Assembly: GCF_009184635.1 (NCBI RefSeq)
Contig: NZ_WELI01000003.1
Location: 682,001 to 746,000 of the forward strand
Direction: 5' to 3'
From: Rudanella paleaurantiibacter
GTDB lineage: Bacteria > Bacteroidota > Bacteroidia > Cytophagales > Spirosomataceae
Length of the DNA stretch: 64,000 nucleotides
Of this stretch, positions 1 through 64,000 are shown piece by piece. The position numbers were made by a program, and so were the translations under genes. Each line of letters begins with the position of its first letter. Positions within the stretch are counted from its first letter, which is position 1. The notes beneath the pieces are model-generated. The model saw only the letters and a program-made list of their open reading frames with translations. It was not told where the DNA came from and did not search any database.

Positions 1-2
1 CC

Positions 3-2177
3 CGCAGTGAACGTATGGCCGCACAGGCCGTTCTGAAACCGCTCAACGAAGTTATGACCGAATTACCCGACCGAATCGACGCTCTGACCCAGCAAGCCAC
101 CACGGAGCTTCAGGCTGATGTGGGCGTGGGCGCAGCCATTGCCGTCACGGCCGTGCGGGTATTCATGCGGCTGCAAGGGCAGGAGTCGACCGTGGATATT
201 CGGTACGCAAACGCCCCCCAGCACCTGGCCGATGCGTTTCGGGCGGCCTACGAGCAGCGGTACGGTCATTACCCCGCTGGCCGGGCCGTGGAGGTCGAGA
301 GTATCCGGGTACAGGTGGCCACAGCGCCCCCCATGCCCGAACCCGCTCAGGCTCTGCCCACGCCCCGACCGGCCCAACCAGCTTTCCAGACCGACCTATA
401 CCCGGCCTACGACTGGGCGGCCCTGCAACCGGGCGACACCTTCACGGGGCCGGCCCTGCTACTCAACACCACCTCGTCGGTATTTATCGAACCGGGCTGG
501 CAGCTTACCCTCCAACCCAACCGCGACGCCGTGGCCATTTTTGGGGGAGTGCCCGACAAACCCGACCCGTCTGCCGAAACCGATGTGGAGGCCATTCAGC
601 TGGAGCTGTTTACCCGCCGGTTTATGAGCATTGCCGAAGAAATGGGCACGCAATTGCAACGAACCGCCTTTTCGACCAATGTAAAAGAACGGCTCGATTT
701 CTCCTGCGCCCTGCTCGACCCACGCGCGCAGCTTGTGGCCAATGCCCCGCATATACCCGTACACCTCGGTAGCCTAGGCGTATGCGCCCGCCTGTGTCTG
801 GAGCAACTGCCACTGGAACCAGGCGATGTGGTCATCACCAACCACCCCCGCTTTGGCGGCTCACACCTGCCCGATGTGACGCTGACACAGGGCGTATTTA
901 CCCGACCAACTGCCGAGGCCCCCAAACCGGTACTGGTTGGCTATGTCATAAACCGGGCGCACCACGCCGAAATCGGCGGAAAAGTACCCGGCTCTATGCC
1001 GCCCGATGCCACCACCCTGGCCGAAGAGGGCGTAGTGCTGGAACCCCAATACCTGATGCGCCGGGGCGAGTGGCTTTGGGACACTCCGGCCGGACAGCAA
1101 GGCGTAAAAAACCGATTCACGGACGCCCCCTACCCTACCCGGTCACTTGCCGAGAACCGGGCCGATATTGAAGCGGCCTTAGCCTCGCTCCGGGCAGGCG
1201 AAACGGCCCTCCTCAGTCTGGTGCAAGCCTACGGGTTGCCTACCGTTCATCGGTATATGGAACGGCTGAAACAGTCGGCTACCGAACGGATGGCGCGGGT
1301 GCTGACGCAACACGAAGGGGCCGTTTTTGAGGCTACCGAAGCCCTCGACGACGGGCATCAGATTCGGGTGGCAATACGGGTGCAGAACGGAGCGGTTGAA
1401 TTCGATTTTCGGGGCACATCGGCGGTTCATCCGCATAACCTCAACGCCAACCTGTCTATTCTGCACAGTGCCGTGCTGTACGTGCTCCGGCTCTGGTGCA
1501 ATGAAGATATGCCCCTCAACGAGGGCCTGATGGCTCCGGTGCGGTTTACACTGCCCGACTCGTCGTTTCTGAACCCGCGCTTCCCCACCGACCTGACGCA
1601 ACCGGCCCCGGCGGTGGTTGGCGGCAACACCGAAGTGAGTCAGCGGCTTGTCGATACCTTGCTCAAGGCCCTTGGCCTGGCAGCCTGTAGCTACGGCACC
1701 ATGAACAATTTTCTGTTTGGCGGGGCCGATTTTGGCTATTACGAAACCATTGGCGGGGGCACCGGGGCTACCGTAGGCGCACACGGGCGGTCGGCGGTGC
1801 ATCAGCACATGACCAACACCAAACTCACCGACCCCGAAGAGCTCGAACGGCGGTACCCGGTTCGGCTACGGGCGTTTGGCATACGGGCGGGCTCGGGCGG
1901 GGCAGGTACCTGGCGCGGGGGCGACGGCATCAGACGCGAGATTGAGTTTCTGCAACCCGTACAGGCTACGCTGCTGAGCCAACACCGGCGGGTGCCTCCC
2001 TACGGCCTGAACGGTGGTGAGCCAGGGTTGGTGGGGCAGCAATGGCTGGTGAGTACCAACGGTGAAGCCACCGAATTGCCGGGCATTTTTACGCGGGCCA
2101 TGCAACCCGGTGAGCGTATCCGAATCGAAACGCCCGGTGGGGGCGGCATGGGTAGCAACGACCGGGGCGTGTGCTAA
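3..2177 (+). CDS. Hydantoinase A/B fusion, 5-oxoprolinase type (5' partial)
   Basis: C-terminal part of an ATP-dependent amidase of the hydantoinase/oxoprolinase family, probably a cytoplasmic 5-oxoprolinase that opens 5-oxoproline to glutamate. The frame is open to the left edge, so the N-terminal catalytic half of HyuA lies outside the window; the ATG at 15 is internal. Roughly the first 180 visible residues are the HyuA C-terminal domain. From about residue 190 to the end is a complete HyuB domain, with the motifs [32 protein letters not shown] and the Gly-rich end TPGGGGMG. Fused A and B subunits in one chain are known for eukaryotic-type and many Bacteroidota oxoprolinases, whereas hydantoinases usually have separate subunits. 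An N-methylhydantoinase or another substrate cannot be excluded. Confidence 0.85.
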
Positions 2178-2237
2178 AGTCGCGCAACAATTTTTACCCG
2201 GCCCGGTTCTACCTGTTGAATCTTACATACTCATGTT

Positions 2238-2762
2238 ATGACTACCGATCTGAACAAACCGGAGACCAAAGAACAAGGCGTTAAAAACATTCAGCCCAAC
2301 ATCGGTCTTAGCAAAGACGTTCTGAAAAAAGACAACGAACTGCTCAATGCGTACCTGGCCGACCTGCACGTACTGTACATCAAAACCCGCAAATACCACT
2401 GGAATGTAGCGGGTCCAAGCTTCAAGGAATACCACGAGTTTTTTGAGGAGCAGTACAAGCAACTGGAAGAAATGATTGACGAGGTAGCCGAGCGTATCCG
2501 AATGCTGGGTGGCAAGCCCCTGTCGACCATGGCCGATTTTGTGAAGGAAACCAGCCTGGAAGAAGATAAGTCGGGCGAGGTGAAAACCCGTGATATGTTT
2601 GAGCGCCTGCTGACCGACCACGAGCAAGTGACCCGCGAACTGCGCGACGACGTGAAAACGACCGACGAAGAGCTGGACGATGCCGGAACGGCCGATTTCC
2701 TGACGGGTATGATGGAAGAACACGAAAAAATGGCGTGGATGCTGCGGAAATATCTGTCGTAG
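2238..2762 (+). CDS. dps: Dps-family ferritin-like DNA protection protein
   Basis: A 174-residue Dps protein, expected to form a cytoplasmic dodecamer that oxidises and stores iron and shields DNA during oxidative stress or starvation. The inter-subunit ferroxidase ligands are visible: H54 in YHWNV, H66 and E70 in YHEFFEEQY, and D81 and E85 in MIDEVAERI. The N-terminal tail of about 30 residues is Lys-rich (KPETKEQGVK) and could contact DNA. It lies 60 bp after the oxoprolinase gene, is followed by a strong terminator, and looks monocistronic. The length is normal for the family. No OxyR or PerR site was recognised upstream. Confidence 0.95.
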   Translation: MTTDLNKPETKEQGVKNIQPNIGLSKDVLKKDNELLNAYLADLHVLYIKTRKYHWNVAGPSFKEYHEFFEEQYKQLEEMIDEVAERIRMLGGKPLSTMADFVKETSLEEDKSGEVKTRDMFERLLTDHEQVTRELRDDVKTTDEELDDAGTADFLTGMMEEHEKMAWMLRKYLS

Positions 2763-2787
2763 ACGGGCCACTAAGCACATTTACCCA

Positions 2788-2818
2788 AACACCCGGTTAG
2801 ACGCCGGGTGTTTTTTGG
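2788..2818 (+). terminator. Rho-independent terminator after dps
   Basis: A perfect 9-bp stem (AACACCCGG, 2788-2796, with CCGGGTGTT, 2804-2812), a 7-nt loop and a T-run. It separates dps from the following Tat-signal gene. Confidence 0.9.
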
Positions 2819-2851
2819 TTTCTACGGGTAGACCTGCGCATCCATCTGCCT

Positions 2852-3781
2852 ATGCCTACCCCTCGCCGAGCATTTCTGAAAACCGTTTCGGGCCTGGCCG
2901 GAGCCGCCCTTTTGCCAGCCCAAACCGCGTTGGCCGCCCCCGCCCAGCCCCATCTGTCGTGCAATTCGTACACATGGAACACGTTTTACAATCGCGACAA
3001 AAAGGTCTGGATGGCCGACCCCGACGCGTCGCTGACGGAATACGTGGCCGCGGGCCTGACCGATTACGAACCCAGCCTAAACACGCCCGACGACGTGACC
3101 AAACTGGCGCCTTACCTACGTCGGTATCGGCTGGAGATGCGGTCTATTTACGTCAACAGCTCGTTGCACGAAGCCGCCGACGCCCCCGCTTCGATCGACA
3201 AAGCAGTGGCCATTGCCGAAGCCGCCAAAGCCCTGGGCACCCGGATTGTTGTCACCAACCCGAACCCACTTAAATGGGGCAGTGCCGACAACAAAACCGA
3301 CGCGCAACTCACCGAACAGGCACGCAACCTCGACCGGCTCGGAGCCGCCCTCCGCAACCGGGGACTTACCCTCGCCTACCACACCCACGACCCTGAGTTT
3401 CGGGCGGGGGCCCGCGAGTTTTACCACATGATGCTCAACACCAATCCGCGCCATGTGGCCTTTTGCCTCGACGCCCACTGGGTGTACCGGGGTACGGGCA
3501 ACTCGCAGGTGGCCTTGTTTGATATTGTCAAACAGTTCGGGAGCCGCATTGTCGAGCTGCACATCCGGCAATCGAAAGGGGGTATCTGGCAGGAAACTTT
3601 CACCGACGGCGATATCGACTACCGGCGGCTCACCCGCGACCTAAAAGCCCTGCGTGTGCGCCCTCACCTGGTTCTCGAACAGTGCCTCGAAGCCCAAACA
3701 CCCCATACCCTCAACGCTGTTGACGCGCACCGGCAAGACCTGCGTTACGCCCGCGACGTATTTGCCGGATTGGGGGCGTAG
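2852..3781 (+). CDS. Tat-exported sugar phosphate isomerase/epimerase-like protein
   Basis: A 309-residue xylose-isomerase-like TIM-barrel protein. It starts with a twin-arginine signal (RRAFLKTVSGLAGAALL, then a cleavage region near AQTALA), so it is predicted to be exported folded to the periplasm. The barrel shows family features: EMRSIYVNSSLHEA, AYHTHDPEFR (His/Asp metal ligand region), FCLDAHWVYRG and LHIRQSKGG, ending with LVLEQCLE. Members act on sugars or inositols; the substrate here cannot be told. A second Tat-exported family member lies at 9513-10550, but the two are not close copies. The start follows directly on the terminator region and gives the Tat motif at residues 5-6. Confidence 0.8.
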   Translation: MPTPRRAFLKTVSGLAGAALLPAQTALAAPAQPHLSCNSYTWNTFYNRDKKVWMADPDASLTEYVAAGLTDYEPSLNTPDDVTKLAPYLRRYRLEMRSIYVNSSLHEAADAPASIDKAVAIAEAAKALGTRIVVTNPNPLKWGSADNKTDAQLTEQARNLDRLGAALRNRGLTLAYHTHDPEFRAGAREFYHMMLNTNPRHVAFCLDAHWVYRGTGNSQVALFDIVKQFGSRIVELHIRQSKGGIWQETFTDGDIDYRRLTRDLKALRVRPHLVLEQCLEAQTPHTLNAVDAHRQDLRYARDVFAGLGA

Positions 3782-3937
3782 GTTTTGCCAGCCGGCGTTC
3801 CGGTTTGTAGTTTTTAGTTAGAATCACAACCAACTTACTGTCAACAAATTGACACAAATCACAGTACTCCGTGGCGAACAATCTCCAGTCCAGAAGAGGC
3901 TATTGTCTTTTAACTCATTGTCCGTGAAAATCTGGCC

Positions 3938-3998
3938 AATCCGTGTCATCTGCGTGCCAATCAATTTGGAGTTTAATGGCACGCGGATAACACGGATT
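3938..3998. repeat. Imperfect inverted intergenic repeat (CCGTGTTATCCGCGTGCC type)
   Basis: Two 24-nt arms (3938-3961 and 3975-3998) are inverted copies with three mismatches, sharing the core GCGTGCCA. A related single copy lies at 45948-45971. The rest of the 287-bp gap between the isomerase and Nramp genes holds only a direct repeat of AACCATAAACC (4030-4040 and 4051-4061) just upstream of the Nramp start. Confidence 0.7.
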
Positions 3999-4068
3999 TA
4001 GCGGATTCTCGCTGATTGTACGTTTTGCTAACCATAAACCAGAAACGATAAACCATAAACCGTCAAGA

Positions 4069-5250
4069 ATGCCCAAATCGTTATCCTTTCGCTCCGGCTT
4101 AGGCAGTGTTCTGTTCTGGTCGGTTATCTCGGCGGCTTTCATTGGCCCCGGCACCGTCACAACCTGTTCGATGGCGGGCTCGCAGTACGGCTTTTCACTG
4201 CTCTGGGCGCTCACGTTCAGCACCCTTGGCACTATTTTATTGCAGGAAGCAGCCGCCCGCATCACCATTGCCTCGGGCCGCAGCCTGGGCGAAATCATCT
4301 CAGAAACCTACGGCTTACGGTCAAAGGCACTCCCCCTGTTTCTGTTCGGGGCCGTGGCCCTTGGTTGCGCGGCTTATCAGGCAGGCAACATTCTGGGAGC
4401 CGTAGCCGGACTAACGTTGCTCACACAGCTGCCCGCCTGGGTGCTTACGATAGTCGTAGGTGTAGTAAGTACAGCCCTGCTTTGGGCGGGCTCAACGGGG
4501 GGTATTGCCAAGTTTCTGGGTATGGTGGTGGGGCTTATGGGCATTGCCTTTGCGTACGTAGCGGCTCAGGCCGTGACTGATACCTCCGCCCTCATGACCT
4601 CGCTGGTAGTACCAACCCTGCCCGACGGTTCGCTGGTACTTGTTATTGGACTGATTGGCACCACAATTGTACCCTACAACCTGTTTCTGGGATCGGGCAT
4701 TGGTGAAGGGCAGCAACTGTCCGAAATGCGCTGGGGCATCGGCCTGGCCGTAGCTATCGGAGGGCTTATTTCCGGAGCCATTCTGCTGGCAGGCACGCTC
4801 GTTACAGGCAGCTTTTCCTTCGAAAACGTGGCTCAGACCCTGAGCAGTCGCATGGGGAGCTGGGCGGGGAGCTTCTTTGCCTTTGGCCTGTTTGCGGCCG
4901 GGTTTACCTCAGCGCTCACAGCCCCGCTGGCGGCCGCCGTTACCGCCAAAAGCTTGCTGGGCTGGCCCGACACCTCAACGGCTTACCGGGCCGTTTGGCT
5001 TGTTGTGATGGGCGTCGGGATGCTGTTTGGCTTACTGGGCGTAAAGCCTGTGCCGGTTATTGTACTGGCACAGGCGGCCAACGGACTGCTACTTCCTGTT
5101 GTCGCGGTCTTTCTGCTCCTGGCCGTCAACAACCGAAAGCTACTACCTGCCCAATACTGCAACAACCTGTGGCAAAATATAGCCATGGGGCTGGTAGTGG
5201 CCATCTCGGCTTTTCTTGGCCTGCGCAACCTGTGGCTTGTTTTTGCCTAA
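4069..5250 (+). CDS. Nramp-family divalent metal transporter, divergent metal site
   Basis: A 393-residue polytopic inner-membrane protein of the SLC11/Nramp family, with about eleven hydrophobic segments. In classical Mn/Fe transporters the helix-1 metal motif is DPGN and the helix-6 motif is MPH. Here the equivalent sites read GPGT (residues 26-29) and VPYN (201-204), so the Asp and Asn ligands of helix 1 and the Met and His of helix 6 are all replaced. The family contains divergent branches, including Mg-selective NRMT proteins, with altered ligands; the substrate cannot be assigned. The remaining topology and Gly-rich stretches look intact. It is an isolated gene, followed by a stable hairpin. 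Confidence 0.8.
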   Translation: MPKSLSFRSGLGSVLFWSVISAAFIGPGTVTTCSMAGSQYGFSLLWALTFSTLGTILLQEAAARITIASGRSLGEIISETYGLRSKALPLFLFGAVALGCAAYQAGNILGAVAGLTLLTQLPAWVLTIVVGVVSTALLWAGSTGGIAKFLGMVVGLMGIAFAYVAAQAVTDTSALMTSLVVPTLPDGSLVLVIGLIGTTIVPYNLFLGSGIGEGQQLSEMRWGIGLAVAIGGLISGAILLAGTLVTGSFSFENVAQTLSSRMGSWAGSFFAFGLFAAGFTSALTAPLAAAVTAKSLLGWPDTSTAYRAVWLVVMGVGMLFGLLGVKPVPVIVLAQAANGLLLPVVAVFLLLAVNNRKLLPAQYCNNLWQNIAMGLVVAISAFLGLRNLWLVFA

Positions 5251-5255
5251 ACAGA

Positions 5256-5284
5256 CAACGGGTCGCTCTTCAGGCGACCCGTTG
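5256..5284 (+). terminator. Hairpin after the Nramp gene
   Basis: A perfect 11-bp stem (CAACGGGTCGC, 5256-5266, with its complement at 5274-5284) and a 7-nt loop, 6 nt past the stop codon. No T-run follows, so termination would be weak or Rho-assisted; it may instead stabilise the mRNA 3' end. Confidence 0.55.
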
Positions 5285-5567
5285 CACGCATCTCATGGGA
5301 TAGGGTCTTGAACGTCTTTACAAATGATTTAGCCCAAATTGCTCAGTTCATTTGTCGCCTTTCTCAGCCCATAGCAAAGTGTACGAGCGTAGCCTGCGTT
5401 TAGATGTCAGCTCTACACTTTTTTCGTAAAAAACCTTTTTCTCTTTCAACGGCTGGTAACCAAACCGGGTTTCGGGCCGTTGTGGGATAAGCATCCGTGG
5501 CTCCGACCGGCAACTCATTCGCACGCCAGCCATCGGCAGGCCTTCTTTTTCCGAGTAATCTTACATA
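5285..5567. other. Intergenic region before the TonB receptor
   Basis: About 280 bp without a credible gene. Apart from the hairpin at its left end I see no repeat, RNA or clear TAnnTTTG element. It must hold the promoter of the TonB-dependent receptor. Confidence 0.5.
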
Positions 5568-7649
5568 ATGAGAATTTTATACGTCGCTCTCGTCGCTTCC
5601 GTCAGTAGCGCTTTCGCGCAGGACGCGCCCCCGCAATCGTACACCCTTACGCAAGACACCATCCGGCTCAACGAGGTAGTGGTGCGCGCTTACGAAAGCA
5701 ACCGCCCCCTCCTCCAAACAGCGGCCTCGGTAGGGCTGCTGAGCCGCCGGGAGCTTACCGAGCGGTTTGGTGCCCCTACGCTGGTGCCTGCCCTGAACAC
5801 CCTGCCCGGTGTGCGGGCCGACGAGCGGTCGCCGGGCAGCTACCGGCTGTCCATTCGGGGAAGCCTGATTCGGTCGCCGTTTGGGGTGCGCAACGTGAAA
5901 GTGTATTGGAACGACCTGCCCCTGACCGATGCGGGCGGCAACACGCCCCTCAACGCGCTCGATGTGCGCGCTTTGGGCGGGGCCGAAGTACTCAAAGGAC
6001 CGGCCGGAAGCCTGTACGGAGCCAATACCGGTGGCGCTGTACTCTTTTCGGGACCGGCCACCCCACCCGGTGTCTCGAGCGTGGAGGTGAACGGTCTGGC
6101 TGGTTCGTACGGTCTGGGCGGAGGGGGCGTAGCCGTAACCTCAGGCCGCGAAAACGCGTCGCTCAACCTAAGCTATCAGAATCTGGGAGCCACGGGCTAC
6201 CGAGCCCATTCGGCCCTCCGGCGCGACAATGTGCAGCTGACCGGTCAGTTTCGGGTGAGCGACCGCCGGACCATATCGGTGCTGGGGTTGTTCTCCGACC
6301 TTAACTACCAAACACCGGGCGGGCTTACTGAGGCTCAGTACCGGCTCGACCCGCGACAGGCTCGCCCAGCCACCCGCGCTACGCCCGGCAGTGCCGAGCA
6401 GCAGGCGGCTATCTACCAGAAATTGGGGTACCTCGGTTTGTCGCAAACCTACCGCTTCAACGAACGCTGGCAAAACACCACCGCCCTGTACGCTACCGTC
6501 ACAGATTTCAGGAACCCGTTTATCACCAACTACGAACGACGGGCCGATCAGGGTCTGGGGGGCCGCACCGTAACCCGCTGGCAGGCCGTCCGGGAGGGCG
6601 TCCCGACGGTGATTACGTTCGGAGCCGAGCTTGGGCATAATTTTACCATCTCCCGAAACTACGGCAACCGACGCGGGCAAATCGACACCCTCCAAACCGA
6701 CGACGAGCTGAAAGCCCTTCAGTGGCTTGGTTTTGCGCAGGTCGAAAGCACGTTGCCGGCCGGTTTTGTGCTCACAGCGGGCATCAGCCGCAATGAGGTA
6801 CGCTACCAATTTACACGCTTTTCGAACAGCCCGGCCAATGAACAACGCCGGACGTTCGACCCGGTATGGCTCCCCCGCGTGGCCTTGCTCAAGCAACTAA
6901 CCGACGCCATTTCGGTATTCGGCAGCATCAGCACGGGGTATTCGGCGCCTACCTTGCAGGAAATCCGGCCGTCGGATTTGGTGTTCAATCCGCGTCTGAC
7001 GCCGGAGCGCGGCACGAGCTACGAGCTGGGTTTGCGCGGCTCTACCCTGGCCGGGCGGCTTCAGTTCGACCTGGCTGCGTACCAGTTTGCCCTGCGCGAA
7101 ACCATTGTTAGGCGCACAACCGATGCCGGGGCCGAGACCTTCACCAACGCGGGCCGTACTGAGCAACGCGGCCTCGAAGCCCTGCTGAGTTATCAGATCC
7201 TGAAACAGAGTAGTCTGGGTAATCCGGTGTCGTTGCGTATCTGGAACGCCCTCACGCTCACCAACTACCGCTACCGCGACTACCGGCAGGGTACCGCCGA
7301 TGTGTCGGGCAAGCGGGTGCCGGGTGTGGCACCCACCACCAATGTGTCGGGCCTGGACCTGAACACCCGCTTTGGGCTGTACGCGTTTCTGACGTATCAG
7401 TTCCTGAGCCCGTTTGCGCTCAACGACGCCAACACGGCCACCGCCGACCCCACCCGGATTGCCACGGCAACGGTTGGATTCCGGCGCACGCTGGGGCCGG
7501 TCATGCTTGATCTGTTCGCGACCGGCGACAACCTGCTCGATCAACAATACAGCTTAGGGTACGATTTGAACGCGTTTGGCAACCGATTCTACAACGCATC
7601 GGCCCGGCGTAACTTCGTGGGTGGGGTTCGGGCTTCGGTTCGGTGGTAA
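5568..7649 (+). CDS. TonB-dependent outer-membrane receptor
   Basis: A 693-residue TonB-dependent transporter, shorter than SusC proteins and without the N-terminal carboxypeptidase-like domain, so of the siderophore/metal/cobalamin type rather than the glycan type. A Sec signal (MRILYVALVASVSSAFAQ) is followed by a TonB-box-like segment (LNEVVVRAY) and a plug domain with SYRLSIRGS and VLKGPAGSLYGANTGGAVLF. The rest is a beta-barrel with alternating aromatic strands, ending in VGGVRASVRW with a terminal aromatic residue suited to BAM-dependent insertion. It transports an unknown ligand with TonB-ExbBD energy. No siderophore genes or FecIR-type regulators are adjacent. Confidence 0.92.
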   Translation: MRILYVALVASVSSAFAQDAPPQSYTLTQDTIRLNEVVVRAYESNRPLLQTAASVGLLSRRELTERFGAPTLVPALNTLPGVRADERSPGSYRLSIRGSLIRSPFGVRNVKVYWNDLPLTDAGGNTPLNALDVRALGGAEVLKGPAGSLYGANTGGAVLFSGPATPPGVSSVEVNGLAGSYGLGGGGVAVTSGRENASLNLSYQNLGATGYRAHSALRRDNVQLTGQFRVSDRRTISVLGLFSDLNYQTPGGLTEAQYRLDPRQARPATRATPGSAEQQAAIYQKLGYLGLSQTYRFNERWQNTTALYATVTDFRNPFITNYERRADQGLGGRTVTRWQAVREGVPTVITFGAELGHNFTISRNYGNRRGQIDTLQTDDELKALQWLGFAQVESTLPAGFVLTAGISRNEVRYQFTRFSNSPANEQRRTFDPVWLPRVALLKQLTDAISVFGSISTGYSAPTLQEIRPSDLVFNPRLTPERGTSYELGLRGSTLAGRLQFDLAAYQFALRETIVRRTTDAGAETFTNAGRTEQRGLEALLSYQILKQSSLGNPVSLRIWNALTLTNYRYRDYRQGTADVSGKRVPGVAPTTNVSGLDLNTRFGLYAFLTYQFLSPFALNDANTATADPTRIATATVGFRRTLGPVMLDLFATGDNLLDQQYSLGYDLNAFGNRFYNASARRNFVGGVRASVRW

Positions 7650-7695
7650 GGCCGTGCCCTCCGGTCTACCAGTCAACTAACCGTTCATCATTTCC

Positions 7696-7729
7696 GCCGA
7701 CACTGCCGGAACCCTTCGGCGGTGTCGGC
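7696..7729. other. Stable hairpin between the receptor and hydrolase genes
   Basis: A 13-bp stem with one G-T pair (7696-7708 with 7717-7729) lies between the receptor stop and the chosen ATG at 7742. No T-run follows. Its position argues against the longer reading from 7643, which would place the hairpin inside the coding sequence. Confidence 0.5.
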
Positions 7730-7741
7730 CGTTGCCCCCCC

Positions 7742-8872
7742 ATGACCCGCCGATTTACCCGCATGATGGTAATAACCCTCGTTGTGGTGGCCCTGCTGAC
7801 GGCCACTTTGTTTGCCTTGCTTCGCCTACCCGTTTTTGGTACCGACCCGACAGGTGCCCGTCTGGAGCGCATTCAGAAGTCGGCCCATTACCGGGACAAT
7901 TCGTTTCAGAACCGGGAAGAAACGTCGGTGGAGGGCAAGGAATCGACCGCTCTGAAACTGCTTAGTGGTTACTGGAACCGTTCGGCTGAGAATGAACCCA
8001 AGCAGCCGCTGCCCTCGGTACGAACAGACCTCAACACCCTGCCCGACGCTCAGCCGACCCTGGTTTGGTTTGGGCATTCGTCGTACCTGCTGCGGCACAA
8101 CGGCTTTACGCTGTTGATGGACCCCGTTTTTGGCGGGAATGCCGCACCGGTTTCGTTTTTTGGGAAGTCGTTTGCAGGAAGCGACGCCTACAGCCCGGCC
8201 GATATGCCCGACATCGACGTGCTGGTGTTATCGCACGACCATTACGATCACTTCGACTACACAACCATTAAAGCCCTGATACCGAAGGTGAAGCAGTTTG
8301 TGGTTGCGCTGGGCGTAGGGGCGCACCTCGAACACTGGGGTGTACCTGCCAACCGGATTACCGAGCTCGACTGGTTCGAAACCACAACGGTACAGGACGG
8401 CATTCGGCTAACAGCTACCCCGGCACGGCATTTTTCGGGTCGGGCACTGGCGCGGGGCCGCACGCTCTGGGCATCGTATGTGCTGCAACTGCCCGGCTAC
8501 CGCCTTTTTCTGGGTGGCGACTCAGGCTACGATAAAACCTTTGCTCAGTTGGGCGCACAATACGGCCCTTTTGACCTGGCTATTCTCGAATGCGGGCAGT
8601 ACAACGAGTTGTGGCCGGACATCCACATGTTTCCTGAAGAGGTGGTACAGGCCGGCCAAGACCTGAACGCCAAGGCGATAGTACCCGTACACTGGGGTAA
8701 ATTTGCCCTGGCCTACCACGCCTGGACCGAACCCGTTGAGCGCTTCACCAAACGCGCTCAGGCCGCCGGAATGCCTTTTGCAACCCCTCAAATTGGGCAA
8801 CCCATAGTGCTGGGGCAACCGCTCCCCCAATCGGCCTGGTGGCGCACCGTGGGCACCGGTCCAGCTCAGTAA
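7742..8872 (+). CDS. Membrane-anchored metallo-beta-lactamase-fold hydrolase, NAPE-PLD-like
   Basis: A 376-residue MBL-fold hydrolase with an N-terminal membrane anchor (MVITLVVVALLTATLFALL), probably facing the periplasm. The metal-binding motif SHDHYDHFD is present, preceded by WFGHSSYLLRHNGFTLLMDP, and later GGDSGYD and PVHWGKF supply further ligands. This arrangement is that of the NAPE-phospholipase D/UlaG-like branch, whose bacterial members act on phosphodiesters or lactones; the substrate is unknown. A start at 7643 would overlap the receptor stop and add a non-signal-like 33-residue Pro-rich tail, so ATG 7742 is preferred. The next gene begins 11 bp downstream, suggesting co-transcription. 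Confidence 0.82.
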   Translation: MTRRFTRMMVITLVVVALLTATLFALLRLPVFGTDPTGARLERIQKSAHYRDNSFQNREETSVEGKESTALKLLSGYWNRSAENEPKQPLPSVRTDLNTLPDAQPTLVWFGHSSYLLRHNGFTLLMDPVFGGNAAPVSFFGKSFAGSDAYSPADMPDIDVLVLSHDHYDHFDYTTIKALIPKVKQFVVALGVGAHLEHWGVPANRITELDWFETTTVQDGIRLTATPARHFSGRALARGRTLWASYVLQLPGYRLFLGGDSGYDKTFAQLGAQYGPFDLAILECGQYNELWPDIHMFPEEVVQAGQDLNAKAIVPVHWGKFALAYHAWTEPVERFTKRAQAAGMPFATPQIGQPIVLGQPLPQSAWWRTVGTGPAQ

Positions 8873-8883
8873 CGTTGACTCTT

Positions 8884-9516
8884 ATGCTGCTGACAATTAA
8901 AAATTTTCGGAAAGCTTACCACGAAACGCCTATTCTGACGGTGCCATCGCTCCAGTTACCGGCGGGTACGTACTGGTTTCGGGGGATTAACGGGTCGGGG
9001 AAAAGCACGTTTTTGCGGACAATAGCCGGTATGCTCCCGTTTGCCGGTGAAATTTGGCTGAACGAACAGTACGAGATCAACCGGCACCCGGTTCCTTACC
9101 GTTTACGGGTTAATTATGCCGAAGCAGAGCCCCTGTTTCCCGATTTCCTGTCGGCCTACGACATTATTCAGTTTGTGGCAAAAGCCAAACAGGCAACCCG
9201 TACGCAGGTCGCCTGTTTGGCCGAACAACTCGGCGTTGATGCATACTGGAAAACACCCACCGGTACGTATTCGAGCGGTATGCAGAAAAAAGTGGCCCTG
9301 CTGATGGCGTTTCTGGGTCAACCCGCGCTTATTCTGCTCGACGAGCCCTTGACAACCATCGACGACCGGGCCGCGCAAATCCTGTACGACCTCATCCACG
9401 AGCGGCAGGCAGCGGGCGTTTCGTTTGGGTTGGCGTCCCATCAGGACGTCGGGCAGTCAACCCTGCCCATCGACCGGGTTTTTCTGGTCGAAAACGGTTT
9501 GTTGCAATCGGTTTAG
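8884..9516 (+). CDS. ABC transporter ATP-binding protein without adjacent permease
   Basis: A 210-residue ABC ATPase: Walker A GINGSGKST (34-42), signature SSGMQKKVAL, Walker B LILLDEPLTTID and an H-loop in ASHQD. It resembles the small ATPases of ABC-2 type exporters (CcmA-like). The start at 8884 is chosen because the sequence before it (from 8839) lies inside the previous gene and is not conserved-looking. No permease is adjacent; the polytopic protein at 11866-12948 is the nearest candidate partner (inference only). Its stop overlaps the stop of the convergent gene at 9513. Confidence 0.85.
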   Translation: MLLTIKNFRKAYHETPILTVPSLQLPAGTYWFRGINGSGKSTFLRTIAGMLPFAGEIWLNEQYEINRHPVPYRLRVNYAEAEPLFPDFLSAYDIIQFVAKAKQATRTQVACLAEQLGVDAYWKTPTGTYSSGMQKKVALLMAFLGQPALILLDEPLTTIDDRAAQILYDLIHERQAAGVSFGLASHQDVGQSTLPIDRVFLVENGLLQSV

Positions 9517-10550
9517 CTCAGAATTTTCCGGCAAAACTCCATGCACTTCTTTACCTCGGCCACCGCATTGGAACCCGCCGGAATCTGATATTCCAGCTCA
9601 ACCGTAGCCGGGAACGTGTATTTCTGCTCCCGCATGAGGCCCAGCACCTGCGTCAAGGGCGTATCGCCCTGCCCCCAGGGGAGGTTTTTCTTACCGTTGG
9701 CTGGTCCCTGCCGGTCTTTGATGTGCATGCTCGAAATGCGGTCGTGCCGACGCTGAATCAGGCCCAGCGGGTCGGGTTGCCCAGCCGCGATGTAGTGGCC
9801 CAAATCGAAGTTCATGGCATTACCCGGCGATTGCGCGAGGGCCGTATCCCAGAACGTCGGCGTTTGTTGCTCGTGACCGTGGTACCCCACCCGAATCCCG
9901 TGTTTAGCTGCCATTTGGCCCAGTTTGAGCGTGTGAGCGTCGTTGGCCGGGTGTTCGAGCGTGACCTGATTGGCCCCCAGCGCCTTGGCCGCACGCATAC
10001 CGTAGTCAATTTCGGCATCGGAGTTTTGCATGCCAAACGCATCGGGTTTGAAGCCGTAGATGCTTACCCCGGCCGCGTTGTACATCTTCCGAACCTGCTC
10101 AAACTTGCTCATCGGTACTGACAGCCGCCATTTGGCCACTTCGGCCCGGTAGGCTTTCATCTGCGCGTCGGCCTCGGCCAGCGTTTTTTGCTCGTCGTCG
10201 GTGAGTGTCTGATTTTCGCGACGCTTGCGCATCAACGGAAACACCGACCGCATATCGACCGTATTCTTGGGTGCCCCCGCAAACGACTCGGCCGGGCCGC
10301 CCATCAGCTCAATCGCACTGATTCCACTGTCGAGCACATATTTAAGGGTAGCCTCGGCACTCTGATCGGGCATATCGCGGTACGAGTACGTAATTACACC
10401 AATCTGCACACCATTGATGAGCGAACTCGACTCCTTGAGGCTCCGAATCAGGGCGGGTGCCCCAAACAGTTTTTGGCTTCCTACGATAGCTCCCGACACG
10501 AGAGCGGCCGTCGTTCCCAGAAAGCGACGGCGAGATTGTGCATGTTCCAT
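9513..10550 (-). CDS. Tat-exported sugar phosphate isomerase/epimerase
   Basis: A 345-residue xylose-isomerase-like TIM-barrel protein with a twin-arginine leader (SRRRFLGTTAALVSGAIVG). The barrel is recognisable by VITYSYRDMPDQ, ISAIELMGGPAESF, VSIYGFKPDAF, VTLEHPAND, RVGYHGHEQQTP, NFDLGHYIAAG, SSMHIKDRQGP and VELEYQIPAG, giving the expected Glu/His/Asp/Glu metal ligands. It is probably a periplasmic sugar isomerase, epimerase or dehydratase of the large Cytophagales family; the substrate is unknown. It is convergent with the ABC ATPase, the two stop codons overlapping. It is separated from the rhomboid gene upstream by about 110 bp with no obvious promoter. Confidence 0.85.
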   Translation of the reverse strand: MEHAQSRRRFLGTTAALVSGAIVGSQKLFGAPALIRSLKESSSLINGVQIGVITYSYRDMPDQSAEATLKYVLDSGISAIELMGGPAESFAGAPKNTVDMRSVFPLMRKRRENQTLTDDEQKTLAEADAQMKAYRAEVAKWRLSVPMSKFEQVRKMYNAAGVSIYGFKPDAFGMQNSDAEIDYGMRAAKALGANQVTLEHPANDAHTLKLGQMAAKHGIRVGYHGHEQQTPTFWDTALAQSPGNAMNFDLGHYIAAGQPDPLGLIQRRHDRISSMHIKDRQGPANGKKNLPWGQGDTPLTQVLGLMREQKYTFPATVELEYQIPAGSNAVAEVKKCMEFCRKILS

Positions 10551-10661
10551 TGGACCAGTGATTAAGGTTTGAGTCAGTTTTTACGGGACCGCTATGGCTA
10601 TTGACCCGGCCTGTTAGCAGAAAAACAAAGCAGCCCGGTTTTATACTGCCTTATGGCCCGG

Positions 10662-11807
10662 TCAACGGCTGGCCTTGAGTTGCTTCATCACGTCGCTGAT
10701 CTGCCGGTCAGTGGCTTCAATCTGGGCATCGTAGCGGTGGGTAGTATCGCGCAGTGATTTTTGCAGAAGCTGGAAGTTGTTCAGGCGCAGCTGGCTATAC
10801 TTTTTTAGCAACGTCGTTCGCCGGTCGAGAGACTCAGAGAGGTCCAGCGAATCGGCCTGCTGCAACGTCCGAATGGCCTCTTCCCAGGCCGGGATACCCC
10901 GCTCGCTCAGGGCATCGGCCACCCCTTTGGCAGGCGTGTTAGGCGGCAGTTTGAACGAGTCCATCGCTTGCCGTTCCAACTCCCCGAACCGCTCCATAAT
11001 TTTCTCGTATTTGGCCATCGGGTTGTCGGTGTAGGCGTACACCAGCACGGCCGTGGCCAGTACCAAAGCGGCAGGAAACAGCAATGGCACCAACGGCCGG
11101 TTGGCCGATCGGCCCGCCCGCAACATGAACAGGTAGTAGGTGTAGCCCGTGAGCAAACCCGCGAGTAAACCGCCAATGTGAGCCGCATTGTCGATACCGG
11201 CGCTCATACCCAGCATCAGGTTAAAACCCACAAACAGGGCAATACTTTTGAGCATTCCGTTGCGCACTTCGGCCGGTAGCCAGTTAGTGGTGAGTAAGGC
11301 CAGAAATACGCCGTACAACCCAAAAATCGCCCCCGATGCCCCCGCGCTGACAATAATATCGTGCCACCACAGGCTGGCTACGCTACCCATCAGGCCCGTA
11401 ACCAGATACGTCACCCCAAACTGCACGCTTCCCAGTAAAGGCTCCAGAATCGGGCCAATCTGCATCAACGCGTACATATTGAACACCAGGTGCAGAATAC
11501 CGATGTGGATAAAACAGCAGGTGAGTAGCCGCCACGGCTGGCCGTCGAGGGTGAGGGGCGTAAAATTGGCTCCCCAGCGAATCAGACCCTCGCTGGAGGG
11601 CTGCAACACGTCGACTCCAGTCAGCGCCATCAACGCAAACAGGCCAATGTTGAGCCACAGCAAAACGGGGGTCACCCGGTAGTCGGGCGCGGGTTTGAAC
11701 AGATCTAATGGGCTACTGCCCGGTGCCGCCTGCGTCTGGTCCTGATTGTCGGTCGGTCGGCTATCGTATCGGTTGTCGTAAGGGTCGGTTGGGTTGTCGT
11801 TTGTCAT
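10662..11807 (-). CDS. Rhomboid-family intramembrane serine protease
   Basis: A 381-residue rhomboid protease that cleaves transmembrane substrates within the inner membrane. The hydrophilic N-terminus (about 45 residues, Asp/Asn/Gln-rich) precedes a six-helix core with HLVFNMYALMQIG, the catalytic serine in GASGAIFG (near residue 160) and the catalytic histidine in AAHIGGLLAG (near 210). After an extra C-terminal helix comes a hydrophilic tail of about 130 residues, rich in charged and Gln residues and probably coiled-coil, which is longer than in minimal rhomboids. The start MTNDNPTD (11807) is chosen over one at 11885 because the longer form would overlap the divergent gene's promoter and start. 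Confidence 0.9.
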   Translation of the reverse strand: MTNDNPTDPYDNRYDSRPTDNQDQTQAAPGSSPLDLFKPAPDYRVTPVLLWLNIGLFALMALTGVDVLQPSSEGLIRWGANFTPLTLDGQPWRLLTCCFIHIGILHLVFNMYALMQIGPILEPLLGSVQFGVTYLVTGLMGSVASLWWHDIIVSAGASGAIFGLYGVFLALLTTNWLPAEVRNGMLKSIALFVGFNLMLGMSAGIDNAAHIGGLLAGLLTGYTYYLFMLRAGRSANRPLVPLLFPAALVLATAVLVYAYTDNPMAKYEKIMERFGELERQAMDSFKLPPNTPAKGVADALSERGIPAWEEAIRTLQQADSLDLSESLDRRTTLLKKYSQLRLNNFQLLQKSLRDTTHRYDAQIEATDRQISDVMKQLKASR

Positions 11808-11865
11808 TTTTCTGTGGCTTTCAGCCGACAATGATACTATTTTTAGGCGCGCCATCCCCGCTCCC

Positions 11866-12948
11866 ATGACTCTTTTACTCCGCACGCTGGTTGCACCTTA
11901 CTACACCCGCAATGCCGGTTTTCTTGGTGTGGTTGTTTATCTGGCCTTCGGATTCATGCGTCCGCAAGACCACCACGCACTTATGGCGGCCATTTTGACG
12001 TCGCCGTTTTTGCTCGCTTTGACCGCCAGTCTCTGGGGCCTGTACACGCTCCGGGCTACGGTCTTTACCCGGCAGCTCCTGAGCGAGCCCCCCCAACGGT
12101 TTTTGCTGTCGGCACGGTTGCTCCCCCGCTCTACACGCTGGGCTGGCTGGGTACTGGTATCGGCAGCCCTGCTACTACCCGTCGAAGCCTACGCGGGCTG
12201 GATGCTTCAGCGGGGGTTTGTGCATCAGACCTGGGCCGCCAATGCCGCGCTGACCGGTGTGGTCCTGTTGCTGGTGAGCGCGAGTGCCTATGGGCTCGAC
12301 GAACGCGTCAGAAACCCCTACCCTGAGCGTGCTCTCCGGTTGCCGCGTTGGCGTTGGTCAATCCCGTACGTCCTGTTTTATCCTTCTTTTTTATTGCGTC
12401 ACCGGCCGGTAGCCACGTTACTCTCCAAAGCGGCCTCGGTGGGTCTCCTGATTGGGGTATGCCGCCTATACCCCACCGACGACTATGACCAACGACTGCT
12501 GTTGATTGGCCTGATGATGAGCCTGGTGGCTCATGCGCCCCTCTGCCGCCTGTTTTTCGAGTTTGAGCAAACATGGCTCCGGCTGTTACCCAACCTGCCT
12601 ATTTCGCCCTGGGGCCGACTGGGTCGGTATGTTCTGGCGTACACCGTTCTTTGGCTCCCCGAACTTCCGGTACTGCTGTACAATGCGCCCGTGCGTGTGA
12701 GCCCGGTTTACATGGGAACGCTGTGGTTTACGGGCCTTGGCTGGCTCCTGTTTTTCCATACGTTTGCCTACCGCCCCCGTTGGAACCCCGACCGCTGGCA
12801 GCAACAAGTATTAGGCGGGTTTCTGGCCGGGTTACTGCTCATTATGTTTGGCATACCGGCTCTTGGCTGGTTGGCCATTGCCCTCTGCCTCACTGGCTGG
12901 CAGTTTGTAAAAACCACTCCCTGGTTACGCAACACCCACCCAGCGTAA
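11866..12948 (+). CDS. Polytopic membrane protein, possible ABC-2 permease
   Basis: A 360-residue protein with about ten hydrophobic segments and short Arg-rich loops (for example LPRSTRW and NPYPERALRLPRWRW). I do not recognise a named family with certainty. The layout of paired helices and long hydrophobic stretches resembles membrane subunits of ABC-2 exporters of Bacteroidota, and an orphan ABC ATPase lies 2.4 kb away at 8884, which makes a functional pair conceivable. The start at 11866 is preferred over 11794, which would run into the divergent rhomboid gene. The gap to the rhomboid start is 58 bp, so the two promoters must overlap. Confidence 0.7.
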   Translation: MTLLLRTLVAPYYTRNAGFLGVVVYLAFGFMRPQDHHALMAAILTSPFLLALTASLWGLYTLRATVFTRQLLSEPPQRFLLSARLLPRSTRWAGWVLVSAALLLPVEAYAGWMLQRGFVHQTWAANAALTGVVLLLVSASAYGLDERVRNPYPERALRLPRWRWSIPYVLFYPSFLLRHRPVATLLSKAASVGLLIGVCRLYPTDDYDQRLLLIGLMMSLVAHAPLCRLFFEFEQTWLRLLPNLPISPWGRLGRYVLAYTVLWLPELPVLLYNAPVRVSPVYMGTLWFTGLGWLLFFHTFAYRPRWNPDRWQQQVLGGFLAGLLLIMFGIPALGWLAIALCLTGWQFVKTTPWLRNTHPA

Positions 12949-13159
12949 ATACCCCAATTTTCAGACCTTTTTGGAGCAGACAGAGAGCAATTCTCCCAAT
13001 AATCCCGGTTTTAGATAGACTTTAATAGCTATAATCTATTGGTTTTATAGTTTTAATTAACCATTTATATTGCGCCATTATTCACCAGAAATGGGTAGCT
13101 ACCGATACGGCAATGACCGTCGGAAAGTCCCCATTCGTTCACCATACTTCACCTTCTTT

Positions 13160-13900
13160 ATGCAACAGTTTTGCGTGATTGCATCGTTCTTACTCACCTC
13201 GTTTTGGGCGCAGGCGCAAGTTCAGAAACGAGTTACTGACGAAGAACAAGCCTGGGTCGGTTACCTGAATCAGACCCGCTTTACCAACCGAACGGGCCTC
13301 TGGGCCGAAGTACACCTCCGCCGGACCGACTTTCTGCAACGCTGGAATCAGCAACTGCTCCGGGCGGGGCTCACCTACTACGCAGCCGATAATATCCGGC
13401 TCACGGCGGGGTATGCCTTCATCAGCTCGTATCTATCGCCGAGCGGAGTTATTCGCCCCGAACACCGCCCCTGGCAGCAAATCTGGTGGTCGGGCCATGC
13501 CGGTAAGTTCTTTCTGACCCAGTGGGTACGGGCCGAGCAGCGATTCAACCGACGGGTGCAGGGCGATCAGCTGGCCGACGGTTACGGGTTCAACTGGCGA
13601 ATGCGCTACAACCTGCTACTACAAATGCCCCTGGCTGGTAAAACCATTCGGCCGGGCGTGGTAAACGCGGTGGTTCAGAACGAGCTTTTTGTTAACGCCG
13701 GCAAGCAGATCACCTACAACTATTTCGACCAGAACCGCTTTTTTGTGGGTTTATCATACCCCATTCGCAAGAACCTGATTTTGCAGGGAGGCTACATGAA
13801 TCTGTATCAGCAAACGGCCGCTGGCAACAGCTTTGTGAATAACCACGTAGCGCGACTGTTTCTGTTTCATACACTTGATTTGCGCGCCCCAGCCGAATAG
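13160..13900 (+). CDS. DUF2490 family secreted protein
   Basis: A 246-residue protein with a Sec signal (MQQFCVIASFLLTSFWAQAQ) and a DUF2490-like body: it opens with AWVGYLNQTRFTNRTGLWAEVHLRR, then RAGLTYYAADNIRLTAGYAF, and ends with alternating hydrophobic strands (NLILQGGYMNLYQQ, RLFLFHTLDL). This pattern fits a small outer-membrane beta-barrel; the function is unknown. Starts further upstream (13070, a TTG) add a region without signal character, so ATG 13160 is chosen. The 210 bp upstream is strikingly AT-rich and probably carries the promoter. Confidence 0.8.
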   Translation: MQQFCVIASFLLTSFWAQAQVQKRVTDEEQAWVGYLNQTRFTNRTGLWAEVHLRRTDFLQRWNQQLLRAGLTYYAADNIRLTAGYAFISSYLSPSGVIRPEHRPWQQIWWSGHAGKFFLTQWVRAEQRFNRRVQGDQLADGYGFNWRMRYNLLLQMPLAGKTIRPGVVNAVVQNELFVNAGKQITYNYFDQNRFFVGLSYPIRKNLILQGGYMNLYQQTAAGNSFVNNHVARLFLFHTLDLRAPAE

Positions 13901-13910
13901 ATTACCCAAC

Positions 13911-13955
13911 GAAAAAGCCGTCGGGCAGGCAACTTCCCTGCTCGACGGCTCTTTG
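13911..13955. terminator. Bidirectional terminator between convergent genes
   Basis: A 14-bp stem with one G-T pair (13916-13929 with 13937-13950), followed by CTTT on the + strand and by TTTTT on the - strand. It serves the DUF2490 gene and the 2'-5' RNA ligase-like gene. Confidence 0.85.
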
Positions 13956-13994
13956 GCGCGGTGGCCTACTGTTGCCCGAAGCAACGCAACCCCG

Positions 13995-14552
13995 CTAATT
14001 ATTACTAAGGGCCCACTGTTCCAACACTTCCCAGGTTGAGCCATTGTGTTTGAGCATGTACAGGGTATCAGCCGTAAACGACCGCTCATAGGCCTGCTCG
14101 GCAAAGTAAGCCCAGGCTTCCGGGAAAGCGGGGCGTTTCAGGTCTTTAAAAGCCACTGTCATGTGCGGGCGGAAAGGCCGGTACTCGGGCTCAATACCCA
14201 GATGGTAGTGTGCGTACAGCTCCAGGCTTTTTTGTAAACTCGTCAGAGGTTCGTTGGGAACCACATCCACAAAAATCACCCGTTGATCAAACCGGTCGAA
14301 GTCTTTGAGCTGAATATCAATTGGCGACTGCTCGGCGGCAAATTCACGCAGAATCGAGAAATCAGTTCGGCTGCTTCGGAAGGGGGGTAACAGCGTAATG
14401 TGGGGCGGAGCCGTGAGGGCATGACCCGTTTTGAAGCGCTCCAGCGCCTGTTGCTTAAACGCCGTCACTTCGTCCTGAATCGTCGACGGCGGCAGTACCG
14501 CCAATAGGTACATGCTACTGGGAGGCTCCAGCTTACGAGTTTGCTTTTTCAT
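13995..14552 (-). CDS. 2'-5' RNA ligase / cyclic phosphodiesterase family protein
   Basis: A 185-residue protein of the 2H phosphoesterase superfamily. Both catalytic HxTx motifs are present: HITL (H51) and HMTV (H130), about 79 residues apart as expected. The family includes LigT/ThpR, which joins or cleaves 2'-5' RNA linkages, and cyclic nucleotide phosphodiesterases; the natural substrate is not predictable. It is monocistronic, ending at a bidirectional terminator, with the OsmC gene 58 bp upstream on the same strand. Confidence 0.88.
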   Translation of the reverse strand: MKKQTRKLEPPSSMYLLAVLPPSTIQDEVTAFKQQALERFKTGHALTAPPHITLLPPFRSSRTDFSILREFAAEQSPIDIQLKDFDRFDQRVIFVDVVPNEPLTSLQKSLELYAHYHLGIEPEYRPFRPHMTVAFKDLKRPAFPEAWAYFAEQAYERSFTADTLYMLKHNGSTWEVLEQWALSNN

Positions 14553-14610
14553 ACGTCAAGAATTAACTAATCAAATCCTAATCCACTAAGTAATTAATTC
14601 GCAAAAGTGT

Positions 14611-15054
14611 TCAAACGGGTTGGGTTGTAGCCCACTCAATGGTCACTTCCTGCCGCAGGTCGGGGTGCAGACTAATAGCTACCGGGCAGGTATGGGCAAT
14701 ACGTTCGAGCCGGGCGCGGGTTTCGTCGTCGGGCATAAAAGGGCCGTCGGCGTTTTCGGCCCGCAGGGTCAGCTCCACATGAATTGCCGCAATCCGACGC
14801 GGGGGCTCTGCGCTCATCACCTTGGTTACACGCATAGAACTCCCTTTCAGCTCTATGCCATCCCGGCGGGCAAAAATGGCCATCGTGGTCAGAATACAAG
14901 CCCCTAAAGCGTTGGCCACCAAATCGGTGGGCGAGAAGGCCTCACCCCGCCCCTGATTGTCGGTGGGGGCATCGGTATGAATACGTGTACCAGACTGTAA
15001 GTGTGTACATTCGGTGCGTAGGTCGCCCGTATAATCAATGTGAATCGTTGGCAT
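14611..15054 (-). CDS. OsmC family peroxiredoxin-like protein
   Basis: A 147-residue OsmC-type protein, a homodimeric thiol peroxidase that reduces organic hydroperoxides. The two redox cysteines are C53 in ALGACILT and C123 in TCPVAISL, with the usual FSPTDLVANAL segment just before the first. It belongs to the YhfA-like/OsmC branch rather than to Ohr in the narrow sense (inference from the MPTIHIDYTGDL opening). A minus-strand TATGTTTG element (15074-15081) sits 20 bp upstream of the start. Confidence 0.9.
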   Translation of the reverse strand: MPTIHIDYTGDLRTECTHLQSGTRIHTDAPTDNQGRGEAFSPTDLVANALGACILTTMAIFARRDGIELKGSSMRVTKVMSAEPPRRIAAIHVELTLRAENADGPFMPDDETRARLERIAHTCPVAISLHPDLRQEVTIEWATTQPV

Positions 15055-15073
15055 AATTCATCGCGTTTCCCCT

Positions 15074-15081
15074 CAAACATA
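15074..15081 (-). promoter_or_regulatory. Bacteroidota -7 element before the OsmC gene
   Basis: The minus strand reads TATGTTTG, a full match to TAnnTTTG, about 20 nt before the ATG. No convincing -33 TTG is at the right distance. Confidence 0.45.
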
Positions 15082-15123
15082 AAACGGTTAACATCGTTAA
15101 CCTAAAAGCAAATGGACATTTTA

Positions 15124-15153
15124 TTGTAAACTGCTCTTTTCTTTTTATTTTTA
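15124..15153 (+). promoter_or_regulatory. Candidate sigma-A promoter of the 15173 gene
   Basis: TTG (15124-15126), a 19-nt spacer, then TATTTTTA (15146-15153), one mismatch from TAnnTTTG. The ATG follows 19 nt later. Confidence 0.5.
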
Positions 15154-15172
15154 GTTCCTGAAACTCACGGTC

Positions 15173-15952
15173 ATGCAACGCTTATACAAATTTTTAGGTG
15201 TAGGATTAGTCTCTTCTCTGCTATTGGCAGGGCCGAGCTATGCACAGATGCAGCAGTCCGCCGACGCCGAAGATGAACCATACCAGTCCGTGACCACCTT
15301 CGGCGTAACTACTAACACTAATTCGGGGCTTCTGGGCGGCTTTGCTTTCCGGCAAAGCAAACGCCTTGCTGAGACCTTTTTGGGACGGCCACAATACCGC
15401 TACTTTGCGGTAGAGGTTGTAAACGTGAAGCACCCGAAAGAGGTGCAACAGGCCGTAAATTTTACGGGCTCGCGGTTTACATACGGAAAAGAAAATTACC
15501 TGTTTGTGGTACGCCCGCAATACGGACGCGAAATCTCCCTGTTTGAACGCAGTGCCGACGAAGGCATCTCGATCAATGCCATCTTTGCCGTTGGGCCTTC
15601 ATTGGGCATTGTGAAACCCTACTACGTTACCATCAGCGAAAGCGGTAACCGCACCCGCACGGTGCCAGCCTCATCGCTCTACGGCACGGGCGGGCAGCCC
15701 GGTACGGGGGCACTACCCACTGGCTCGGGCGGTCTGTTTCGGGGCTTCGGTGAGTCGAAGTTTACGGCAGGAGCCAACGTGAAAGCGGCTGTCAATTTTG
15801 AATTAAGCGCTTTCCGCAACAACACCACGGGTATTGAAATCGGTTTTCTGGCCGAGCTGTTCCCCAAACCTATCTCCATCATGGCCGGGGCCGACAAGCG
15901 AGCGTTCTTCTCATCAGGCTACGCTACCCTGTTTTTTGGATCGAAGAAATAG
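15173..15952 (+). CDS. Secreted protein of unknown function, probable beta-barrel
   Basis: A 259-residue protein with a Sec signal (cleavage near PSYAQ). The mature part starts with an acidic stretch (SADAEDEPYQ), then TTFGVTTNTNSGLLGGFAFRQSKRL. The end shows alternating strands (GIEIGFLAELFPK, YATLFFGSKK), compatible with an outer-membrane barrel. A Gly/Thr/Pro-rich loop (YGTGGQPGTGALPTGSGG) lies near residue 180. I do not recognise a named family. It is monocistronic, with its own promoter-like sequence and a strong terminator. Confidence 0.75.
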   Translation: MQRLYKFLGVGLVSSLLLAGPSYAQMQQSADAEDEPYQSVTTFGVTTNTNSGLLGGFAFRQSKRLAETFLGRPQYRYFAVEVVNVKHPKEVQQAVNFTGSRFTYGKENYLFVVRPQYGREISLFERSADEGISINAIFAVGPSLGIVKPYYVTISESGNRTRTVPASSLYGTGGQPGTGALPTGSGGLFRGFGESKFTAGANVKAAVNFELSAFRNNTTGIEIGFLAELFPKPISIMAGADKRAFFSSGYATLFFGSKK

Positions 15953-15970
15953 ACAAGCACATACAGATAG

Positions 15971-16003
15971 AAAAGCGGAGCCTCAGCCGGGGCTCCGCTT
16001 TTT
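15971..16003 (+). terminator. Rho-independent terminator after the 15173 gene
   Basis: A 12-bp perfect stem (15971-15982 with 15991-16002), an 8-nt loop, and a T-run forming the distal arm and tail. Confidence 0.92.
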
Positions 16004-16033
16004 GTTGTACGTTTAGGCGTAATCTCCATAGCG

Positions 16034-16969
16034 ATGCCTGAAAATATTCATGACAAATTTTTCAAGGAAAACTTTTCACGGCAGGATATAGCGGCTGACT
16101 TTGTGCGGGAAGTATTTCCAGAACCACTACGGGAGAAACTTAATCTGCCCACCCTCACACTACGTAACACATCGTACACGGACCCTACGCTGGAAGAATA
16201 CTTTGCCGACACTGTCTACGACTGCGTCTACGAAAGTAGTACTCCGGTTCAGATTGCGATTCTGTTTGAGCACAAAAGCCAAAAAGAGAAATATCCGCAT
16301 TTCCAATTGCTGAGATATCTACTGAATAGTTGGGAGGAAGCCAAAAAGCAAAACAAACCGCCCGGCCTCTTAATCCCGGTTATAATCTATCATGGAAAGG
16401 CACGGTGGGAGTACGAGCCTCTTTCACACTACTTTGGAGCGGTCGACGCGGCATTACAAGAGTTTCTGCCGATGTTCCGGTATCTGATTTTCGATATTTC
16501 ACATTATGATGATGAACAGCTTCTTGGCTTTCGGAATAGATTTCTGGCAACATCGTTATTTTTGATGAAGCATCGGGAAAATGAAGCCCGATTACTTGAA
16601 TATCGCCACCGATTGTTTGTATGGTTGGATGAACTGGTTCAGACCGAATCCGGAAAGAACTATTTAATTACCACAGTCATTTATTTATCAAAGAACCTGG
16701 ACATCCGGCCTAAAGCATTTTTTCAGTCTTTATTCGCAACCGACCAAGTAAACAGAACAGCTATGTCAACGTATGACCAAATCATTGAGGAGGGTATCGA
16801 GAAAGGCATTGAGAAAGGCATCGAAAAAGGGAAAGAAGATGCTTTTGTTTCTCTGCTGACGGTTGCGTACAAACAGGGGCTGGATATTGATAAACTGGCG
16901 GCTCAATATAATGACCTACCCCGGCAACGAATCAACGAATTGGTAGAGGAGGTGAAAACGCAAAGCTGA
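16034..16969 (+). CDS. Rpn family PD-(D/E)XK nuclease / putative transposase
   Basis: A 311-residue protein of the Rpn (RpnA-E, YhgA-like) family: recombination-promoting DNases of the PD-(D/E)XK fold. The N-terminus HDKFFKENFSRQDIAADFVREVFP and the core VQIAILFEHKSQKEKYPHFQLLRYL (nuclease residues in the FEHKS region) are typical, as is LLIPVIIYHGKARWEY. The C-terminus has a reiterated four-residue unit (IEEG, then IEKG three times, then KEDA), as in many Rpn proteins. Codon use is more AT-rich than in the neighbours, which suggests acquisition by transfer. Confidence 0.88.
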   Translation: MPENIHDKFFKENFSRQDIAADFVREVFPEPLREKLNLPTLTLRNTSYTDPTLEEYFADTVYDCVYESSTPVQIAILFEHKSQKEKYPHFQLLRYLLNSWEEAKKQNKPPGLLIPVIIYHGKARWEYEPLSHYFGAVDAALQEFLPMFRYLIFDISHYDDEQLLGFRNRFLATSLFLMKHRENEARLLEYRHRLFVWLDELVQTESGKNYLITTVIYLSKNLDIRPKAFFQSLFATDQVNRTAMSTYDQIIEEGIEKGIEKGIEKGKEDAFVSLLTVAYKQGLDIDKLAAQYNDLPRQRINELVEEVKTQS

Positions 16970-16995
16970 AACGAGGCAACCAGAACTTTAGCCCG

Positions 16996-17003
16996 TAGAT
17001 TTG
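16996..17003 (+). promoter_or_regulatory. -7 element upstream of lipA
   Basis: TAGATTTG matches TAnnTTTG and lies 34 nt before the lipA ATG. There is no clear -33 TTG. Confidence 0.45.
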
Positions 17004-17037
17004 CATTCTGTACAAAAACACCGAACGAGGTTGTACC

Positions 17038-17916
17038 ATGATTGAACTACCCGTTATCCCATCCACCGAGCAACGTAAAAAGCGGCCCGACTGGCTGCGC
17101 GTGAAGTTGCCGGTTGGCCCCGAATATGCCAAAGTCCGCAAACTTGTTGATACCTATAAGCTCCATACTATCTGTGAATCAGGCAACTGCCCCAACATGG
17201 GCGAGTGCTGGGGTGCCGGTACGGCAACCTTCATGATTCTGGGAAATGTGTGTACCCGGAGCTGTACCTTTTGCGCCGTAGCCACCGGTCGGCCCAACGA
17301 ATACGATACCGACGAACCCCGGCGCGTAGCTGAGGCCATTGTGCTGATGAAAGTCAAACACGCCGTGATTACCTCGGTGAACCGCGACGAGTTGAAAGAC
17401 CGCGGGGCTGAAATCTGGTATCAGACCGTGCGGGCCGTGAAAGAAGCCTCCCCGACAACAACCATCGAAACGCTCATCCCCGACGTGAAAAGCAATTGGG
17501 ATGCCCTCATTCGGATGATTGAGGCCGGTCAGGAAGTCGTGTCGCATAACATGGAAACCGTGGAGCGGCTCTACCGGCGCGTGCGGCCGCAAGCCCGCTA
17601 TGAGCGTAGCCTGGAGCAAATTCGGCGGACTAAAGAGTACGGCCAACGCACCAAGACCGGCATTATGCTGGGTCTGGGCGAAACCACCGACGAGGTGCAC
17701 AAAGCAATGGATGATCTGGCCGAAAACGGGCTGGATATTCTGACGCTGGGTCAGTACCTGCAACCCACCAAGATGCACCACGAGGTAATTGAATGGATTA
17801 CGCCCGAGCAGTTTGACCGCTACCGCGAAGAAGGCCTCCGCCGGGGTCTCAAGTACGTAGAGGCAGGGCCGTTGGTACGGTCGAGCTACCACGCCGAACG
17901 GCACGTGCTGGTGTAG
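17038..17916 (+). CDS. lipA: Lipoyl synthase
   Basis: Radical-SAM lipoyl synthase, which inserts two sulfurs into octanoyl groups on lipoyl carrier proteins (E2 and GcvH subunits). Both iron-sulfur clusters are evident: auxiliary-cluster cysteines C46, C51 and C57 in [12 protein letters not shown], and radical-SAM cysteines C72, C76 and C79 in CTRSCTFC. The C-terminal RSSYHA (281-286) carries the serine that ligates the auxiliary cluster. The length of 292 residues is normal. It stands alone here; no lipB is adjacent. Confidence 0.97.
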
Positions 17917-17948
17917 GGCGGGCCTAACCGCCGGGTACCCCGCCCCGG

Positions 17949-17995
17949 TTCACCCGCGATGTCATCGTTCAAAACAAGATGACATCGCGGGTGAA
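17949..17995. repeat. Perfect 18-bp inverted repeat downstream of lipA
   Basis: TTCACCCGCGATGTCATC (17949-17966) is exactly inverted at 17978-17995 around an 11-nt spacer. There is no T-run on either side, so it is not a standard terminator; it is probably a dispersed hairpin element. Confidence 0.8.
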
Positions 17996-18028
17996 TGCAA
18001 ACAAGTTACAGAACGTATAGTTATTTGG

Positions 18029-18059
18029 TAAAGCCCTGTCGGCAATCGGCGGGGCTTTA
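18029..18059 (+). other. Hairpin just before the lycopene cyclase start
   Basis: A 13-bp stem with two G-T pairs (18029-18041 with 18047-18059), ending 16 nt before the ATG at 18076. Without a T-run it may be a weak terminator of upstream transcripts or a translational control hairpin. Confidence 0.45.
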
Positions 18060-18075
18060 GTGCATCATCGACCCG

Positions 18076-19230
18076 ATGAAAAAATACGACTTCATCATTG
18101 CAGGCGGTGGCATGGCTGGGTTGAGTATGGCCTATTACCTGACTCAATCGCCCCTGCGCGACCGCTCCATTTTACTGCTCGACCGCGAATCAAAAAACCG
18201 TAACGACCGTACGTGGTGTTTTTGGGAACGGGGCGAAGGTCCGTTTGAGTCGATTCTGTTTCGTAACTGGGACCGGGTCGAGTTTCATGGAACTACGCTT
18301 TCGGGCCTGTTGAATATTGGCGACTACCGCTACAAAATGCTGCGGGGCATTGATTTCTACGCCCACATTCAGGAGCATCTGGCCCGGTTTCCGAACATCG
18401 AAATCAGGCAAGCCAATATCAACCGTATCAAAGAAACCGCTCAGGGTGGGTTTGTTATTGCCGACGACGAACCCCTCATGGCCGACTACGTGTTCGATAG
18501 CACCTTTGCGCTCAAACTCGACGACCCCGACAACCATAATCTGTTGCAACATTTCAAAGGGTGGGTGATTCGGACCGAGAAACCCTGTTTCAACGTCGAT
18601 CAGCCCCGGATGATGGATTTCCGGGTGGCCCAGCACGGCGACTGCCGGTTTGCGTACGTCCTGCCTTTCGATGCGCAGACAGCCCTGATTGAGTTTACTC
18701 TTTTCAACGAAACCCTCCTGACCGACGCCGATTACGAGGCCGCTTTGGGGCAGTACATTACCCAGCATTTAGACACCGGCACCTACCAGATTTGTGAAAC
18801 CGAGTTTGGCGTGATTCCGATGTCAGATGTCCCAACCCAGGAAAACCCATCGGAGCATATTGTCCGAATCGGTACAGCCGGCGGACATACCAAAGCCTCA
18901 ACGGGGTACACGTTTCAGCGCACGCAGCGCTACCTCCGTGAACTGGTACAAAGCCTCGCCCAAACCGGAAAACCATTCCGGCAAAAATCTCTGTTTAAAA
19001 GCCGGTTCAAACTCTACGACAGTATTTTCCTGAACGTACTTCAGAAACACCGCTACCCTGCCGACGATATGTTTACGCTGCTTTACGAGCACAACAGCCC
19101 GGCGCAGGTGTTCAAGTTTCTGGATGAAGACACCAGTCTGGGTGAGGATCTGCGGGTAATGTGGTCGATGCCCAAAGTCCCCTTTACGATGGCCCTGTTT
19201 GACGTATTGCGCCGGAAGTTGCTGAGCTAA
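18076..19230 (+). CDS. Lycopene cyclase family FAD-dependent protein
   Basis: A 384-residue lycopene beta-cyclase of the CrtY/CrtL type, which closes the ends of lycopene into beta-ionone rings at the membrane. The N-terminal dinucleotide fold (FIIAGGGMAGLSMAYYL) is followed by the diagnostic NDRTWCFWE. Later come MMDFRVAQ, FAYVLPFDAQTALIEFTLF and IGTAGGHTKASTGYTF. It fits a pink or yellow carotenoid-producing Cytophagales. It is a lone gene: no other crt genes are in the window, so the pathway is dispersed. Confidence 0.9.
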   Translation: MKKYDFIIAGGGMAGLSMAYYLTQSPLRDRSILLLDRESKNRNDRTWCFWERGEGPFESILFRNWDRVEFHGTTLSGLLNIGDYRYKMLRGIDFYAHIQEHLARFPNIEIRQANINRIKETAQGGFVIADDEPLMADYVFDSTFALKLDDPDNHNLLQHFKGWVIRTEKPCFNVDQPRMMDFRVAQHGDCRFAYVLPFDAQTALIEFTLFNETLLTDADYEAALGQYITQHLDTGTYQICETEFGVIPMSDVPTQENPSEHIVRIGTAGGHTKASTGYTFQRTQRYLRELVQSLAQTGKPFRQKSLFKSRFKLYDSIFLNVLQKHRYPADDMFTLLYEHNSPAQVFKFLDEDTSLGEDLRVMWSMPKVPFTMALFDVLRRKLLS

Positions 19231-19286
19231 CGACTCCCGAAACGGGCAACTCGCCAGTACGGTACGGTTTTTGAACGCTAAACTCT

Positions 19287-19294
19287 TACTTTTG
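19287..19294 (+). promoter_or_regulatory. -7 element upstream of metK
   Basis: TACTTTTG matches TAnnTTTG, 29 nt before the ATG. A TTTTTG lies at 19268-19273, but its 13-nt spacing is too short for the usual 19-21. Confidence 0.5.
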
Positions 19295-19323
19295 TGCTTT
19301 AAAACTACGTTCAGACCGACAAT

Positions 19324-20601
19324 ATGCCGTATCTGTTTACCTCCGAATCCGTTTCGGAAGGACACCCCGATAAAGTCGCCGATCAGATCTCGGACGCGCT
19401 GATTGATAATTTCCTTGCCTACGACCCGTCGAGTAAGGTGGCTTGCGAGACTCTCGTAACTACAGGTCAGGTGGTGCTGGCCGGTGAAATCAAAACCGAA
19501 ACTTACCTCGACGTTCAGAAAATTACCCGCGAGGTGATCCGCCGGATTGGCTACACCAAGAGCGAATATATGTTTGAGGCTAACTCATGCGGTATTTTCT
19601 CAGCCTTACATGATCAGTCGGCCGACATTAATCAGGGGGTTGATCGGGCCGTAGCTAACGACGATTTCGAGACCAAAGCCAATGCGCAGGGTGCTGGTGA
19701 TCAGGGTATGATGTTTGGCTACGCCACCAACGAGACCGAAAACTACATGCCGCTGCCGCTCGATCTGTCGCACAAGATCCTGCAGGAGCTGTCAGACATT
19801 CGGAACAACCACGCTGATCTGATTCCGTACCTCCGCCCCGACGCCAAGTCGCAGGTGACCATTGAGTACTCAGACGACGACCGGCCTGTTCGGATCGACA
19901 CGATTGTGGTTTCGACGCAGCACGACGACTTCGATTCCGACGAGGCAATGCTGGCCAAAATCCGGGAAGACATCATCAACATTGTGATTCCGCGGGTGAA
20001 AGCCAAACTGAAGCCCGAACTTCAGGGGTTGTTTACCGATGATATCACCTATTACATCAACCCCACGGGTAAGTTTGTGATTGGTGGCCCCCACGGCGAT
20101 ACCGGCCTGACGGGTCGTAAAATCATTGTAGACACTTACGGCGGCAAAGGCGCTCACGGTGGTGGTGCTTTCTCGGGCAAAGACCCCTCGAAAGTAGACC
20201 GTTCGGCGGCATATGCCACGCGCCACATTGCCAAAAACATGGTGGCAGCCGGCCTGTGCGATCAGGTACTGGTTCAGGTGTCGTACGCTATCGGGGTGGC
20301 CAAACCCTGTGGTCTATACGTGAATACGTACGGCACTGCCAAAGTTGACATGACCGACGGCGAGATTGCCCGCAAGATTGAGTCGATTTTTGATATGCGC
20401 CCCTACGCGATTGAGCAACGACTGAAACTCCGTAACCCGATTTATTCGGAAACGGCCGCTTACGGTCACATGGGCCGCAAAAACGAAGTGGTTACCAAGA
20501 CCTTCGGTTCGAACGGCTCTACCAAGCAGGTTGAGGTGGAACTCTTCACCTGGGAGAAGCTCGACTTCGTCGACAAAATCAAAGAAGCGTTTGGGCTGTA
20601 A
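19324..20601 (+). CDS. metK: S-adenosylmethionine synthetase
   Basis: A 425-residue methionine adenosyltransferase that makes SAM from methionine and ATP in the cytoplasm. Family motifs are intact: [20 protein letters not shown] at the N-terminus, [32 protein letters not shown] and [19 protein letters not shown]. The length is standard for the Bacteroidota form. No SAM riboswitch was seen in the 93-bp upstream gap. A word-type inverted repeat and a terminator follow the stop directly. Confidence 0.98.
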
Positions 20602-20607
20602 AATGTA

Positions 20608-20673
20608 TAATGGCTAATGTAAAATGGGTAATTCCGTATTGATTAGCCATTAACCACTTTACATTAGCCATTA
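20608..20673. repeat. Word-type inverted repeat after metK
   Basis: TAATGGCTAATGTAAA (20608-20623) is perfectly inverted at 20658-20673. A third partial copy of the word (TTAGCCATTA, 20643-20652) sits in the loop. The element starts 6 nt past the metK stop. Confidence 0.75.
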
Positions 20674-20709
20674 AAAAAGCCGCCAACTCAAGGGAGTCGG
20701 CGGCTTTTT
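20673..20709. terminator. Bidirectional terminator between metK and hpf
   Basis: A long stem (AAAAAGCCGCC with GGCGGCTTTTT, plus an inner ACTC/GAGT helix) with A- and T-tracts on both sides. Confidence 0.9.
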
Positions 20710-20729
20710 GCGTTAGGAGATATAAGGTA

Positions 20730-21107
20730 TTAATCGTCTAGATCAACTTCAACGGGTTCGTCCATTTTCATGCGCTCTTTAGCCTGCGCGATGGTTGAAC
20801 TCGAAAAGTCATTGCGTTTTTCTTTGCAACGAACCAATTTATCTTTGAGCACCTCCAACACGCGGTCGGTGGCGCTTTCAAACGTCTTATCGTGTTCTTT
20901 CACGAAGAGCTCTTTGCCCGGAATGAGCAGCCGCACCTCCATGACTTTTTCTTTCACTTTGTTGGTTTCCGACCCGTCGAGTTTCAGAAACACCTCACCA
21001 CTGATAATGCGGTCGTGGAAAGTGTCTAACTTGTTCAGCTTCGCCTGGATAAAATCGAGCAGGCTACGGTCGGCCGTAAAGTGCACAGCATGAATTTGAA
21101 GTCTCAT
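20730..21107 (-). CDS. hpf: Ribosome hibernation-promoting factor, short form
   Basis: A 125-residue HPF/RaiA (YfiA) family protein that binds the 30S decoding site and inactivates ribosomes in stationary phase. The fold is recognisable by MRLQIHAVHFTADRSLLDFI, DTFHDRIISGEVFLKL, VMEVRLLIPGKELFVKE and FESATDRVLEVLKDKL. It lacks the C-terminal dimerisation domain of long HPF but has an acidic tail (PVEVDLDD). It is convergent with metK across a shared terminator. Confidence 0.93.
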   Translation of the reverse strand: MRLQIHAVHFTADRSLLDFIQAKLNKLDTFHDRIISGEVFLKLDGSETNKVKEKVMEVRLLIPGKELFVKEHDKTFESATDRVLEVLKDKLVRCKEKRNDFSSSTIAQAKERMKMDEPVEVDLDD

Positions 21108-21312
21108 AGTGTCACACGGTTTGTTTAAAGAGTGAAACCTAAACTAATGGACTATCTAAGTTTGTCGATTTTGGTATTCGAGTCAATAGGTACGCAGAAT
21201 TATCCAAACCTGTTCCACGGGTAGGCACCCGAAAGTGAGTCTAAGCGACTGACCCGGTCCTGTTTTACCCCTGATGTGAAACATTTACGAAAGTAAAGTT
21301 CCTCGTAAAGTA

Positions 21313-21320
21313 TAATTTTG
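21313..21320 (+). promoter_or_regulatory. -7 element upstream of the TauE/SafE gene
   Basis: TAATTTTG matches TAnnTTTG, 17 nt before the ATG at 21338, which implies a very short leader. A second TAAGTTTG (21158-21165) further upstream could give a longer transcript. Confidence 0.45.
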
Positions 21321-21337
21321 CCCTTTTGTCGTCGCGT

Positions 21338-22120
21338 ATGCCTGAGTTTACCACCCTTATTTTGCTTTGTTTAACGGCCCTGACAGCCGGTTTTATCGAC
21401 TCAGTAGTGGGCGGTGGGGGTCTGGTTCAGATTCCTGCTCTCTTTCTGCTTTTCCCCCATTTTCCGGTGCCGCGTGTCATTGGTACCAACCGATTTTCGT
21501 CGTTTATGGGCACGGGCGTAGCCGCCTGGCAATATATTCAGCGGGTGGCCGTGCCGTGGTCTATTGTGCTGTGGGCGGCCGTAGCAGCCAGTATTTGCTC
21601 ATTTCTGGGCGCGCGGCTGTCCAGTATGCTACCGGGTGCCGTACTGAAACCCATCATGCTGGTTTTGATGACGGGTATTGCGATCTACACCTATCGGAAC
21701 AAAACCCTGGGGCAGGAAGAAAACCTGCGGGTAGCTCCCCATAAACTTCCGTGGCTGGCCGGAGCCCTGGGCGGAGCCATCGGGTTTTATAACGGGTTTG
21801 TGGGGCCGGGTACGGGTAGTCTGCTGGTATTCGGGTTTGTGAGCTTGCTCGGTTACGACTTCCTGCGGGCCTCGGCGCAGGCCAAACTCATCAACGTGGT
21901 AGCCGACGTATCGTCGCTCATTTTTTTTATTACCAACGGCTTCGTAACCTACGAACTCGCCATCCCGATGATGCTCTGCAACATGGCCGGTTCGTTTATC
22001 GGGAGCCGAATGGCTATCGGGCGCGGCTCGGCATTTATCCGGGCTCTGTTTCTAGTAGTTGTATTCGGGCTCATTGCCCGGTTTGGCTACGAGGTGGTGA
22101 GCGAGTGGGGAGGCTGGTAA
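21338..22120 (+). CDS. TauE/SafE family sulfite/anion exporter
   Basis: A 260-residue membrane protein of the TauE/SafE (DUF81) family, with about eight hydrophobic segments in two repeats. Family signatures are GFIDSVVGGGGLVQIPAL and GTNRFSSFMGTGVAAW in the first half and GFYNGFVGPGTGSLLVFGFV in the second. Members move sulfite, sulfoacetate or other small organic anions. The ATG at 21338 is preferred over the in-frame TTG at 21326. It is convergent with the TolC gene, 31 bp apart, with no clear terminator between. Confidence 0.9.
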   Translation: MPEFTTLILLCLTALTAGFIDSVVGGGGLVQIPALFLLFPHFPVPRVIGTNRFSSFMGTGVAAWQYIQRVAVPWSIVLWAAVAASICSFLGARLSSMLPGAVLKPIMLVLMTGIAIYTYRNKTLGQEENLRVAPHKLPWLAGALGGAIGFYNGFVGPGTGSLLVFGFVSLLGYDFLRASAQAKLINVVADVSSLIFFITNGFVTYELAIPMMLCNMAGSFIGSRMAIGRGSAFIRALFLVVVFGLIARFGYEVVSEWGGW

Positions 22121-22151
22121 GCTTCTTCTACTTGTCTATAGCATCTACGCG

Positions 22152-23450
22152 TCACAAACTCCCCAACGCTTTCCGTACCTGCAACTGCCCCAGCAACACC
22201 TCGTAAACCGCCCGGAGGTAATTATTTTCAGCCTGCTGAAGGGCATACTCACTATTGCGGAAATCGGCGAGCAAGAGCGTACCGGCATCAAAACGCACCC
22301 GGTCGATAGCCAGGATATTCTGCGCCTGTTCGATGTTCTTCCGGGTTTCGGTCAGGTTCTCGCGGGCTTGTTCAAGCGTATTGCGAGCCGCGCGGGTTTC
22401 GTAGTCGAAATCATTGCGAAGCCGTTGTAGGGTATTCTGGCTGATTTGCGCCCGCGTCACGTAGTCTTGCCGGTTCAGGCGGGTTTGTCGGCCATCGAAG
22501 ATTGGAACGTTGACCCGCAGCCCCACATAATTGTACGGGAACCACGTGCCCGACGCAAACGGATTGAACGTATCAGCGAGCTGCTGGGCCGCATACGCGC
22601 CGTAAGCCGATACCACGGGCGACAGTCGAGCCTGCTCTTTGCGTTCGTTTAGAAGGTTCAGCTGTCGGCTCAGATCTTCCTGCCGCAGTTCGACGCGCTC
22701 GTTTGTGGCGCTTTCGTCGGCCTGAAACTGGGCAAACAGGGCCGTCAGCGAGTCGGCCGGCTCCACCGCATTCGGGCTATTGATCCGGTAGCGCAGGTTG
22801 TCGAGGCTGAGGGCGTAATCCCGCCCATCGTTCCGCAGGGTCAACTCCGCATTGCTCAGGTCGAGCACAAACCGGTTGTAGTCTGATTCGAGCAAGGTCC
22901 CTGCCTGTAGGCGCGTTTTGGCCTGATCGAGGTACGTCTGTGCCCGCATCCGCGCCTGTTCCGAGAGCCGCTTTTTTTCCCGGTTAAACACCGCCTGGTA
23001 ATACGCTTCGGTCACTTGCTGGCGCACGTCCACTTTTAGGCGTTCGAGAGAAGCCCGCTGACTTTCTACATTGAGCCGGTTGATGTCGCGCTCCACCCGG
23101 CTTTGGGCGTCGTACACTTTCTGCTCGGCCTGCACATTCAGCAAGTTATTGATAGGTGTACCAAACCGAAGCACAATGTCCTGATTGTTGGCAAACGGTG
23201 CGTTTTTGATCACACTACGCTGAATTTGGGTATTCCAGCGTAGGTCGGCCCCGGCATTGACCTGGGGCTGCCACCGCGCCCGCCGACGAGCCTCATCACT
23301 GCCCGCCAGTTGCACCTGAAGCTGCCCGTTAGTCAGTTCGGGCCGGTTAGCTTGTGCCTGTTTCAGGGCTTCTGGCAGCGAAACGGCTGTCTGAGCAACA
23401 ACCGATTGCGCGAATAAAGAACAGAGCAAAAGGAAAATGAGGAGTCTCAT
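22152..23450 (-). CDS. TolC-family outer-membrane efflux channel
   Basis: A 432-residue TolC-like protein with a signal peptide (MRLLIFLLLCSLFAQSVVAQ). It has the duplicated outer membrane efflux protein repeat: VSLPEALKQAQANRPEL opens the first half, and long heptad-rich helices (such as ARAARNTLEQARENLTETRK) form the periplasmic tunnel. It is the last gene of the devABC-tolC operon and should form the outer-membrane exit of that exporter. Between it and the permease gene lie two 22-bp palindromes (23473-23558). Confidence 0.93.
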   Translation of the reverse strand: MRLLIFLLLCSLFAQSVVAQTAVSLPEALKQAQANRPELTNGQLQVQLAGSDEARRRARWQPQVNAGADLRWNTQIQRSVIKNAPFANNQDIVLRFGTPINNLLNVQAEQKVYDAQSRVERDINRLNVESQRASLERLKVDVRQQVTEAYYQAVFNREKKRLSEQARMRAQTYLDQAKTRLQAGTLLESDYNRFVLDLSNAELTLRNDGRDYALSLDNLRYRINSPNAVEPADSLTALFAQFQADESATNERVELRQEDLSRQLNLLNERKEQARLSPVVSAYGAYAAQQLADTFNPFASGTWFPYNYVGLRVNVPIFDGRQTRLNRQDYVTRAQISQNTLQRLRNDFDYETRAARNTLEQARENLTETRKNIEQAQNILAIDRVRFDAGTLLLADFRNSEYALQQAENNYLRAVYEVLLGQLQVRKALGSL

Positions 23451-23472
23451 GATTGTAAATGGTATTTATGTA

Positions 23473-23558
23473 GAGACACAAAATTTTGTGTCTCCTGACC
23501 GGATGGTTATTTGATCTTGTATACCTGCCGGATACTGAGACGCAAAATTTTGCGTCTC
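23473..23558. repeat. Two 22-bp perfect palindromes in the exporter operon
   Basis: Positions 23473-23494 and 23537-23558 are each perfect 22-bp palindromes of the form GAGACrCAAAATTTTGyGTCTC-like arms, differing at one symmetric base pair (A-T in the first, G-C in the second). They lie between the permease and tolC genes. Confidence 0.85.
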
Positions 23559-23564
23559 TACCAA

Positions 23565-24689
23565 TCACCCCCGGAATACGGTTGCGGGTTCCAGACTGTT
23601 GATCCGACGAATGGCAAAAACACTCCCGCCCAGCGAAATAAGAATGGTTACGGCAAACAGGGCAAAATCGAACCAGCCGGGGAAATAAAATAGCGTACCC
23701 GACTGGGCAATCCCGTACCGGAACCCTTCGACCAGCCCCCGCCCCACCACAAAACCAACCACGGCAAATAAAAAGGCCTGCATCAGAATAAGGCGGCTGA
23801 TGTAGCCGTTGGTAGCCCCGATGGCTTTCAGTGTGCCGTAATCCTTGATCCGGTCGATGGCCGCTGAGTAGAGCGTGAGGCCGATAATAACCAACCCCGA
23901 AATGATGGCGAACCCGATCAGGCTCCCAAACGAAGCCGCAATGCCGTTGGTGGCCAGCACCGTGCGGACGGTGGTCTCGGAGAGGGCATCGGCATTCCAG
24001 GCCCGCACGCCGTTGATCGATCCGTTGATCGCCTGAATAACCGAGGTTTCGGTAACGCCCGGTTTGTGCCTTACCAGATAAAAACTGACTTTATTGGTCG
24101 ATACGTTGCCGAGGTAGCGGGCGCGTTCGATGGTGGTAAAGGCGAGTAAGCCGCCCCCAAACGACCGCGCACCGCGCGTCAGGCCCGCGTTGTACACCTT
24201 TTTCCCGTTAATCTCGAAATAATCCCCCGGTTTGAGGCCCCCGTGGGCTTTGGCATCGTAAAAGTCGGTGATGATGGCGCCATCGGGGAGCATATCCTGC
24301 GGCTTGGCCGTGTAGAGCCGCCACGGGCCACCCACAAAGCCGGGCGCCTGCGAGCCAACAAGCGCCATTCCGCTCGTCTTACCGTTTGCAAACTTGGCCC
24401 CCACCGTAGCCACCACAACCGGGTACACACGCTCTACACCGGGCAACGAAGCAATCTCATTGCCTTTTCGGGTATCGAGCAGGCTCAGTTGATTGGCGTT
24501 GGTGGTTGTTTCATCCGTCACCCAGATGTAGCCTTTGTTGTTATCGACAAGGCTACGCATGGCGTCGGTCAGGAAGATAAACAGACCCGCCTGCTGACCC
24601 ACCAGAAACACCGAAATCACAATGCCCGCCAACGCACCCAAGGACTTAGCCTTGTCGTAGCGAATGAATTTGTAGGCCGTTCTGAACAT
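23565..24689 (-). CDS. DevC-type ABC transporter permease
   Basis: A 374-residue MacB/FtsX-superfamily permease: one N-terminal helix (near 17-38), a large periplasmic domain (about 40-250), and three C-terminal helices beginning with FGSLIGFAIISGLVIIGLTLYS. Its opening FRTAYKFIRYDKAKSLGALAGIVISVFLVGQQ is that of DevC proteins, the permease of DevBCA exporters (glycolipid export in cyanobacteria, other substrates elsewhere). MFRTAY (24689) is the natural start; the longer reading from 24752 runs through the word repeat at 24699-24782. It acts with DevB and DevA encoded just upstream. Confidence 0.9.
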   Translation of the reverse strand: MFRTAYKFIRYDKAKSLGALAGIVISVFLVGQQAGLFIFLTDAMRSLVDNNKGYIWVTDETTTNANQLSLLDTRKGNEIASLPGVERVYPVVVATVGAKFANGKTSGMALVGSQAPGFVGGPWRLYTAKPQDMLPDGAIITDFYDAKAHGGLKPGDYFEINGKKVYNAGLTRGARSFGGGLLAFTTIERARYLGNVSTNKVSFYLVRHKPGVTETSVIQAINGSINGVRAWNADALSETTVRTVLATNGIAASFGSLIGFAIISGLVIIGLTLYSAAIDRIKDYGTLKAIGATNGYISRLILMQAFLFAVVGFVVGRGLVEGFRYGIAQSGTLFYFPGWFDFALFAVTILISLGGSVFAIRRINSLEPATVFRG

Positions 24690-24698
24690 CGTAATGGG

Positions 24699-24782
24699 TA
24701 ATGTAAAATGTAAAATGAATAATGGAGAGTTAATTTGGCCACTGAGTGTCATTATACATTATTCATCGTTCATTTTACATTA
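24699..24782. repeat. Word-type inverted repeat supplying the devB stop codon
   Basis: TAATGTAAAATG (24699-24710) and ATGAATAATG (24715-24724) are inverted at 24771-24782 and 24757-24766. The right arm encodes the last residues (INVK) and the stop codon of devB; the left arm ends 10 nt before the permease ATG. Confidence 0.8.
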
Positions 24783-25726
24783 ATGACGCATTCTACACGC
24801 GCTCCAATGATGACTTTGCCGGGGTCGTCGAGCTGTACCCGAACCTCCCGCACACGCCGGTCTTCGAGGTTGGCGGTATTGTCGGCGAAGAGCGATTTCT
24901 TGCGGAGATACGGCGAGGCCAGCACCACTGTGCCCGTGCTCAACCGCTCGTCGCTACCCTGCGGACGAACGTAGGCTTTCTGCCCCACGCTGACCTTCAG
25001 GGCAAAGAGTTCATCAACCTCCGTAATGGCCACCAGAGGGCCTTCGGGTGCAAACTCACCGATCGACTGGTTGTTGGTCAGGTATTGCCCCACCTTGGCA
25101 TCCAGGCTCAGCAAGGTACCGGTTGCCGGGGCTTTCACCGTTTTCAGACCCGCCACGGTATTGGCATACTGAATATCGGCCCGGAGCGATGCCACCTGCC
25201 CCTGCGCCTGCCGCACCTGTGCCTCAGCCGCCCGAATCTGTTGTTGCAGGTTCTGCACGGCATAGCGCGAGTCGTCGAGGTCTTTCTGGGTGAGGGCTTT
25301 CCCGGCAAAAAGGGTCTCGTTACGTTTCTGGTCGGCCTGTGCTTTTTCGAGTTGCACGCGGAGTGTCTGCACGTTCTGGCGAGCCGTTTCGATGGCGTCC
25401 TGCTGGGTTTTGATTTTCACATTGGCCTGCTGAAGCTGAGCCGTTTCCACGGCGTTGTCCATCGTCAGAATCACCTGTCCTTTCTGGACCTGATCGCCCA
25501 CGTTGACGTTTATACTACGGACTAATCCGCCCGTTTCGGCCGAGAGCTGCGAAATGCGGGCCGCTGGCTCGATGATGGCAATGCCCACTACCTCATCAAT
25601 CTGTTTGGGGGCCTGCACCGTTCGGACGGTGTCCTGCGTTTGGGCAGATTTCTCATTTTTGCCGCCACAGGCACCCAAAGCAACGGCTATCAGGCCAAAG
25701 AGTATCGGTCGTTGTGCTCTATTCAT
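24770..25726 (-). CDS. DevB-type periplasmic adaptor (HlyD family lipoprotein)
   Basis: A 318-residue membrane fusion protein. A lipobox (VALGAC, Cys near residue 20) predicts a lipid anchor. A lipoyl/barrel-sandwich half (ETGGLVRSINVNVGDQVQKG) and a long coiled-coil hairpin (about residues 90-190, heptads rich in Gln/Ala/Leu) are followed by the second lipoyl half (VKAPATGTLLSLDAKVGQYL) and a beta-barrel domain. It should bridge the DevC permease and the TolC channel. Its last four residues and stop are provided by the inverted repeat between it and the permease gene. Confidence 0.92.
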   Translation of the reverse strand: MNRAQRPILFGLIAVALGACGGKNEKSAQTQDTVRTVQAPKQIDEVVGIAIIEPAARISQLSAETGGLVRSINVNVGDQVQKGQVILTMDNAVETAQLQQANVKIKTQQDAIETARQNVQTLRVQLEKAQADQKRNETLFAGKALTQKDLDDSRYAVQNLQQQIRAAEAQVRQAQGQVASLRADIQYANTVAGLKTVKAPATGTLLSLDAKVGQYLTNNQSIGEFAPEGPLVAITEVDELFALKVSVGQKAYVRPQGSDERLSTGTVVLASPYLRKKSLFADNTANLEDRRVREVRVQLDDPGKVIIGARVECVINVK

Positions 25727-25771
25727 GCGTTGGTTCGTTCAGAATGGGATGGGGGTTGATGATAATCAGGT

Positions 25772-26458
25772 TCAGATTGCCGACGTATTGTCTAGTTCGC
25801 GGACGTAGCCGTTATCCACCTCCACAATGCGGTGGGCGTACTGTTTCAGGCGGGGGTCGTGGGTCACTACAGCCACGGATTTACCCCCGTCGGCCAGGGT
25901 GCGGAGTTCGTGCATGACCACGCCCAGCGAGTCTTTGTCGAGGGCGGCCGTCGGCTCATCGCAGAGCACCAGCTTGGGGTTTGTAACCAGCGCACGGGCA
26001 ATGGCAATGCGCTGCTGCTGCCCGCCCGAAAGCTGTTTGGGCAGGTTCTTCCGACGGTCGGTCATGCCCACGGTTTTAAGGGCCTGCTCGGTGCGGGTGC
26101 GGGCTTCGGCACTCCCTACCCCTTGTAGCTGAAGGGGCATCATCACGTTTTCTTCGGCGGTGAGGGGTGCCAGCAGGTTAAAGTTCTGAAAAACAAAGCC
26201 GATGGTATCGAGCCGAAGCCGGGCGAGGGCTGTTTCCTTCAGCGTATTCACATGCTGCCCATTGACCCACAAATCGCCATAGCTGGGATAAATCACACAG
26301 CCCAGCAGGGAAAGCAGGGTAGTTTTGCCCGACCCCGACGGCCCAATAATGAGCATCAACTCGCCTTCATTCAGTTGTAGGGTGGTTGGCTGTAGGGCAA
26401 CAATCGTTTGGTCGCCGGTGCGGTATTCTTTGCCCGCGCCTTTTAATTCCGCAATCAT
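25772..26458 (-). CDS. DevA/LolD-type ABC ATPase
   Basis: A 228-residue ATPase of the MacB/LolD/DevA group. Walker A is GPSGSGKTT (39-47), the signature LSGGQQQR, Walker B VLCDEPTAALD, and the H-loop VVTHDPR. It energises the DevC permease in a MacB-like mechanotransmission cycle. MIAELKG (26458) is chosen as start; the extension to 26518 has no family character and enters the operator region. It is the first gene of the operon, 206 bp from the divergent MarR regulator, the likely repressor. Confidence 0.93.
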   Translation of the reverse strand: MIAELKGAGKEYRTGDQTIVALQPTTLQLNEGELMLIIGPSGSGKTTLLSLLGCVIYPSYGDLWVNGQHVNTLKETALARLRLDTIGFVFQNFNLLAPLTAEENVMMPLQLQGVGSAEARTRTEQALKTVGMTDRRKNLPKQLSGGQQQRIAIARALVTNPKLVLCDEPTAALDKDSLGVVMHELRTLADGGKSVAVVTHDPRLKQYAHRIVEVDNGYVRELDNTSAI

Positions 26459-26524
26459 ACCGGTTCGGTTGGCATTAGTTGGGTATTTGTACGCTCCGCA
26501 TCGGGATAAAACCCCCATTCAATA

Positions 26525-26661
26525 ACTATGAGTCCATAACTATCCCTGATACTTTCTGCAATATTACTACGACTTCATAGTTTTTGTTCTGAACAGGTGA
26601 AAAAATTTTAGTTTCGTAGTAATTTTACAGTCAGGCATTGAGTTTAGTATTATATCATAGT
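26525..26661. promoter_or_regulatory. Candidate MarR operator region
   Basis: Between the divergent devA and marR genes, ACTATGA occurs at 26525-26531 and its complement TCATAGT at 26575-26581 and 26655-26661 (the last 4 nt before the marR ATG). In addition, ATTACTACGA (26563-26572) is perfectly inverted at 26614-26623. Reiterated short palindromic half-sites in a divergent gap fit autoregulation plus control of the exporter. Confidence 0.55.
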
Positions 26662-26665
26662 AAAA

Positions 26666-27382
26666 ATGGATAGAGGAGAAGCCAACGTAATTGAACTGGT
26701 CAATGCTTGGGCCCGCTACAGTGCAGCCACGCCCAACGCCGATTTACCCGGCTTTTGCCTGCACTATCTGACAGAGCACACGGACCTATCGACCGGGGAA
26801 ACTGCCGAAGAGACACCCGAACAGGATGGCCTCATGAACAAGCAGTGGCTCGAAAGTATGACCGGTCAAATTTACCGATCGCCGGTGCCGGTTCAGGTAG
26901 AGGCCCGGCTGGGGGCTTTGGTTGGGCGCCTGGGTAAGTATGCCTATTTCTATTCCAAGAAGGCCATGCAACCCTTCGATTTCCGGTCGATTGAAGAGCC
27001 CGTGTACCTTATTGCGCTCATGCAAATGGGTACCCCCAAGAAAAGCGAGCTGATTTACGAAATGATGGCGGAGTTTGCCTCCGGTACGGACGTGATAAAC
27101 CGGCTGATCCGAATGGGGTATATCGAGGAGTTTCCTGATGAGCAGGACCGCCGGTCGAGACGGCTAAAAATCACGCCGGAGGGCCTCAAAACCATTCAAC
27201 AGGCCATGCCCGTGATGAACCGCGTAGGCGCTGTGGCTTATAGTTCACTGACCGATGGCGAGAAAGCCCTGCTGACCCAAATTCTGGATAAGCTCGACCA
27301 TTACCACGCCGAACATTTCCGCCAAAGCCGAAACGCCGATTTCGACGAGGTGTACGACCGAATGGTGGGAAGCCGCGATTAG
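26666..27382 (+). CDS. MarR-family winged-helix regulator
   Basis: A 238-residue DNA-binding protein, longer than typical MarR (about 145) owing to an N-terminal extension of about 85 residues of unknown role. The winged helix-turn-helix is in the second half: KKSELIYEMMAEFASGTDVINRLIRMG, wing DEQDRRSRRLKITPEG (D161-R163 region), then the C-terminal dimerisation helix. It is divergent from the devABC-tolC operon and most likely controls it in response to the exported compound. Candidate operators lie between them. Confidence 0.88.
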   Translation: MDRGEANVIELVNAWARYSAATPNADLPGFCLHYLTEHTDLSTGETAEETPEQDGLMNKQWLESMTGQIYRSPVPVQVEARLGALVGRLGKYAYFYSKKAMQPFDFRSIEEPVYLIALMQMGTPKKSELIYEMMAEFASGTDVINRLIRMGYIEEFPDEQDRRSRRLKITPEGLKTIQQAMPVMNRVGAVAYSSLTDGEKALLTQILDKLDHYHAEHFRQSRNADFDEVYDRMVGSRD

Positions 27383-27449
27383 ACACGTAAATTACGGCAC
27401 GAACCTCAGGACACTTCCACCGGATTCCGGCAACAAAACCCTATTCTGA

Positions 27450-29303
27450 ATGCGTAGCCTATTCTTTCTGCTGTTCGGATGCAGCACGGCGCTGGCTCAG
27501 CCCTTAGCCCCGCTCACTACCCCCACGGGCGAGCGTACCGCCCAAACGTACTGCAACCCGATGGACATCAGCTATCGGTACAACTTTGAGCAGCTAAACG
27601 AGCGAATTTCGTACCGGTCGGGGGCCGATCCGGTCATTATCAACCACAAGAAAGGCAACAATCCCGGCGAGTATTACCTCTTCGTGACCATACAGGGGGG
27701 CTGGTGGCACTCCAAGGATTTGGTCAATTGGCGGTACGTAGTACCCGACAAGTGGCCTATGGAAGACATGTGTGCCCCGGCGGCCCTGTCGGTACGCGAC
27801 ACGCTCTACCTGTTTCAAAGCACCTTTGAACAACGGCCCATTTTTATCTCGACAGAACCCGAAAAAGGCAAACTGAAGTTTTACAACCGCTGGCTACCGC
27901 GTTTGCCCAAAGACATTGGCCCCTGGGACCCGGCCTTATTTCATGACCCCGACACCGACAAATGGTACATGTACTGGGGGTCGTCGAACGTGTACCCCCT
28001 ATTTGGTGCCGAACTCGACAAGAGCCGCAACCTGACCTACGCGGGTAACAATCCGGCCGAAGCCTACAAGGCCATGTTCTGGCTCGACCCGTATAAGCAC
28101 GGCTGGGAACGGTTTGGCCCGAACCACTCCGACCCGTTCAAGCCGTTCACCGAGGGAGCCTGGATGACCAAGCACAACGGTAAATACTACCTGCAATATG
28201 GCGCGCCCGGCACCGAATACAACGTGTACGGCAACGGAACGTACGTGGGCAAAAGTCCGCTCGGACCGTTTGAGTATGCTCCGTACAACCCGGTGGCCTA
28301 CAAGCCGGGAGGCTACGCTACGGGCTGCGGGCACGGCAACACGTTTCTCGACAATTTTGGCAACTACTGGAACACCGGCACCACCTGGATTGGGGTAAAC
28401 TGGGGTATGGAACGCCGGATTGTCATGAACCCGGCCGGGTTTGATAAAGACGACCAAATGTATGTAAACACCCGGTTTGGCGATTTTCCGCACCGGCTGG
28501 CCGACAAAAAATGGGGCAGTCTACAGGGACAGGCTCCCGATGAGTCGTTTACAGGCTGGATGCTGCTGAACTACAAAAAACCGGTACGAGCCTCGTCGAC
28601 GCTGGCAACGGCCCCCACCGACACCGTAACCGCCGACCGGGTGGCCGACGAAAACCCGCGCACGTTTTGGGTAGCGGGCCAAAATCGCCCCGGCGAAACG
28701 CTCACGACCGACCTCGGTTCCGAACACGACATTCGGGCCGTGCAGGTAAACTATTTCGATTACAAGCTCGCCATTTTCGACTCCGATTCGACGGTGTACA
28801 CCCAGTTTAAAATTCTGACCTCTACCGATGGCAAAACCTGGGAAACCGTAGCCGACCTGACCAAAGAGCCTAAAAAAGACCACACCTGCGCCTACGTCGA
28901 AATTCCGCTCCGAACCAACGGCAAACCCGTACGGGCGCGGTACGTACGCTACGAACACGTGTACACGGCCGGCAAGCACCTGTCCATCAACGGATTTCGG
29001 GTATTTGGCAACGGGCTCGGCAAAGCACCGGCCACCCCGACAGTGACCGCCAAGCGCCAGAAAGACGAACGTAACGCCGACCTGACCTGGACCAAAGTGC
29101 CGGGTGCCGTTGGGTACAATATCCGCTGGGGAATTGCGCCCGATAAGCTCTACCAGACCTACCAGTTCTGGCACGACCACCCCGGTGCGTTTGAGTTACG
29201 GGCTCTCAACGTAGGAGTACCCTATTACTTCGCGATCGAAGCATTCAACGAAAATGGTGTGTCGACACTTAGCCCAGTGGTTAGCAGCGATTCCGTGCGG
29301 TAG
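27450..29303 (+). CDS. Glycoside hydrolase family 43 protein with discoidin-like and Fn3 domains
   Basis: A 617-residue secreted glycosidase (signal MRSLFFLLFGCSTALAQ). The GH43 five-bladed propeller occupies about residues 45-360. Its catalytic residues fit D60 (GADPVI, base), D160 (PWDPALF, pKa modulator) and E235 (TEGAWM, acid). Then come an F5/8 type C-like module (about 370-510, from VRASSTL to INGFRVFGNG) and a fibronectin-III module (about 520-610, PTVTAKRQ to FAIEAFNENGVS). GH43 enzymes are arabinanases, arabinofuranosidases or beta-xylosidases; the substrate is not resolvable. It is not linked to a SusCD pair: the nearest is 21 kb away. Confidence 0.88.
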   Translation: MRSLFFLLFGCSTALAQPLAPLTTPTGERTAQTYCNPMDISYRYNFEQLNERISYRSGADPVIINHKKGNNPGEYYLFVTIQGGWWHSKDLVNWRYVVPDKWPMEDMCAPAALSVRDTLYLFQSTFEQRPIFISTEPEKGKLKFYNRWLPRLPKDIGPWDPALFHDPDTDKWYMYWGSSNVYPLFGAELDKSRNLTYAGNNPAEAYKAMFWLDPYKHGWERFGPNHSDPFKPFTEGAWMTKHNGKYYLQYGAPGTEYNVYGNGTYVGKSPLGPFEYAPYNPVAYKPGGYATGCGHGNTFLDNFGNYWNTGTTWIGVNWGMERRIVMNPAGFDKDDQMYVNTRFGDFPHRLADKKWGSLQGQAPDESFTGWMLLNYKKPVRASSTLATAPTDTVTADRVADENPRTFWVAGQNRPGETLTTDLGSEHDIRAVQVNYFDYKLAIFDSDSTVYTQFKILTSTDGKTWETVADLTKEPKKDHTCAYVEIPLRTNGKPVRARYVRYEHVYTAGKHLSINGFRVFGNGLGKAPATPTVTAKRQKDERNADLTWTKVPGAVGYNIRWGIAPDKLYQTYQFWHDHPGAFELRALNVGVPYYFAIEAFNENGVSTLSPVVSSDSVR

Positions 29304-29356
29304 CTGTGGGAAAGAGCAGTATTGAGTGATTCAGTTATTCCCGGCTTAATTCTTTC

Positions 29357-29494
29357 GTTTCAACCACTGCCAGAGTCTTCGACCACTGGCAGGGTTACAC
29401 CACTCTAAACCCTGCCAGTAGTCGAAGACTCTGGCAGTGGTTGCTAGCTCGTGCCGAAGACCCCCCAACGGAGGTTGCTGGCAGTGGTTGAAAC
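29357..29494. repeat. Nested inverted repeat with three CTGGCAGTGGTTG copies
   Basis: A 36-nt arm (29361-29396) is inverted at 29408-29443 with one mismatch. An outer 17-bp perfect pair (29357-29373 with 29478-29494) shares the left arm, so two alternative hairpins compete. This fills most of the 301-bp gap between the GH43 and MATE genes. Confidence 0.85.
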
Positions 29495-29530
29495 AATAGC
29501 TATAACCAGCAATTGCAAACACGACAAAAT

Positions 29531-29566
29531 CCTGTTATTCAATAGTTTGTAATATTGAATAACAGG
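29531..29566. repeat. Perfect 14-bp inverted repeat near the MATE 3' end
   Basis: CCTGTTATTCAATA (29531-29544) is inverted at 29553-29566 with an 8-nt spacer, 38 nt beyond the stop of the minus-strand MATE gene. It may end that transcript, although no T-run follows. Confidence 0.7.
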
Positions 29567-29604
29567 GTGTAAGACATCAGAGGAGATGGTTGCACTGATC
29601 TAGT

Positions 29605-30996
29605 TCAGGAGCGGGTACGCAGGATGGTATCGTCGCTGAAAAACCGGTCGCGACGGTACCAGAGAAACAAACCCAGACCCAGTAACAGGAACACTTCGGC
29701 CAGGGGGCGGGCCAGCCAAACGCCGTTGAGATGCATCCCCAACGGTTCCGGTAATACGAGCAGCAACAACGCAATCAGCAGGAACCCCCGGATTACGTTG
29801 GTCAGCGTCGACAGGGTAGCCTGCCCAATTATCTGGATGTACATAACCAGCACATAGTTGGGGCCGGTAGCCACAAACAGGACAAACGACAGCATAATGG
29901 CGCGGGTGGCGACCTGCTTAAACTCGTCGGACTCATCCCCCGAAACGACATTAATGAGCAAATCGGCTCCGAAAAAGCCAATCAGGTACACCCCTACCCC
30001 CACCGTGAAGGTGAAGAGCAGCGCAAACCGGAGGGTTTCGAGCACGCGATGCGGCTGGCGAGCACCAATGTTGTAGGCCATAATCGGCTGAATAGCAAGC
30101 ATAGCTGCCGTAAACAGCCGCAGAAAAAGATTGCTCAACAGGTTGACCACCCCAAACGCCGACAACGCCAACGCGCCGTAGGGCAACAAACTCCGGTTGA
30201 TCAGAAAGAACCCAAATGCCACCGATATTTCTGACACAAACGACGGAAAGCCAAGCCGGAACAGTTCGGGCCACTCGGCAAACCGAAGGCCCAACCGAAA
30301 CCGGCGCAGGCTCAAATGTCCCTTGCGCCGTTCGATGCCCACGGCCAGGTACACCACCGCCACCAGCAGTGCCAGACCGGTGGCAATGGCCGCCCCGGCC
30401 ACCCCATATGGGAATACAACCACCAGAATCAGGTCGAGCACAATGTTCAGAATGGCCGCCAGTACGGTAGCATTTTTGGTAACTCCGGGCGCGTTATCAT
30501 TTGAGAGGAAACCGCCCCAAAGCACCCGAATCAAGAAAAAAGGCGTAAATAAGAGGCTCCAGTAGGTGAATTCGGTGGTGTACTGAACCAGTATGGGCGG
30601 TTGCCCGGCCGCAAGCCAATTGACCAACGGCCCCGTAACCCAGGGTGCACTCAGAGCCACTACCGTGCTCACCCCCAACACCAGCGTAGTAGCCACCTCG
30701 AAAACCTGCCGGGCCTCGGCAGGCCGGTTGCCCCCCACGTGCCGGGCAAACAAAATTCCCCCGCCAATCATGATACTGAGCACAAACGCGATGAACAGTA
30801 ATAGCACCGGCGTGTAGAGGCCAATAGCGCCCAGAGCCTCTTTGCCTACCTGCTGCCCCAGAATGATACCGTTGATGACCTGATGGGCCGCAATAGACGC
30901 CATGCTGATCAGACTGGGCACATAAAACCGAAAAAAAAGCCGTTGCACCGGCGCGGTGCCTAAGTCGTTGCGGGAGGTTGTTTCGGTATTTTCCAT
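29605..30996 (-). CDS. MATE family efflux transporter (1)
   Basis: A 463-residue multidrug/toxin extrusion protein with twelve predicted helices in two homologous halves, exchanging cationic drugs for Na+ or H+ across the inner membrane. The N-terminal half shows RFYVPSLISMASIAAHQVINGIILGQQVGKEALGAIGLY and RHVGGNRPAEARQ; the second half shows LGFPSFVSEISVAFGFF and YNIGARQPHRVLE. It resembles the MepA/NorM-like bacterial branch. It is unrelated in close detail to the second MATE protein at 44442. Confidence 0.92.
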   Translation of the reverse strand: MENTETTSRNDLGTAPVQRLFFRFYVPSLISMASIAAHQVINGIILGQQVGKEALGAIGLYTPVLLLFIAFVLSIMIGGGILFARHVGGNRPAEARQVFEVATTLVLGVSTVVALSAPWVTGPLVNWLAAGQPPILVQYTTEFTYWSLLFTPFFLIRVLWGGFLSNDNAPGVTKNATVLAAILNIVLDLILVVVFPYGVAGAAIATGLALLVAVVYLAVGIERRKGHLSLRRFRLGLRFAEWPELFRLGFPSFVSEISVAFGFFLINRSLLPYGALALSAFGVVNLLSNLFLRLFTAAMLAIQPIMAYNIGARQPHRVLETLRFALLFTFTVGVGVYLIGFFGADLLINVVSGDESDEFKQVATRAIMLSFVLFVATGPNYVLVMYIQIIGQATLSTLTNVIRGFLLIALLLLVLPEPLGMHLNGVWLARPLAEVFLLLGLGLFLWYRRDRFFSDDTILRTRS

Positions 30997-31010
30997 AACG
31001 AAGAGCGTAA

Positions 31011-31083
31011 ACGCGACGTGTCGCGTCTATACATAAAACAGGTCTGCACAAAAAATATGTAGAGACGTAACACCTCGCGTCTC
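31011..31083. repeat. GACGCGA-type palindromes between the MATE and bestrophin genes
   Basis: ACGCGACGTGTCGCGT (31011-31026) is a 16-bp palindrome. The same word family recurs as GTAGAGACG (31060-31068) and CGCGTCTCGC (31076-31085). It is related to the GAGAC palindromes at 23473-23558. Confidence 0.6.
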
Positions 31084-31097
31084 GCTTGCCAGAGGCA

Positions 31098-31976
31098 TCA
31101 GAGCAAATCCGACACCGCCTTCCGAATATTGGCCGCCATCTGATCGGTGGGCAGGTCGTTGGCATCGTTGCCGAAGGGGTCTTCGATTTCCTCGGCAATC
31201 AGTTCGAGACTGGCCAGTACGTAAAACACAAACACCACCACCGGCACCACCCAGTAATGCAGCGACAGCACATACCCAAACGGCAGGGTAAGGCAGTACA
31301 CCGCGATAAATTTTTTCAGAAACGATGAGTACGAAAACGGAATTGGCGTAGTGTGTATCCGCTCGCAAATACCACAGACATCAGTAAATGACGTAAACTC
31401 ATCGTTGAGCACCAGCAGGTGCTCGGGTCTGAACGTACCCCGTCCGTACAGTTCGTCCATCTTTCCAAACAGCCGCATGGCTATCTGGTTGGGCTGATGC
31501 CGGTCGGGAGCCACGGTGTGGGGGTCAAAGCCGGGGCACGGTGTCCACTCATCGGGTCGATGGTTGCCGCGCAGGTGGTTTTTCAGGGCAATGGCGTAGT
31601 TTGGAATCATAGCCCGAAAAAACTGCCGTGACTCGGTATCGGCCGGGTCGAGGATGTGGGCCAGCTTGAGAGCCAAATTCCGGGAATTGTTGGTGAGGGC
31701 ACCCCAGGCTTTGCGACCCTCCCACCAGCGGTCGTAGGCCGTATTGGTTCGGAATACGAGCAACATCGAAAGCACAAAACCCAGCAACGAGTGCATGATG
31801 GCGATGTTCTTCAGATCGGAGTCGGGGCCGGGATGCACATACTCGATGACCACGTAGGCAACCAACGCGCAATAGGCCGCCGTAGCCGCCAGTGCCGGGC
31901 CCAATTTCCGGATGGTATCGGCCTTGTGGATCGAGAAAACAAACCGGAGCCAGTCTTTGGGGTCGTATTCAATCAT
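31098..31976 (-). CDS. Bestrophin family ion channel
   Basis: A 292-residue inner-membrane protein of the bestrophin (UPF0187/YneE) family, forming pentameric ion channels. Family marks are WLRFVFSIHKADTIRKL near the N-terminus, HSLLGFVLSMLLVFRTNTAYDRWWEGRKAWG in the pore region, and the C-terminal PFGNDANDLPTDQMAANIR. Bacterial homologues conduct cations or anions; the role here is unknown. MIEYDPKDW (31976) is the family-like start. The response regulator stops 71 bp upstream on the same strand, so read-through is possible. Confidence 0.92.
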   Translation of the reverse strand: MIEYDPKDWLRFVFSIHKADTIRKLGPALAATAAYCALVAYVVIEYVHPGPDSDLKNIAIMHSLLGFVLSMLLVFRTNTAYDRWWEGRKAWGALTNNSRNLALKLAHILDPADTESRQFFRAMIPNYAIALKNHLRGNHRPDEWTPCPGFDPHTVAPDRHQPNQIAMRLFGKMDELYGRGTFRPEHLLVLNDEFTSFTDVCGICERIHTTPIPFSYSSFLKKFIAVYCLTLPFGYVLSLHYWVVPVVVFVFYVLASLELIAEEIEDPFGNDANDLPTDQMAANIRKAVSDLL

Positions 31977-32046
31977 AGGAAAAAAGGTGGACAGCCCTGC
32001 AAACATGAACCATCCGGCTCAATTTCCCCAACATAGGGACATTTTT

Positions 32047-32721
32047 TTACAACAGGATAGACGGATCGACCAGGTTGTTTTTCATGGCAAACAGCACCAG
32101 ACCAGCCGTGTTACGGGCGCCGGTTTTCTCGAGCAAACTGGCCCGGTGTCCGTCGATGGTGCGGATGCTGACGCACAACGCTTCGGCAATTTCGGGGGCC
32201 GTTTGTTGCCGACAAATAAGGTTTAGCACCTCAATTTCGCGGGGGGTCAGGGTAGCGGGCAGATCATCGGTCAGCAGCCGCCGGGGCTTGCGGGTGTTGA
32301 GCCGGTTGCGCATGGCCGACAAAAACGCTTCGTTGAAATAAACGTCTTTTTCAACCACCGTCCGAATAGCCCGTTCTACCTCGGCCGGCTCCACATTTTT
32401 GAACAGGTACGCACTCACGCCCAAATCCATCAGGTGCGTTACAAACCGGTCTTCGCTGTACACCGACAGAATAATGACCCGAATATCAGGGTACTGTTTG
32501 TGCAGTAGTTTGGTGGTTTCAACGCCGTTCAATTCCGGCATCGACAGGTCGAGCAGCACCACCTCGGGCTGGGGGTCGGCCGTAGCGAGGCCGTCGAGCA
32601 AAGCCCGGCCGTTGTCGGCTTCGAGCACGACCCGAATGTCCTGAAAATCATTGATAATCGAAACCATGCCCTTTCTGAAGAGCACCTGATCGTCGGCAAT
32701 GGCTACGTGAATGGGTGTCAT
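32047..32721 (-). CDS. NarL/FixJ-type response regulator
   Basis: A 224-residue cytoplasmic two-component regulator. The receiver domain (1-120) has D10/D11, phosphoacceptor D58 (VVLLDLSMPEL), S86 and K108. The C-terminal LuxR helix-turn-helix (about 155-215) begins LTPREIEVLNLICRQQTAPEIAEAL. It overlaps the histidine kinase gene by 4 bp, so it is translationally coupled and surely its partner. Targets are unknown; the bestrophin gene just downstream is a natural guess. Confidence 0.95.
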   Translation of the reverse strand: MTPIHVAIADDQVLFRKGMVSIINDFQDIRVVLEADNGRALLDGLATADPQPEVVLLDLSMPELNGVETTKLLHKQYPDIRVIILSVYSEDRFVTHLMDLGVSAYLFKNVEPAEVERAIRTVVEKDVYFNEAFLSAMRNRLNTRKPRRLLTDDLPATLTPREIEVLNLICRQQTAPEIAEALCVSIRTIDGHRASLLEKTGARNTAGLVLFAMKNNLVDPSILL

Positions 32722-33533
32722 AACGTGGGTGAGAGTGCAATTGGCTGAGGAATACGAACCGTTACGTGTAGCCCCGCGCCCGGCTTAGTCACAAACGTAG
32801 CGGTCCCGTTGAGCATCTGGGCGCGGGTTTCGATGTTTTTCAGACCGAGGCTTTTCTTCTGGTACGCCGTTGAAAAGTCAAACCCCTTACCGTTGTCGCT
32901 GTACTCGAGCAGGAGCCCATCGGCCTGTTGGCTTATTTGCAGGTTCAGTTCGGTAGCCTCGGCGTATTTCACGGCATTATTGAGCAACTCCTGCACCAGC
33001 CGGTACAAAATAAGGCTGGTACGCGTTTCTACAGCTATCTCTTCGTCTACCGTCAGCCGAATATCCACATCTACCAGATTCATGGCCGTTTCGCAAAGCC
33101 CCTCCAGGGCGTAGGCCAGCCCCAGTTCATTGAGCCCCTGCGGTAACAGATCGTTCGAGATGCGCCGGACGTTATCGATGGTATTATCAATTACCCCTTT
33201 CACTTTGCTGCTCAATTCGGCAGGGGGTGTACCGGGCGCGGCCGTTTGGCCAATCTGCCCCACCAGCAACCGCATGGCCGACAGAGCCGCGCCGACTTCG
33301 TCGTGCAGGTCACGGGCTACTCGCTTGCGTTCGTCTTCCACCGCATCGAGGGTTTGGTACACTACCGCCTGCTGGTAGTTCAGCTCCATCTGTTTCACAA
33401 GCAGTTCCTGCTCCACAATGCGCTTTTGGTACAGCAGAATGAATCCTACCACGCCCACGACCAACAGAATCATAGCCGCCGACCCACCCACTAATATCAA
33501 TATGAGATCAACCGACTCTTGGGACTGAGCCAT
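32718..33533 (-). CDS. NarX-type sensor histidine kinase with one membrane helix
   Basis: A 271-residue HisKA_3 kinase. A single N-terminal helix (about 9-35) anchors it, and there is no periplasmic sensor domain. A coiled coil then leads to phosphoacceptor H77 in ARDLHDEVGAAL. The ATPase domain shows an N box near ELLNNAVKYAEA and a G box at YSDNGKGFDF. Lacking its own sensor, it probably takes its signal from the 7TM protein, whose gene overlaps its 5' end by 37 bp, and passes phosphate to the overlapping response regulator. Confidence 0.93.
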   Translation of the reverse strand: MAQSQESVDLILILVGGSAAMILLVVGVVGFILLYQKRIVEQELLVKQMELNYQQAVVYQTLDAVEDERKRVARDLHDEVGAALSAMRLLVGQIGQTAAPGTPPAELSSKVKGVIDNTIDNVRRISNDLLPQGLNELGLAYALEGLCETAMNLVDVDIRLTVDEEIAVETRTSLILYRLVQELLNNAVKYAEATELNLQISQQADGLLLEYSDNGKGFDFSTAYQKKSLGLKNIETRAQMLNGTATFVTKPGAGLHVTVRIPQPIALSPTL

Positions 33534-34165
33534 AAACCAATGCTAATGAAAAGGTGCAGTAAGATAATCACGCCGAGGTGAAGGTAGTTTGACAGCAGCT
33601 CAAACGACGAACCCGCCGATTTGATGAAGACATTCCGCAGCATAAACAGGAACAGTACCCCGGCGAAGTACAGCAGAAAACCCGTATTGATCCAGAACAC
33701 GGGCGATGTTTCGAGCCGGGTTGTGCGGAGTTCTGCCAGCATCTGGTAGTACGCCAGGAGCGCCATTCCGATCACGAGCAGACACTCCAGCACGAGCGTA
33801 TAGGTATGGATGCCCGTTACCGCCTGAATGTACAACGTGTTGATGAGGGCAAACCCCGAAAAGAACACCATTACGGCGGGAATGAGCCAACGCGGCACAA
33901 AGGAGCCGAAAACCTGCCGGTAAAACAGCGCAATGGCATTGAACTCGATAAAGGTGTAGCCATGAAACAGGGCCAGGTTATTGATATGCAGGTAGCGCGA
34001 CGTGACCTTCGAGATGATCTCGCCGAGGGTTGCTGTGGCAATAAACAGGCTGATCCAGCGTAGACCGGGGCTCAGTGTGCGCCAACGCAGCAGAAGCACC
34101 AATGTCGAAATAATGAGCAGGGCACTTCCGTACCTAACAAACCAATACGTAAACGTTTCAACCAT
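33497..34165 (-). CDS. Seven-helix membrane protein, putative sensor of the adjacent kinase
   Basis: A 222-residue protein with seven evenly spaced hydrophobic segments (near 10-27, 36-53, 65-80, 93-112, 120-140, 158-177, 192-213) and short loops. No enzymatic or ligand-binding motif is evident, and I do not recognise a named family. The polar residues inside helices (for example YLHINNLALFHGYTFIEFNAIALF) could hold a ligand or cofactor. Its 3' end overlaps the kinase gene by 37 bp, and the kinase gene overlaps the regulator gene, making a three-gene signalling unit. Transcription should start in the gap above 34165. Confidence 0.8.
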   Translation of the reverse strand: MVETFTYWFVRYGSALLIISTLVLLLRWRTLSPGLRWISLFIATATLGEIISKVTSRYLHINNLALFHGYTFIEFNAIALFYRQVFGSFVPRWLIPAVMVFFSGFALINTLYIQAVTGIHTYTLVLECLLVIGMALLAYYQMLAELRTTRLETSPVFWINTGFLLYFAGVLFLFMLRNVFIKSAGSSFELLSNYLHLGVIILLHLFISIGLWLSPKSRLISY

Positions 34166-34204
34166 AAAGACCTTTAAATTAACGGATTAACAAAAAACCA
34201 AAAC

Positions 34205-34312
34205 TGTACTGGACATTCGGACTTCAGACACTGGACGCTAGACTTACTACCTTTAGATAGGAATGTCCAACGTCTAATGTCCAACCTCTAATGTCCCGTG
34301 CTGAGACTACTT
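34205..34312. repeat. Hairpin-forming dispersed repeat, copy A
   Basis: About 108 nt made of the words GGACATT, TAGAC and GTCCAA, with a palindromic tendency. It shares a stretch of about 50 nt (TACTGGACATTCGGACTTCA onward to TTTAGATA, two differences) with copy B at 35395-35512, in the same orientation. Confidence 0.85.
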
Positions 34313-34317
34313 TATAC

Positions 34318-34788
34318 TTACCGGCAACCCGTACCCGGCGGGCGGACAAACAAGGGGCTTTCGGTGTCGCAGGCGGGTGGACAAAGGGTTGAAAAGTCGA
34401 ACACGTAGTAGTTTTCTTCCGACAGTTGGCGCTCAGTTTCTACGGTCCCGATCAGGTCAATAATATCGTCGGGGTTTTTGCCTTTCACCTCGGGCTGAAC
34501 ATCGCCCCGACGAGCTGCCGACACCAGCACCAAGCAGGCCTCCAGCGAGCCAGGGGCCTCCGCAACTGGCTTGCGCCCTACGTACATGCGGATATACTCG
34601 GTATCGTACTGACTCAGAATCTCGATAAACTCCTTTTTACGCACCAGAAAAGCGCGCATATCAGTCGGGCTCAGATTCGGGTCTTTCTGGGGGTCGGCTT
34701 CGATCCAGTTTTCGGCGTATTGCTGAGCCGTTTCGAGCGGAATGGCAAACGGTTCCTGAGGTTCAGGGGCCTTAGTAGCAGAATGCAT
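34318..34788 (-). CDS. Conserved-looking protein of unknown function
   Basis: A 156-residue hydrophilic protein with no signal or membrane segment. The N-terminus is Pro/Glu-rich (KAPEPQEPFAIPLETAQQYAENW); a helical middle (DMRAFLVRKKEFIEILSQYDTEYIRMYVGRK) is followed by a Cys-containing end (STLCPPACDTESPLFVRPPGTGCR). The last 30 residues hold four cysteines if C95 is excluded, perhaps for metal or disulfides. I do not recognise the family. Its stop lies 6 nt from repeat copy A, and the coding pattern is consistent with a real gene. Confidence 0.65.
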   Translation of the reverse strand: MHSATKAPEPQEPFAIPLETAQQYAENWIEADPQKDPNLSPTDMRAFLVRKKEFIEILSQYDTEYIRMYVGRKPVAEAPGSLEACLVLVSAARRGDVQPEVKGKNPDDIIDLIGTVETERQLSEENYYVFDFSTLCPPACDTESPLFVRPPGTGCR

Positions 34789-35260
34789 AAACGAACATAG
34801 GGGGAATAGACAAAAAACAGGACTAAGTACGGGTTAAGTACCCGTAAAAACACCTGTTTTAGCAAAATACGCGTAAATACTCCCCGCCTGCCCGCTAAAA
34901 TACTCGTTTTCCGATTTGGGCATTTCTGTCGGTTCTTACGCCCCACCAATCAACCAACTTTGTCTTGTTCAAAACGAACAAAGCTCCGGCCAATCCGGCT
35001 TTGTCCACACCAGTTTGTTTCTGTCCACACCTGTTCTTTTCGTACCACTGCCCTCACCAGCAGTGATTACCAACCAATCAAAGACCACACCGATTACCTG
35101 ACTCATAAACCCTTACCCTTTTCAGAGTACCAAGAACCTTCCTCTATCCAAAAACGAAGTGCTCCAGGACCCGTCGAGTGAGCCCATCCGGGCTTACTCT
35201 GACGGCCTGAAGTAAGTCAGGTTTTCGAAACGTATCTGTTTATCCATATATCCGCGCTGT
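34789..35260. other. Structured non-coding region
   Basis: A 472-bp stretch without a convincing gene. It holds a nested hairpin (AAAACAGG 34814-34821 with CCTGTTTT 34853-34860, inside it ACGGGT 34829-34834 with ACCCGT 34840-34845), two 20-bp-spaced copies of TGTCCACACC (35002-35011 and 35022-35031), and a 15-bp hairpin with one bulge and one G-T pair (35171-35185 with 35190-35205). An untranslated RNA or a decayed element is possible. Confidence 0.55.
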
Positions 35261-35380
35261 ATGAAGAAGTACCCTGTTTCGCCGGTTCCTGACGCGCTCA
35301 AGCTGTTTTTTGGGAGCTTAGCCCTTATCTGGCTCTGCGGCCTGCTGTTTTTCTTCTGGTCAATTCTGCACCGGATCTAA
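35261..35380 (+). CDS. Small single-helix membrane protein (39 aa)
   Basis: ATG at 35261 opens a 39-codon frame, MKKYPVSPVPDALKLFFGSL and onward, with one strong hydrophobic helix (about 19-36, LALIWLCGLLFFFWSIL) bounded by Lys at the N-terminus and His-Arg at the C-terminus. The basic start plus a single helix is typical of bacterial small membrane proteins. It lies alone between a structured region and repeat copy B. It may be chance, but the composition is unlike random frames nearby. No function is proposed. Confidence 0.5.
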   Translation: MKKYPVSPVPDALKLFFGSLALIWLCGLLFFFWSILHRI

Positions 35381-35394
35381 GAGGTCTTATCAGT

Positions 35395-35512
35395 GAATGT
35401 AAAATGTACATTCAGTACTGGACATTCGGACTTCAGACACTGGACATTAGACTTACTACCTTTAGATAAGGAGGTCTAACGTCCAACGTCTAATATCCAG
35501 TACTGAGCACTG
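35395..35512. repeat. Hairpin-forming dispersed repeat, copy B
   Basis: Shares about 50 nt with copy A. Its outer ends, CAGTACTGGACATT and AATATCCAGTACTG, are near-perfect inverted repeats, and a small GAATGT...TACATTC hairpin sits at its left edge. Confidence 0.85.
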
Positions 35513-35589
35513 TTCATTATTCCGAAGGCTTCACAAAAACAGACCCTTCGGCACTGCTGATAAGCAACAGGGCGGTAACTTCGTGCCCT

Positions 35590-36825
35590 ATGCTGACCGA
35601 CCGCCGACTGCTGCTGATCTACGCCATTATTTTTATCGACGTTGTGGTGGGTTCGGCCATTGGCCCCATCCTGCCCGAGTTTGTCCGAACCACTACCCGA
35701 CCCCAACTGTGGCTGGCCGCCGGTACGGGGTTATTTTTGGGAATGCAGCTATTTTCGGCGCCCCTGCTGGGTAAACTCTCCGATGGCTACGGTCGCCGGC
35801 CAATTTTCGTTCTCTCGGCCGTGGGTACCCTACTGGCCAATAGCCTGCTTTTCCCCCTCCGGTTAGGTGCTTTTCTGGCCAACCGCGTCAGCGACGGACT
35901 TACCAACGGCATGTATGCCACCGTCCGGTCGGCCATTACCGATATTTCACCCAAAGAGCAGCTCTTCAAAAACCTCGGTATCGAGGGCTCCATTATCTCG
36001 CTCGGGTTCGTGATTGGCCCGGCGGTATCGGGGTTGTTGCTCACCCTGCTCGATGCCCAGCCCGGCCATCAGGCTCCCGTTGTGGTGGTTATGGCCGTAA
36101 CCCTTTCCGTACTAAACGTAGGGCTGAGCCTGCTACTACGCGAAACCCGGCCGGGCACGTCGGCGGTGTCGGCAAGTGAACTAAGAAAGGAGTTGATTAA
36201 GGCGCTCAACGTGACTACCCTCTGGCGTCGGCTTCTGGAGAAAGACCGGCAGGCACCCGGCCTTAAGCAGCTCGTGATGATGCAGTTGGCCTTGACCCTG
36301 GGTATCGGGTATTACTTCTACTTTGTCACGTTTGCCAGTTTTGGCCCGTTGCAGATGGACGCCCGCGACATTTCCTACTTTTTCATGTATTTCGGGGCCC
36401 TAAGCGTGGTCATCAGCTTCGTGTTTTACACCTACCTCGCCGACCGGATTCCACAGGCCCGGGCCATATTCTGGCTAGCGGCTCTCTCGGTGCCGGTTTT
36501 GGCTGGTTACGGGCTGGTAGGTACGTCGCGGGTAAGCCTTTATGTGCTGGTAACGGTCGACTGCCTGACTATTTCGCTTATTCAGGGGCTTATTGAAGGG
36601 CTTATGGCCCAACGCACCACCGATGCCGACCGGGGCGAAGTTTTCGGTCTTAATCAGGCTTTGCAGGGACTGGCGAGTTTTGCCACCACGCTTGTATTTG
36701 GCGGGTTGTCGCTGCTCGATTTACGGTTGCCGTTTGGATGGTTTGCGGCTTGTCTGGGTGTTGTGGCCTGGCTCGCGTGGCGGGTGCGGGGCCGCGAAAG
36801 CATCCGAAGTCATGGCGCGGCCTAA
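35590..36825 (+). CDS. MFS transporter, TetA-like
   Basis: A 411-residue major facilitator with twelve predicted helices, a proton-driven efflux pump of the drug:H+ antiporter (DHA1, TetA/Bcr) type. The motif A loop GKLSDGYGRRPIF lies between helices 2 and 3, and ANRVSDGLTNGMYATVRSAITD resembles the helix 4-5 region of TetA proteins; GSIISLGFVIGPAVSGLL is motif C-like. The substrate is unknown, and resistance should not be inferred from the family alone. The lipoprotein gene starts 33 bp downstream on the same strand. Confidence 0.9.
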   Translation: MLTDRRLLLIYAIIFIDVVVGSAIGPILPEFVRTTTRPQLWLAAGTGLFLGMQLFSAPLLGKLSDGYGRRPIFVLSAVGTLLANSLLFPLRLGAFLANRVSDGLTNGMYATVRSAITDISPKEQLFKNLGIEGSIISLGFVIGPAVSGLLLTLLDAQPGHQAPVVVVMAVTLSVLNVGLSLLLRETRPGTSAVSASELRKELIKALNVTTLWRRLLEKDRQAPGLKQLVMMQLALTLGIGYYFYFVTFASFGPLQMDARDISYFFMYFGALSVVISFVFYTYLADRIPQARAIFWLAALSVPVLAGYGLVGTSRVSLYVLVTVDCLTISLIQGLIEGLMAQRTTDADRGEVFGLNQALQGLASFATTLVFGGLSLLDLRLPFGWFAACLGVVAWLAWRVRGRESIRSHGAA

Positions 36826-36858
36826 TGCCCACCCGATTCAAAAAAAAGACTTCTGTCG

Positions 36859-37404
36859 ATGCCCATGTCAAGCTCCAACGTCTTTATTGTTCTGGCTCTC
36901 TTTGGTTTACTGAGTTGCCAACCCCGCAGGGAGCCTACCCCCGAACCCAAACAATACAGCGTTCCGGCCGAGGTAGAGCCGTACGTGAAGGCCTTTCGCG
37001 AAGTGGCCCAGACCTACGGGCAAACCGTTCCGGCTGACAACCTCATTATCACATTTGGCCAACCCAACCGGGCCGATGCCTGTGCGCAATGCACCCTTGC
37101 CGCCGGTCAAACACCCCGGATTACGATCAAAATGGAGGATTTGTGCTGGAAAAACGCGAGTAACGCCGAACGCGAAGCACTCGTTTTCCACGAGTTAGGC
37201 CACTGCTGGCTCAAACGCGACCACCGCAACGACCGGCTTCCGAATGGCGCATACGCCAGCCTGATGAACCCCGACGATGTTTCGGTGTATGCCGTTTGCC
37301 GCTACCCTATTGGTGAGCCTGTTTGCGACAAACGGTCCCGTCGGCCTTACTACCTCGACGAGCTATTCAACCCCGCAGCCCCTACGCCAACCTGGGCGCG
37401 CTAA
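36859..37404 (+). CDS. Lipoprotein with metzincin-like zinc motif
   Basis: A 181-residue predicted lipoprotein (hydrophobic leader, lipobox LLSC near residue 20). It contains HELGHCWLKRDH (111-122), with the zincin HExxH and a third His one residue further than in canonical metzincins, followed by SLMNP (134-138) where M136 could be the Met-turn. This suggests a small zinc endopeptidase at the cell envelope. Four further cysteines (in CAQC, CRY, VCDK) could form disulfides. It follows the MFS gene closely; a functional link is not evident. The start may be the second ATG at 36865. Confidence 0.72.
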   Translation: MPMSSSNVFIVLALFGLLSCQPRREPTPEPKQYSVPAEVEPYVKAFREVAQTYGQTVPADNLIITFGQPNRADACAQCTLAAGQTPRITIKMEDLCWKNASNAEREALVFHELGHCWLKRDHRNDRLPNGAYASLMNPDDVSVYAVCRYPIGEPVCDKRSRRPYYLDELFNPAAPTPTWAR

Positions 37405-37438
37405 GCCCCAAACAGAGCCAAAACAGCCGGGGCTATTC

Positions 37439-37765
37439 TCAACCGCCAACTTTCCCAAATGGCTTAAACCCGTTCTCGCGGGTTACAATTACCTCTTTTA
37501 CCTCAATATAGGGTTTGCTGAACAGTTCGGTATCGCGCAGAGCCTCCATAAACACGTAATACTGATTGAGGTCGTTGCAGGAAATCATCATCACATCGGA
37601 GAACCGGGCATGAAACGCTTCGGCATCGAATAGGCGCACCTGTACCTCTTGCTCAAACCGGGCAAAAAGGGGCGTGGTTTTGCGGTCAAAGAAGGCTTCG
37701 CGCTGACTCCGTGAAAGCGACAGCCAGGCTGGTAATGCCTGGTACAAAACAAAGATGGTGTACAT
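37439..37765 (-). CDS. Darcynin family protein
   Basis: A 108-residue cytoplasmic protein of the darcynin family, whose function is unknown. Recognisable features are the opening YTIFVLYQALPAWLSLSR, then FDAEAFHARFSDVMMISC, NDLNQYYVFMEALRDTELF and KPYIEVKEVIV. The fold is likely a ferredoxin-like (dabb-type) dimer. The start at 37765 gives the family N-terminus; the extension to 37828 is Pro/Phe-rich and unlikely. A 6-bp hairpin (37404-37409 with 37429-37434) separates it from the convergent lipoprotein gene. Confidence 0.75.
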   Translation of the reverse strand: MYTIFVLYQALPAWLSLSRSQREAFFDRKTTPLFARFEQEVQVRLFDAEAFHARFSDVMMISCNDLNQYYVFMEALRDTELFSKPYIEVKEVIVTRENGFKPFGKVGG

Positions 37766-37880
37766 GGAGAAGGGAAGAAAGGAGAATGGAGGAAAGGGAT
37801 AAGGATTAAATCGAAGCCATAACTCCAATCAGCCCGTTTCTTGTTCCAGCCCCTTCCTCCCATCCTGCTTTCCTCCTTTC

Positions 37881-39755
37881 TTATTGATACCCTCTTGCCT
37901 GAAGCTGAAACAGTTCGGCGTAGCGGCCACCCTGCGCCAGCAACTCAGCATGAGAGCCCAGCTCGATCAGACGGCCCCCTTCGAGCACCAGAATACGGTC
38001 GGCCATCCGGACGGTGCTGAACCGGTGCGAGATAATAACCGAGCTTTTGCCCTCCGTAAGGCCCGCAAACCGCTGAAACACCTCGTATTCGGCGCGGGCG
38101 TCGAGGGCTGCTGTTGGTTCGTCGAGAATAATCAGCTGGGCGTCGCGCATGTAGGCCCGTGCCAGGGCCACTTTCTGCCACTCGCCCCCCGACAGCTCAA
38201 CCCCCTTGTTGAACGAGCGCCCCAGTTGCTGATCGTACCCGGCGGGGAGCTTGGCAATCACCGAATCGGCCAGGCTCCGTTGGGCCGACGATTCGATCCG
38301 GGGCTGATTGGTGCGTTCGTCGATATCGCCCACGGCAATGTTGACCCCTGCCGACATTTTGAACCGGACATAATCCTGAAAAATCACCCCAACGTTGCGC
38401 CGGAGATCAGCCAGATCGTACTCACGCAGGTCGCGGCCGTCGAGCAGGATACGCCCTTCCGAGGGGTCGTACAAACGAGCGAGCAACTTGACCAGCGTCG
38501 TCTTCCCGGCGCCATTTTCGCCCACCAGGGCTAGCTTTTCGCCCGGCCGCAGCGTAAACGACAGGTTCCGAATTGCCCAGCGTTCGGGGGCATTGGCGTA
38601 CTGAAAACCCACGTTTTCGAACACAAACCCCTCCCGAATAGGTTGCGGCACCCGGAGTGGCTCGCCAACAGCGGGGTCGTTGGGTGAATGGATTTTGGGC
38701 TGAATGGCGAAATAGTCGAACAAATCCTGCAAGTAGAGAGCCTCTTGCGTTAAACCACTGAACTGCAACAGAATACTTTCCAGCGAACCCCGCACCTGCC
38801 GAAACGCCCCGGCCAGAAACGTCAGATCACCGAGCGAAATCTGCCCGGCTACGGCCCGCCCGATAATCCAGACATAAGCCGCGTAATACCCCGCCGTGCC
38901 TAAGGCCGTCAGTACCGTACCCCAGCCCGCCCGGCTAATGGCCAACGCACGATTTTTGACGTAGTATGTCCACGACAATGTTCTGAACCGGTCGATGAGG
39001 AAGCCCGAAAGACCAAAAATCTTTACCTCCTTGGCCGTATCGTCGGCAGCACCCACGTAGCGCAGGTAGTCCAGTTCGCGTCGTTCGGGGGTCCAGTTCC
39101 GCGAGAGCGAGTAACTCCGCTGATTGAAGTAGTTGTCGGCCGCAAAGGCGGGCAATACCGCCAGCACCAGCAACCCGATGAGCCAGGGGTTGTACACCAC
39201 CAGACCAGCCGCCAGAAACACCACCGAAATGATTTCCTGCACCTGCCCAAATACCTGCGATAGTAATACCGTGCGGCCGGTCGTTTGCCGACGGGCGCGT
39301 TCGAGTTTATCGTAAAAGGCGGCATCTTCAAACTGCTCCAGATCGAGCGAGGCCGCGTGTTCCATGAGCCGGATAGACGTTTGGTTGGCAAACAGATCGC
39401 CCAGCAGGCTGTCGAGCAGCGACACCAGTCGCCCCAGGGCTGTAGCCAGCACCGCCAGGCCAAACTCGGCCCCCACCAGTTGCCAGAGGTAGGTGGTATC
39501 AGGATTGGCACCCTGCGCCATGAGCCGCACCACCTCGTCGATAATCAGTTTACCCACATAGAGGGCGGCCGCCGGGATAGCCGCCCGTACCAATCGCCCG
39601 AAGGCGTTGCCCAAAAATAGACCGGGCGAGGTTTGCCACACCAGCCGAAAAAAGGCGGGTAGGTTTTTGAGTGCACTAAACCGATCTCGCCAACTGAGTG
39701 TCTCGGCGGCCGGTTGTGCTGGATTAGAAGAATGAGACGCTTTACTTTTAGCCAT
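37881..39755 (-). CDS. ABC exporter, fused membrane and ATPase domains
   Basis: A 624-residue half-transporter of the type IV (MsbA/B-family) fold that works as a homodimer. The membrane domain (about 35-340, six helices) is followed by the ATPase domain with Walker A GENGAGKTT (near 412), signature LSGGEWQKVALARAYMRDA, Walker B LIILDEPTAALD and the H-loop switch ISHRF. The N-terminus is a hydrophilic tail (SKASHSSNPAQPAAE). It may export lipid, peptide or drug; nothing in the neighbourhood points to a substrate. Confidence 0.93.
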   Translation of the reverse strand: MAKSKASHSSNPAQPAAETLSWRDRFSALKNLPAFFRLVWQTSPGLFLGNAFGRLVRAAIPAAALYVGKLIIDEVVRLMAQGANPDTTYLWQLVGAEFGLAVLATALGRLVSLLDSLLGDLFANQTSIRLMEHAASLDLEQFEDAAFYDKLERARRQTTGRTVLLSQVFGQVQEIISVVFLAAGLVVYNPWLIGLLVLAVLPAFAADNYFNQRSYSLSRNWTPERRELDYLRYVGAADDTAKEVKIFGLSGFLIDRFRTLSWTYYVKNRALAISRAGWGTVLTALGTAGYYAAYVWIIGRAVAGQISLGDLTFLAGAFRQVRGSLESILLQFSGLTQEALYLQDLFDYFAIQPKIHSPNDPAVGEPLRVPQPIREGFVFENVGFQYANAPERWAIRNLSFTLRPGEKLALVGENGAGKTTLVKLLARLYDPSEGRILLDGRDLREYDLADLRRNVGVIFQDYVRFKMSAGVNIAVGDIDERTNQPRIESSAQRSLADSVIAKLPAGYDQQLGRSFNKGVELSGGEWQKVALARAYMRDAQLIILDEPTAALDARAEYEVFQRFAGLTEGKSSVIISHRFSTVRMADRILVLEGGRLIELGSHAELLAQGGRYAELFQLQARGYQ

Positions 39756-39974
39756 ACATGAATGCAGCGCCGGGCCACTGGCCAGGGCACAAACGTATCA
39801 CAAATTGCCTGTCTGATTGGTTCAGTGCTACACCCCTGAGTATCTGCCCAAAGAGTACTGAGGCCGACTTTTAATCCAGCCTACTGATGGGCATTCAGAC
39901 CCGATTAACTAACTTGTTTCTTTAATTGAGGTCTATACGTCTCTCTTTACCCGTAACCCGTTCTGATGTAAACA

Positions 39975-41915
39975 ATGTTTACTCCTCTTCAATCGGTCAC
40001 TCGTACCCCAACCCAGCCGGCCAATCAGATGATTTTGTACGGGCTGATGGTCTGCGTACCGTTGCGCAGCGCCGTTACGGGCGACATTACCGACGGGGTG
40101 CTGGTTGACCTCAACGAGCGGGCGCTGAGCGATTTTGGTCAACCCCGGCAACAGCTCATCGGGCAGCCAATCACCGTCTTGCTGGGCCTTGAGCCATCGG
40201 GCCGGTTACTGCATCAACTAGCGCAGGTTGCCGAGAGTGGCGCATCGAGCCGGTTTGAGGCCCAGTTCCGATTTCCGGGTAGTGAAACGCCCGAGGATTA
40301 CGACGTGCAACTGACGCCATTTGAAGGTCGGGTTCTGATAAACTATTACCCCCTCGCCCGCGATCAGCCCGACCAGACCCAGCCGCAGCCAGACCACCTC
40401 TCCGCGCTTGTGCAGAACGCCCTGACGGGCCTGACCTGCCTGGAGCCTGTTCACGATGCTTCCGGTGTTATTATCGACTTCCGGTACCTGCTTGTCAACC
40501 AGCACGCGATTCAACTCGCCCGCAAATCGGCCGAGCAACTCTTGGGCCACCGGATGCTCGAACTCTACCCGACCATTCAGGGGAGTCTGCTGTTCCGAAA
40601 GTGGCTCGAAGCCTACCAAACTGGTCAGCCAACGCAGTTTCTGAACTCGTTTACGCTTCCCAACGGCCAAACCCGCTGGTACGAAAGCCGCACTGTCCGC
40701 TACAGCGATGTACTTATCGAGTCGTTTAACGATGTAACGGAACAGAAACAGCGCGAGCTACAACAACACGATCAGGCGGCCCTGCTCGAACGAGTCCTCA
40801 ATACCACCCAAAGTGCTATTTTGGTCCTCCGGCCCGAACTGAGCGAAACCGGCGACCTGCTCGATTTGCAGGTGACGCTCGCTAACCAGACAGCCCGTCA
40901 CTGGTTCAACCTGTCGGCCCTCGACCGGATGACCCAGACGTTCATGCCGATTGGCATGGCGGTTTCCGGCAACGCCTTTTTCGACGTCTGTCAGCGGGTG
41001 CTCCAGTCAGGGATGCCCGAACGAACCATTTTTTCGTTCGGAAACCGGCAGTACGATATGGCCATTGCCCCCCTGAACTACTCGCTGACTATCTCGGCCT
41101 TCGACGTTACAGACCTTCAAACCCAGCGAGAGCAACTCGAAATCAGCAATTTCGACCTCCGGCGCTCGGGCGAGAACCTCCGCCAATTTGCGCAGGTAGC
41201 CTCCGGTGACCTCATCACTCCGCTTCGTAAGATTCTGTCGTTCACCGAATTGATGCAACAACAGTATTCCGACAAACTTCCGCCCGACGGGATTGATGTG
41301 CTCCGGCGCGTACAAACGGCCGCCCGGCGTATGGATATGTTTCTGCACGATCTGCTGGCTTACTCACGCTTGAGTGCGCAAACCCAGCACATGGAGTCGT
41401 TCGAGCTTTCGGCTTTAATCAATGAGTTGGCAACCGAAGACCTGTGGCCGCTCATTCATCAGAGTGGAGCACGGCTTACGATTGGTCAACTGCCGGTGCT
41501 CACGGCCAACCGCGCGCAGATTCGCCAGTTACTGCTCAACCTGCTCACCAACGCGCTCACGTTTCGGCGGGCGGGCATCACGCCGGAGATTGAGATCAGG
41601 GCACGCCTTATTCCGTACACTGAGCTGCCCAACGTAGCCATACAAACAACCGGGCAGGCCGAGCCAACGGGTACGGCTCTGTACCATGAAATAAGCGTGA
41701 GCGACAACGGGACCGGCTTTGAGGGCACCAGCGACGAGCAGGTATTTCAGGCTTTTTTGCGGCTCAAATCACGGAGTCGGCACGATGGGTCGGGGATTGG
41801 GCTCGCTATATGCCGTCGCATCGTCGAAAATCACCGTGGATATATTTCCGCCGTTGGCGAGCCGGGTGTAGGGGCTACGTTTCGTATCTTTCTGCCAGCA
41901 ATTGAAACGAGTTAG
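39975..41915 (+). CDS. PAS-domain histidine-kinase-like protein lacking the phosphoacceptor histidine
   Basis: A 646-residue soluble sensor protein with three PAS-like regions (about 25-130, 140-265, 270-385), then a dimerisation helix pair and an ATPase domain. The expected phosphoacceptor motif ASHDL reads ASGDL, with Gly at residue 411 (GGT, 41205-41207), so autophosphorylation at the usual site is impossible. The ATPase boxes look usable: N box LLLNLLTNALTF (with Thr for the usual Lys), G1 SDNGTGFE, and G2 GSGIGLAI. It is therefore a probable pseudokinase or phosphatase/regulator rather than a conventional kinase. No response regulator gene is adjacent. Confidence 0.88.
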   Translation: MFTPLQSVTRTPTQPANQMILYGLMVCVPLRSAVTGDITDGVLVDLNERALSDFGQPRQQLIGQPITVLLGLEPSGRLLHQLAQVAESGASSRFEAQFRFPGSETPEDYDVQLTPFEGRVLINYYPLARDQPDQTQPQPDHLSALVQNALTGLTCLEPVHDASGVIIDFRYLLVNQHAIQLARKSAEQLLGHRMLELYPTIQGSLLFRKWLEAYQTGQPTQFLNSFTLPNGQTRWYESRTVRYSDVLIESFNDVTEQKQRELQQHDQAALLERVLNTTQSAILVLRPELSETGDLLDLQVTLANQTARHWFNLSALDRMTQTFMPIGMAVSGNAFFDVCQRVLQSGMPERTIFSFGNRQYDMAIAPLNYSLTISAFDVTDLQTQREQLEISNFDLRRSGENLRQFAQVASGDLITPLRKILSFTELMQQQYSDKLPPDGIDVLRRVQTAARRMDMFLHDLLAYSRLSAQTQHMESFELSALINELATEDLWPLIHQSGARLTIGQLPVLTANRAQIRQLLLNLLTNALTFRRAGITPEIEIRARLIPYTELPNVAIQTTGQAEPTGTALYHEISVSDNGTGFEGTSDEQVFQAFLRLKSRSRHDGSGIGLAICRRIVENHRGYISAVGEPGVGATFRIFLPAIETS

Positions 41916-41960
41916 GAGTTGGTGGTTAAGCGTTAGTGATAGTTGAAAGTTGGGCACCCC

Positions 41961-42010
41961 AAACTGTGAACTGCAAACCGTAGACTGTAAACCACAAACT
42001 GTAAACTGTA
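41961..42010. repeat. Reiterated AAACTG/AAACCG words before the thioredoxin gene
   Basis: The 12- to 14-nt words AAACTGTGAACTG, AAACCGTAGACTG, TAAACCACAAACTG and TAAACTGTAA follow one another directly, ending 12 nt before the ATG at 42022. Confidence 0.6.
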
Positions 42011-42021
42011 ATCTCAGTCCC

Positions 42022-43389
42022 ATGCGTCGATTTTTACTTCTGAGTGTGTTTGTTTTGAGCACTGGGCTAACCGCAATGGCCGATGGTGTTCGGTTTTTTC
42101 AGGGCTCCTGGGGGCAACTTTTGAGTGAAGCCAAGCGCCAGAACAAGCCCATTTTTGTGGATGTGTACACCACCTGGTGCGGCCCCTGCAAACTCATGAC
42201 GTCGCAGGCATTCCCAAACCCACGGGTGGCCTCCCGCATGAACGAACACTTTGTTAACTACAAACTCGACGCTGAAAAAGGCGACGGACAAAGCATTGCC
42301 AAACGGTACGGGGTACAGGGCTACCCGACGTCGCTGTTTCTGACGCCCGACGGCAAACTGCTGCACCGGGCCATCGGCTACAATGGGATCGACAAGTTTC
42401 TGGCCGAAGCCCAAAAAGCTATTTCCGACGCCAAAGAGGCCCGTACAATGGCCATCTGGAATGCCGAATACGACCGGGGCGAGCGCTCGGCTAAATTCCT
42501 GCGGGGTATGCTGCTCAAACAAACCGAATACGACCGGGCCACCGCCGACGTACTCGACGATTACGTAAAAATCCTGCCCAAAGCCGATACCCTTGCGGCC
42601 GATGAAATCAAGTTTTTGAGCGATGTCCTGTCGACCACGTACACCAAGGCTTATTTGCTGCTCGCCAGGCAAACCACTTCGGTAGCGGGGCAAGCGGCCA
42701 AACAACCCCTCTTACCCGGTCTGACCAAAGCCCTGAGCCGGGCCGAACAGTTTGATTTTCAGGATGCCGTGGCAAGTCAGGACGAAGTACAGCTCGAACA
42801 ACTCATCAAGCATATCAACGCCCGCCAACAGGCTCAAAACCCAGCTTTGGCCAAAACACCCGTTGAGCAAAAAGCCATTTTGGAGCGCGAGGCCGACGAC
42901 GTTCGGCTTCGATTTTACCGGGCATCGCGGCTACCGGCTCACTACATTGCTCTGGCCAAAAAAATTGCCGAAACCCGGCTCATGACCCGCACCGCAACGG
43001 AGTTGGCCCGCGCCGATTCGCTTGCGTACCTCCAATCGCAACGGATAGATTCGGGGGTAGCGACCCAATCAACCGACTCAACCGCAACAACGACCCCGCA
43101 AGCCGACCGGTCGGCGGTATCGCGTTTGACGGCGCTGCAACTATGCGACCTCGCCCGCAACTTAACCGAGCAATCGGCTGATAAAAAAGACTTAGCGCAG
43201 GCCTTGCGTTGGTCTGAGCGAGCGGTGCAACTGCACAACCACCCCAGTACGGTGCTCGTGCACGCCCGGCTCCTCAACCGGGCCGGCCGGCGAACCGAGG
43301 CTCAGCGACAACTCCGCGACGCCATTTCACGGCAGCAACCCGACCATGATTCGGTACCGATGCTACAGGCCGAACTGAACAAGTTATAA
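42022..43389 (+). CDS. Secreted thioredoxin-fold protein with helical repeats
   Basis: A 455-residue protein with a signal peptide (MRRFLLLSVFVLSTGLTAMA). Residues 25-150 are a thioredoxin-like domain with active site WCGPC (C53, C56) and a cis-proline loop at QGYPTSLF, resembling DUF255/thioredoxin_7 periplasmic reductases. The remaining 300 residues are alpha-helical, with Ala/Leu/Gln-rich TPR-like repeats (for example QALRWSERAVQLHNHPSTVLVHARLL). It probably acts as a periplasmic disulfide reductase or chaperone. The ATG at 42022 directly precedes the signal sequence; upstream frames lie in the word repeat. Confidence 0.85.
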   Translation: MRRFLLLSVFVLSTGLTAMADGVRFFQGSWGQLLSEAKRQNKPIFVDVYTTWCGPCKLMTSQAFPNPRVASRMNEHFVNYKLDAEKGDGQSIAKRYGVQGYPTSLFLTPDGKLLHRAIGYNGIDKFLAEAQKAISDAKEARTMAIWNAEYDRGERSAKFLRGMLLKQTEYDRATADVLDDYVKILPKADTLAADEIKFLSDVLSTTYTKAYLLLARQTTSVAGQAAKQPLLPGLTKALSRAEQFDFQDAVASQDEVQLEQLIKHINARQQAQNPALAKTPVEQKAILEREADDVRLRFYRASRLPAHYIALAKKIAETRLMTRTATELARADSLAYLQSQRIDSGVATQSTDSTATTTPQADRSAVSRLTALQLCDLARNLTEQSADKKDLAQALRWSERAVQLHNHPSTVLVHARLLNRAGRRTEAQRQLRDAISRQQPDHDSVPMLQAELNKL

Positions 43390-43418
43390 CCCTGATCCAC
43401 AACCCAGCGGGCGCAACC

Positions 43419-44159
43419 TCACGCGAGGCTCACCTCCACCGTAAGTTGGCTTGCCAGCACATCGGCCATGGCCCGCAGGCCCCATTGCTCGCTGCGGTGA
43501 TGCCCCACGGCCAGTACGCCTATCCCACTCGCCCGCACGGTGGCTTCGGCCGCTTTTCGGTACTGCCCAGTCAGGTACAGGGTTGCGCCCCGGTCGGCGG
43601 ACTCCTGCACCAGGGCTGGCGTCATGGCACCCACCACCGCCACCCGACTCACCCGCTTTTCGGGGTTACCAACCCAATCATCCCACCCACCGAAACAGGT
43701 TTGAATCTGCCCGGCTACATCCCCCAACAAACGAGGCTCCCGGAAATCAGCTATCATGCCGATGGCCCGTCGGGGCAGCTCAGAGCCACCAGGGTCTATA
43801 GCCTGTTTGTAGCCAATTTCTTCGAGTGGCCCCAACGCCAACGCTTCGGCTAAAGCCACGTTGTAGCCCATCGTAAACGTTTCATCAAACGGCAGGTGGT
43901 GCGCCAAAACACCCACATCGGGCGGGAGGGCATCGACCGGAAGCTGCCACGGTCGGTGCAGCCAAACAGCATCGAGCTTGTGTTGGCTTACCCATTCACC
44001 GATCTCAGCAACGGGCTCAAGCGCCAGCCCCAAACGCTCAACCGGCCGCTCCGATGCCCGAAAAACGCCCCCCTTTTCGTCGGGTGTGTACCGTTCAGTA
44101 CGCAATAGTTCGGCCATCCACGCGGCTAACCCCTCAAGAGACAACATCTTTTTACCCAT
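43419..44159 (-). CDS. Nif3-like dinuclear-metal protein, divergent
   Basis: A protein of about 246 residues resembling the Nif3/YbgI (GTP cyclohydrolase I type 2-like) family. The C-terminal half carries family features: VAVVGAMTPALVQESADRGATLYLTGQYRKAAEATVRASGIGVLAVGHHRSEQWGL, where GHHRSE corresponds to the usual GHYxTE metal site; AHHLPFDET in the N-terminal half corresponds to the HH(P) site. The TGDLKYH motif is altered to TGQYRKA, so metal coordination may differ. Start at 44159 or 44147 (both ATG); a GGTAAAAAG lies before the second. The promoter region is shared with the divergent MATE gene. Confidence 0.68.
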   Translation of the reverse strand: MGKKMLSLEGLAAWMAELLRTERYTPDEKGGVFRASERPVERLGLALEPVAEIGEWVSQHKLDAVWLHRPWQLPVDALPPDVGVLAHHLPFDETFTMGYNVALAEALALGPLEEIGYKQAIDPGGSELPRRAIGMIADFREPRLLGDVAGQIQTCFGGWDDWVGNPEKRVSRVAVVGAMTPALVQESADRGATLYLTGQYRKAAEATVRASGIGVLAVGHHRSEQWGLRAMADVLASQLTVEVSLA

Positions 44160-44232
44160 ACACAACCAACAGACTATCAATCTATTAGTTTCAAGAACCG
44201 AGCTAATACACCACCCGTTTACTCAGTTGGGC

Positions 44233-44264
44233 TTGACAAAGGGATTTTCTTTTTCCTACTTTTG
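44233..44264 (+). promoter_or_regulatory. Sigma-A promoter of the MATE leader
   Basis: TTG (44233-44235), a 21-nt spacer, then TACTTTTG (44257-44264), both matching the Bacteroidota consensus. The predicted transcript would start near 44271, about 170 nt before the MATE ATG. Confidence 0.65.
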
Positions 44265-44270
44265 TACCTC

Positions 44271-44441
44271 TAAACTGCGCCCGGTATCTGCGGGTCGCCA
44301 ATGCCCATGAAGCTAATTGCTTAAAGCCCCAAGCGGGTTTTCTTTTCTCTCCGACAACCACCCTCAGCGGTGGCTCCTCTCTTTTTTTCATGGGTTGCCG
44401 ATAGCCAGCGGGCTACGTCCGGCCTTTCTGACTTTTTCACA
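44271..44441 (+). other. Long structured 5' leader of the second MATE gene
   Basis: About 170 nt between the promoter and ATG 44442. It can form CCCG/CGGG, then AAGC/GCTT, then a hairpin near 44320-44340 of AAAGCCC with GGGTTTT (one G-T pair) followed by a T-rich tail (TTTTCTTTTC), like an attenuator, and later CCACC/GGTGG (44358-44362 with 44369-44373) before a T7 run. I cannot match it to a known riboswitch class. It could also be a separate small RNA ending near 44345. Confidence 0.45.
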
Positions 44442-45827
44442 ATGACTAAGTTTTTCGAGTTATTTCTGGCCGCATTGCGCGGTACAGAAACCAATTTTAC
44501 GTCGGGCAGCATCAACCGGGCTATCTTTCTGCTATCGGTACCGATGATTCTGGAGATGGTGATGGAATCACTATTTGCCGTAGTCGACGTATTTTTTGTT
44601 GCCCGCATTGGCACCGAAGCCGTTGCCACCGTCGGCCTGACGGAGTCGGTACTGACGGTAGTGTACGCCCTTGCCATTGGCATGAGTACGGCCGCAACGG
44701 CTCTGGTAGCCCGGCGCATTGGCGAAAACAATCCACGCGGAGCCGAGCAGGCCATTGGTCAGGTTATTTTGATTTCGCTGACAGCTGCCATTGCGCTGGG
44801 GCTTCCCGGCTTTTTGTGGGCCGAAACCATTTTGCGACTCATGGGCGGCAGTGAACGGCTCATTGCCAACGGGGTCGGTTTCACCCGCATGATTTTTGCC
44901 AGTGCCCCGGCCATTATGCTTTTGCATACCCTGAGTGGTTGCCTGCGCGGGGCTGGTATGGCCTCGGTAGCCATGCAGTCGCTGTGGCTCGCCAATGGCA
45001 TCAATATTCTGCTGTGCCCGGTGCTCATTTTCGGCTGGGGGCCATTCCCCGAACTGGGCGTAATGGGTTCGGCGGTGGCAACCACCATCGGGCGGGCGTC
45101 GGGTGCGCTGTATCAACTGGCTGCCCTGACGCGCCGGGGCGGCATTGTGCAGGTGCGCCGGGCCGACCTTACCCCAAACACCGACCTGATTCGGAATCTG
45201 CTGAGCCTCTCGGCAGGCGGAACAGCTCAGTTTTTGATCGGGTCGGCAAGTTGGGTGTTTCTGACGCGGCTCGTGTCGAGCTTCGGGAGCGATGCCGTGG
45301 CGGGGTACACGATTGCGATTCGGATTCTGATTTTCACCATTCTGCCCTCGTGGGGGTTAGCCAATGCAGCCGCTACGCTGGTTGGGCAAAACCTGGGGGC
45401 GGGGCAACCCGACCGGGCCGAAACCTCAGCCTGGCGGGCAGCCATTGGCAATATGGTGTTTCTGGTTTTAGTGGGCATCGGGTTCTACATCTTCGCGGCC
45501 GAGGTGGTAGGCATTTTCAACCGCGACCCCGCCGTGGTGGCTGTAGCGGTGCAGTGCCTGCGGATTTTCTGCCTTGGGTACGTAGCCTATGCGTATGGCA
45601 TGGTGCTGACGCAGGCGCTCAACGGGGCAGGCGACACCCGCACGCCAACGCTGATTAATATTGTGTGCTTCTGGCTGATTGAGATTCCGCTCGCCTATGC
45701 CCTAGCCGAATGGCTACATTGGGGCCCCGAGGGCGTATTCTGGTCGGTGGCCTTCAGCGAGTCGCTGCTGGCGATATGTGCAATCGTGGTATTTCGCCGA
45801 GGCCGGTGGAAAGCCGTTACGGTGTGA
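44442..45827 (+). CDS. MATE family efflux transporter (2)
   Basis: A 461-residue multidrug/toxin extrusion protein with twelve predicted helices. Features are SVPMILEMVMESLFAVVDVFFVARIGTEAVATVGLTE in the first half and LSLSAGGTAQFLIGSASWVFLTR plus LVGQNLGAGQPDRAE in the second, of the NorM/DinF-like type. The start at 44442 (MTKFFELF) is preferred over 44370; the region between is leader-like. It has a good promoter and an unusually long leader. The substrate is unknown. Confidence 0.92.
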   Translation: MTKFFELFLAALRGTETNFTSGSINRAIFLLSVPMILEMVMESLFAVVDVFFVARIGTEAVATVGLTESVLTVVYALAIGMSTAATALVARRIGENNPRGAEQAIGQVILISLTAAIALGLPGFLWAETILRLMGGSERLIANGVGFTRMIFASAPAIMLLHTLSGCLRGAGMASVAMQSLWLANGINILLCPVLIFGWGPFPELGVMGSAVATTIGRASGALYQLAALTRRGGIVQVRRADLTPNTDLIRNLLSLSAGGTAQFLIGSASWVFLTRLVSSFGSDAVAGYTIAIRILIFTILPSWGLANAAATLVGQNLGAGQPDRAETSAWRAAIGNMVFLVLVGIGFYIFAAEVVGIFNRDPAVVAVAVQCLRIFCLGYVAYAYGMVLTQALNGAGDTRTPTLINIVCFWLIEIPLAYALAEWLHWGPEGVFWSVAFSESLLAICAIVVFRRGRWKAVTV

Positions 45828-45947
45828 TAGGAACGCGGAACAAACGGATGTAAAGGATAAAAACGGATTTCCACATCCGTATTATCTCTATGCCAACAGA
45901 TAATGAAAGGGTCATAAACACCATCAAAATAGGTGCTACTCCCTTTT

Positions 45948-45971
45948 AATCGGTGTTATCCGCGTGCCATT
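45948..45971. repeat. Single copy of the CCGTGTTATCCGCGTGCC repeat
   Basis: Related to the arms at 3938-3998, with one base different from their consensus core. It lies in the 185-bp gap between the MATE gene and hflX, 42 nt before the hflX start. Confidence 0.6.
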
Positions 45972-46012
45972 CATGTCAGAAACTTTTACAAAAATAGACC
46001 CGTTATTTCTAT

Positions 46013-47299
46013 ATGATTGAAACACAAAAACAATTCACTGGCGGCCCGGCTGAAACCGCTGTTCTGGTTGCTTTGGTTACCCAAAAGCAAACCTCCGAAC
46101 AGACGAAGGAATACTTAGACGAATTAGCGTTCCTGGCCGAAACATCCGGGATTGTTACCAAGAAAACCTTTACCCAAAAACTCGAACGGGCCGATACCCG
46201 AACGTTTGTGGGCAAGGGGAAACTCGAAGAGATTCAGACCTATATTATCGATAACCCGGTCGACACCATCATTTTTGATGATGACCTGACCCCCGCGCAG
46301 GTGCGCAACCTCGAAGCGACGTTTAAGGATATCAAGGTTCTTGACCGGAGTTTGCTGATTCTGAATATTTTCTCGATGCGGGCGCAAACCGCGCAGGCCC
46401 GCGTGCAGGTCGAGCTGGCTCAGTACCAGTACATGTACCCGCGCCTAACCCGTATGTGGACCCACTTAAGCCGCCAGAAAGGGGGCGTGGGGATGCGCGG
46501 ACCCGGTGAGAAAGAACTCGAAACGGACCGCCGGATTGTGCAGGACCGAATCGCGTTTCTGAAGGAAAAACTGGAGAAGATTGACCGACAGAGTCAAACC
46601 CGCCGGAAAGAGCGCGACCGGCTCGTGCGGGTATCGCTCGTAGGGTACACCAACGTGGGCAAATCGACCCTGATGCGGACAATGGCCAAAACCGATGTGT
46701 TTGCCGAAAATAAGCTGTTTGCTACCGTCGACTCAACGGTGCGGAAGGTGGTTCTGGGCAACATCCCGTTTCTATTGACCGATACGGTTGGATTTATCCG
46801 AAAACTACCCACAACGCTGATCGAGTCGTTTAAATCGACGCTCGATGAGGTACGCGAAGCTGATATTCTGCTGCACGTGGTCGATGTGTCGCACCCTTCG
46901 TTTGAGGAGCATATTGAGGTTGTCAACGCGACTCTAGCCGACATCAAAGCCGCCGAAAAACCGACTATTCTGGTCTTCAACAAAGTAGATCAGTTTGTCC
47001 CGAAAGAAGAGTGGGCCCCTGAATACGATGAAGAAGGCGACGAGCCATTGGCGGTTTCCACCCGCAAAAAAACGGCTCTGGAATACCTTAAAAAGACGTA
47101 TCTGACGAAGAAAGCCGACAATGTGGTGTTTATCTCGGCCCAGACTCGGGAGAACATTGAGGAGCTGCGCGATTTGCTGTATAAGCTGGTTCGCGAACGG
47201 CATTACCAGATTTACCCCAACTGGCTCGATATTCCGCTGACCGACTTTACCGAGGAGGGAGACGGCTACGGCCTAGAGGGAGCAACGACGGAAGCATAG
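46013..47299 (+). CDS. hflX: GTPase HflX
   Basis: A 428-residue ribosome-associated GTPase that splits stalled or idle 70S ribosomes. The N-terminal HflX domain (1-180) ends in the conserved RGPGEKELETDRR segment. The G domain follows with G1 GYTNVGKST (211-219), G3 DTVGF and G4 NKVD. The C-terminal tail is of moderate length (ending near YGLEGATTEA). It is monocistronic and followed by a terminator, with tRNA-Arg just after it. Confidence 0.97.
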   Translation: MIETQKQFTGGPAETAVLVALVTQKQTSEQTKEYLDELAFLAETSGIVTKKTFTQKLERADTRTFVGKGKLEEIQTYIIDNPVDTIIFDDDLTPAQVRNLEATFKDIKVLDRSLLILNIFSMRAQTAQARVQVELAQYQYMYPRLTRMWTHLSRQKGGVGMRGPGEKELETDRRIVQDRIAFLKEKLEKIDRQSQTRRKERDRLVRVSLVGYTNVGKSTLMRTMAKTDVFAENKLFATVDSTVRKVVLGNIPFLLTDTVGFIRKLPTTLIESFKSTLDEVREADILLHVVDVSHPSFEEHIEVVNATLADIKAAEKPTILVFNKVDQFVPKEEWAPEYDEEGDEPLAVSTRKKTALEYLKKTYLTKKADNVVFISAQTRENIEELRDLLYKLVRERHYQIYPNWLDIPLTDFTEEGDGYGLEGATTEA

Positions 47300-47335
47300 T
47301 TGCTGAACTGCCCTTTTTTGCTCAATTTTGCATCC

Positions 47336-47370
47336 AACCTGTAAGGTTTTTAAAACCTTGCAGGTTTTTT
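47336..47370 (+). terminator. Terminator between hflX and tRNA-Arg
   Basis: A 15-bp stem with one G-T pair (47336-47350 with 47352-47366) and a minimal loop, followed by a T-run to 47370. The palindrome belongs to the AACCTGCAAGG word type common in such genomes. It ends 2 nt before the tRNA. Confidence 0.85.
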
Positions 47371-47372
47371 AT

Positions 47373-47447
47373 GGCACTGTAGTTCAACGGATAGAATAGG
47401 CGTTTCCTAAACGCTAGATCCGGGTTCGATTCCCGGCAGAGCCACCA
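47373..47447 (+). tRNA. tRNA-Arg (anticodon CCT)
   Basis: 75 nt including an encoded CCA. The stems are clear: D stem GTTC/GAAT, anticodon stem GGCGT/ACGCT with loop TTCCTAA (anticodon CCT at 47406-47408, reading AGG), and T stem CCGGG/CCCGG with loop TTCGATT. The acceptor stem (47373-47379 with 47437-47443) has an A-A mismatch at its fourth pair; the other six pairs are regular. Confidence 0.93.
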
Positions 47448-47458
47448 CTTTACCCAAT

Positions 47459-47522
47459 AAGCGTTTTCCAAACGCTAGATCCGGCCGGGGGCGCGTTCGC
47501 CTTCGATTCCCGGCAGAGCCAC
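47459..47522 (+). pseudogene. Degenerate 3'-half copy of tRNA-Arg
   Basis: The anticodon arm, variable loop and T-arm/acceptor 3' strand of the adjacent tRNA are repeated, but the 5' half is absent and a 17-nt insertion interrupts the T stem. The anticodon loop now reads TTTCCAA (TCC). Duplicated 3' halves next to a tRNA are typical leftovers of integrated elements. Confidence 0.75.
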
Positions 47523-47573
47523 TATCTCTCTTATTTGCCCTAATTGAGCCTCATTTATGAGTTGTGGAAAATA

Positions 47574-47663
47574 GCTGGCGCGTGGGCCTTCGACAGGCTC
47601 AGGCTGACTGGCAACACTCAAGCTTATAGTCAGCCTGAGCCTGTCGAAGGCCCACGCGCCAGC
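47574..47663. repeat. Perfect 36-bp inverted repeat (TTCGACAGGCTCAGG type)
   Basis: Arms 47574-47609 and 47628-47663 are exact inverted copies with an 18-nt spacer, containing the word CCTTCGACAGGCTCAGGC. This word is widespread in intergenic repeats of diverse bacteria. It occupies the middle of the 320-bp gap between tRNA-Arg and nth. Confidence 0.9.
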
Positions 47664-47767
47664 AACTATTTGTGAGATAAACATGTACGGCGTATCCTAT
47701 TCATAACTCGCGTTAGGTACGAAGTAATACAGAAAACAGTCCGTAAATCCGGCTAGGGGCGCTCGAT

Positions 47768-48430
47768 TCACCGATGCCGCTCCACCCCTACCTGTTCGCA
47801 GTAGGCTAATACCGGGCAGGTTGAGCACTTGGGTAAGTTGCCCGTACAGATATGCTTCCCAAACGGCATCAGTAACCGATTCACGTCAATCCAGCGTTCG
47901 CGGGGTACCCTGTGTTCCAGTTCTTTCAGGGTTTGCTCAGGTTGCTTCGTCTGCACATAGCCCCAGCGGTTCACCACCCGATGCACATGTACATCGACGC
48001 TGATAGCCGCCTGCCCCGTAGCCACGCCCAGCGCCAGATTGGCACATTTAGGCCCCACACCCTTGAGCGAAGTCAGCACGTCAAAATCGGCAGGTAGCTG
48101 CCCGTCGAACTCATCGAGAGCCCGGCGAGCAATACCGAGCAGAGTGTACGCTTTCTGGTCAGGGTAGGTAGTGCCGTAGAGTCGTTCGGTTAGCTGTTCG
48201 ACGGTCAGTGTGGCCAGTTGTGCCGGGGTCCGGGCCACTTCAAAAAGGCGCAAGGATACCGGAATGGTGGTTTCGTCGAGAGTTCGGATTGAGACAATAC
48301 AGGAAATAAGCTGTTCGAACAGGGTATTGTACCCCCGCTCAGCCAGTTCAAACATGGCAGCCTTAGGGAAGGGTGCTACCGCATGGGCAATGGCGTCGAG
48401 TACGACGTCGAGATGGAAAGTTGGTTTCAC
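47768..48430 (-). CDS. nth: Endonuclease III-type DNA glycosylase
   Basis: A 220-residue HhH-GPD glycosylase for oxidised pyrimidines in base-excision repair. The helix-hairpin-helix LKGVGPKCANLAL carries the catalytic Lys position; VDVHVHRV holds the Asp. The C-terminal iron-sulfur cluster is C-x6-C-x2-C-x5-C in CTGNLPKCSTCPVLAYC. The early motif SCIVSIRTLDET differs from the usual LLSAQTTD, so substrate choice may differ slightly from E. coli Nth. It ends about 100 nt from the perfect inverted repeat, with no terminator seen. Confidence 0.9.
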   Translation of the reverse strand: MKPTFHLDVVLDAIAHAVAPFPKAAMFELAERGYNTLFEQLISCIVSIRTLDETTIPVSLRLFEVARTPAQLATLTVEQLTERLYGTTYPDQKAYTLLGIARRALDEFDGQLPADFDVLTSLKGVGPKCANLALGVATGQAAISVDVHVHRVVNRWGYVQTKQPEQTLKELEHRVPRERWIDVNRLLMPFGKHICTGNLPKCSTCPVLAYCEQVGVERHR

Positions 48431-48515
48431 GTTGAGGGGCCAGGGTCGCCCGGTTCAGCATCCGGTTCGGAACCGGCGAGACCTGAAAGAGAAAACCCCA
48501 GCCCCCACACATTGT

Positions 48516-49826
48516 TCAGGACTTCGTGATCACCAATTCTACCCGCCGGTTTTCGGGTCGTTCTTTCAGCCCCCGGTTGGTGTTGATCGGCCGTGAGGGA
48601 CCATATCCAATCGTCTCGATTCGGGCCGCAGCAATGCCTTTGCGCACCAGATAGGCCTTCACCTCGTTCACCCGGTTGCGCGACAGTTCGACGTTCGCGT
48701 CGAAATCGCCCACGGTATCTGTATGGCCTTCGAGCCGGATACTCATACCGGGATTCTCGCGCATCAGTTGCACCAGCCGATCCAGTTCGGGGAACGACTC
48801 AGGTTTCAGGTCAAACTTCGAAACGTTGAAGTAGATATTTTTCAGCGTCACCTTCGTGCCAGCTTCAATGGGCACCAGGTCAAAATCGCGCAGCTTGTCG
48901 GCTTTAGTCACCGTCAAGGTGTCGCTTTGGCTGAAATACCCCTTCGCTTTGGCCGTAACAGCATACACCGACAGCGGCTCCGCGGCAATCTGATAATTAC
49001 CCGCCAACCGGCCACTCAGTACCGAATCGGCCGAATTATTCCCGTCCGACTCTGCCCCCGACAACAGTTGGTACGTGACCGTAGCTACCAGCGGTTTCTT
49101 CGTTTTGGCATCACGCACGGTTCCCTTCATCGATACCGAAGGCGCCGGAGCTGGCATGGGTTCTGGCTCGGGCGTCGGCTCTACTTTGGGGGCCGGGGCT
49201 GGCTTTGTAGGGGTAGCAGGCGGAGGAGTACGCCGGGTCTGCACATCGGGCACACGAGCGGGCGGAGTGCGGTTTTGCTTTGCTGGGTTGGTTATGTGCA
49301 CCCCCCAGAAGTTGAAACAGGTTTGGCCGGGCCGGTTCCGGTCGCTACACTCAAAGAGATCAAATACCTCGTAGCCGGGCGTAATACGCTCAAAATACGC
49401 CACAAAATCAACCCGTTCACCGGCTTCGACATCCCGACGACGATCGTTTGGTTGGCGTTCCACCGGAATATTCTCAGCACGGATAAACTTAAATGCTTTC
49501 TCGCCCTGATTCACGTACAGCCGTGCCGAAGCCACAAACGTAATCGTATTGCTGTTCGCTTGTTCATATCCCTCCAGATCTTTGGGCAAGGGGAAAGGCA
49601 ATCGCCGGGGCGTGTTTCGGGGGAACATCGACTTTTTCGACGACCGGTACCGCATGTAAATGATCGTGTACTGACTCGTCAGCTCAACGCGCTGAATAAT
49701 CACATCCGGGTCGTTGGCTTCATCGACCCGGGGCTGCTCAGTGGTGTACTGAACAGACTGTGCCCACGCCCCGCTCCCAATCCATACCGAGAGCAACAGG
49801 GCTAAAAGAAGTCGCGTTTTCATCAT
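48516..49826 (-). CDS. OmpA-family outer-membrane protein
   Basis: A 436-residue secreted protein (signal ending SGAWAQ). An N-terminal beta-rich domain of unknown family (about 25-200) is followed by a Pro-rich linker (TPPPATPTKPAPAPKVEPTP), a carboxypeptidase-regulatory-like module (about 235-315, VSMKGTVRDAKTKKPLVATV) and a C-terminal OmpA domain (about 325-435) with the peptidoglycan-binding motif LEGHTDTVGDFDANVELSRNR. It probably links the outer membrane to the cell wall. It begins with two Met codons; either may start. Confidence 0.9.
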   Translation of the reverse strand: MMKTRLLLALLLSVWIGSGAWAQSVQYTTEQPRVDEANDPDVIIQRVELTSQYTIIYMRYRSSKKSMFPRNTPRRLPFPLPKDLEGYEQANSNTITFVASARLYVNQGEKAFKFIRAENIPVERQPNDRRRDVEAGERVDFVAYFERITPGYEVFDLFECSDRNRPGQTCFNFWGVHITNPAKQNRTPPARVPDVQTRRTPPPATPTKPAPAPKVEPTPEPEPMPAPAPSVSMKGTVRDAKTKKPLVATVTYQLLSGAESDGNNSADSVLSGRLAGNYQIAAEPLSVYAVTAKAKGYFSQSDTLTVTKADKLRDFDLVPIEAGTKVTLKNIYFNVSKFDLKPESFPELDRLVQLMRENPGMSIRLEGHTDTVGDFDANVELSRNRVNEVKAYLVRKGIAAARIETIGYGPSRPINTNRGLKERPENRRVELVITKS

Positions 49827-50163
49827 AGCTGTGTTTACTGATTAAGCCGGTTTCGGTTCTGGTTTTTAACGCTGTAAAACACGAATAACTTTCCCAAAAA
49901 CCACACCTACTTTCTGTTAGTAACGCTTAGAGTCGGTTGGGTATTGAATGGTTTAACGGATCTGCGAAGTAAGCGTTTAGAATCCCCACCCTACCGGGCC
50001 AACGGCCTAAAAACAAAACTGGCGGCCGGAATAATCCCAGCCGCCAGCTTCTGACGAGTCTTAACCCTAAATGTATCGCAAATGGTTAATGCTGTTGGGC
50101 ATATCTATAAAACCTATTTTTCTCAGTACAAAAATCGCCCAATCACTCATTCGCTCAATTCCA
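49827..50163. other. Intergenic region between OmpA and SusD genes
   Basis: A 337-bp gap. It holds the terminator of the SusD gene (50010-50047), presumably the promoter of the OmpA gene in its left part, and no other recognisable element. No clear minus-strand TAnnTTTG was identified. Confidence 0.5.
50010..50047 (-). terminator. Rho-independent terminator of the SusCD operon
   Basis: An 8-bp stem (CTGGCGGC 50019-50026 with GCCGCCAG 50040-50047). On the minus strand it is followed by TTTTGTTTTT. Confidence 0.8.
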
Positions 50164-51537
50164 TTAGTAGCCTTCGTTTTGCGTGAGGGCGGGGTTCACG
50201 TCGATTTCCCGCTTCGGAATCGGGAATACCAGCGAGGGTGAGTTCCAGGCATAGTTACCTGTGCTCTGCCGCAGACGCTTCAGATCGTGAATCCGCAGAC
50301 CTTCAAACGCCAGTTCGAGCTGACGCTCCTGCAATACGTTGGCCAGCGTCGGAGTGGCAATGGGTGCCAGGCCCGCGCGGGTACGTACAGCGTTCAGGTC
50401 GGCGGCTGGGCTTGCCCCTACGGCCGAGTTCAGGCGCAGGTTACACTCCGCCCGCACCAGCAACATTTCGGCCAGACGAATAATGGGAATATTGGCCCCA
50501 AAATCGGTAAACTTAGCCGTGTAGTAGCGGTTGGTTCCTTTGAAACCGATGTAGAACAGTTCGTTCCGGCGGGCGTCGGTAGCTGCGTATGAATTTACAA
50601 ACGCATTGTTCACCTGTACGTCGCCCCGACCTACCGCCGATCCATCGACCGGAAGGCTGGCGTAGAACGTCGTCAGACCATCGTTGCTGGTACCGGCGTT
50701 GTTCTGGTCGTTTTGCTGGAGCTCAAAAATGCTCTCGCTCGTATTCCGGTTCCGGAACACTGCCGATACACCGGGGTTCAGCCGGTAGTTACCCGACGCA
50801 ATTACCTGATTGGCGGCATCGAGCGCCTTGGCATAATCGCCCTGTTGCAGGTACACCCGCGACAGGAACGCCAACACCGCAAACTTATCGGCCCGGGTAC
50901 CATTGTCGTTAGGCAGCAACCCGGCGGCTTTGGTCAGGTCGTCGATCACCTGCGCGTAGGTCTGAGCCACGGTCGAGCGCGGAACCTGCGTATTGGCCTG
51001 ATCGACGGTGTTTGAAGGCGTCAGCACCAGGGGCAGACCCGGATGGCTGTTGCCCGTTGTAGCACCCCAGGGCAGGGCGTAGTAACGCACCAGCTCAAAC
51101 AACACGGTGCCCCGGATAAACCGAGCTTCGCCCTCAATCCGCTTGCGCGTAGCTTCGTTGGTCGATTTGCTCAGGTTAGCCAGTACGTTGTTGACCGTAC
51201 TGATGGCCTGATAGCCCGTGAGCCAGGTGCGGCCCGCTTCGGCATTGGCAAAGGTCATTGTTTTGTTGGCTACCTCACGGAAGCTAACAAACGTACCCCG
51301 CCAGGTAATGTAGCCTTCGCTACCCTGAAGCTCAGCCAGCAGGTTGAAGTTGGTACCAAACAGGGCACCGCTGCCCAATTGACCATACGCCCCAATAATG
51401 GCGCTTTGCAGGTCTTGCTCGGTGCTGAGCGCCTGAGCCGCATCGATGCTCTGCTGCGGCTGAATGTCGAGCCGTTCGTCGCAGGCAGTAAGGCCCAGCA
51501 TCAGAGCGGTACAGATATATACGAATGTTTTTTTCAT
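50164..51537 (-). CDS. SusD/RagB family outer-membrane lipoprotein (unit 2)
   Basis: A 457-residue nutrient-binding lipoprotein (signal, lipobox GLTAC) that caps the SusC barrel encoded just upstream and captures an oligosaccharide or similar ligand. Typical features are the TPR-like helices (ARFIRGTVLFELVRYYALPWG), the C-terminal RQLELAFEGLRIHDLKRL, and the final segment FPIPKREIDVNPALTQNEGY. It lies 31 bp behind its SusC and is terminated downstream. No glycoside hydrolase, sulfatase or hybrid regulator is adjacent, so the substrate is unknown. Confidence 0.95.
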   Translation of the reverse strand: MKKTFVYICTALMLGLTACDERLDIQPQQSIDAAQALSTEQDLQSAIIGAYGQLGSGALFGTNFNLLAELQGSEGYITWRGTFVSFREVANKTMTFANAEAGRTWLTGYQAISTVNNVLANLSKSTNEATRKRIEGEARFIRGTVLFELVRYYALPWGATTGNSHPGLPLVLTPSNTVDQANTQVPRSTVAQTYAQVIDDLTKAAGLLPNDNGTRADKFAVLAFLSRVYLQQGDYAKALDAANQVIASGNYRLNPGVSAVFRNRNTSESIFELQQNDQNNAGTSNDGLTTFYASLPVDGSAVGRGDVQVNNAFVNSYAATDARRNELFYIGFKGTNRYYTAKFTDFGANIPIIRLAEMLLVRAECNLRLNSAVGASPAADLNAVRTRAGLAPIATPTLANVLQERQLELAFEGLRIHDLKRLRQSTGNYAWNSPSLVFPIPKREIDVNPALTQNEGY

Positions 51538-51568
51538 GGCTTAAATGTCTGTCTTAGTCAGCTCTGGC

Positions 51569-54556
51569 CTAGAACCCGATGTTGATACCAAACGTGATAG
51601 TCCGCTGCTGGGGTGGGGTGTAGAAATCGTGTCCCAGCGTCACGTTGGCGTTTTGGTTCGACGTGGCTGAGTACTGTGTGTTCACCTCCGGATCGTAGCC
51701 CGTGTATTTGGTAAACGTGAACAGGTTGAGACCCGACACATACACCCGCGCCGACTGCATCGACACTTTGCGGAGCAATGACGATGGGATGGTGTACCCC
51801 AACGATGCCGTTTTCACGCGCACAAACGTACCATCCTGCACCCAGCGCGACGATACACCCGCCCCGTTGCCCTCGTACAAACGAGCCTGGGGTACCATGG
51901 TAATATCGCCGGGCTTTTGCCAGCGGTTCATCTGATCGACGGTCTGGTTGTCGAAGTAATCGCCATTGACCGACTGGAAGAAACCAGCCACGTTGTACAG
52001 ATCATTGCCAAACACGCCCTGGAGCAGTACGCTCAGGTCGAAGCCCTTGTACGAGAAGTTGTTGGTCAAACCCGCAATGAAATCCGGGTTCGGGTCGCCC
52101 ACTTTCATGTTCGGAGCAGCCGCGTAATTGTTGGTTGGCTTCCCATCGGCTCCTTCGTAGATAGCATCACCCGTTTGCGGATCAGCACCGAGGAACTTCT
52201 TGCCGTAGAAATAGCCCAGGGGCTCGCCCACGGCTACCCGACCCAGAAAACGCGAACCTGGCTCAATTGGCTGACCATTCAACTGCGTTACCTTGTTGCG
52301 GTTTACGGCAATGTTGAAGTTAGTCGACCAGCGGAATGCCTTGGTGGTATTCTGCGACGTAATGCTGAACTCGACACCCCGGTTGCGGAGGCTACCCACG
52401 TTCTGAGCGATGGTCGTGTAGCCACTGATGCCCGGCAGCGGCCGGTTCAGAAGCAGATCGCGCGTGTCTTTATTGTAAAAATCAATCTGACCGTTGATGC
52501 GGTTGCGCAGCAAACCAAACTCAAGCCCTACGTCGAACTGAGCCGTGGTTTCCCAACCCAGCTGGGGGTTAGCCAGTTGCGAAGGGATAATACCCGCCTG
52601 ATCGGCATAGAATACGGCAGAGTACAGCCCGCGTGAGGCAAAGTTGCCAATTTCAGAGTTACCCGTCAGACCGTAGCTGGCCCGCAACTTGAGCAGGCTG
52701 ATGGTCGTATTGTTTTGCAGGAACGACTCTTCGTTGATGATCCAGCCAGCCGATACCGATGGGAACACCCCGTAGCGGTTTTCGGCACCGAAACGGCTGC
52801 TACCGTCGATACGACCCGACACACCCAACAGGTACCGGTCGCGGAAGCGGTAGTTGACCCGCGCAATGTACGACAGAATGCTGTAGCCCGTTTGGGTTGA
52901 GCTACCACCAATAATCCGGGCCGCGCTGGCCAGTTTCGTAAACTGATCGTTGGGGAAACCCCGACCCGTAGCATTCACGTTCTGAATGTCGCTTTCCTGG
53001 TACGTGATACCCGCCAACGCGTCGATGGCGTGGTCGCCGAACGAGTTGTTGTAGTTAAAGGTATTGTTGGTTGTCCAGTTGATGTTGCGCAGCTGGTTCT
53101 GGTAGCCGTAACCTGTGGGGGCACCGTCTTCGGTCCGACGGGTGCGGTAAATTTCCTCCTGCAGGTTCAGCAGGTCATACCCGAATTCAGTGCGGAAGTT
53201 GAGTCCTTTGGCCAAACGTAGCGTTCCGTTCAGGTTACCGAATGAGCGGTAGCTGGTAGCCCGGTTGAAGGCGTCGGTCACTTCGATCAGGGCGTTGTAA
53301 TACAGCGTCCGGCGGTTCAGTTCGCCCGTGGCGGGGTCAAAAGCAGGCTGCAACGGCGGCAGGGCGTTCAACTGTACGGGGTTCGAGAACGCGTTATCGT
53401 CGGCAGTCTTGTTGTTGATCGAACGCGAAATGGCAAAGCTTGCCCCCAGCGACAGACGATCGCTCACCGTGTGGTCGAGATTCAGACGGATGTTGTTCCG
53501 GCCGAAGTCGTTCGCCTTGATCATACCAATCTGCCGGTTGGTAGCCCCACTCAGGTAGAAGCGAGTTTTCTCGCTACCCCCACTCAGGTTAAAGTTAAAC
53601 TGGTTGACCGAACCCTGCCGGAAAGCGGCTTCTGACCAACGCTCGTCGGTAGTCGATGTGATGTCGATGCCCGCACCGTCGAACTCTTCGGCTGGGTCGT
53701 AACCCATGTTGGTAGCAGCCTCGCTGAACAGCTCGATATACTGATCGCGGTTGAGGAACTGACGCAACTTGGTCGCCTTCGTGATACCCGTGTAATAACC
53801 AATGTTTACGTTGGTACGGCCGGCGCGGCCCTTTTTGGTGGTGATAAGCACAACCCCGTTGCTGGCCCGCGAACCGTAGATAGCAGACGCCGAAGCATCT
53901 TTCAGGATATCGATACTCTCAATATCGTTCGGGTCAATATCAGCCAGAGGGCTGTATGGCTCGGTTGTCGAGGTGCTTCCGTCCTGCGACGTAATGGGGA
54001 TACCATCCACTACGTACAGGGGGTCGTTACCCGCCGAGATTGATGCGGCTCCCCGCACCCGGATTTGCAGACCGGCACCCAGTTTACCACTGCTCTGGGT
54101 AACTTGTACACCCGGCGCCCGGCCGGCAAGTGCCTGCTCGAAGGTTTGTACCGGTACGTTGTTCAGGTCGGCCGCTTTGATCGAGGCAATAGAGCCTTTT
54201 ACGTCGCGCGCCTGTTGCGTACCGTAACCAACTACCACCACTTCGTTGAGCGAACGGGCATCGTTCGACAAACGAACGTCGATTTGTGAGCGGGTGCCAA
54301 TCGTAACTTCCTGGCTGGTAGTCCCAACAAAGCTGAACACCAGCGTTGTGCCGGTGTTTGGCACCTGAATGGTGTAGTTACCCTGGGCGTCGGTTTGGGT
54401 GCCCCGCGTCGTGCCTTTCACGAGTACGGTTGCCCCCGGAATCGGAGCGCCATCGGTAGCATCGGTAACTTTTCCGGTTACCCGTCGGTCTTGAGCATAT
54501 GCAGGGCTCTGCGATAGTCCCCACAACGCCAATAAGACAAATAGAAGGTGTCTCAT
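51569..54556 (-). CDS. SusC/RagA TonB-dependent outer-membrane transporter (unit 2)
   Basis: A 995-residue SusC-type barrel. A signal peptide (ending PAYAQ), an N-terminal carboxypeptidase-like domain (VTGKVTDATDGAPIPGATVL), a plug (LNEVVVVGYGTQQARDVKGSI, then LYVVDGIPI and ILKDASASAIYGSRASNGVVLI) and a 22-strand barrel ending TITFGINIGF. It takes up an unknown glycan or peptide with TonB. A minus-strand TAATTTTG (54601-54608) lies 45 nt upstream. Confidence 0.96.
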   Translation of the reverse strand: MRHLLFVLLALWGLSQSPAYAQDRRVTGKVTDATDGAPIPGATVLVKGTTRGTQTDAQGNYTIQVPNTGTTLVFSFVGTTSQEVTIGTRSQIDVRLSNDARSLNEVVVVGYGTQQARDVKGSIASIKAADLNNVPVQTFEQALAGRAPGVQVTQSSGKLGAGLQIRVRGAASISAGNDPLYVVDGIPITSQDGSTSTTEPYSPLADIDPNDIESIDILKDASASAIYGSRASNGVVLITTKKGRAGRTNVNIGYYTGITKATKLRQFLNRDQYIELFSEAATNMGYDPAEEFDGAGIDITSTTDERWSEAAFRQGSVNQFNFNLSGGSEKTRFYLSGATNRQIGMIKANDFGRNNIRLNLDHTVSDRLSLGASFAISRSINNKTADDNAFSNPVQLNALPPLQPAFDPATGELNRRTLYYNALIEVTDAFNRATSYRSFGNLNGTLRLAKGLNFRTEFGYDLLNLQEEIYRTRRTEDGAPTGYGYQNQLRNINWTTNNTFNYNNSFGDHAIDALAGITYQESDIQNVNATGRGFPNDQFTKLASAARIIGGSSTQTGYSILSYIARVNYRFRDRYLLGVSGRIDGSSRFGAENRYGVFPSVSAGWIINEESFLQNNTTISLLKLRASYGLTGNSEIGNFASRGLYSAVFYADQAGIIPSQLANPQLGWETTAQFDVGLEFGLLRNRINGQIDFYNKDTRDLLLNRPLPGISGYTTIAQNVGSLRNRGVEFSITSQNTTKAFRWSTNFNIAVNRNKVTQLNGQPIEPGSRFLGRVAVGEPLGYFYGKKFLGADPQTGDAIYEGADGKPTNNYAAAPNMKVGDPNPDFIAGLTNNFSYKGFDLSVLLQGVFGNDLYNVAGFFQSVNGDYFDNQTVDQMNRWQKPGDITMVPQARLYEGNGAGVSSRWVQDGTFVRVKTASLGYTIPSSLLRKVSMQSARVYVSGLNLFTFTKYTGYDPEVNTQYSATSNQNANVTLGHDFYTPPQQRTITFGINIGF

Positions 54557-55059
54557 GGATAATTAGTTATATTGATTGTTTGTATTTACTTGACAGGTCG
54601 CAAAATTATTTCTTTACCATTTCTTAATACAGATTGTTTGTAAAACTTTATAGACTTTCTGCATTTAAGGCAATTCGTGTAATTCTACTTAAAGCCTGTA
54701 ACTCTCAGAAAAGACACGTCAAATTGAACGTTGTTGCACTTTTTCAGCCATTTCAAGCCACTTTTTCGCTGCTCTACCCGCTTTTGTCCGTTATTTTTCC
54801 AGTCAGTCATTTTTATTAACTTCTTTGAAGCCTTATAGTTAAAGCCGCTTCACTGGTTTGACCTCATTCGACAGCCGACAACATTCTGCTGCAACTTGTT
54901 GAAACGGCCAATGAGTCACCATTCCCCTAATCAATGGTTCGTTCACTGAGGATAATTACACAGATAAACCGTTACCGTTTACAGGCTCAAAGCAAAAGAC
55001 CCTACCGGGCAGCCAGTATGGCCATCCGGTAGGGTCTCGGTAAGCAAATCAGGGGCAGC
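54557..55059. other. AT-rich intergenic region between the two SusCD units
   Basis: 503 bp. The left part is the promoter region of unit 2, with a minus-strand -7 element TAATTTTG at 54601-54608 and no clear -33. The right end is the terminator of unit 1. No gene or repeat was recognised between them; the short plus-strand frame near 54634-54819 has no protein character. Confidence 0.55.
54991..55037 (-). terminator. Terminator of SusCD unit 1
   Basis: A 12-bp perfect stem (AGACCCTACCGG 54997-55008 with its complement at 55026-55037) with TTTTG following on the minus strand, 22 nt past the last gene. Confidence 0.85.
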
Positions 55060-55632
55060 TTACTGCACGATATTCAGGCGATAAAAGAACGGCGAGCTGT
55101 AAAAAGCCCCACCCGTGATGTTTGCCCCGGTATTAGCGGCTGTAAACTGTTTGCCGTTAGTTAGCTTCATCACGGCCGTAATTTCAAACCGATCACCGGC
55201 CGCTACGTCGGCCGCTGTCAGCTTGGTTGCGGTCAGCGCTTCGGTACCGGTCACCGTGATGGTAGCCCGTGGATAGCCGGTAGTGGGGTCTTTGGCGTAG
55301 GCAGAAGCCGGAATCGACCGCAGGGGAGCGTACGTAGTCGTTTTGTTCGCATTGGCCCCTACGCCCACAAACCGGATCGACAAGTCGTACGAGGCAAATA
55401 AGGCGCCCATATCGGGGGTTACGGCCTCAGCCACAAGCTGCATCCGGGTGCCGCCCATGTTGGCTTTGCTGACGCTAAACGTCGATGCAGCAACCGGGAA
55501 CGGGGTCACGGTACGCATATACCCACCCTGTTCCAGACTAAACTCATCAATGCGTTCGATCATCTCGGTCTTGCAGGAGGTGGCCACAACCATCACCAGC
55601 AACATTACCCAAAATGTATGGATGTATTTCAT
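55060..55632 (-). CDS. SusCD-associated lipoprotein of unknown function
   Basis: A 190-residue predicted lipoprotein (signal MKYIHTFWVMLLVMVVATSC, Cys as the lipid site). The mature part is beta-rich and Thr/Ala-rich (VTPFPVAASTFSVSKANMGG, ATITVTGTEALTATKLTAADVAAGDRFEITAVMKL), ending SSPFFYRLNIVQ. Similar proteins in this position serve as surface glycan-binding partners of SusCD; that role is inferred. It lies 36 bp after the SusD gene of unit 1. The ATG at 55632 is chosen over the upstream TTG. Confidence 0.75.
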   Translation of the reverse strand: MKYIHTFWVMLLVMVVATSCKTEMIERIDEFSLEQGGYMRTVTPFPVAASTFSVSKANMGGTRMQLVAEAVTPDMGALFASYDLSIRFVGVGANANKTTTYAPLRSIPASAYAKDPTTGYPRATITVTGTEALTATKLTAADVAAGDRFEITAVMKLTNGKQFTAANTGANITGGAFYSSPFFYRLNIVQ

Positions 55633-55668
55633 GTTCTTTTGATTCAAAGTTTGCGTTTACAGTACGGA

Positions 55669-57315
55669 TTACTTCACAAAACCAGCCGGGTTGTTGTCCC
55701 AGAAAACGGGTACCGTCACGTTCGGCTTCTGCTTGGCGTTTGAGTTCCGGGTAATAAACGAAGTTGGGTAGTAGTATGACCGTACAAACGGACCGGGGTT
55801 AGCTTCCAGCGCCGGTTGCTGATTGGCTGGCTTACCGGTACGCCGGTAAAGGTTGTAAGCCTCAACACCGTTGCCGTACAGGGCCAGCCAGTATTCGGTA
55901 GCAATAATGTTCAGACGGGCATCGTCGGTGGTAGCGGCATCGTAATCAGCCAGTACCTTGTTCACGTAGCGCGTCACCTGATCGGCCCACACAATTTTCT
56001 GGTCGGTTTCGAAGGTGCTGATCTTACCAGCCTCCGTTGAGCCCATCGCCAGAGCCCGCACATCAGCCATCGATTTTTCGATTGCCGAGCGTAACAAGGC
56101 GCGGGGTGAACCCGAGGTTCCGAGCGTCAGAGCCGATTCGGCCAGCATAAAGTCAACAAATGAGCGCATCATGATCGGGTGGATACCCGCGCCACCAGCA
56201 CCGGCACCCAGCGTTACCGGACGCCCCGCGTCGTTGTCGAACGAACCACCGGCTGGATACAAGCCCCAGGCCGTACGGCGCAAACCATCTGGTGGAATAC
56301 CCTCGTTGCTGAGGTGATCGCGGCCCCAGTAACCAATCATGGTGGGCAGACAGAACACATCATTCGGGCCGTAGTGAGCGGGTTTCTGGTTCGTGATGCA
56401 CCGGAGTTCGTTCACGTCGGCCGTGTTGCGGGTTACCTGCCGGTAGAAATAGTACCGGATGCGCGGATCGGGGAATCCTTTGCTGTCGTGCATCACGCCC
56501 ATATATGAGTTCGACTGGTAGTCGCCACCACCCGTGGGCGAGTACTGCCCGGCATAACGCGGGTGGCGCGTGTCGGGGTTGGTCAGGTTCGAGCCAAACT
56601 TGAACGAGAAGTTCTGCGCGGCTGTGCTGATGAGTTTATCACCGGTGATGAGGGCGTTGATAGCCGAGGTAGCCCCCGCCTTATCAATAAGGCGCCGGTT
56701 CAGCAGCATTTTCAGCTTGATGGTGTTAGCCACCCGAATCCAGCTGTCGGGTGTGCCGCCGTAGAACAGATCGCCGGTAGCACCCCCTTTCGACGTGGCG
56801 CTGAAATTCTTGATGGCTTCATCCAGATCAGCGATGGCAGCGGTATAGATGGCCGCTCCGCCGTCGATTTTGGGGTTGAAGTTCTCCGAGTTGAGGGCCT
56901 CCGTGTATGGGATATCGCCGAAGGCATCCACCATGTTAGCCAACGCCGACGCCCGTAGCGTGCGGGCAATACCGGCATGTACAAACAGTTCGCCTTTTTC
57001 GGCCAACGGAATCAGGGCTTTCACGTCATTCAGGAGGCCCGCGTAGGCAGTCGTCCAGGTTCCGTCGTTGCTAATGGGCGTCACGGCGTTGTCGTAAATA
57101 GCCGCGCCCTGATTAAGCATCCGGGTAAGGCGCATACCGGGGTCACTGAGCTGATTGAAGTGCCCGGCATACGTCAACTCAACCTGACTGAGCAGGTAAT
57201 TAATATCGGTGTTTGCGGCCGTTACGGCATTGGGGTTGTCGAGCAGGTCTAGTTCGCAGGAACTAATGAGCACCGTACACAACGCCAGCACAAACAGTTT
57301 TATGGATTTGATCAT
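55669..57315 (-). CDS. SusD-like lipoprotein, SusD-like_2 type (unit 1)
   Basis: A 548-residue lipoprotein (lipobox LISSC) of the shorter-signature SusD-like group, recognised by LDLLDNPNAVTAANTDINYLLSQVELTY at the N-terminus, TLRASALANMVDAFGDIPYTEAL and GDLFYGGTPDSWIRVANTIKLKMLLNRRL. This group pairs with large SusC proteins and often binds peptides or glycans of unknown kind. It lies 54 bp after its SusC gene. ATG 57315 is chosen because the codon at 57324 is TTG. Confidence 0.93.
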   Translation of the reverse strand: MIKSIKLFVLALCTVLISSCELDLLDNPNAVTAANTDINYLLSQVELTYAGHFNQLSDPGMRLTRMLNQGAAIYDNAVTPISNDGTWTTAYAGLLNDVKALIPLAEKGELFVHAGIARTLRASALANMVDAFGDIPYTEALNSENFNPKIDGGAAIYTAAIADLDEAIKNFSATSKGGATGDLFYGGTPDSWIRVANTIKLKMLLNRRLIDKAGATSAINALITGDKLISTAAQNFSFKFGSNLTNPDTRHPRYAGQYSPTGGGDYQSNSYMGVMHDSKGFPDPRIRYYFYRQVTRNTADVNELRCITNQKPAHYGPNDVFCLPTMIGYWGRDHLSNEGIPPDGLRRTAWGLYPAGGSFDNDAGRPVTLGAGAGGAGIHPIMMRSFVDFMLAESALTLGTSGSPRALLRSAIEKSMADVRALAMGSTEAGKISTFETDQKIVWADQVTRYVNKVLADYDAATTDDARLNIIATEYWLALYGNGVEAYNLYRRTGKPANQQPALEANPGPFVRSYYYPTSFITRNSNAKQKPNVTVPVFWDNNPAGFVK

Positions 57316-57369
57316 CGTTTGCAATGATTTTTAAGTCTGTTAATTAGGTCTCTTCCCAAGAGGTATCGG

Positions 57370-60300
57370 TTAGAACGTCAGTTTAAGCGTACCGCCCAAC
57401 CGGCGTGCACTTGGCCCCGTCAGGAACTCGAAACCGAGGCCGTTACCTACCCCCAGACCCAGGTTATCCGTATCGAAGTTGAGGCCCGGAGGGAAGTGCA
57501 GTGCCCGGTACCAGAGGTTGTTACCAGTCAGGGCAACCGAAGCCCCTTTGATACCCAGCTTACCGATAAGCGTTTTGGGCAGCTGGTAAGCCAGCGACAC
57601 TTCCTGCAAACGGATGGTCGATCCATCGTACATACGGCCTTCGTCGCCGAAGAAATAGAGGTTATTGAAGCCTACGTCAGATGCCGTAATCTGAATATCG
57701 TTGGGCTGCCCGTCGGCTTTCACACCGGGGAAAATGTACGTTTGAGCGCGGTCATAGCCATTTTTCAGGCCCGTATCATACGTCAGACCCCGTCCCATCA
57801 GGGCACCGGCCGACGATGAGTACATGGCTCCGCCATGCCGGTACGACCACATCATACTGAACGACAAGCCTTTGTAGCTCAGCTCGTTGATCAGGCTCGT
57901 GGTAAAGGCCGGGTTCGGGTCGCCCAAGACAATTGGGGTAGTGGTGGTTTGCAGATACCCCTGTCCGTCGATCAGGAACTGCCCCTGATCGTTCCGGCGG
58001 TAACCCGTTCCTTTGATGATGTTGAAGGGCTTACCCACCACCGCGAAGTTACCTAAACCGGCAAAACCTGTGATCTGTACTTCCTGTAACGTACCGCCGA
58101 GGTCCATCACGAGTGGTTCGTTGCGGCTGAACACACCGGTTGCATCCCAGCTGAAGGCCCCTCGCCGCACCAGATTAGCCGTCAGGTTCAGTTCGATACC
58201 CTGATTCCGAATCTTACCGATGTTGATGGTAGTTCCGGTAAAGCCCGTAGCGGCATCGAGCGGAGCGTTGGTAATCAGGTTACGCGTAATCCGACGGTAC
58301 AGGGTCAGGTCAACGCTTACCCGGTTGTTGAGGAATTTCCCTTCAGCACCCAACTCGTATTCAGTGTGCAACTCAGGCTTCAGGTTAGGGTTACCCAGGG
58401 TGTTATCGACCGAGTGTGTTTGCACCGGTGCACCGGCGGCATTGAGCCAGCCCCGGGCATTCTGTGCCAGGATGTTACGCGTGTTGTAGGGGCTCGGGAA
58501 ACCAGCCGACGTACCCACACCAGCCCGCAGTTTGAGGAAGTTCATGAACCCCGACGACAGCCCGTTGAAGGCCGTGGTAGGTACGAACGAAATACTGCCC
58601 GAAGGATAGAAAATCCGGCGGTTAGCCTTCTCTACGGTCGAGGTCCAGTCGTTCCGGCCAGCGAAATTCAAAAACAGGTAGTTGTTGAAATCAGCCGTAA
58701 CTTCTCCGAAAACCCCCATCCGGGTTTGTTCTTCGGTCCGGTTAAACGACACGTTATCAATGAAGTTATTGTGCCGGAACAGGTTACGGGCCAGTTGGTT
58801 TTGGCTGTTCATGTTGAACACGCTCAACCGGTCGTTCCGCAGGTTACCGCCCACTTTAGCCGACACACTCAGCTTGTCGGTCAGCGCTTTGCTGTACGAC
58901 AGAATGGCGGTGTTGTCCCAAATGGTATTCTTGAAATTAACGGTGTTGTACAGACCATTTACCAGCTGCACGCCCCCTTTGTTGATCATAAAGTCCTGGG
59001 TCTCGTCGTAGGTATCCAGACCCGTTTTGAACAACAGCGTCAAGTCGTTGCCGAAATCGTAGGTAGCCGTGTTAGAGGCAAAAATCCGGTTTACCACGCC
59101 CGTCGTTTTGTAGTTGGCCAACACCCAGCGGGGGTTCGGAATATCGTTGCCGCTCCGGAAATACACCGAGCTGCCATCTACCGGATTCTCGTAAGGCCAT
59201 CCCATCAGGTCGACCTGCCGGGGCGTGTACATTACGTTGGCCAGTACCGAGGGGAAATCATTGGCGTTGTTACCTGTTCCTGAGCTGAGCGGTGGCGAAA
59301 ACTGATCCGTATTGACAAAGTTGATCGACGTTTGCATGGTGAGCCGCTTGCTCATTTGGGCATTCAGACCCAAGCCGAGGTTTAAGCGCTTCAGGCCATT
59401 CTCTGGAATATAGCCCTGCTCATTGTTATACCCCACCGACACGTTGTAGCTCACCTTTTCCCCACCGCCCGAAATATTCAGACCCGTGTTCGAGATGTTG
59501 CCGGTGCGGAAAAAGTCGCTCACGTTATTAGGGAACACCTGCATAGTGTATGGGCTCACCGAAGCCACATAGGGGGCCATGGCCGCCCGCGTAGCTGCTA
59601 CCGACAAAAACGCGTACGGGTGATTGGTGAGAGCCGTGTTGGTATTCTGCGATGGGTAAATACGGGCTTCATCAAGCGTAGGGCCCCAGTTACTGAAGAA
59701 ATAACCGAGGTTTTGCTGAAAACCACCCACGTAGTCGTTCTGATACTTGGGCAGATGCGCTGTGTTGGTAAAGAACGACTGCGTCACCGTAAATTCGGTT
59801 TTGCGGGCTTTCTTGCTACCGTTCTTAGTTGTCACAAGAATTACCCCGTTCCGGCCCTGATCACCGTAGGTTACCGTAGCCGCCAGGCCTTTCAGTACCG
59901 TGATGTTTTCAATGTTGTTAGGGTCAAGGTCCAAAAACCGGCTCGATGAGGTCTGACCACCGCTGGTAAAACCACCCCGCGTGTTGGTGCTTGAGTTAAA
60001 CGGAACCCCGTCGACCACAAACAAAGGCTGTACCGAACCCGTAATCGACGAATAGCCACGAATGGTAATGTTGGTACCCGTACCCGACACACCCGACGTT
60101 GCCGTGATGTTCACACCCGGTACTTTACCTTGCAGTACCCGACCCACGTCGGCCTGCGGCCGGTCTTCGATTGATTTTTTATCAACGGCATTCACGGCAT
60201 AACCGAGTGCCCGCTTCTCCCGAACAAGACCCTGCGCCGTTACAACCACTTCGCCAAGCTCCTTGCTGTCGGAAACAAGCTTGATATCAATTTTGGTCTG

Positions 60301-60558
60301 ATTACCCACCTCGACTTCCTGCGAGGCCGAGCCCACGAAGCTAAAGACAAGCCGCCCGCCCTTCTGAGGAACACTAATTGAATAATTCCCCGAAGCGTCG
60401 GTATTCGACCCTTTTGTGGAGCCTTTCAAAACGACCGATACCCCCGGCATCGGCGCCCCGTCGTCGGCCGAAATGACCTGACCGGTGACGATTCTCTCCT
60501 GAGCCCAGGCCCAGAGTGAGCATAACACCAGTAGGCTCACCAGTAGAGTTTTCCTCAT
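57370..60558 (-). CDS. SusC/RagA TonB-dependent outer-membrane transporter (unit 1)
   Basis: A 1062-residue SusC-type barrel with signal peptide (MRKTLLVSLLVLCSLWAWAQ), a carboxypeptidase-like domain (VTGQVISADDGAPMPGVSVV), a plug (VVVTAQGLVREKRALGYAVN, VDGVPFNSSTN, TVLKGLAATVTYGDQGRNGV) and a long barrel ending RRLGGTLKLTF. The plug wording GLAATVTYGDQG is that of the SusC group paired with SusD-like_2 proteins. A convincing promoter precedes it. The start at 60558 fits the signal peptide; an upstream frame to 60648 overlaps the promoter. Confidence 0.96.
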   Translation of the reverse strand: MRKTLLVSLLVLCSLWAWAQERIVTGQVISADDGAPMPGVSVVLKGSTKGSNTDASGNYSISVPQKGGRLVFSFVGSASQEVEVGNQTKIDIKLVSDSKELGEVVVTAQGLVREKRALGYAVNAVDKKSIEDRPQADVGRVLQGKVPGVNITATSGVSGTGTNITIRGYSSITGSVQPLFVVDGVPFNSSTNTRGGFTSGGQTSSSRFLDLDPNNIENITVLKGLAATVTYGDQGRNGVILVTTKNGSKKARKTEFTVTQSFFTNTAHLPKYQNDYVGGFQQNLGYFFSNWGPTLDEARIYPSQNTNTALTNHPYAFLSVAATRAAMAPYVASVSPYTMQVFPNNVSDFFRTGNISNTGLNISGGGEKVSYNVSVGYNNEQGYIPENGLKRLNLGLGLNAQMSKRLTMQTSINFVNTDQFSPPLSSGTGNNANDFPSVLANVMYTPRQVDLMGWPYENPVDGSSVYFRSGNDIPNPRWVLANYKTTGVVNRIFASNTATYDFGNDLTLLFKTGLDTYDETQDFMINKGGVQLVNGLYNTVNFKNTIWDNTAILSYSKALTDKLSVSAKVGGNLRNDRLSVFNMNSQNQLARNLFRHNNFIDNVSFNRTEEQTRMGVFGEVTADFNNYLFLNFAGRNDWTSTVEKANRRIFYPSGSISFVPTTAFNGLSSGFMNFLKLRAGVGTSAGFPSPYNTRNILAQNARGWLNAAGAPVQTHSVDNTLGNPNLKPELHTEYELGAEGKFLNNRVSVDLTLYRRITRNLITNAPLDAATGFTGTTINIGKIRNQGIELNLTANLVRRGAFSWDATGVFSRNEPLVMDLGGTLQEVQITGFAGLGNFAVVGKPFNIIKGTGYRRNDQGQFLIDGQGYLQTTTTPIVLGDPNPAFTTSLINELSYKGLSFSMMWSYRHGGAMYSSSAGALMGRGLTYDTGLKNGYDRAQTYIFPGVKADGQPNDIQITASDVGFNNLYFFGDEGRMYDGSTIRLQEVSLAYQLPKTLIGKLGIKGASVALTGNNLWYRALHFPPGLNFDTDNLGLGVGNGLGFEFLTGPSARRLGGTLKLTF

Positions 60559-60896
60559 AAGAACAGTTTGTTTGAGATTGAAGAATACAAGTAGAATTCC
60601 TGCAAAAATAGGAGCAGATACATACAATGCAATATTTTGCCTAATCAAAAAACTTACCTAATTATATTTCATTAAATCAACATTTGCCAAATTTTATTTT
60701 ACTTTATTTACATTATAACCAACAGTTATTAAATTTTCTTATAGTAAAATTACTCATTCTTATAGGTCATAAAAGGCAACAGAAATCTCTCAAAATCGCA
60801 TCATGATTGTACTTTTCCCACAATGAACAACCCTTCATACAGGATTGAGTAAGTAGTCCCACTTCGGACGTTTACTTCGACCTCAGGTACCCCAAC
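60559..60896. other. AT-rich promoter region of SusCD unit 1
   Basis: The region before SusC unit 1 is markedly AT-rich and gene-free. It contains the minus-strand promoter at 60603-60632. A 63-codon minus-strand frame overlapping 60801-60992 runs through the patatin terminator and is not credible as a gene. Confidence 0.55.
60603..60632 (-). promoter_or_regulatory. Sigma-A promoter of SusCD unit 1
   Basis: On the minus strand: TTG (60632-60630), a 19-nt spacer, TATTTTTG (60610-60603), a full match to TTG-N19-TAnnTTTG. It lies about 45 nt before the start codon. Confidence 0.7.
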
Positions 60897-60926
60897 AAAA
60901 AACCCAGCCGGTGAGCTGGGTTTTTC
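60897..60926. terminator. Terminator after the patatin gene
   Basis: An 8-bp GC-rich stem (60901-60908 with 60915-60922) extended by A4/T4 pairs, directly abutting the patatin stop at 60928. It is A/T-flanked on both strands. Confidence 0.88.
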
Positions 60927-60927
60927 G

Positions 60928-61695
60928 TTAGGCCAAAGCCTGCATCTGTTTCTCAATCTGGCGGGCCATTCCTTTGGTATGCTGATAGCCAATTCGGAAC
61001 AATTCGCGGGCTCGTTTTATATCCGACAAGCCGTAATTAGCTAACTCGGGCGGCTCAATCAAGACATTACACTTCGCAAATCGTTCTTTTGTTTTGCTCT
61101 GCACCGCCAGAATCAGGCTCCGCTCAATCACCCCACGCATGGATGTAATTGGCTTAGTCAGCCCAAACGGGTTGCAGTGCGAACCCAGCACAATGTCGAC
61201 CTTGTTTTCGATCAGTTCAACCGGCAGGTTATTCAGCACACCACCGTCTACGTACTGCCGCTTGTTAATCAGCATCGGCTCAAAAATGCCCGGCAAACAG
61301 CAGGACGCCAGTACCGGCCGGATCAGTTCACCCGACTCAAACACGTCCAAATCACCCTCATTCAGATCAACGGCCGCTACGTGCAACGGAATTTGTAAAC
61401 GCTCAAACCGGTCGTGCGGTAAATACTGCCGGTAGAGATCAATGGCGGTGTCAATCCGGAGCAAGCCCATTCGGTTCCAGGCGGGCCGCAGATACTTCGT
61501 AAACGACGATGACTCGACAATTTTAAGGCTCTCCTCGGGAGTGTAGCCGTTGGCAAACAACGCTCCGGCAATAGACCCCGCACTGGTGCCGGCAATCCGA
61601 CTAATGGTAATCCCCTGTTCATTGAGGGCTTTCATAACACCCAGATGGGCGATACCACGGGCTCCCCCACCCGACAAAACCAGACCTATCTCCAT
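60928..61695 (-). CDS. Patatin-like phospholipase
   Basis: A 255-residue serine acyl hydrolase of the patatin/RssA family. The oxyanion GGGARG (9-14), nucleophile S38 in GTSAG and the Asp of YVDGGVLNN (near 150) make a Ser-Asp dyad. There is no signal peptide, so it is cytoplasmic or membrane-associated. The short size fits the bacterial RssA/YchK group. A terminator follows directly. The metallo-hydrolase gene ends 57 bp upstream on the same strand, so the two may be co-transcribed. Confidence 0.92.
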   Translation of the reverse strand: MEIGLVLSGGGARGIAHLGVMKALNEQGITISRIAGTSAGSIAGALFANGYTPEESLKIVESSSFTKYLRPAWNRMGLLRIDTAIDLYRQYLPHDRFERLQIPLHVAAVDLNEGDLDVFESGELIRPVLASCCLPGIFEPMLINKRQYVDGGVLNNLPVELIENKVDIVLGSHCNPFGLTKPITSMRGVIERSLILAVQSKTKERFAKCNVLIEPPELANYGLSDIKRARELFRIGYQHTKGMARQIEKQMQALA

Positions 61696-61752
61696 AAACG
61701 AATCGTACGTGAGTGGTTTGTTGAGCCCAGGCTTTTACACAAGCCCGGTTGC

Positions 61753-62622
61753 TCACCCTATAAACGCTGAGAGCGGGCCTTTATCTTTAACCCGAACCCC
61801 TTTTTCGGTCTTCTCCACGGTAGCGGCTTCCGTTACGGGGTCGTGTTCAAACATCAGTACCCAGTTTTCGGCCGCGGCCTGGGTAAGCACCCGCGCTTTT
61901 TCGTCCATTGTGAGCAGGGGCCGCACATCATAACTCATCACATAAGGCAAGGGCACGTGCCCCGCCGACGGAATCAGGTCGGCGCAATACAACACCGTTT
62001 GGTTCCCTACGGTAAGCTTCGGCAGGGCCATCTTCTCGGTATGTCCATCTACATATACCAGATCCATACCGGATAAAGGCAGCCCGCCTTCATCCAGAAA
62101 CCGAAGCTGCCCGCTTTCTTCCAGCGGCAGAATATTCTCTTTCAGAAACGACGCTTTCTCACGCGGGTTGGGGTGCGTGGCCCAATGCCAATGGGCGCTG
62201 TGGGTCCAGTAAGTAGCGTTGCCGAATGTAGGCTCCAGGCGATCGGCCACGCGCCGAATGGCCCCGCCCACATGGTCGAAGTGCAGGTGCGTGAGCAATA
62301 CATCCGTAATATCAGCTTCCGAATAGCTCGCCCGCCGAATGGAAGCAATCAGCTCGGCCTTATCGGGGCCGTCGCCGTGGTGGGGCTCATAGTGCCCGAA
62401 GAATTTGTCGTCCTGCTTATCGCCCAGACCCGTATCAACCAGCACAAGCCGAGGGCGTCCGTCGGTATCGGTTGTCTCCACGAGCAGGCAGCGCATGGCC
62501 CAGGTACAGCGGTTTTGAGCATCGGCCGGGTTGAGTTTATTCCAGAGGGGTTTCGGCACAACACCGAACATGGCTCCCCCGTCGAGTTTGAAGAAGCCGG
62601 TATCAATAGTTTTGAGGGTCAT
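61753..62622 (-). CDS. MBL-fold metallo-hydrolase
   Basis: A 289-residue metallo-beta-lactamase-fold hydrolase of the AiiA/lactonase-like type. The metal motif is LLTHLHFDHVGG, with further ligands in YVDGHTEKM and in LYCADLIPSAGH. AHWHWATHPNPREK supplies a His-rich loop. There is no signal peptide; the substrate is unknown (lactones, phosphodiesters or glutathione thioesters are all possible). MTLKTIDTGFF (62622) is chosen; the upstream frame to 62796 crosses a terminator and lacks protein character. Confidence 0.88.
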   Translation of the reverse strand: MTLKTIDTGFFKLDGGAMFGVVPKPLWNKLNPADAQNRCTWAMRCLLVETTDTDGRPRLVLVDTGLGDKQDDKFFGHYEPHHGDGPDKAELIASIRRASYSEADITDVLLTHLHFDHVGGAIRRVADRLEPTFGNATYWTHSAHWHWATHPNPREKASFLKENILPLEESGQLRFLDEGGLPLSGMDLVYVDGHTEKMALPKLTVGNQTVLYCADLIPSAGHVPLPYVMSYDVRPLLTMDEKARVLTQAAAENWVLMFEHDPVTEAATVEKTEKGVRVKDKGPLSAFIG

Positions 62623-62704
62623 TTTTCGTTTGTCGATTAGGTTGAGGCCGGGCCCAGGTGGGCGTCGGCCTGTGCGTGATGCCCAGCGATTTACGACGGA
62701 TGCC

Positions 62705-62749
62705 TTAAAAAAACAAACCCCCACCTGCCAACGGCAAATGGGGGTTTGT
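62705..62749 (-). terminator. Minus-strand terminator between element and core genes
   Basis: An 11-bp stem (ACAAACCCCCA 62713-62723 with its complement 62739-62749, plus inner TGCC/GGCA) with seven T following on the minus strand. It would end transcripts coming from the replication-protein side before the hydrolase gene. Confidence 0.85.
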
Positions 62750-62823
62750 GGGCCAACCAGGACCCCCACTTTTGGATATAATTCTCTGTAATTCAACTAT
62801 TTACTATTCACAATTTTGTATTG

Positions 62824-62861
62824 CGGACGGGTTTACGGACGGTTTAGAGCAGTTACGGACG
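62824..62861. repeat. Three CGGACG repeats
   Basis: CGGACG at 62824-62829, 62836-62841 and 62856-62861, spaced 12 and 20 nt and in the same orientation, beside an AT-rich stretch (62863-62905). This is origin- or operator-like, but weak on its own. Confidence 0.5.
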
Positions 62862-62936
62862 AAACAGGAATATTTTTATTAGCAAACGGCAAAGTTTCTT
62901 TTTTACAACGGAAACAACCGAAACACCCGAATTAAG

Positions 62937-62944
62937 TAAGTTTG
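62937..62944 (+). promoter_or_regulatory. -7 element of the candidate small RNA
   Basis: TAAGTTTG matches TAnnTTTG and lies 7 nt before the first hairpin. No clear -33 TTG was found. Confidence 0.5.
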
Positions 62945-62950
62945 CCGTGT

Positions 62951-63037
62951 CAGATACTATTCCGGTATCTGGTTTGAGCAGAGTCGGGCGGGTGGTTCCT
63001 CCGGCTCTCCGGCCGGGTGGTTCCCCCGGCCTTTTTT
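62951..63037 (+). ncRNA. Candidate three-hairpin small RNA
   Basis: Three successive hairpins: CAGATAC with GTATCTG (62951-62957, 62965-62971), GAGTCGG with CCGGCTC (62981-62987, 63001-63007, one G-T pair), and a terminator GGCCGGG with CCCGGCC (63011-63017, 63025-63031) followed by six T. A Bacteroidota -7 element precedes it. There is no open frame of note. It is convergent with the replication-like gene, ending 13 nt from its stop. The direct repeat GGGTGGTTCC occurs in hairpins 2 and 3. Predicted from sequence only. Confidence 0.55.
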
Positions 63038-63049
63038 GTTGCCCGGCCC

Positions 63050-64000
63050 TTACCCGTTACCGTTATTGTCCCCTAATACTGACTGTTGCCGAGGGTCGAG
63101 CCGCAACGTATCAGCCACATCGAACAAAGTAGGCTGTCTGTAAATCTTGTTAATCGAGCGTTTGAGGTTGTTTCGTGGGTTGCTCTGGTCGTTGCGGAGT
63201 AGGTGAGCCGCCCGTTCTGCACGCTCCTCTTTCGAGCCTTTACGGTAACATCTGCGGCCCCGTTCGACCTCCTCCAACAAGGCAGGACACGCCCGTAACA
63301 TTGTAGCCGTTGGGCGCGGGTTTGGGAGTGTTCCACGGCTCCCCGGTTTGGCCCCCTCCCGTGAACCCACTTTGTCCGAAATTGCCCCTACATATAAAGG
63401 GTAAATTTCGGACAAACTGCCCCTTTCACACCCTTCTGACAAGTCGGTAAATTTCGGACAATTTACGCCCGGTTGGGTAAGTGTTCCACGGTCTGACAAG
63501 TCTGTAAATTTCGGACACGTCGGGCGGGTCAACTCCTCCCATTTCTGAATCAGTAGCTCGGCCGTTTCGCTCTGCCATTCATTGCCCGGCCTGCGATCGG
63601 CTAACAGTTTCCTAAATTGCTCCTCCTCCCGTCTGAGCCGTTTCCGTACCCGGTCGTACTCTTTCCCTTTTAGGTCGTTGGGCAACTGCCAGTAACGCGG
63701 GTTTCGTCCCTGTAGCAGTAGCTCACGGTGACGGGTGGGCACATCGTCAACGCTCACGCCCGGCTCATCAAACAAAATGCCCGTAAACACCTCTGCCAGT
63801 AGCCGCCCCAATGCCGGGTAAAGGTCGGTGTTGAGCAGGTCGGCCAGCGTACCCAATTTGATACCCCGGCCGTGTAGGTGTTGCATCTTTAAAACCTTCA
63901 CCTCAAACCGTAGCAGGTTCGCCCCTAAACCGTACTGTTCGCCTTTGTTGTAGACCTTCACGGCATACTGAGAAAACGCGGCCTGATAGTACTCAAACCC
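63050..64000 (-). CDS. Replication-initiator-like protein (5' partial)
   Basis: The frame is open to the right edge, so the N-terminus is outside. The visible N-terminal part reads YYQAAFSQYAVKVYNKGEQY followed by LGANLLRFEVKVLKMQHLHG. This resembles the rolling-circle initiator family of phage gpII and related plasmid proteins (conserved YDKG/YNK and RFE-type segments), but recognition is moderate. The middle is strongly basic (RVRKRLRREEEQFRKLLADRR). The C-terminal third contains CPKFTDLS twice, RGTL twice, and iteron-like DNA repeats. Composition and position suggest a plasmid-like or phage-like integrated element. The terminator 300 bp downstream would end its transcript. Confidence 0.6.
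   Translation of the reverse strand, partial: GFEYYQAAFSQYAVKVYNKGEQYGLGANLLRFEVKVLKMQHLHGRGIKLGTLADLLNTDLYPALGRLLAEVFTGILFDEPGVSVDDVPTRHRELLLQGRNPRYWQLPNDLKGKEYDRVRKRLRREEEQFRKLLADRRPGNEWQSETAELLIQKWEELTRPTCPKFTDLSDRGTLTQPGVNCPKFTDLSEGCERGSLSEIYPLYVGAISDKVGSREGAKPGSRGTLPNPRPTATMLRACPALLEEVERGRRCYRKGSKEERAERAAHLLRNDQSNPRNNLKRSINKIYRQPTLFDVADTLRLDPRQQSVLGDNNGNG
63372..63517. repeat. Iteron-like repeats inside the replication-like gene
   Basis: The + strand word GTAAATTTCGGACA occurs at 63401-63414, 63447-63460 and 63504-63517, and an inverted partial copy (TTGTCCGAAATT) at 63372-63383. The last two direct copies extend to 26 bp with TCTGACAAGTC before them (one difference), 57 bp apart. AGTGTTCCACGG also repeats (63327-63338, 63480-63491). 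The copies fall in different codon phases. Confidence 0.8.

Follow-up and report, generated by a model that had tools for sequence, protein, structure and literature searches.

What does a protein do that has the core of a histidine kinase and lacks its phosphoacceptor histidine? The question is raised by an open reading frame of 646 amino acids (39975 to 41915, plus strand) in the window, by which we mean the whole 64-kb stretch of DNA analysed here. Judged from its sequence, the protein is probably a working pseudokinase, of a kind that is rare but already known.

The gene and its missing histidine

The architecture of the protein is PAS-PAS-(PAS)-HisKA-HATPase_c. By Pfam, the first PAS region (PAS_9, residues 37-101, 40083 to 40277) and the second (PAS_4, residues 168-258, 40476 to 40748) are above the cut-off. 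A third PAS-like region (PAS_8, residues 270-322, 40782 to 40940) falls just below it, with 21.2 against 21.8 bits, so that of the three PAS-like regions named in the original prediction two pass the cut-off. The HisKA (DHp) domain (residues 402-468, 41178 to 41378; 29.8 bits, cut-off 26.9) is followed by a HATPase_c (CA) domain, also above cut-off (residues 513-642, 41511 to 41900), in which the alignment shows conserved residues in the N, G1, F, G2 and G3 boxes. This order of domains is that of the HisKA family of histidine kinases. An AlphaFold model of residues 380-646, made with one distant relative, has a mean pLDDT of 55.8, with ten-residue blocks reaching 84 and the best of them in the first DHp helix; for the ATP site the model holds no reliable information.

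The motif stretch of the reading frame is LRQFAQVASGDLITPLRKILSF, and residue 411, which sits within VASGDLITPLRKI, is Gly (codon GGT, 41205 to 41207). In a phmmer alignment it stands opposite the phosphoacceptor His of 8f71 (VASHDIKEPLR), the closest solved kinase. The same column holds His in all 73 other aligned relatives, which were picked by similarity and not by His, nine of them from the same genome. The orthologue in the genome G001 reads VASSDLITPLRKI, with Ser at this position (codon AGC). We also read 51 kinase stretches from the own genome, which are not its full kinase list, and found His in 50, the focal protein being the sole exception. A His-box pattern matched 47 of the first 50 stretches, and the His of L116 (HEIMNSI), L132 (HEFQTPI) and L143 (HDLKSPL, the 51st stretch) was recognised by eye. 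The original prediction had placed Gly at the phosphoacceptor position at this very codon, and the reading frame, the 8f71 alignment and the relatives all confirm it. The span given there for the motif (41196 to 41215) lies within it and covers its first part only, the motif extending to 41234.

No His occurs anywhere in helix 1 of the focal protein (residues 386-432). Because the phosphoacceptor is absent and helix 1 has no other His, we infer that the usual autokinase activity is excluded by established chemistry. The H-box His that marks an active enzyme of the family is thus Gly here and Ser in the orthologue. Both proteins have lost a residue of the core step with the rest maintained, which is the mark of a pseudo-histidine kinase. 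Pseudokinase status, as first proposed, gains support from the His-free helix 1, from the Ser of the orthologue and from the purifying selection described below. Going by these alignments, the loss of His is derived on any tree examined, since all other rows carry it.

Conserved core, constraint and descent

Compared with the 73 relatives, the focal protein and its orthologue (hereafter the pair) keep Asp412, Pro416, Leu417, Arg418 (the Arg at H+7), both N-box Asn, Asp577, Gly579, Gly581, Phe591, Phe594, Arg596, Gly605, Gly607, Gly609 and Gly633. The residues that define the ATP site are as in 73/73 relatives, namely the N-box Asn (N526), the G1 Asp-x-Gly-x-Gly (D577, G579, G581) and the G2 Gly-x-Gly-x-Gly (G605, G607, G609). 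Changes common to both orthologues, in columns where one letter exceeds 85% in the 73 relatives, include (the list is not exhaustive) N399G, H411G/S, Q414I, E415T, L456F and I457L on the DHp side. On the CA side they include F520L, Q521L, K529T, I580T, I590V, Q595L and H598K, and Thr at 529 is also present in 3/73 His-type relatives. ATP binding by the focal protein is probable only, because near-invariant neighbours of the site have changed (K529T, I580T, F520L, Q521L, Q595L and H598K). The earlier description of the G boxes as intact holds for the seven site residues and G633, and fails for these neighbours.

Position H+4 (residue 415, codon ACT, 41217 to 41219) is Thr in both His-less proteins and Glu in 72/73 relatives; the one relative with Thr is an outlying SHDLRTPL kinase. 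Thr or Asn at this position is the sequence signature of HisKA transmitter phosphatases, a role described in the accessible part of PMC3510030, and both orthologues carry it.

Compared between the own genome (G000) and G001 by the Nei-Gojobori method, the whole gene has a dN/dS of 0.120 and its transmitter one of 0.061, with 0.062 in the DHp part and 0.061 in the CA part. Residues 141-262 and 263-385 have values of 0.070 and 0.060, and residues 1-140, the fastest part of the gene, within which the first PAS region falls, reach 0.363. In nine His-type orthologue pairs of these two genomes the transmitter reaches 0.030-0.068; eight of the pairs lie at 0.030-0.060, and the 0.068 belongs to one whose dS is as low as 0.073. 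This puts the focal transmitter at the high end of the range. The transmitter value indicates purifying selection and bears out the view that the protein is not obviously decaying. Since the core, ATP site included, is under constraint, the comparison says that it should still be doing something.

The own genome has 66 matches to the focal protein. The only orthologue found is the protein of G001, which matches the full 646 residues at 88% identity, and the His-less protein is present in two of the four genus genomes examined, own included (G000 and G001). Another genus member, G003, is 71% complete and absence there means little. Among 222 genomes of the family, matches at E 1e-110 or better occur in three, G000, G001 and G114 (36% identity). 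A sample of 390 genomes from the order, in each of which three candidates were scored, yielded no further orthologue, and a protein search of genome_contigs returned six distant matches only (26-31% identity in the best segment) and no named orthologue.

The gene lies between an ABC transporter gene (37881 to 39755, minus strand) and a gene for a thioredoxin-fold protein (42022 to 43389, plus strand), which serve as synteny markers. G001 shares the gene order from an MFS gene to HflX (with ABC transporter, kinase, thioredoxin-fold protein, NIF3 and MATE between them). G002 has the ABC gene and the block from the thioredoxin-fold gene to HflX on two contigs, and the focal kinase has no match in either stretch. 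The His-less gene has been gained or lost within the genus, because its flanking genes are present in G002 and the kinase is missing. The G002 genes adjoining the ABC and thioredoxin-fold genes (L098 2130-8733 and L099 3-3859), named by reading, are presumably DUF1501-type and planctomycete-type cytochrome-like genes.

Other features of the region were recorded. Between the kinase-like and thioredoxin-fold genes lies a degenerate 7-base tandem array (41961 to 42011, consensus AAACTGT, 7.3 copies, 68% matches), and in G001 the gap between these genes is longer. A darcynin-domain protein (PF17074, function unknown; 37439 to 37828, minus strand) adjoins the ABC transporter and is conserved in G001. 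Elsewhere in the window, the in-frame repeat GIEKGIEKGIEKGK (16783 to 16830) is found near the C-terminus of the reading frame 16034-16969, which we take to resemble Rpn/transposase-type nucleases.

A first tree had a poor outgroup and left the pair unplaced, and later trees were given a wider one. In a quick tree built without the three diagnostic columns, the pair falls within the SHDLQEPL group as the neighbour of a 16-row clade (SH-aLRT 93). Among the members of this clade are kinases of comparable length from G114, G181, G202, G203 and G195 (open frames of 654-679 aa) and shorter ones from G002, a genome of the same genus. A careful tree of 65 rows agrees on the placement, with 92/60 and 93/95 at the two placing forks. 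Holding the other rows of the group together was not rejected against the quick tree (p-AU 0.7, the held tree being 13.15 log units higher) or against the careful tree (p-AU 0.352, likelihood 9.26 lower). The change from Glu to Thr at H+4 is probably derived in the pair, as the two trees favour, with this held-together alternative not rejected.

Candidate functions

The reading that we favour, tentatively, is a protein dead as an autokinase whose target would still be a response regulator, with phosphatase activity or binding of the phosphorylated regulator as its most likely mode of action. The gene product would be a relative of those PAS-sensor kinases whose HisKA box is SHDLQEPLRK, without autokinase activity and yet maintained. 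Its PAS input may still set the conformation of the core, which would be dimeric and bind ATP, and this core may dock a response regulator common to the His-type paralogues. It would then remove or capture the phosphate of the regulator, as a constitutive or signal-controlled transmitter phosphatase; lacking catalysis, it could serve as a sink for the phosphorylated regulator. Either way, the signal of the active paralogues would be damped.

Action on the phosphorylated regulator is favoured because Thr at H+4 is combined with Arg at H+7, and it appears to fit the Thr at least as well as allosteric regulation of a kinase does. In CrdS and other HisKA kinases, phosphatase activity is reported to need Thr or Asn at H+4, with the His enhancing and dispensable (PMC3510030; PMC12632262, as far as their accessible text goes). 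The H+7 Arg is described as necessary for regulator binding in the DrBphP phosphatase (PMC8292422, consulted in part). RetS offers a kinase-dead sensor whose phosphatase action requires the Thr of HExxT, according to the available text of PMC5992135; as it also inhibits GacS, it shows that one such sensor is able to act both as a phosphatase and on another kinase. Other evidence warns that Thr at H+4 is no proof of a phosphatase. DivL, a natural His-less kinase, is without phosphatase activity and stabilises DivK~P (available part of PMC4211667), and DrBphP, whose H+4 residue is Glu as in most of the aligned relatives, lost its phosphatase activity when this Glu was changed to Thr (PMC8292422, same portion). 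Also against the favoured reading, the derivation of the Thr in the pair is no more than probable, and ATP binding may be weakened by K529T and by changes in the lid.

The eight neighbouring genes scanned include no response regulator, which is a further point against. A strict receiver-motif pattern, run over the 64-kb window, has its sole match in a separate HisKA_3-type pair (32047 to 33533). The pattern had no match in 82 related loci taken with short flanks, a result of little weight, as the only check on the pattern is that it picks up the LuxR-type regulator of the window. This pair of a HisKA_3-type kinase and a LuxR-type response regulator, named from sequence, lies on the minus strand and is conserved in G001. 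A narrower scenario, which we regard as unlikely, is that one small lineage turned a PAS sensor kinase into a dedicated regulator phosphatase, by loss of the His and gain of Thr at H+4, and so obtained a signal-controlled off-switch for its paralogues. In this scenario the two changes would be separated by roughly one turn of helix 1, and the Thr would have arisen among kinases whose usual H+4 residue is Glu.

The main rival, possible if somewhat doubtful, is an allosteric pseudokinase in the manner of DivL or RetS, which would join a His-type paralogue in a complex or heterodimer and switch that kinase on or off, with no phosphate chemistry required. Allosteric regulation of another kinase was the choice of the original prediction. 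Precedents in the accessible parts of the literature are DivL with CckA (PMC4211667), the ChrS pseudokinase, which arose by a frameshift in the ATPase domain during laboratory evolution and for which ChrS-HrrS heterodimers were seen (PMC9491836), and the inhibition of GacS autophosphorylation by RetS (PMC5992135). His-type paralogues whose helix 1 is similar are also numerous in the genome, as heterodimerisation would require. However, no partner is indicated by position, the nearest match to the protein on the contig being about 51 kb away, and allostery alone leaves the Thr at H+4 unexplained.

A protein that still autophosphorylates elsewhere (on H458 or a Ser/Thr), or binds ATP for another purpose, is improbable. 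The kept ATP-site residues and the H458-D459 of helix 2 in both orthologues would suit it, as would a Caulobacter hybrid kinase with no aligned His for which a His close by has been suggested to take over (PMC11481889, available in part). H458, the nearest other His, was nevertheless set aside as an alternative phosphoacceptor: it is an ordinary residue, present in 8/73 His-type relatives, and therefore unlikely to be a substitute that the focal protein acquired. Helix 1 is free of His, and Gly411 cannot be phosphorylated here, so Ser411 of the orthologue would not be a shared site. Incipient decay into a pseudogene, or a loosening of constraint, would account for the fast residues 1-140 (dN/dS 0.363), for the absence of the gene at the matching place in G002 and for the disagreement between Gly and Ser at residue 411. 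We consider it very improbable, as the frame is open in both genomes, synteny is kept, and the low values of the transmitter and of residues 141-385 contradict it; moreover, a His-type pair (L005/L025) is likewise fast at the N-terminus (0.266). A sequencing or assembly error at one codon can practically be dismissed. GGT differs from CAY at two bases, and the G001 orthologue, where a His would have pointed to such an error, lacks it as well (AGC).

Comparison with known systems

Few His-less HisKA domains have been studied, to our knowledge. A survey counts 722 of 76,471 HisKA domains without the His, about 0.9%, and the accessible text treats pseudo-histidine kinases as a previously described group (PMC12632262). 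These domains at large share the lesion of the focal protein. The focal protein thus belongs to an already described group and is new as a member. No description of His loss together with the H+4 swap was found in the literature searched, accessible in part and with most subscription papers outside its coverage; this search also found nothing on EnvZ H243V or on Spirosoma kinases. The pair offers a natural test: the two orthologues differ in what replaces the His, their core is otherwise strongly constrained, and the swapped H+4 residue is the one linked by experiment to phosphatase function. If the phosphatase reading were true, the route from a kinase to a dedicated phosphatase would be short.

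Among solved proteins, the histidine kinase core 8f71 is the closest in sequence (E 2.9e-35 over the whole transmitter), and differs in having the His and Glu at H+4. Two other entries, 8sgk and 8avv (Bacteriophytochrome), are among the best solved relatives, and we take them to be DrBphP from the His at H+1. The Deinococcus bacteriophytochrome phosphatase DrBphP shares the H+7 Arg with the focal protein; unlike it, DrBphP keeps the His and both has and depends on Glu at H+4 (PMC8292422, accessible portion).

DivL of Caulobacter is alike in its PAS domains, its HisKA-HATPase core and its natural loss of the phosphoacceptor His. It differs in having Tyr at the His position, where the pair has Gly or Ser, and, by the available text, in its weak ATP binding and its work with DivK and CckA (PMC4211667); the sequence match between DivL in the PDB (4q20) and the focal protein covers the ATPase part only. 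RetS of Pseudomonas resembles the focal protein in that no autokinase activity is expected and in its Thr at H+4 (E/DxxT). In RetS, however, the H box is retained, the HATPase is degenerate and a receiver domain is present (PMC5992135, as available), whereas the focal protein has lost the His and retains its ATP-site residues.
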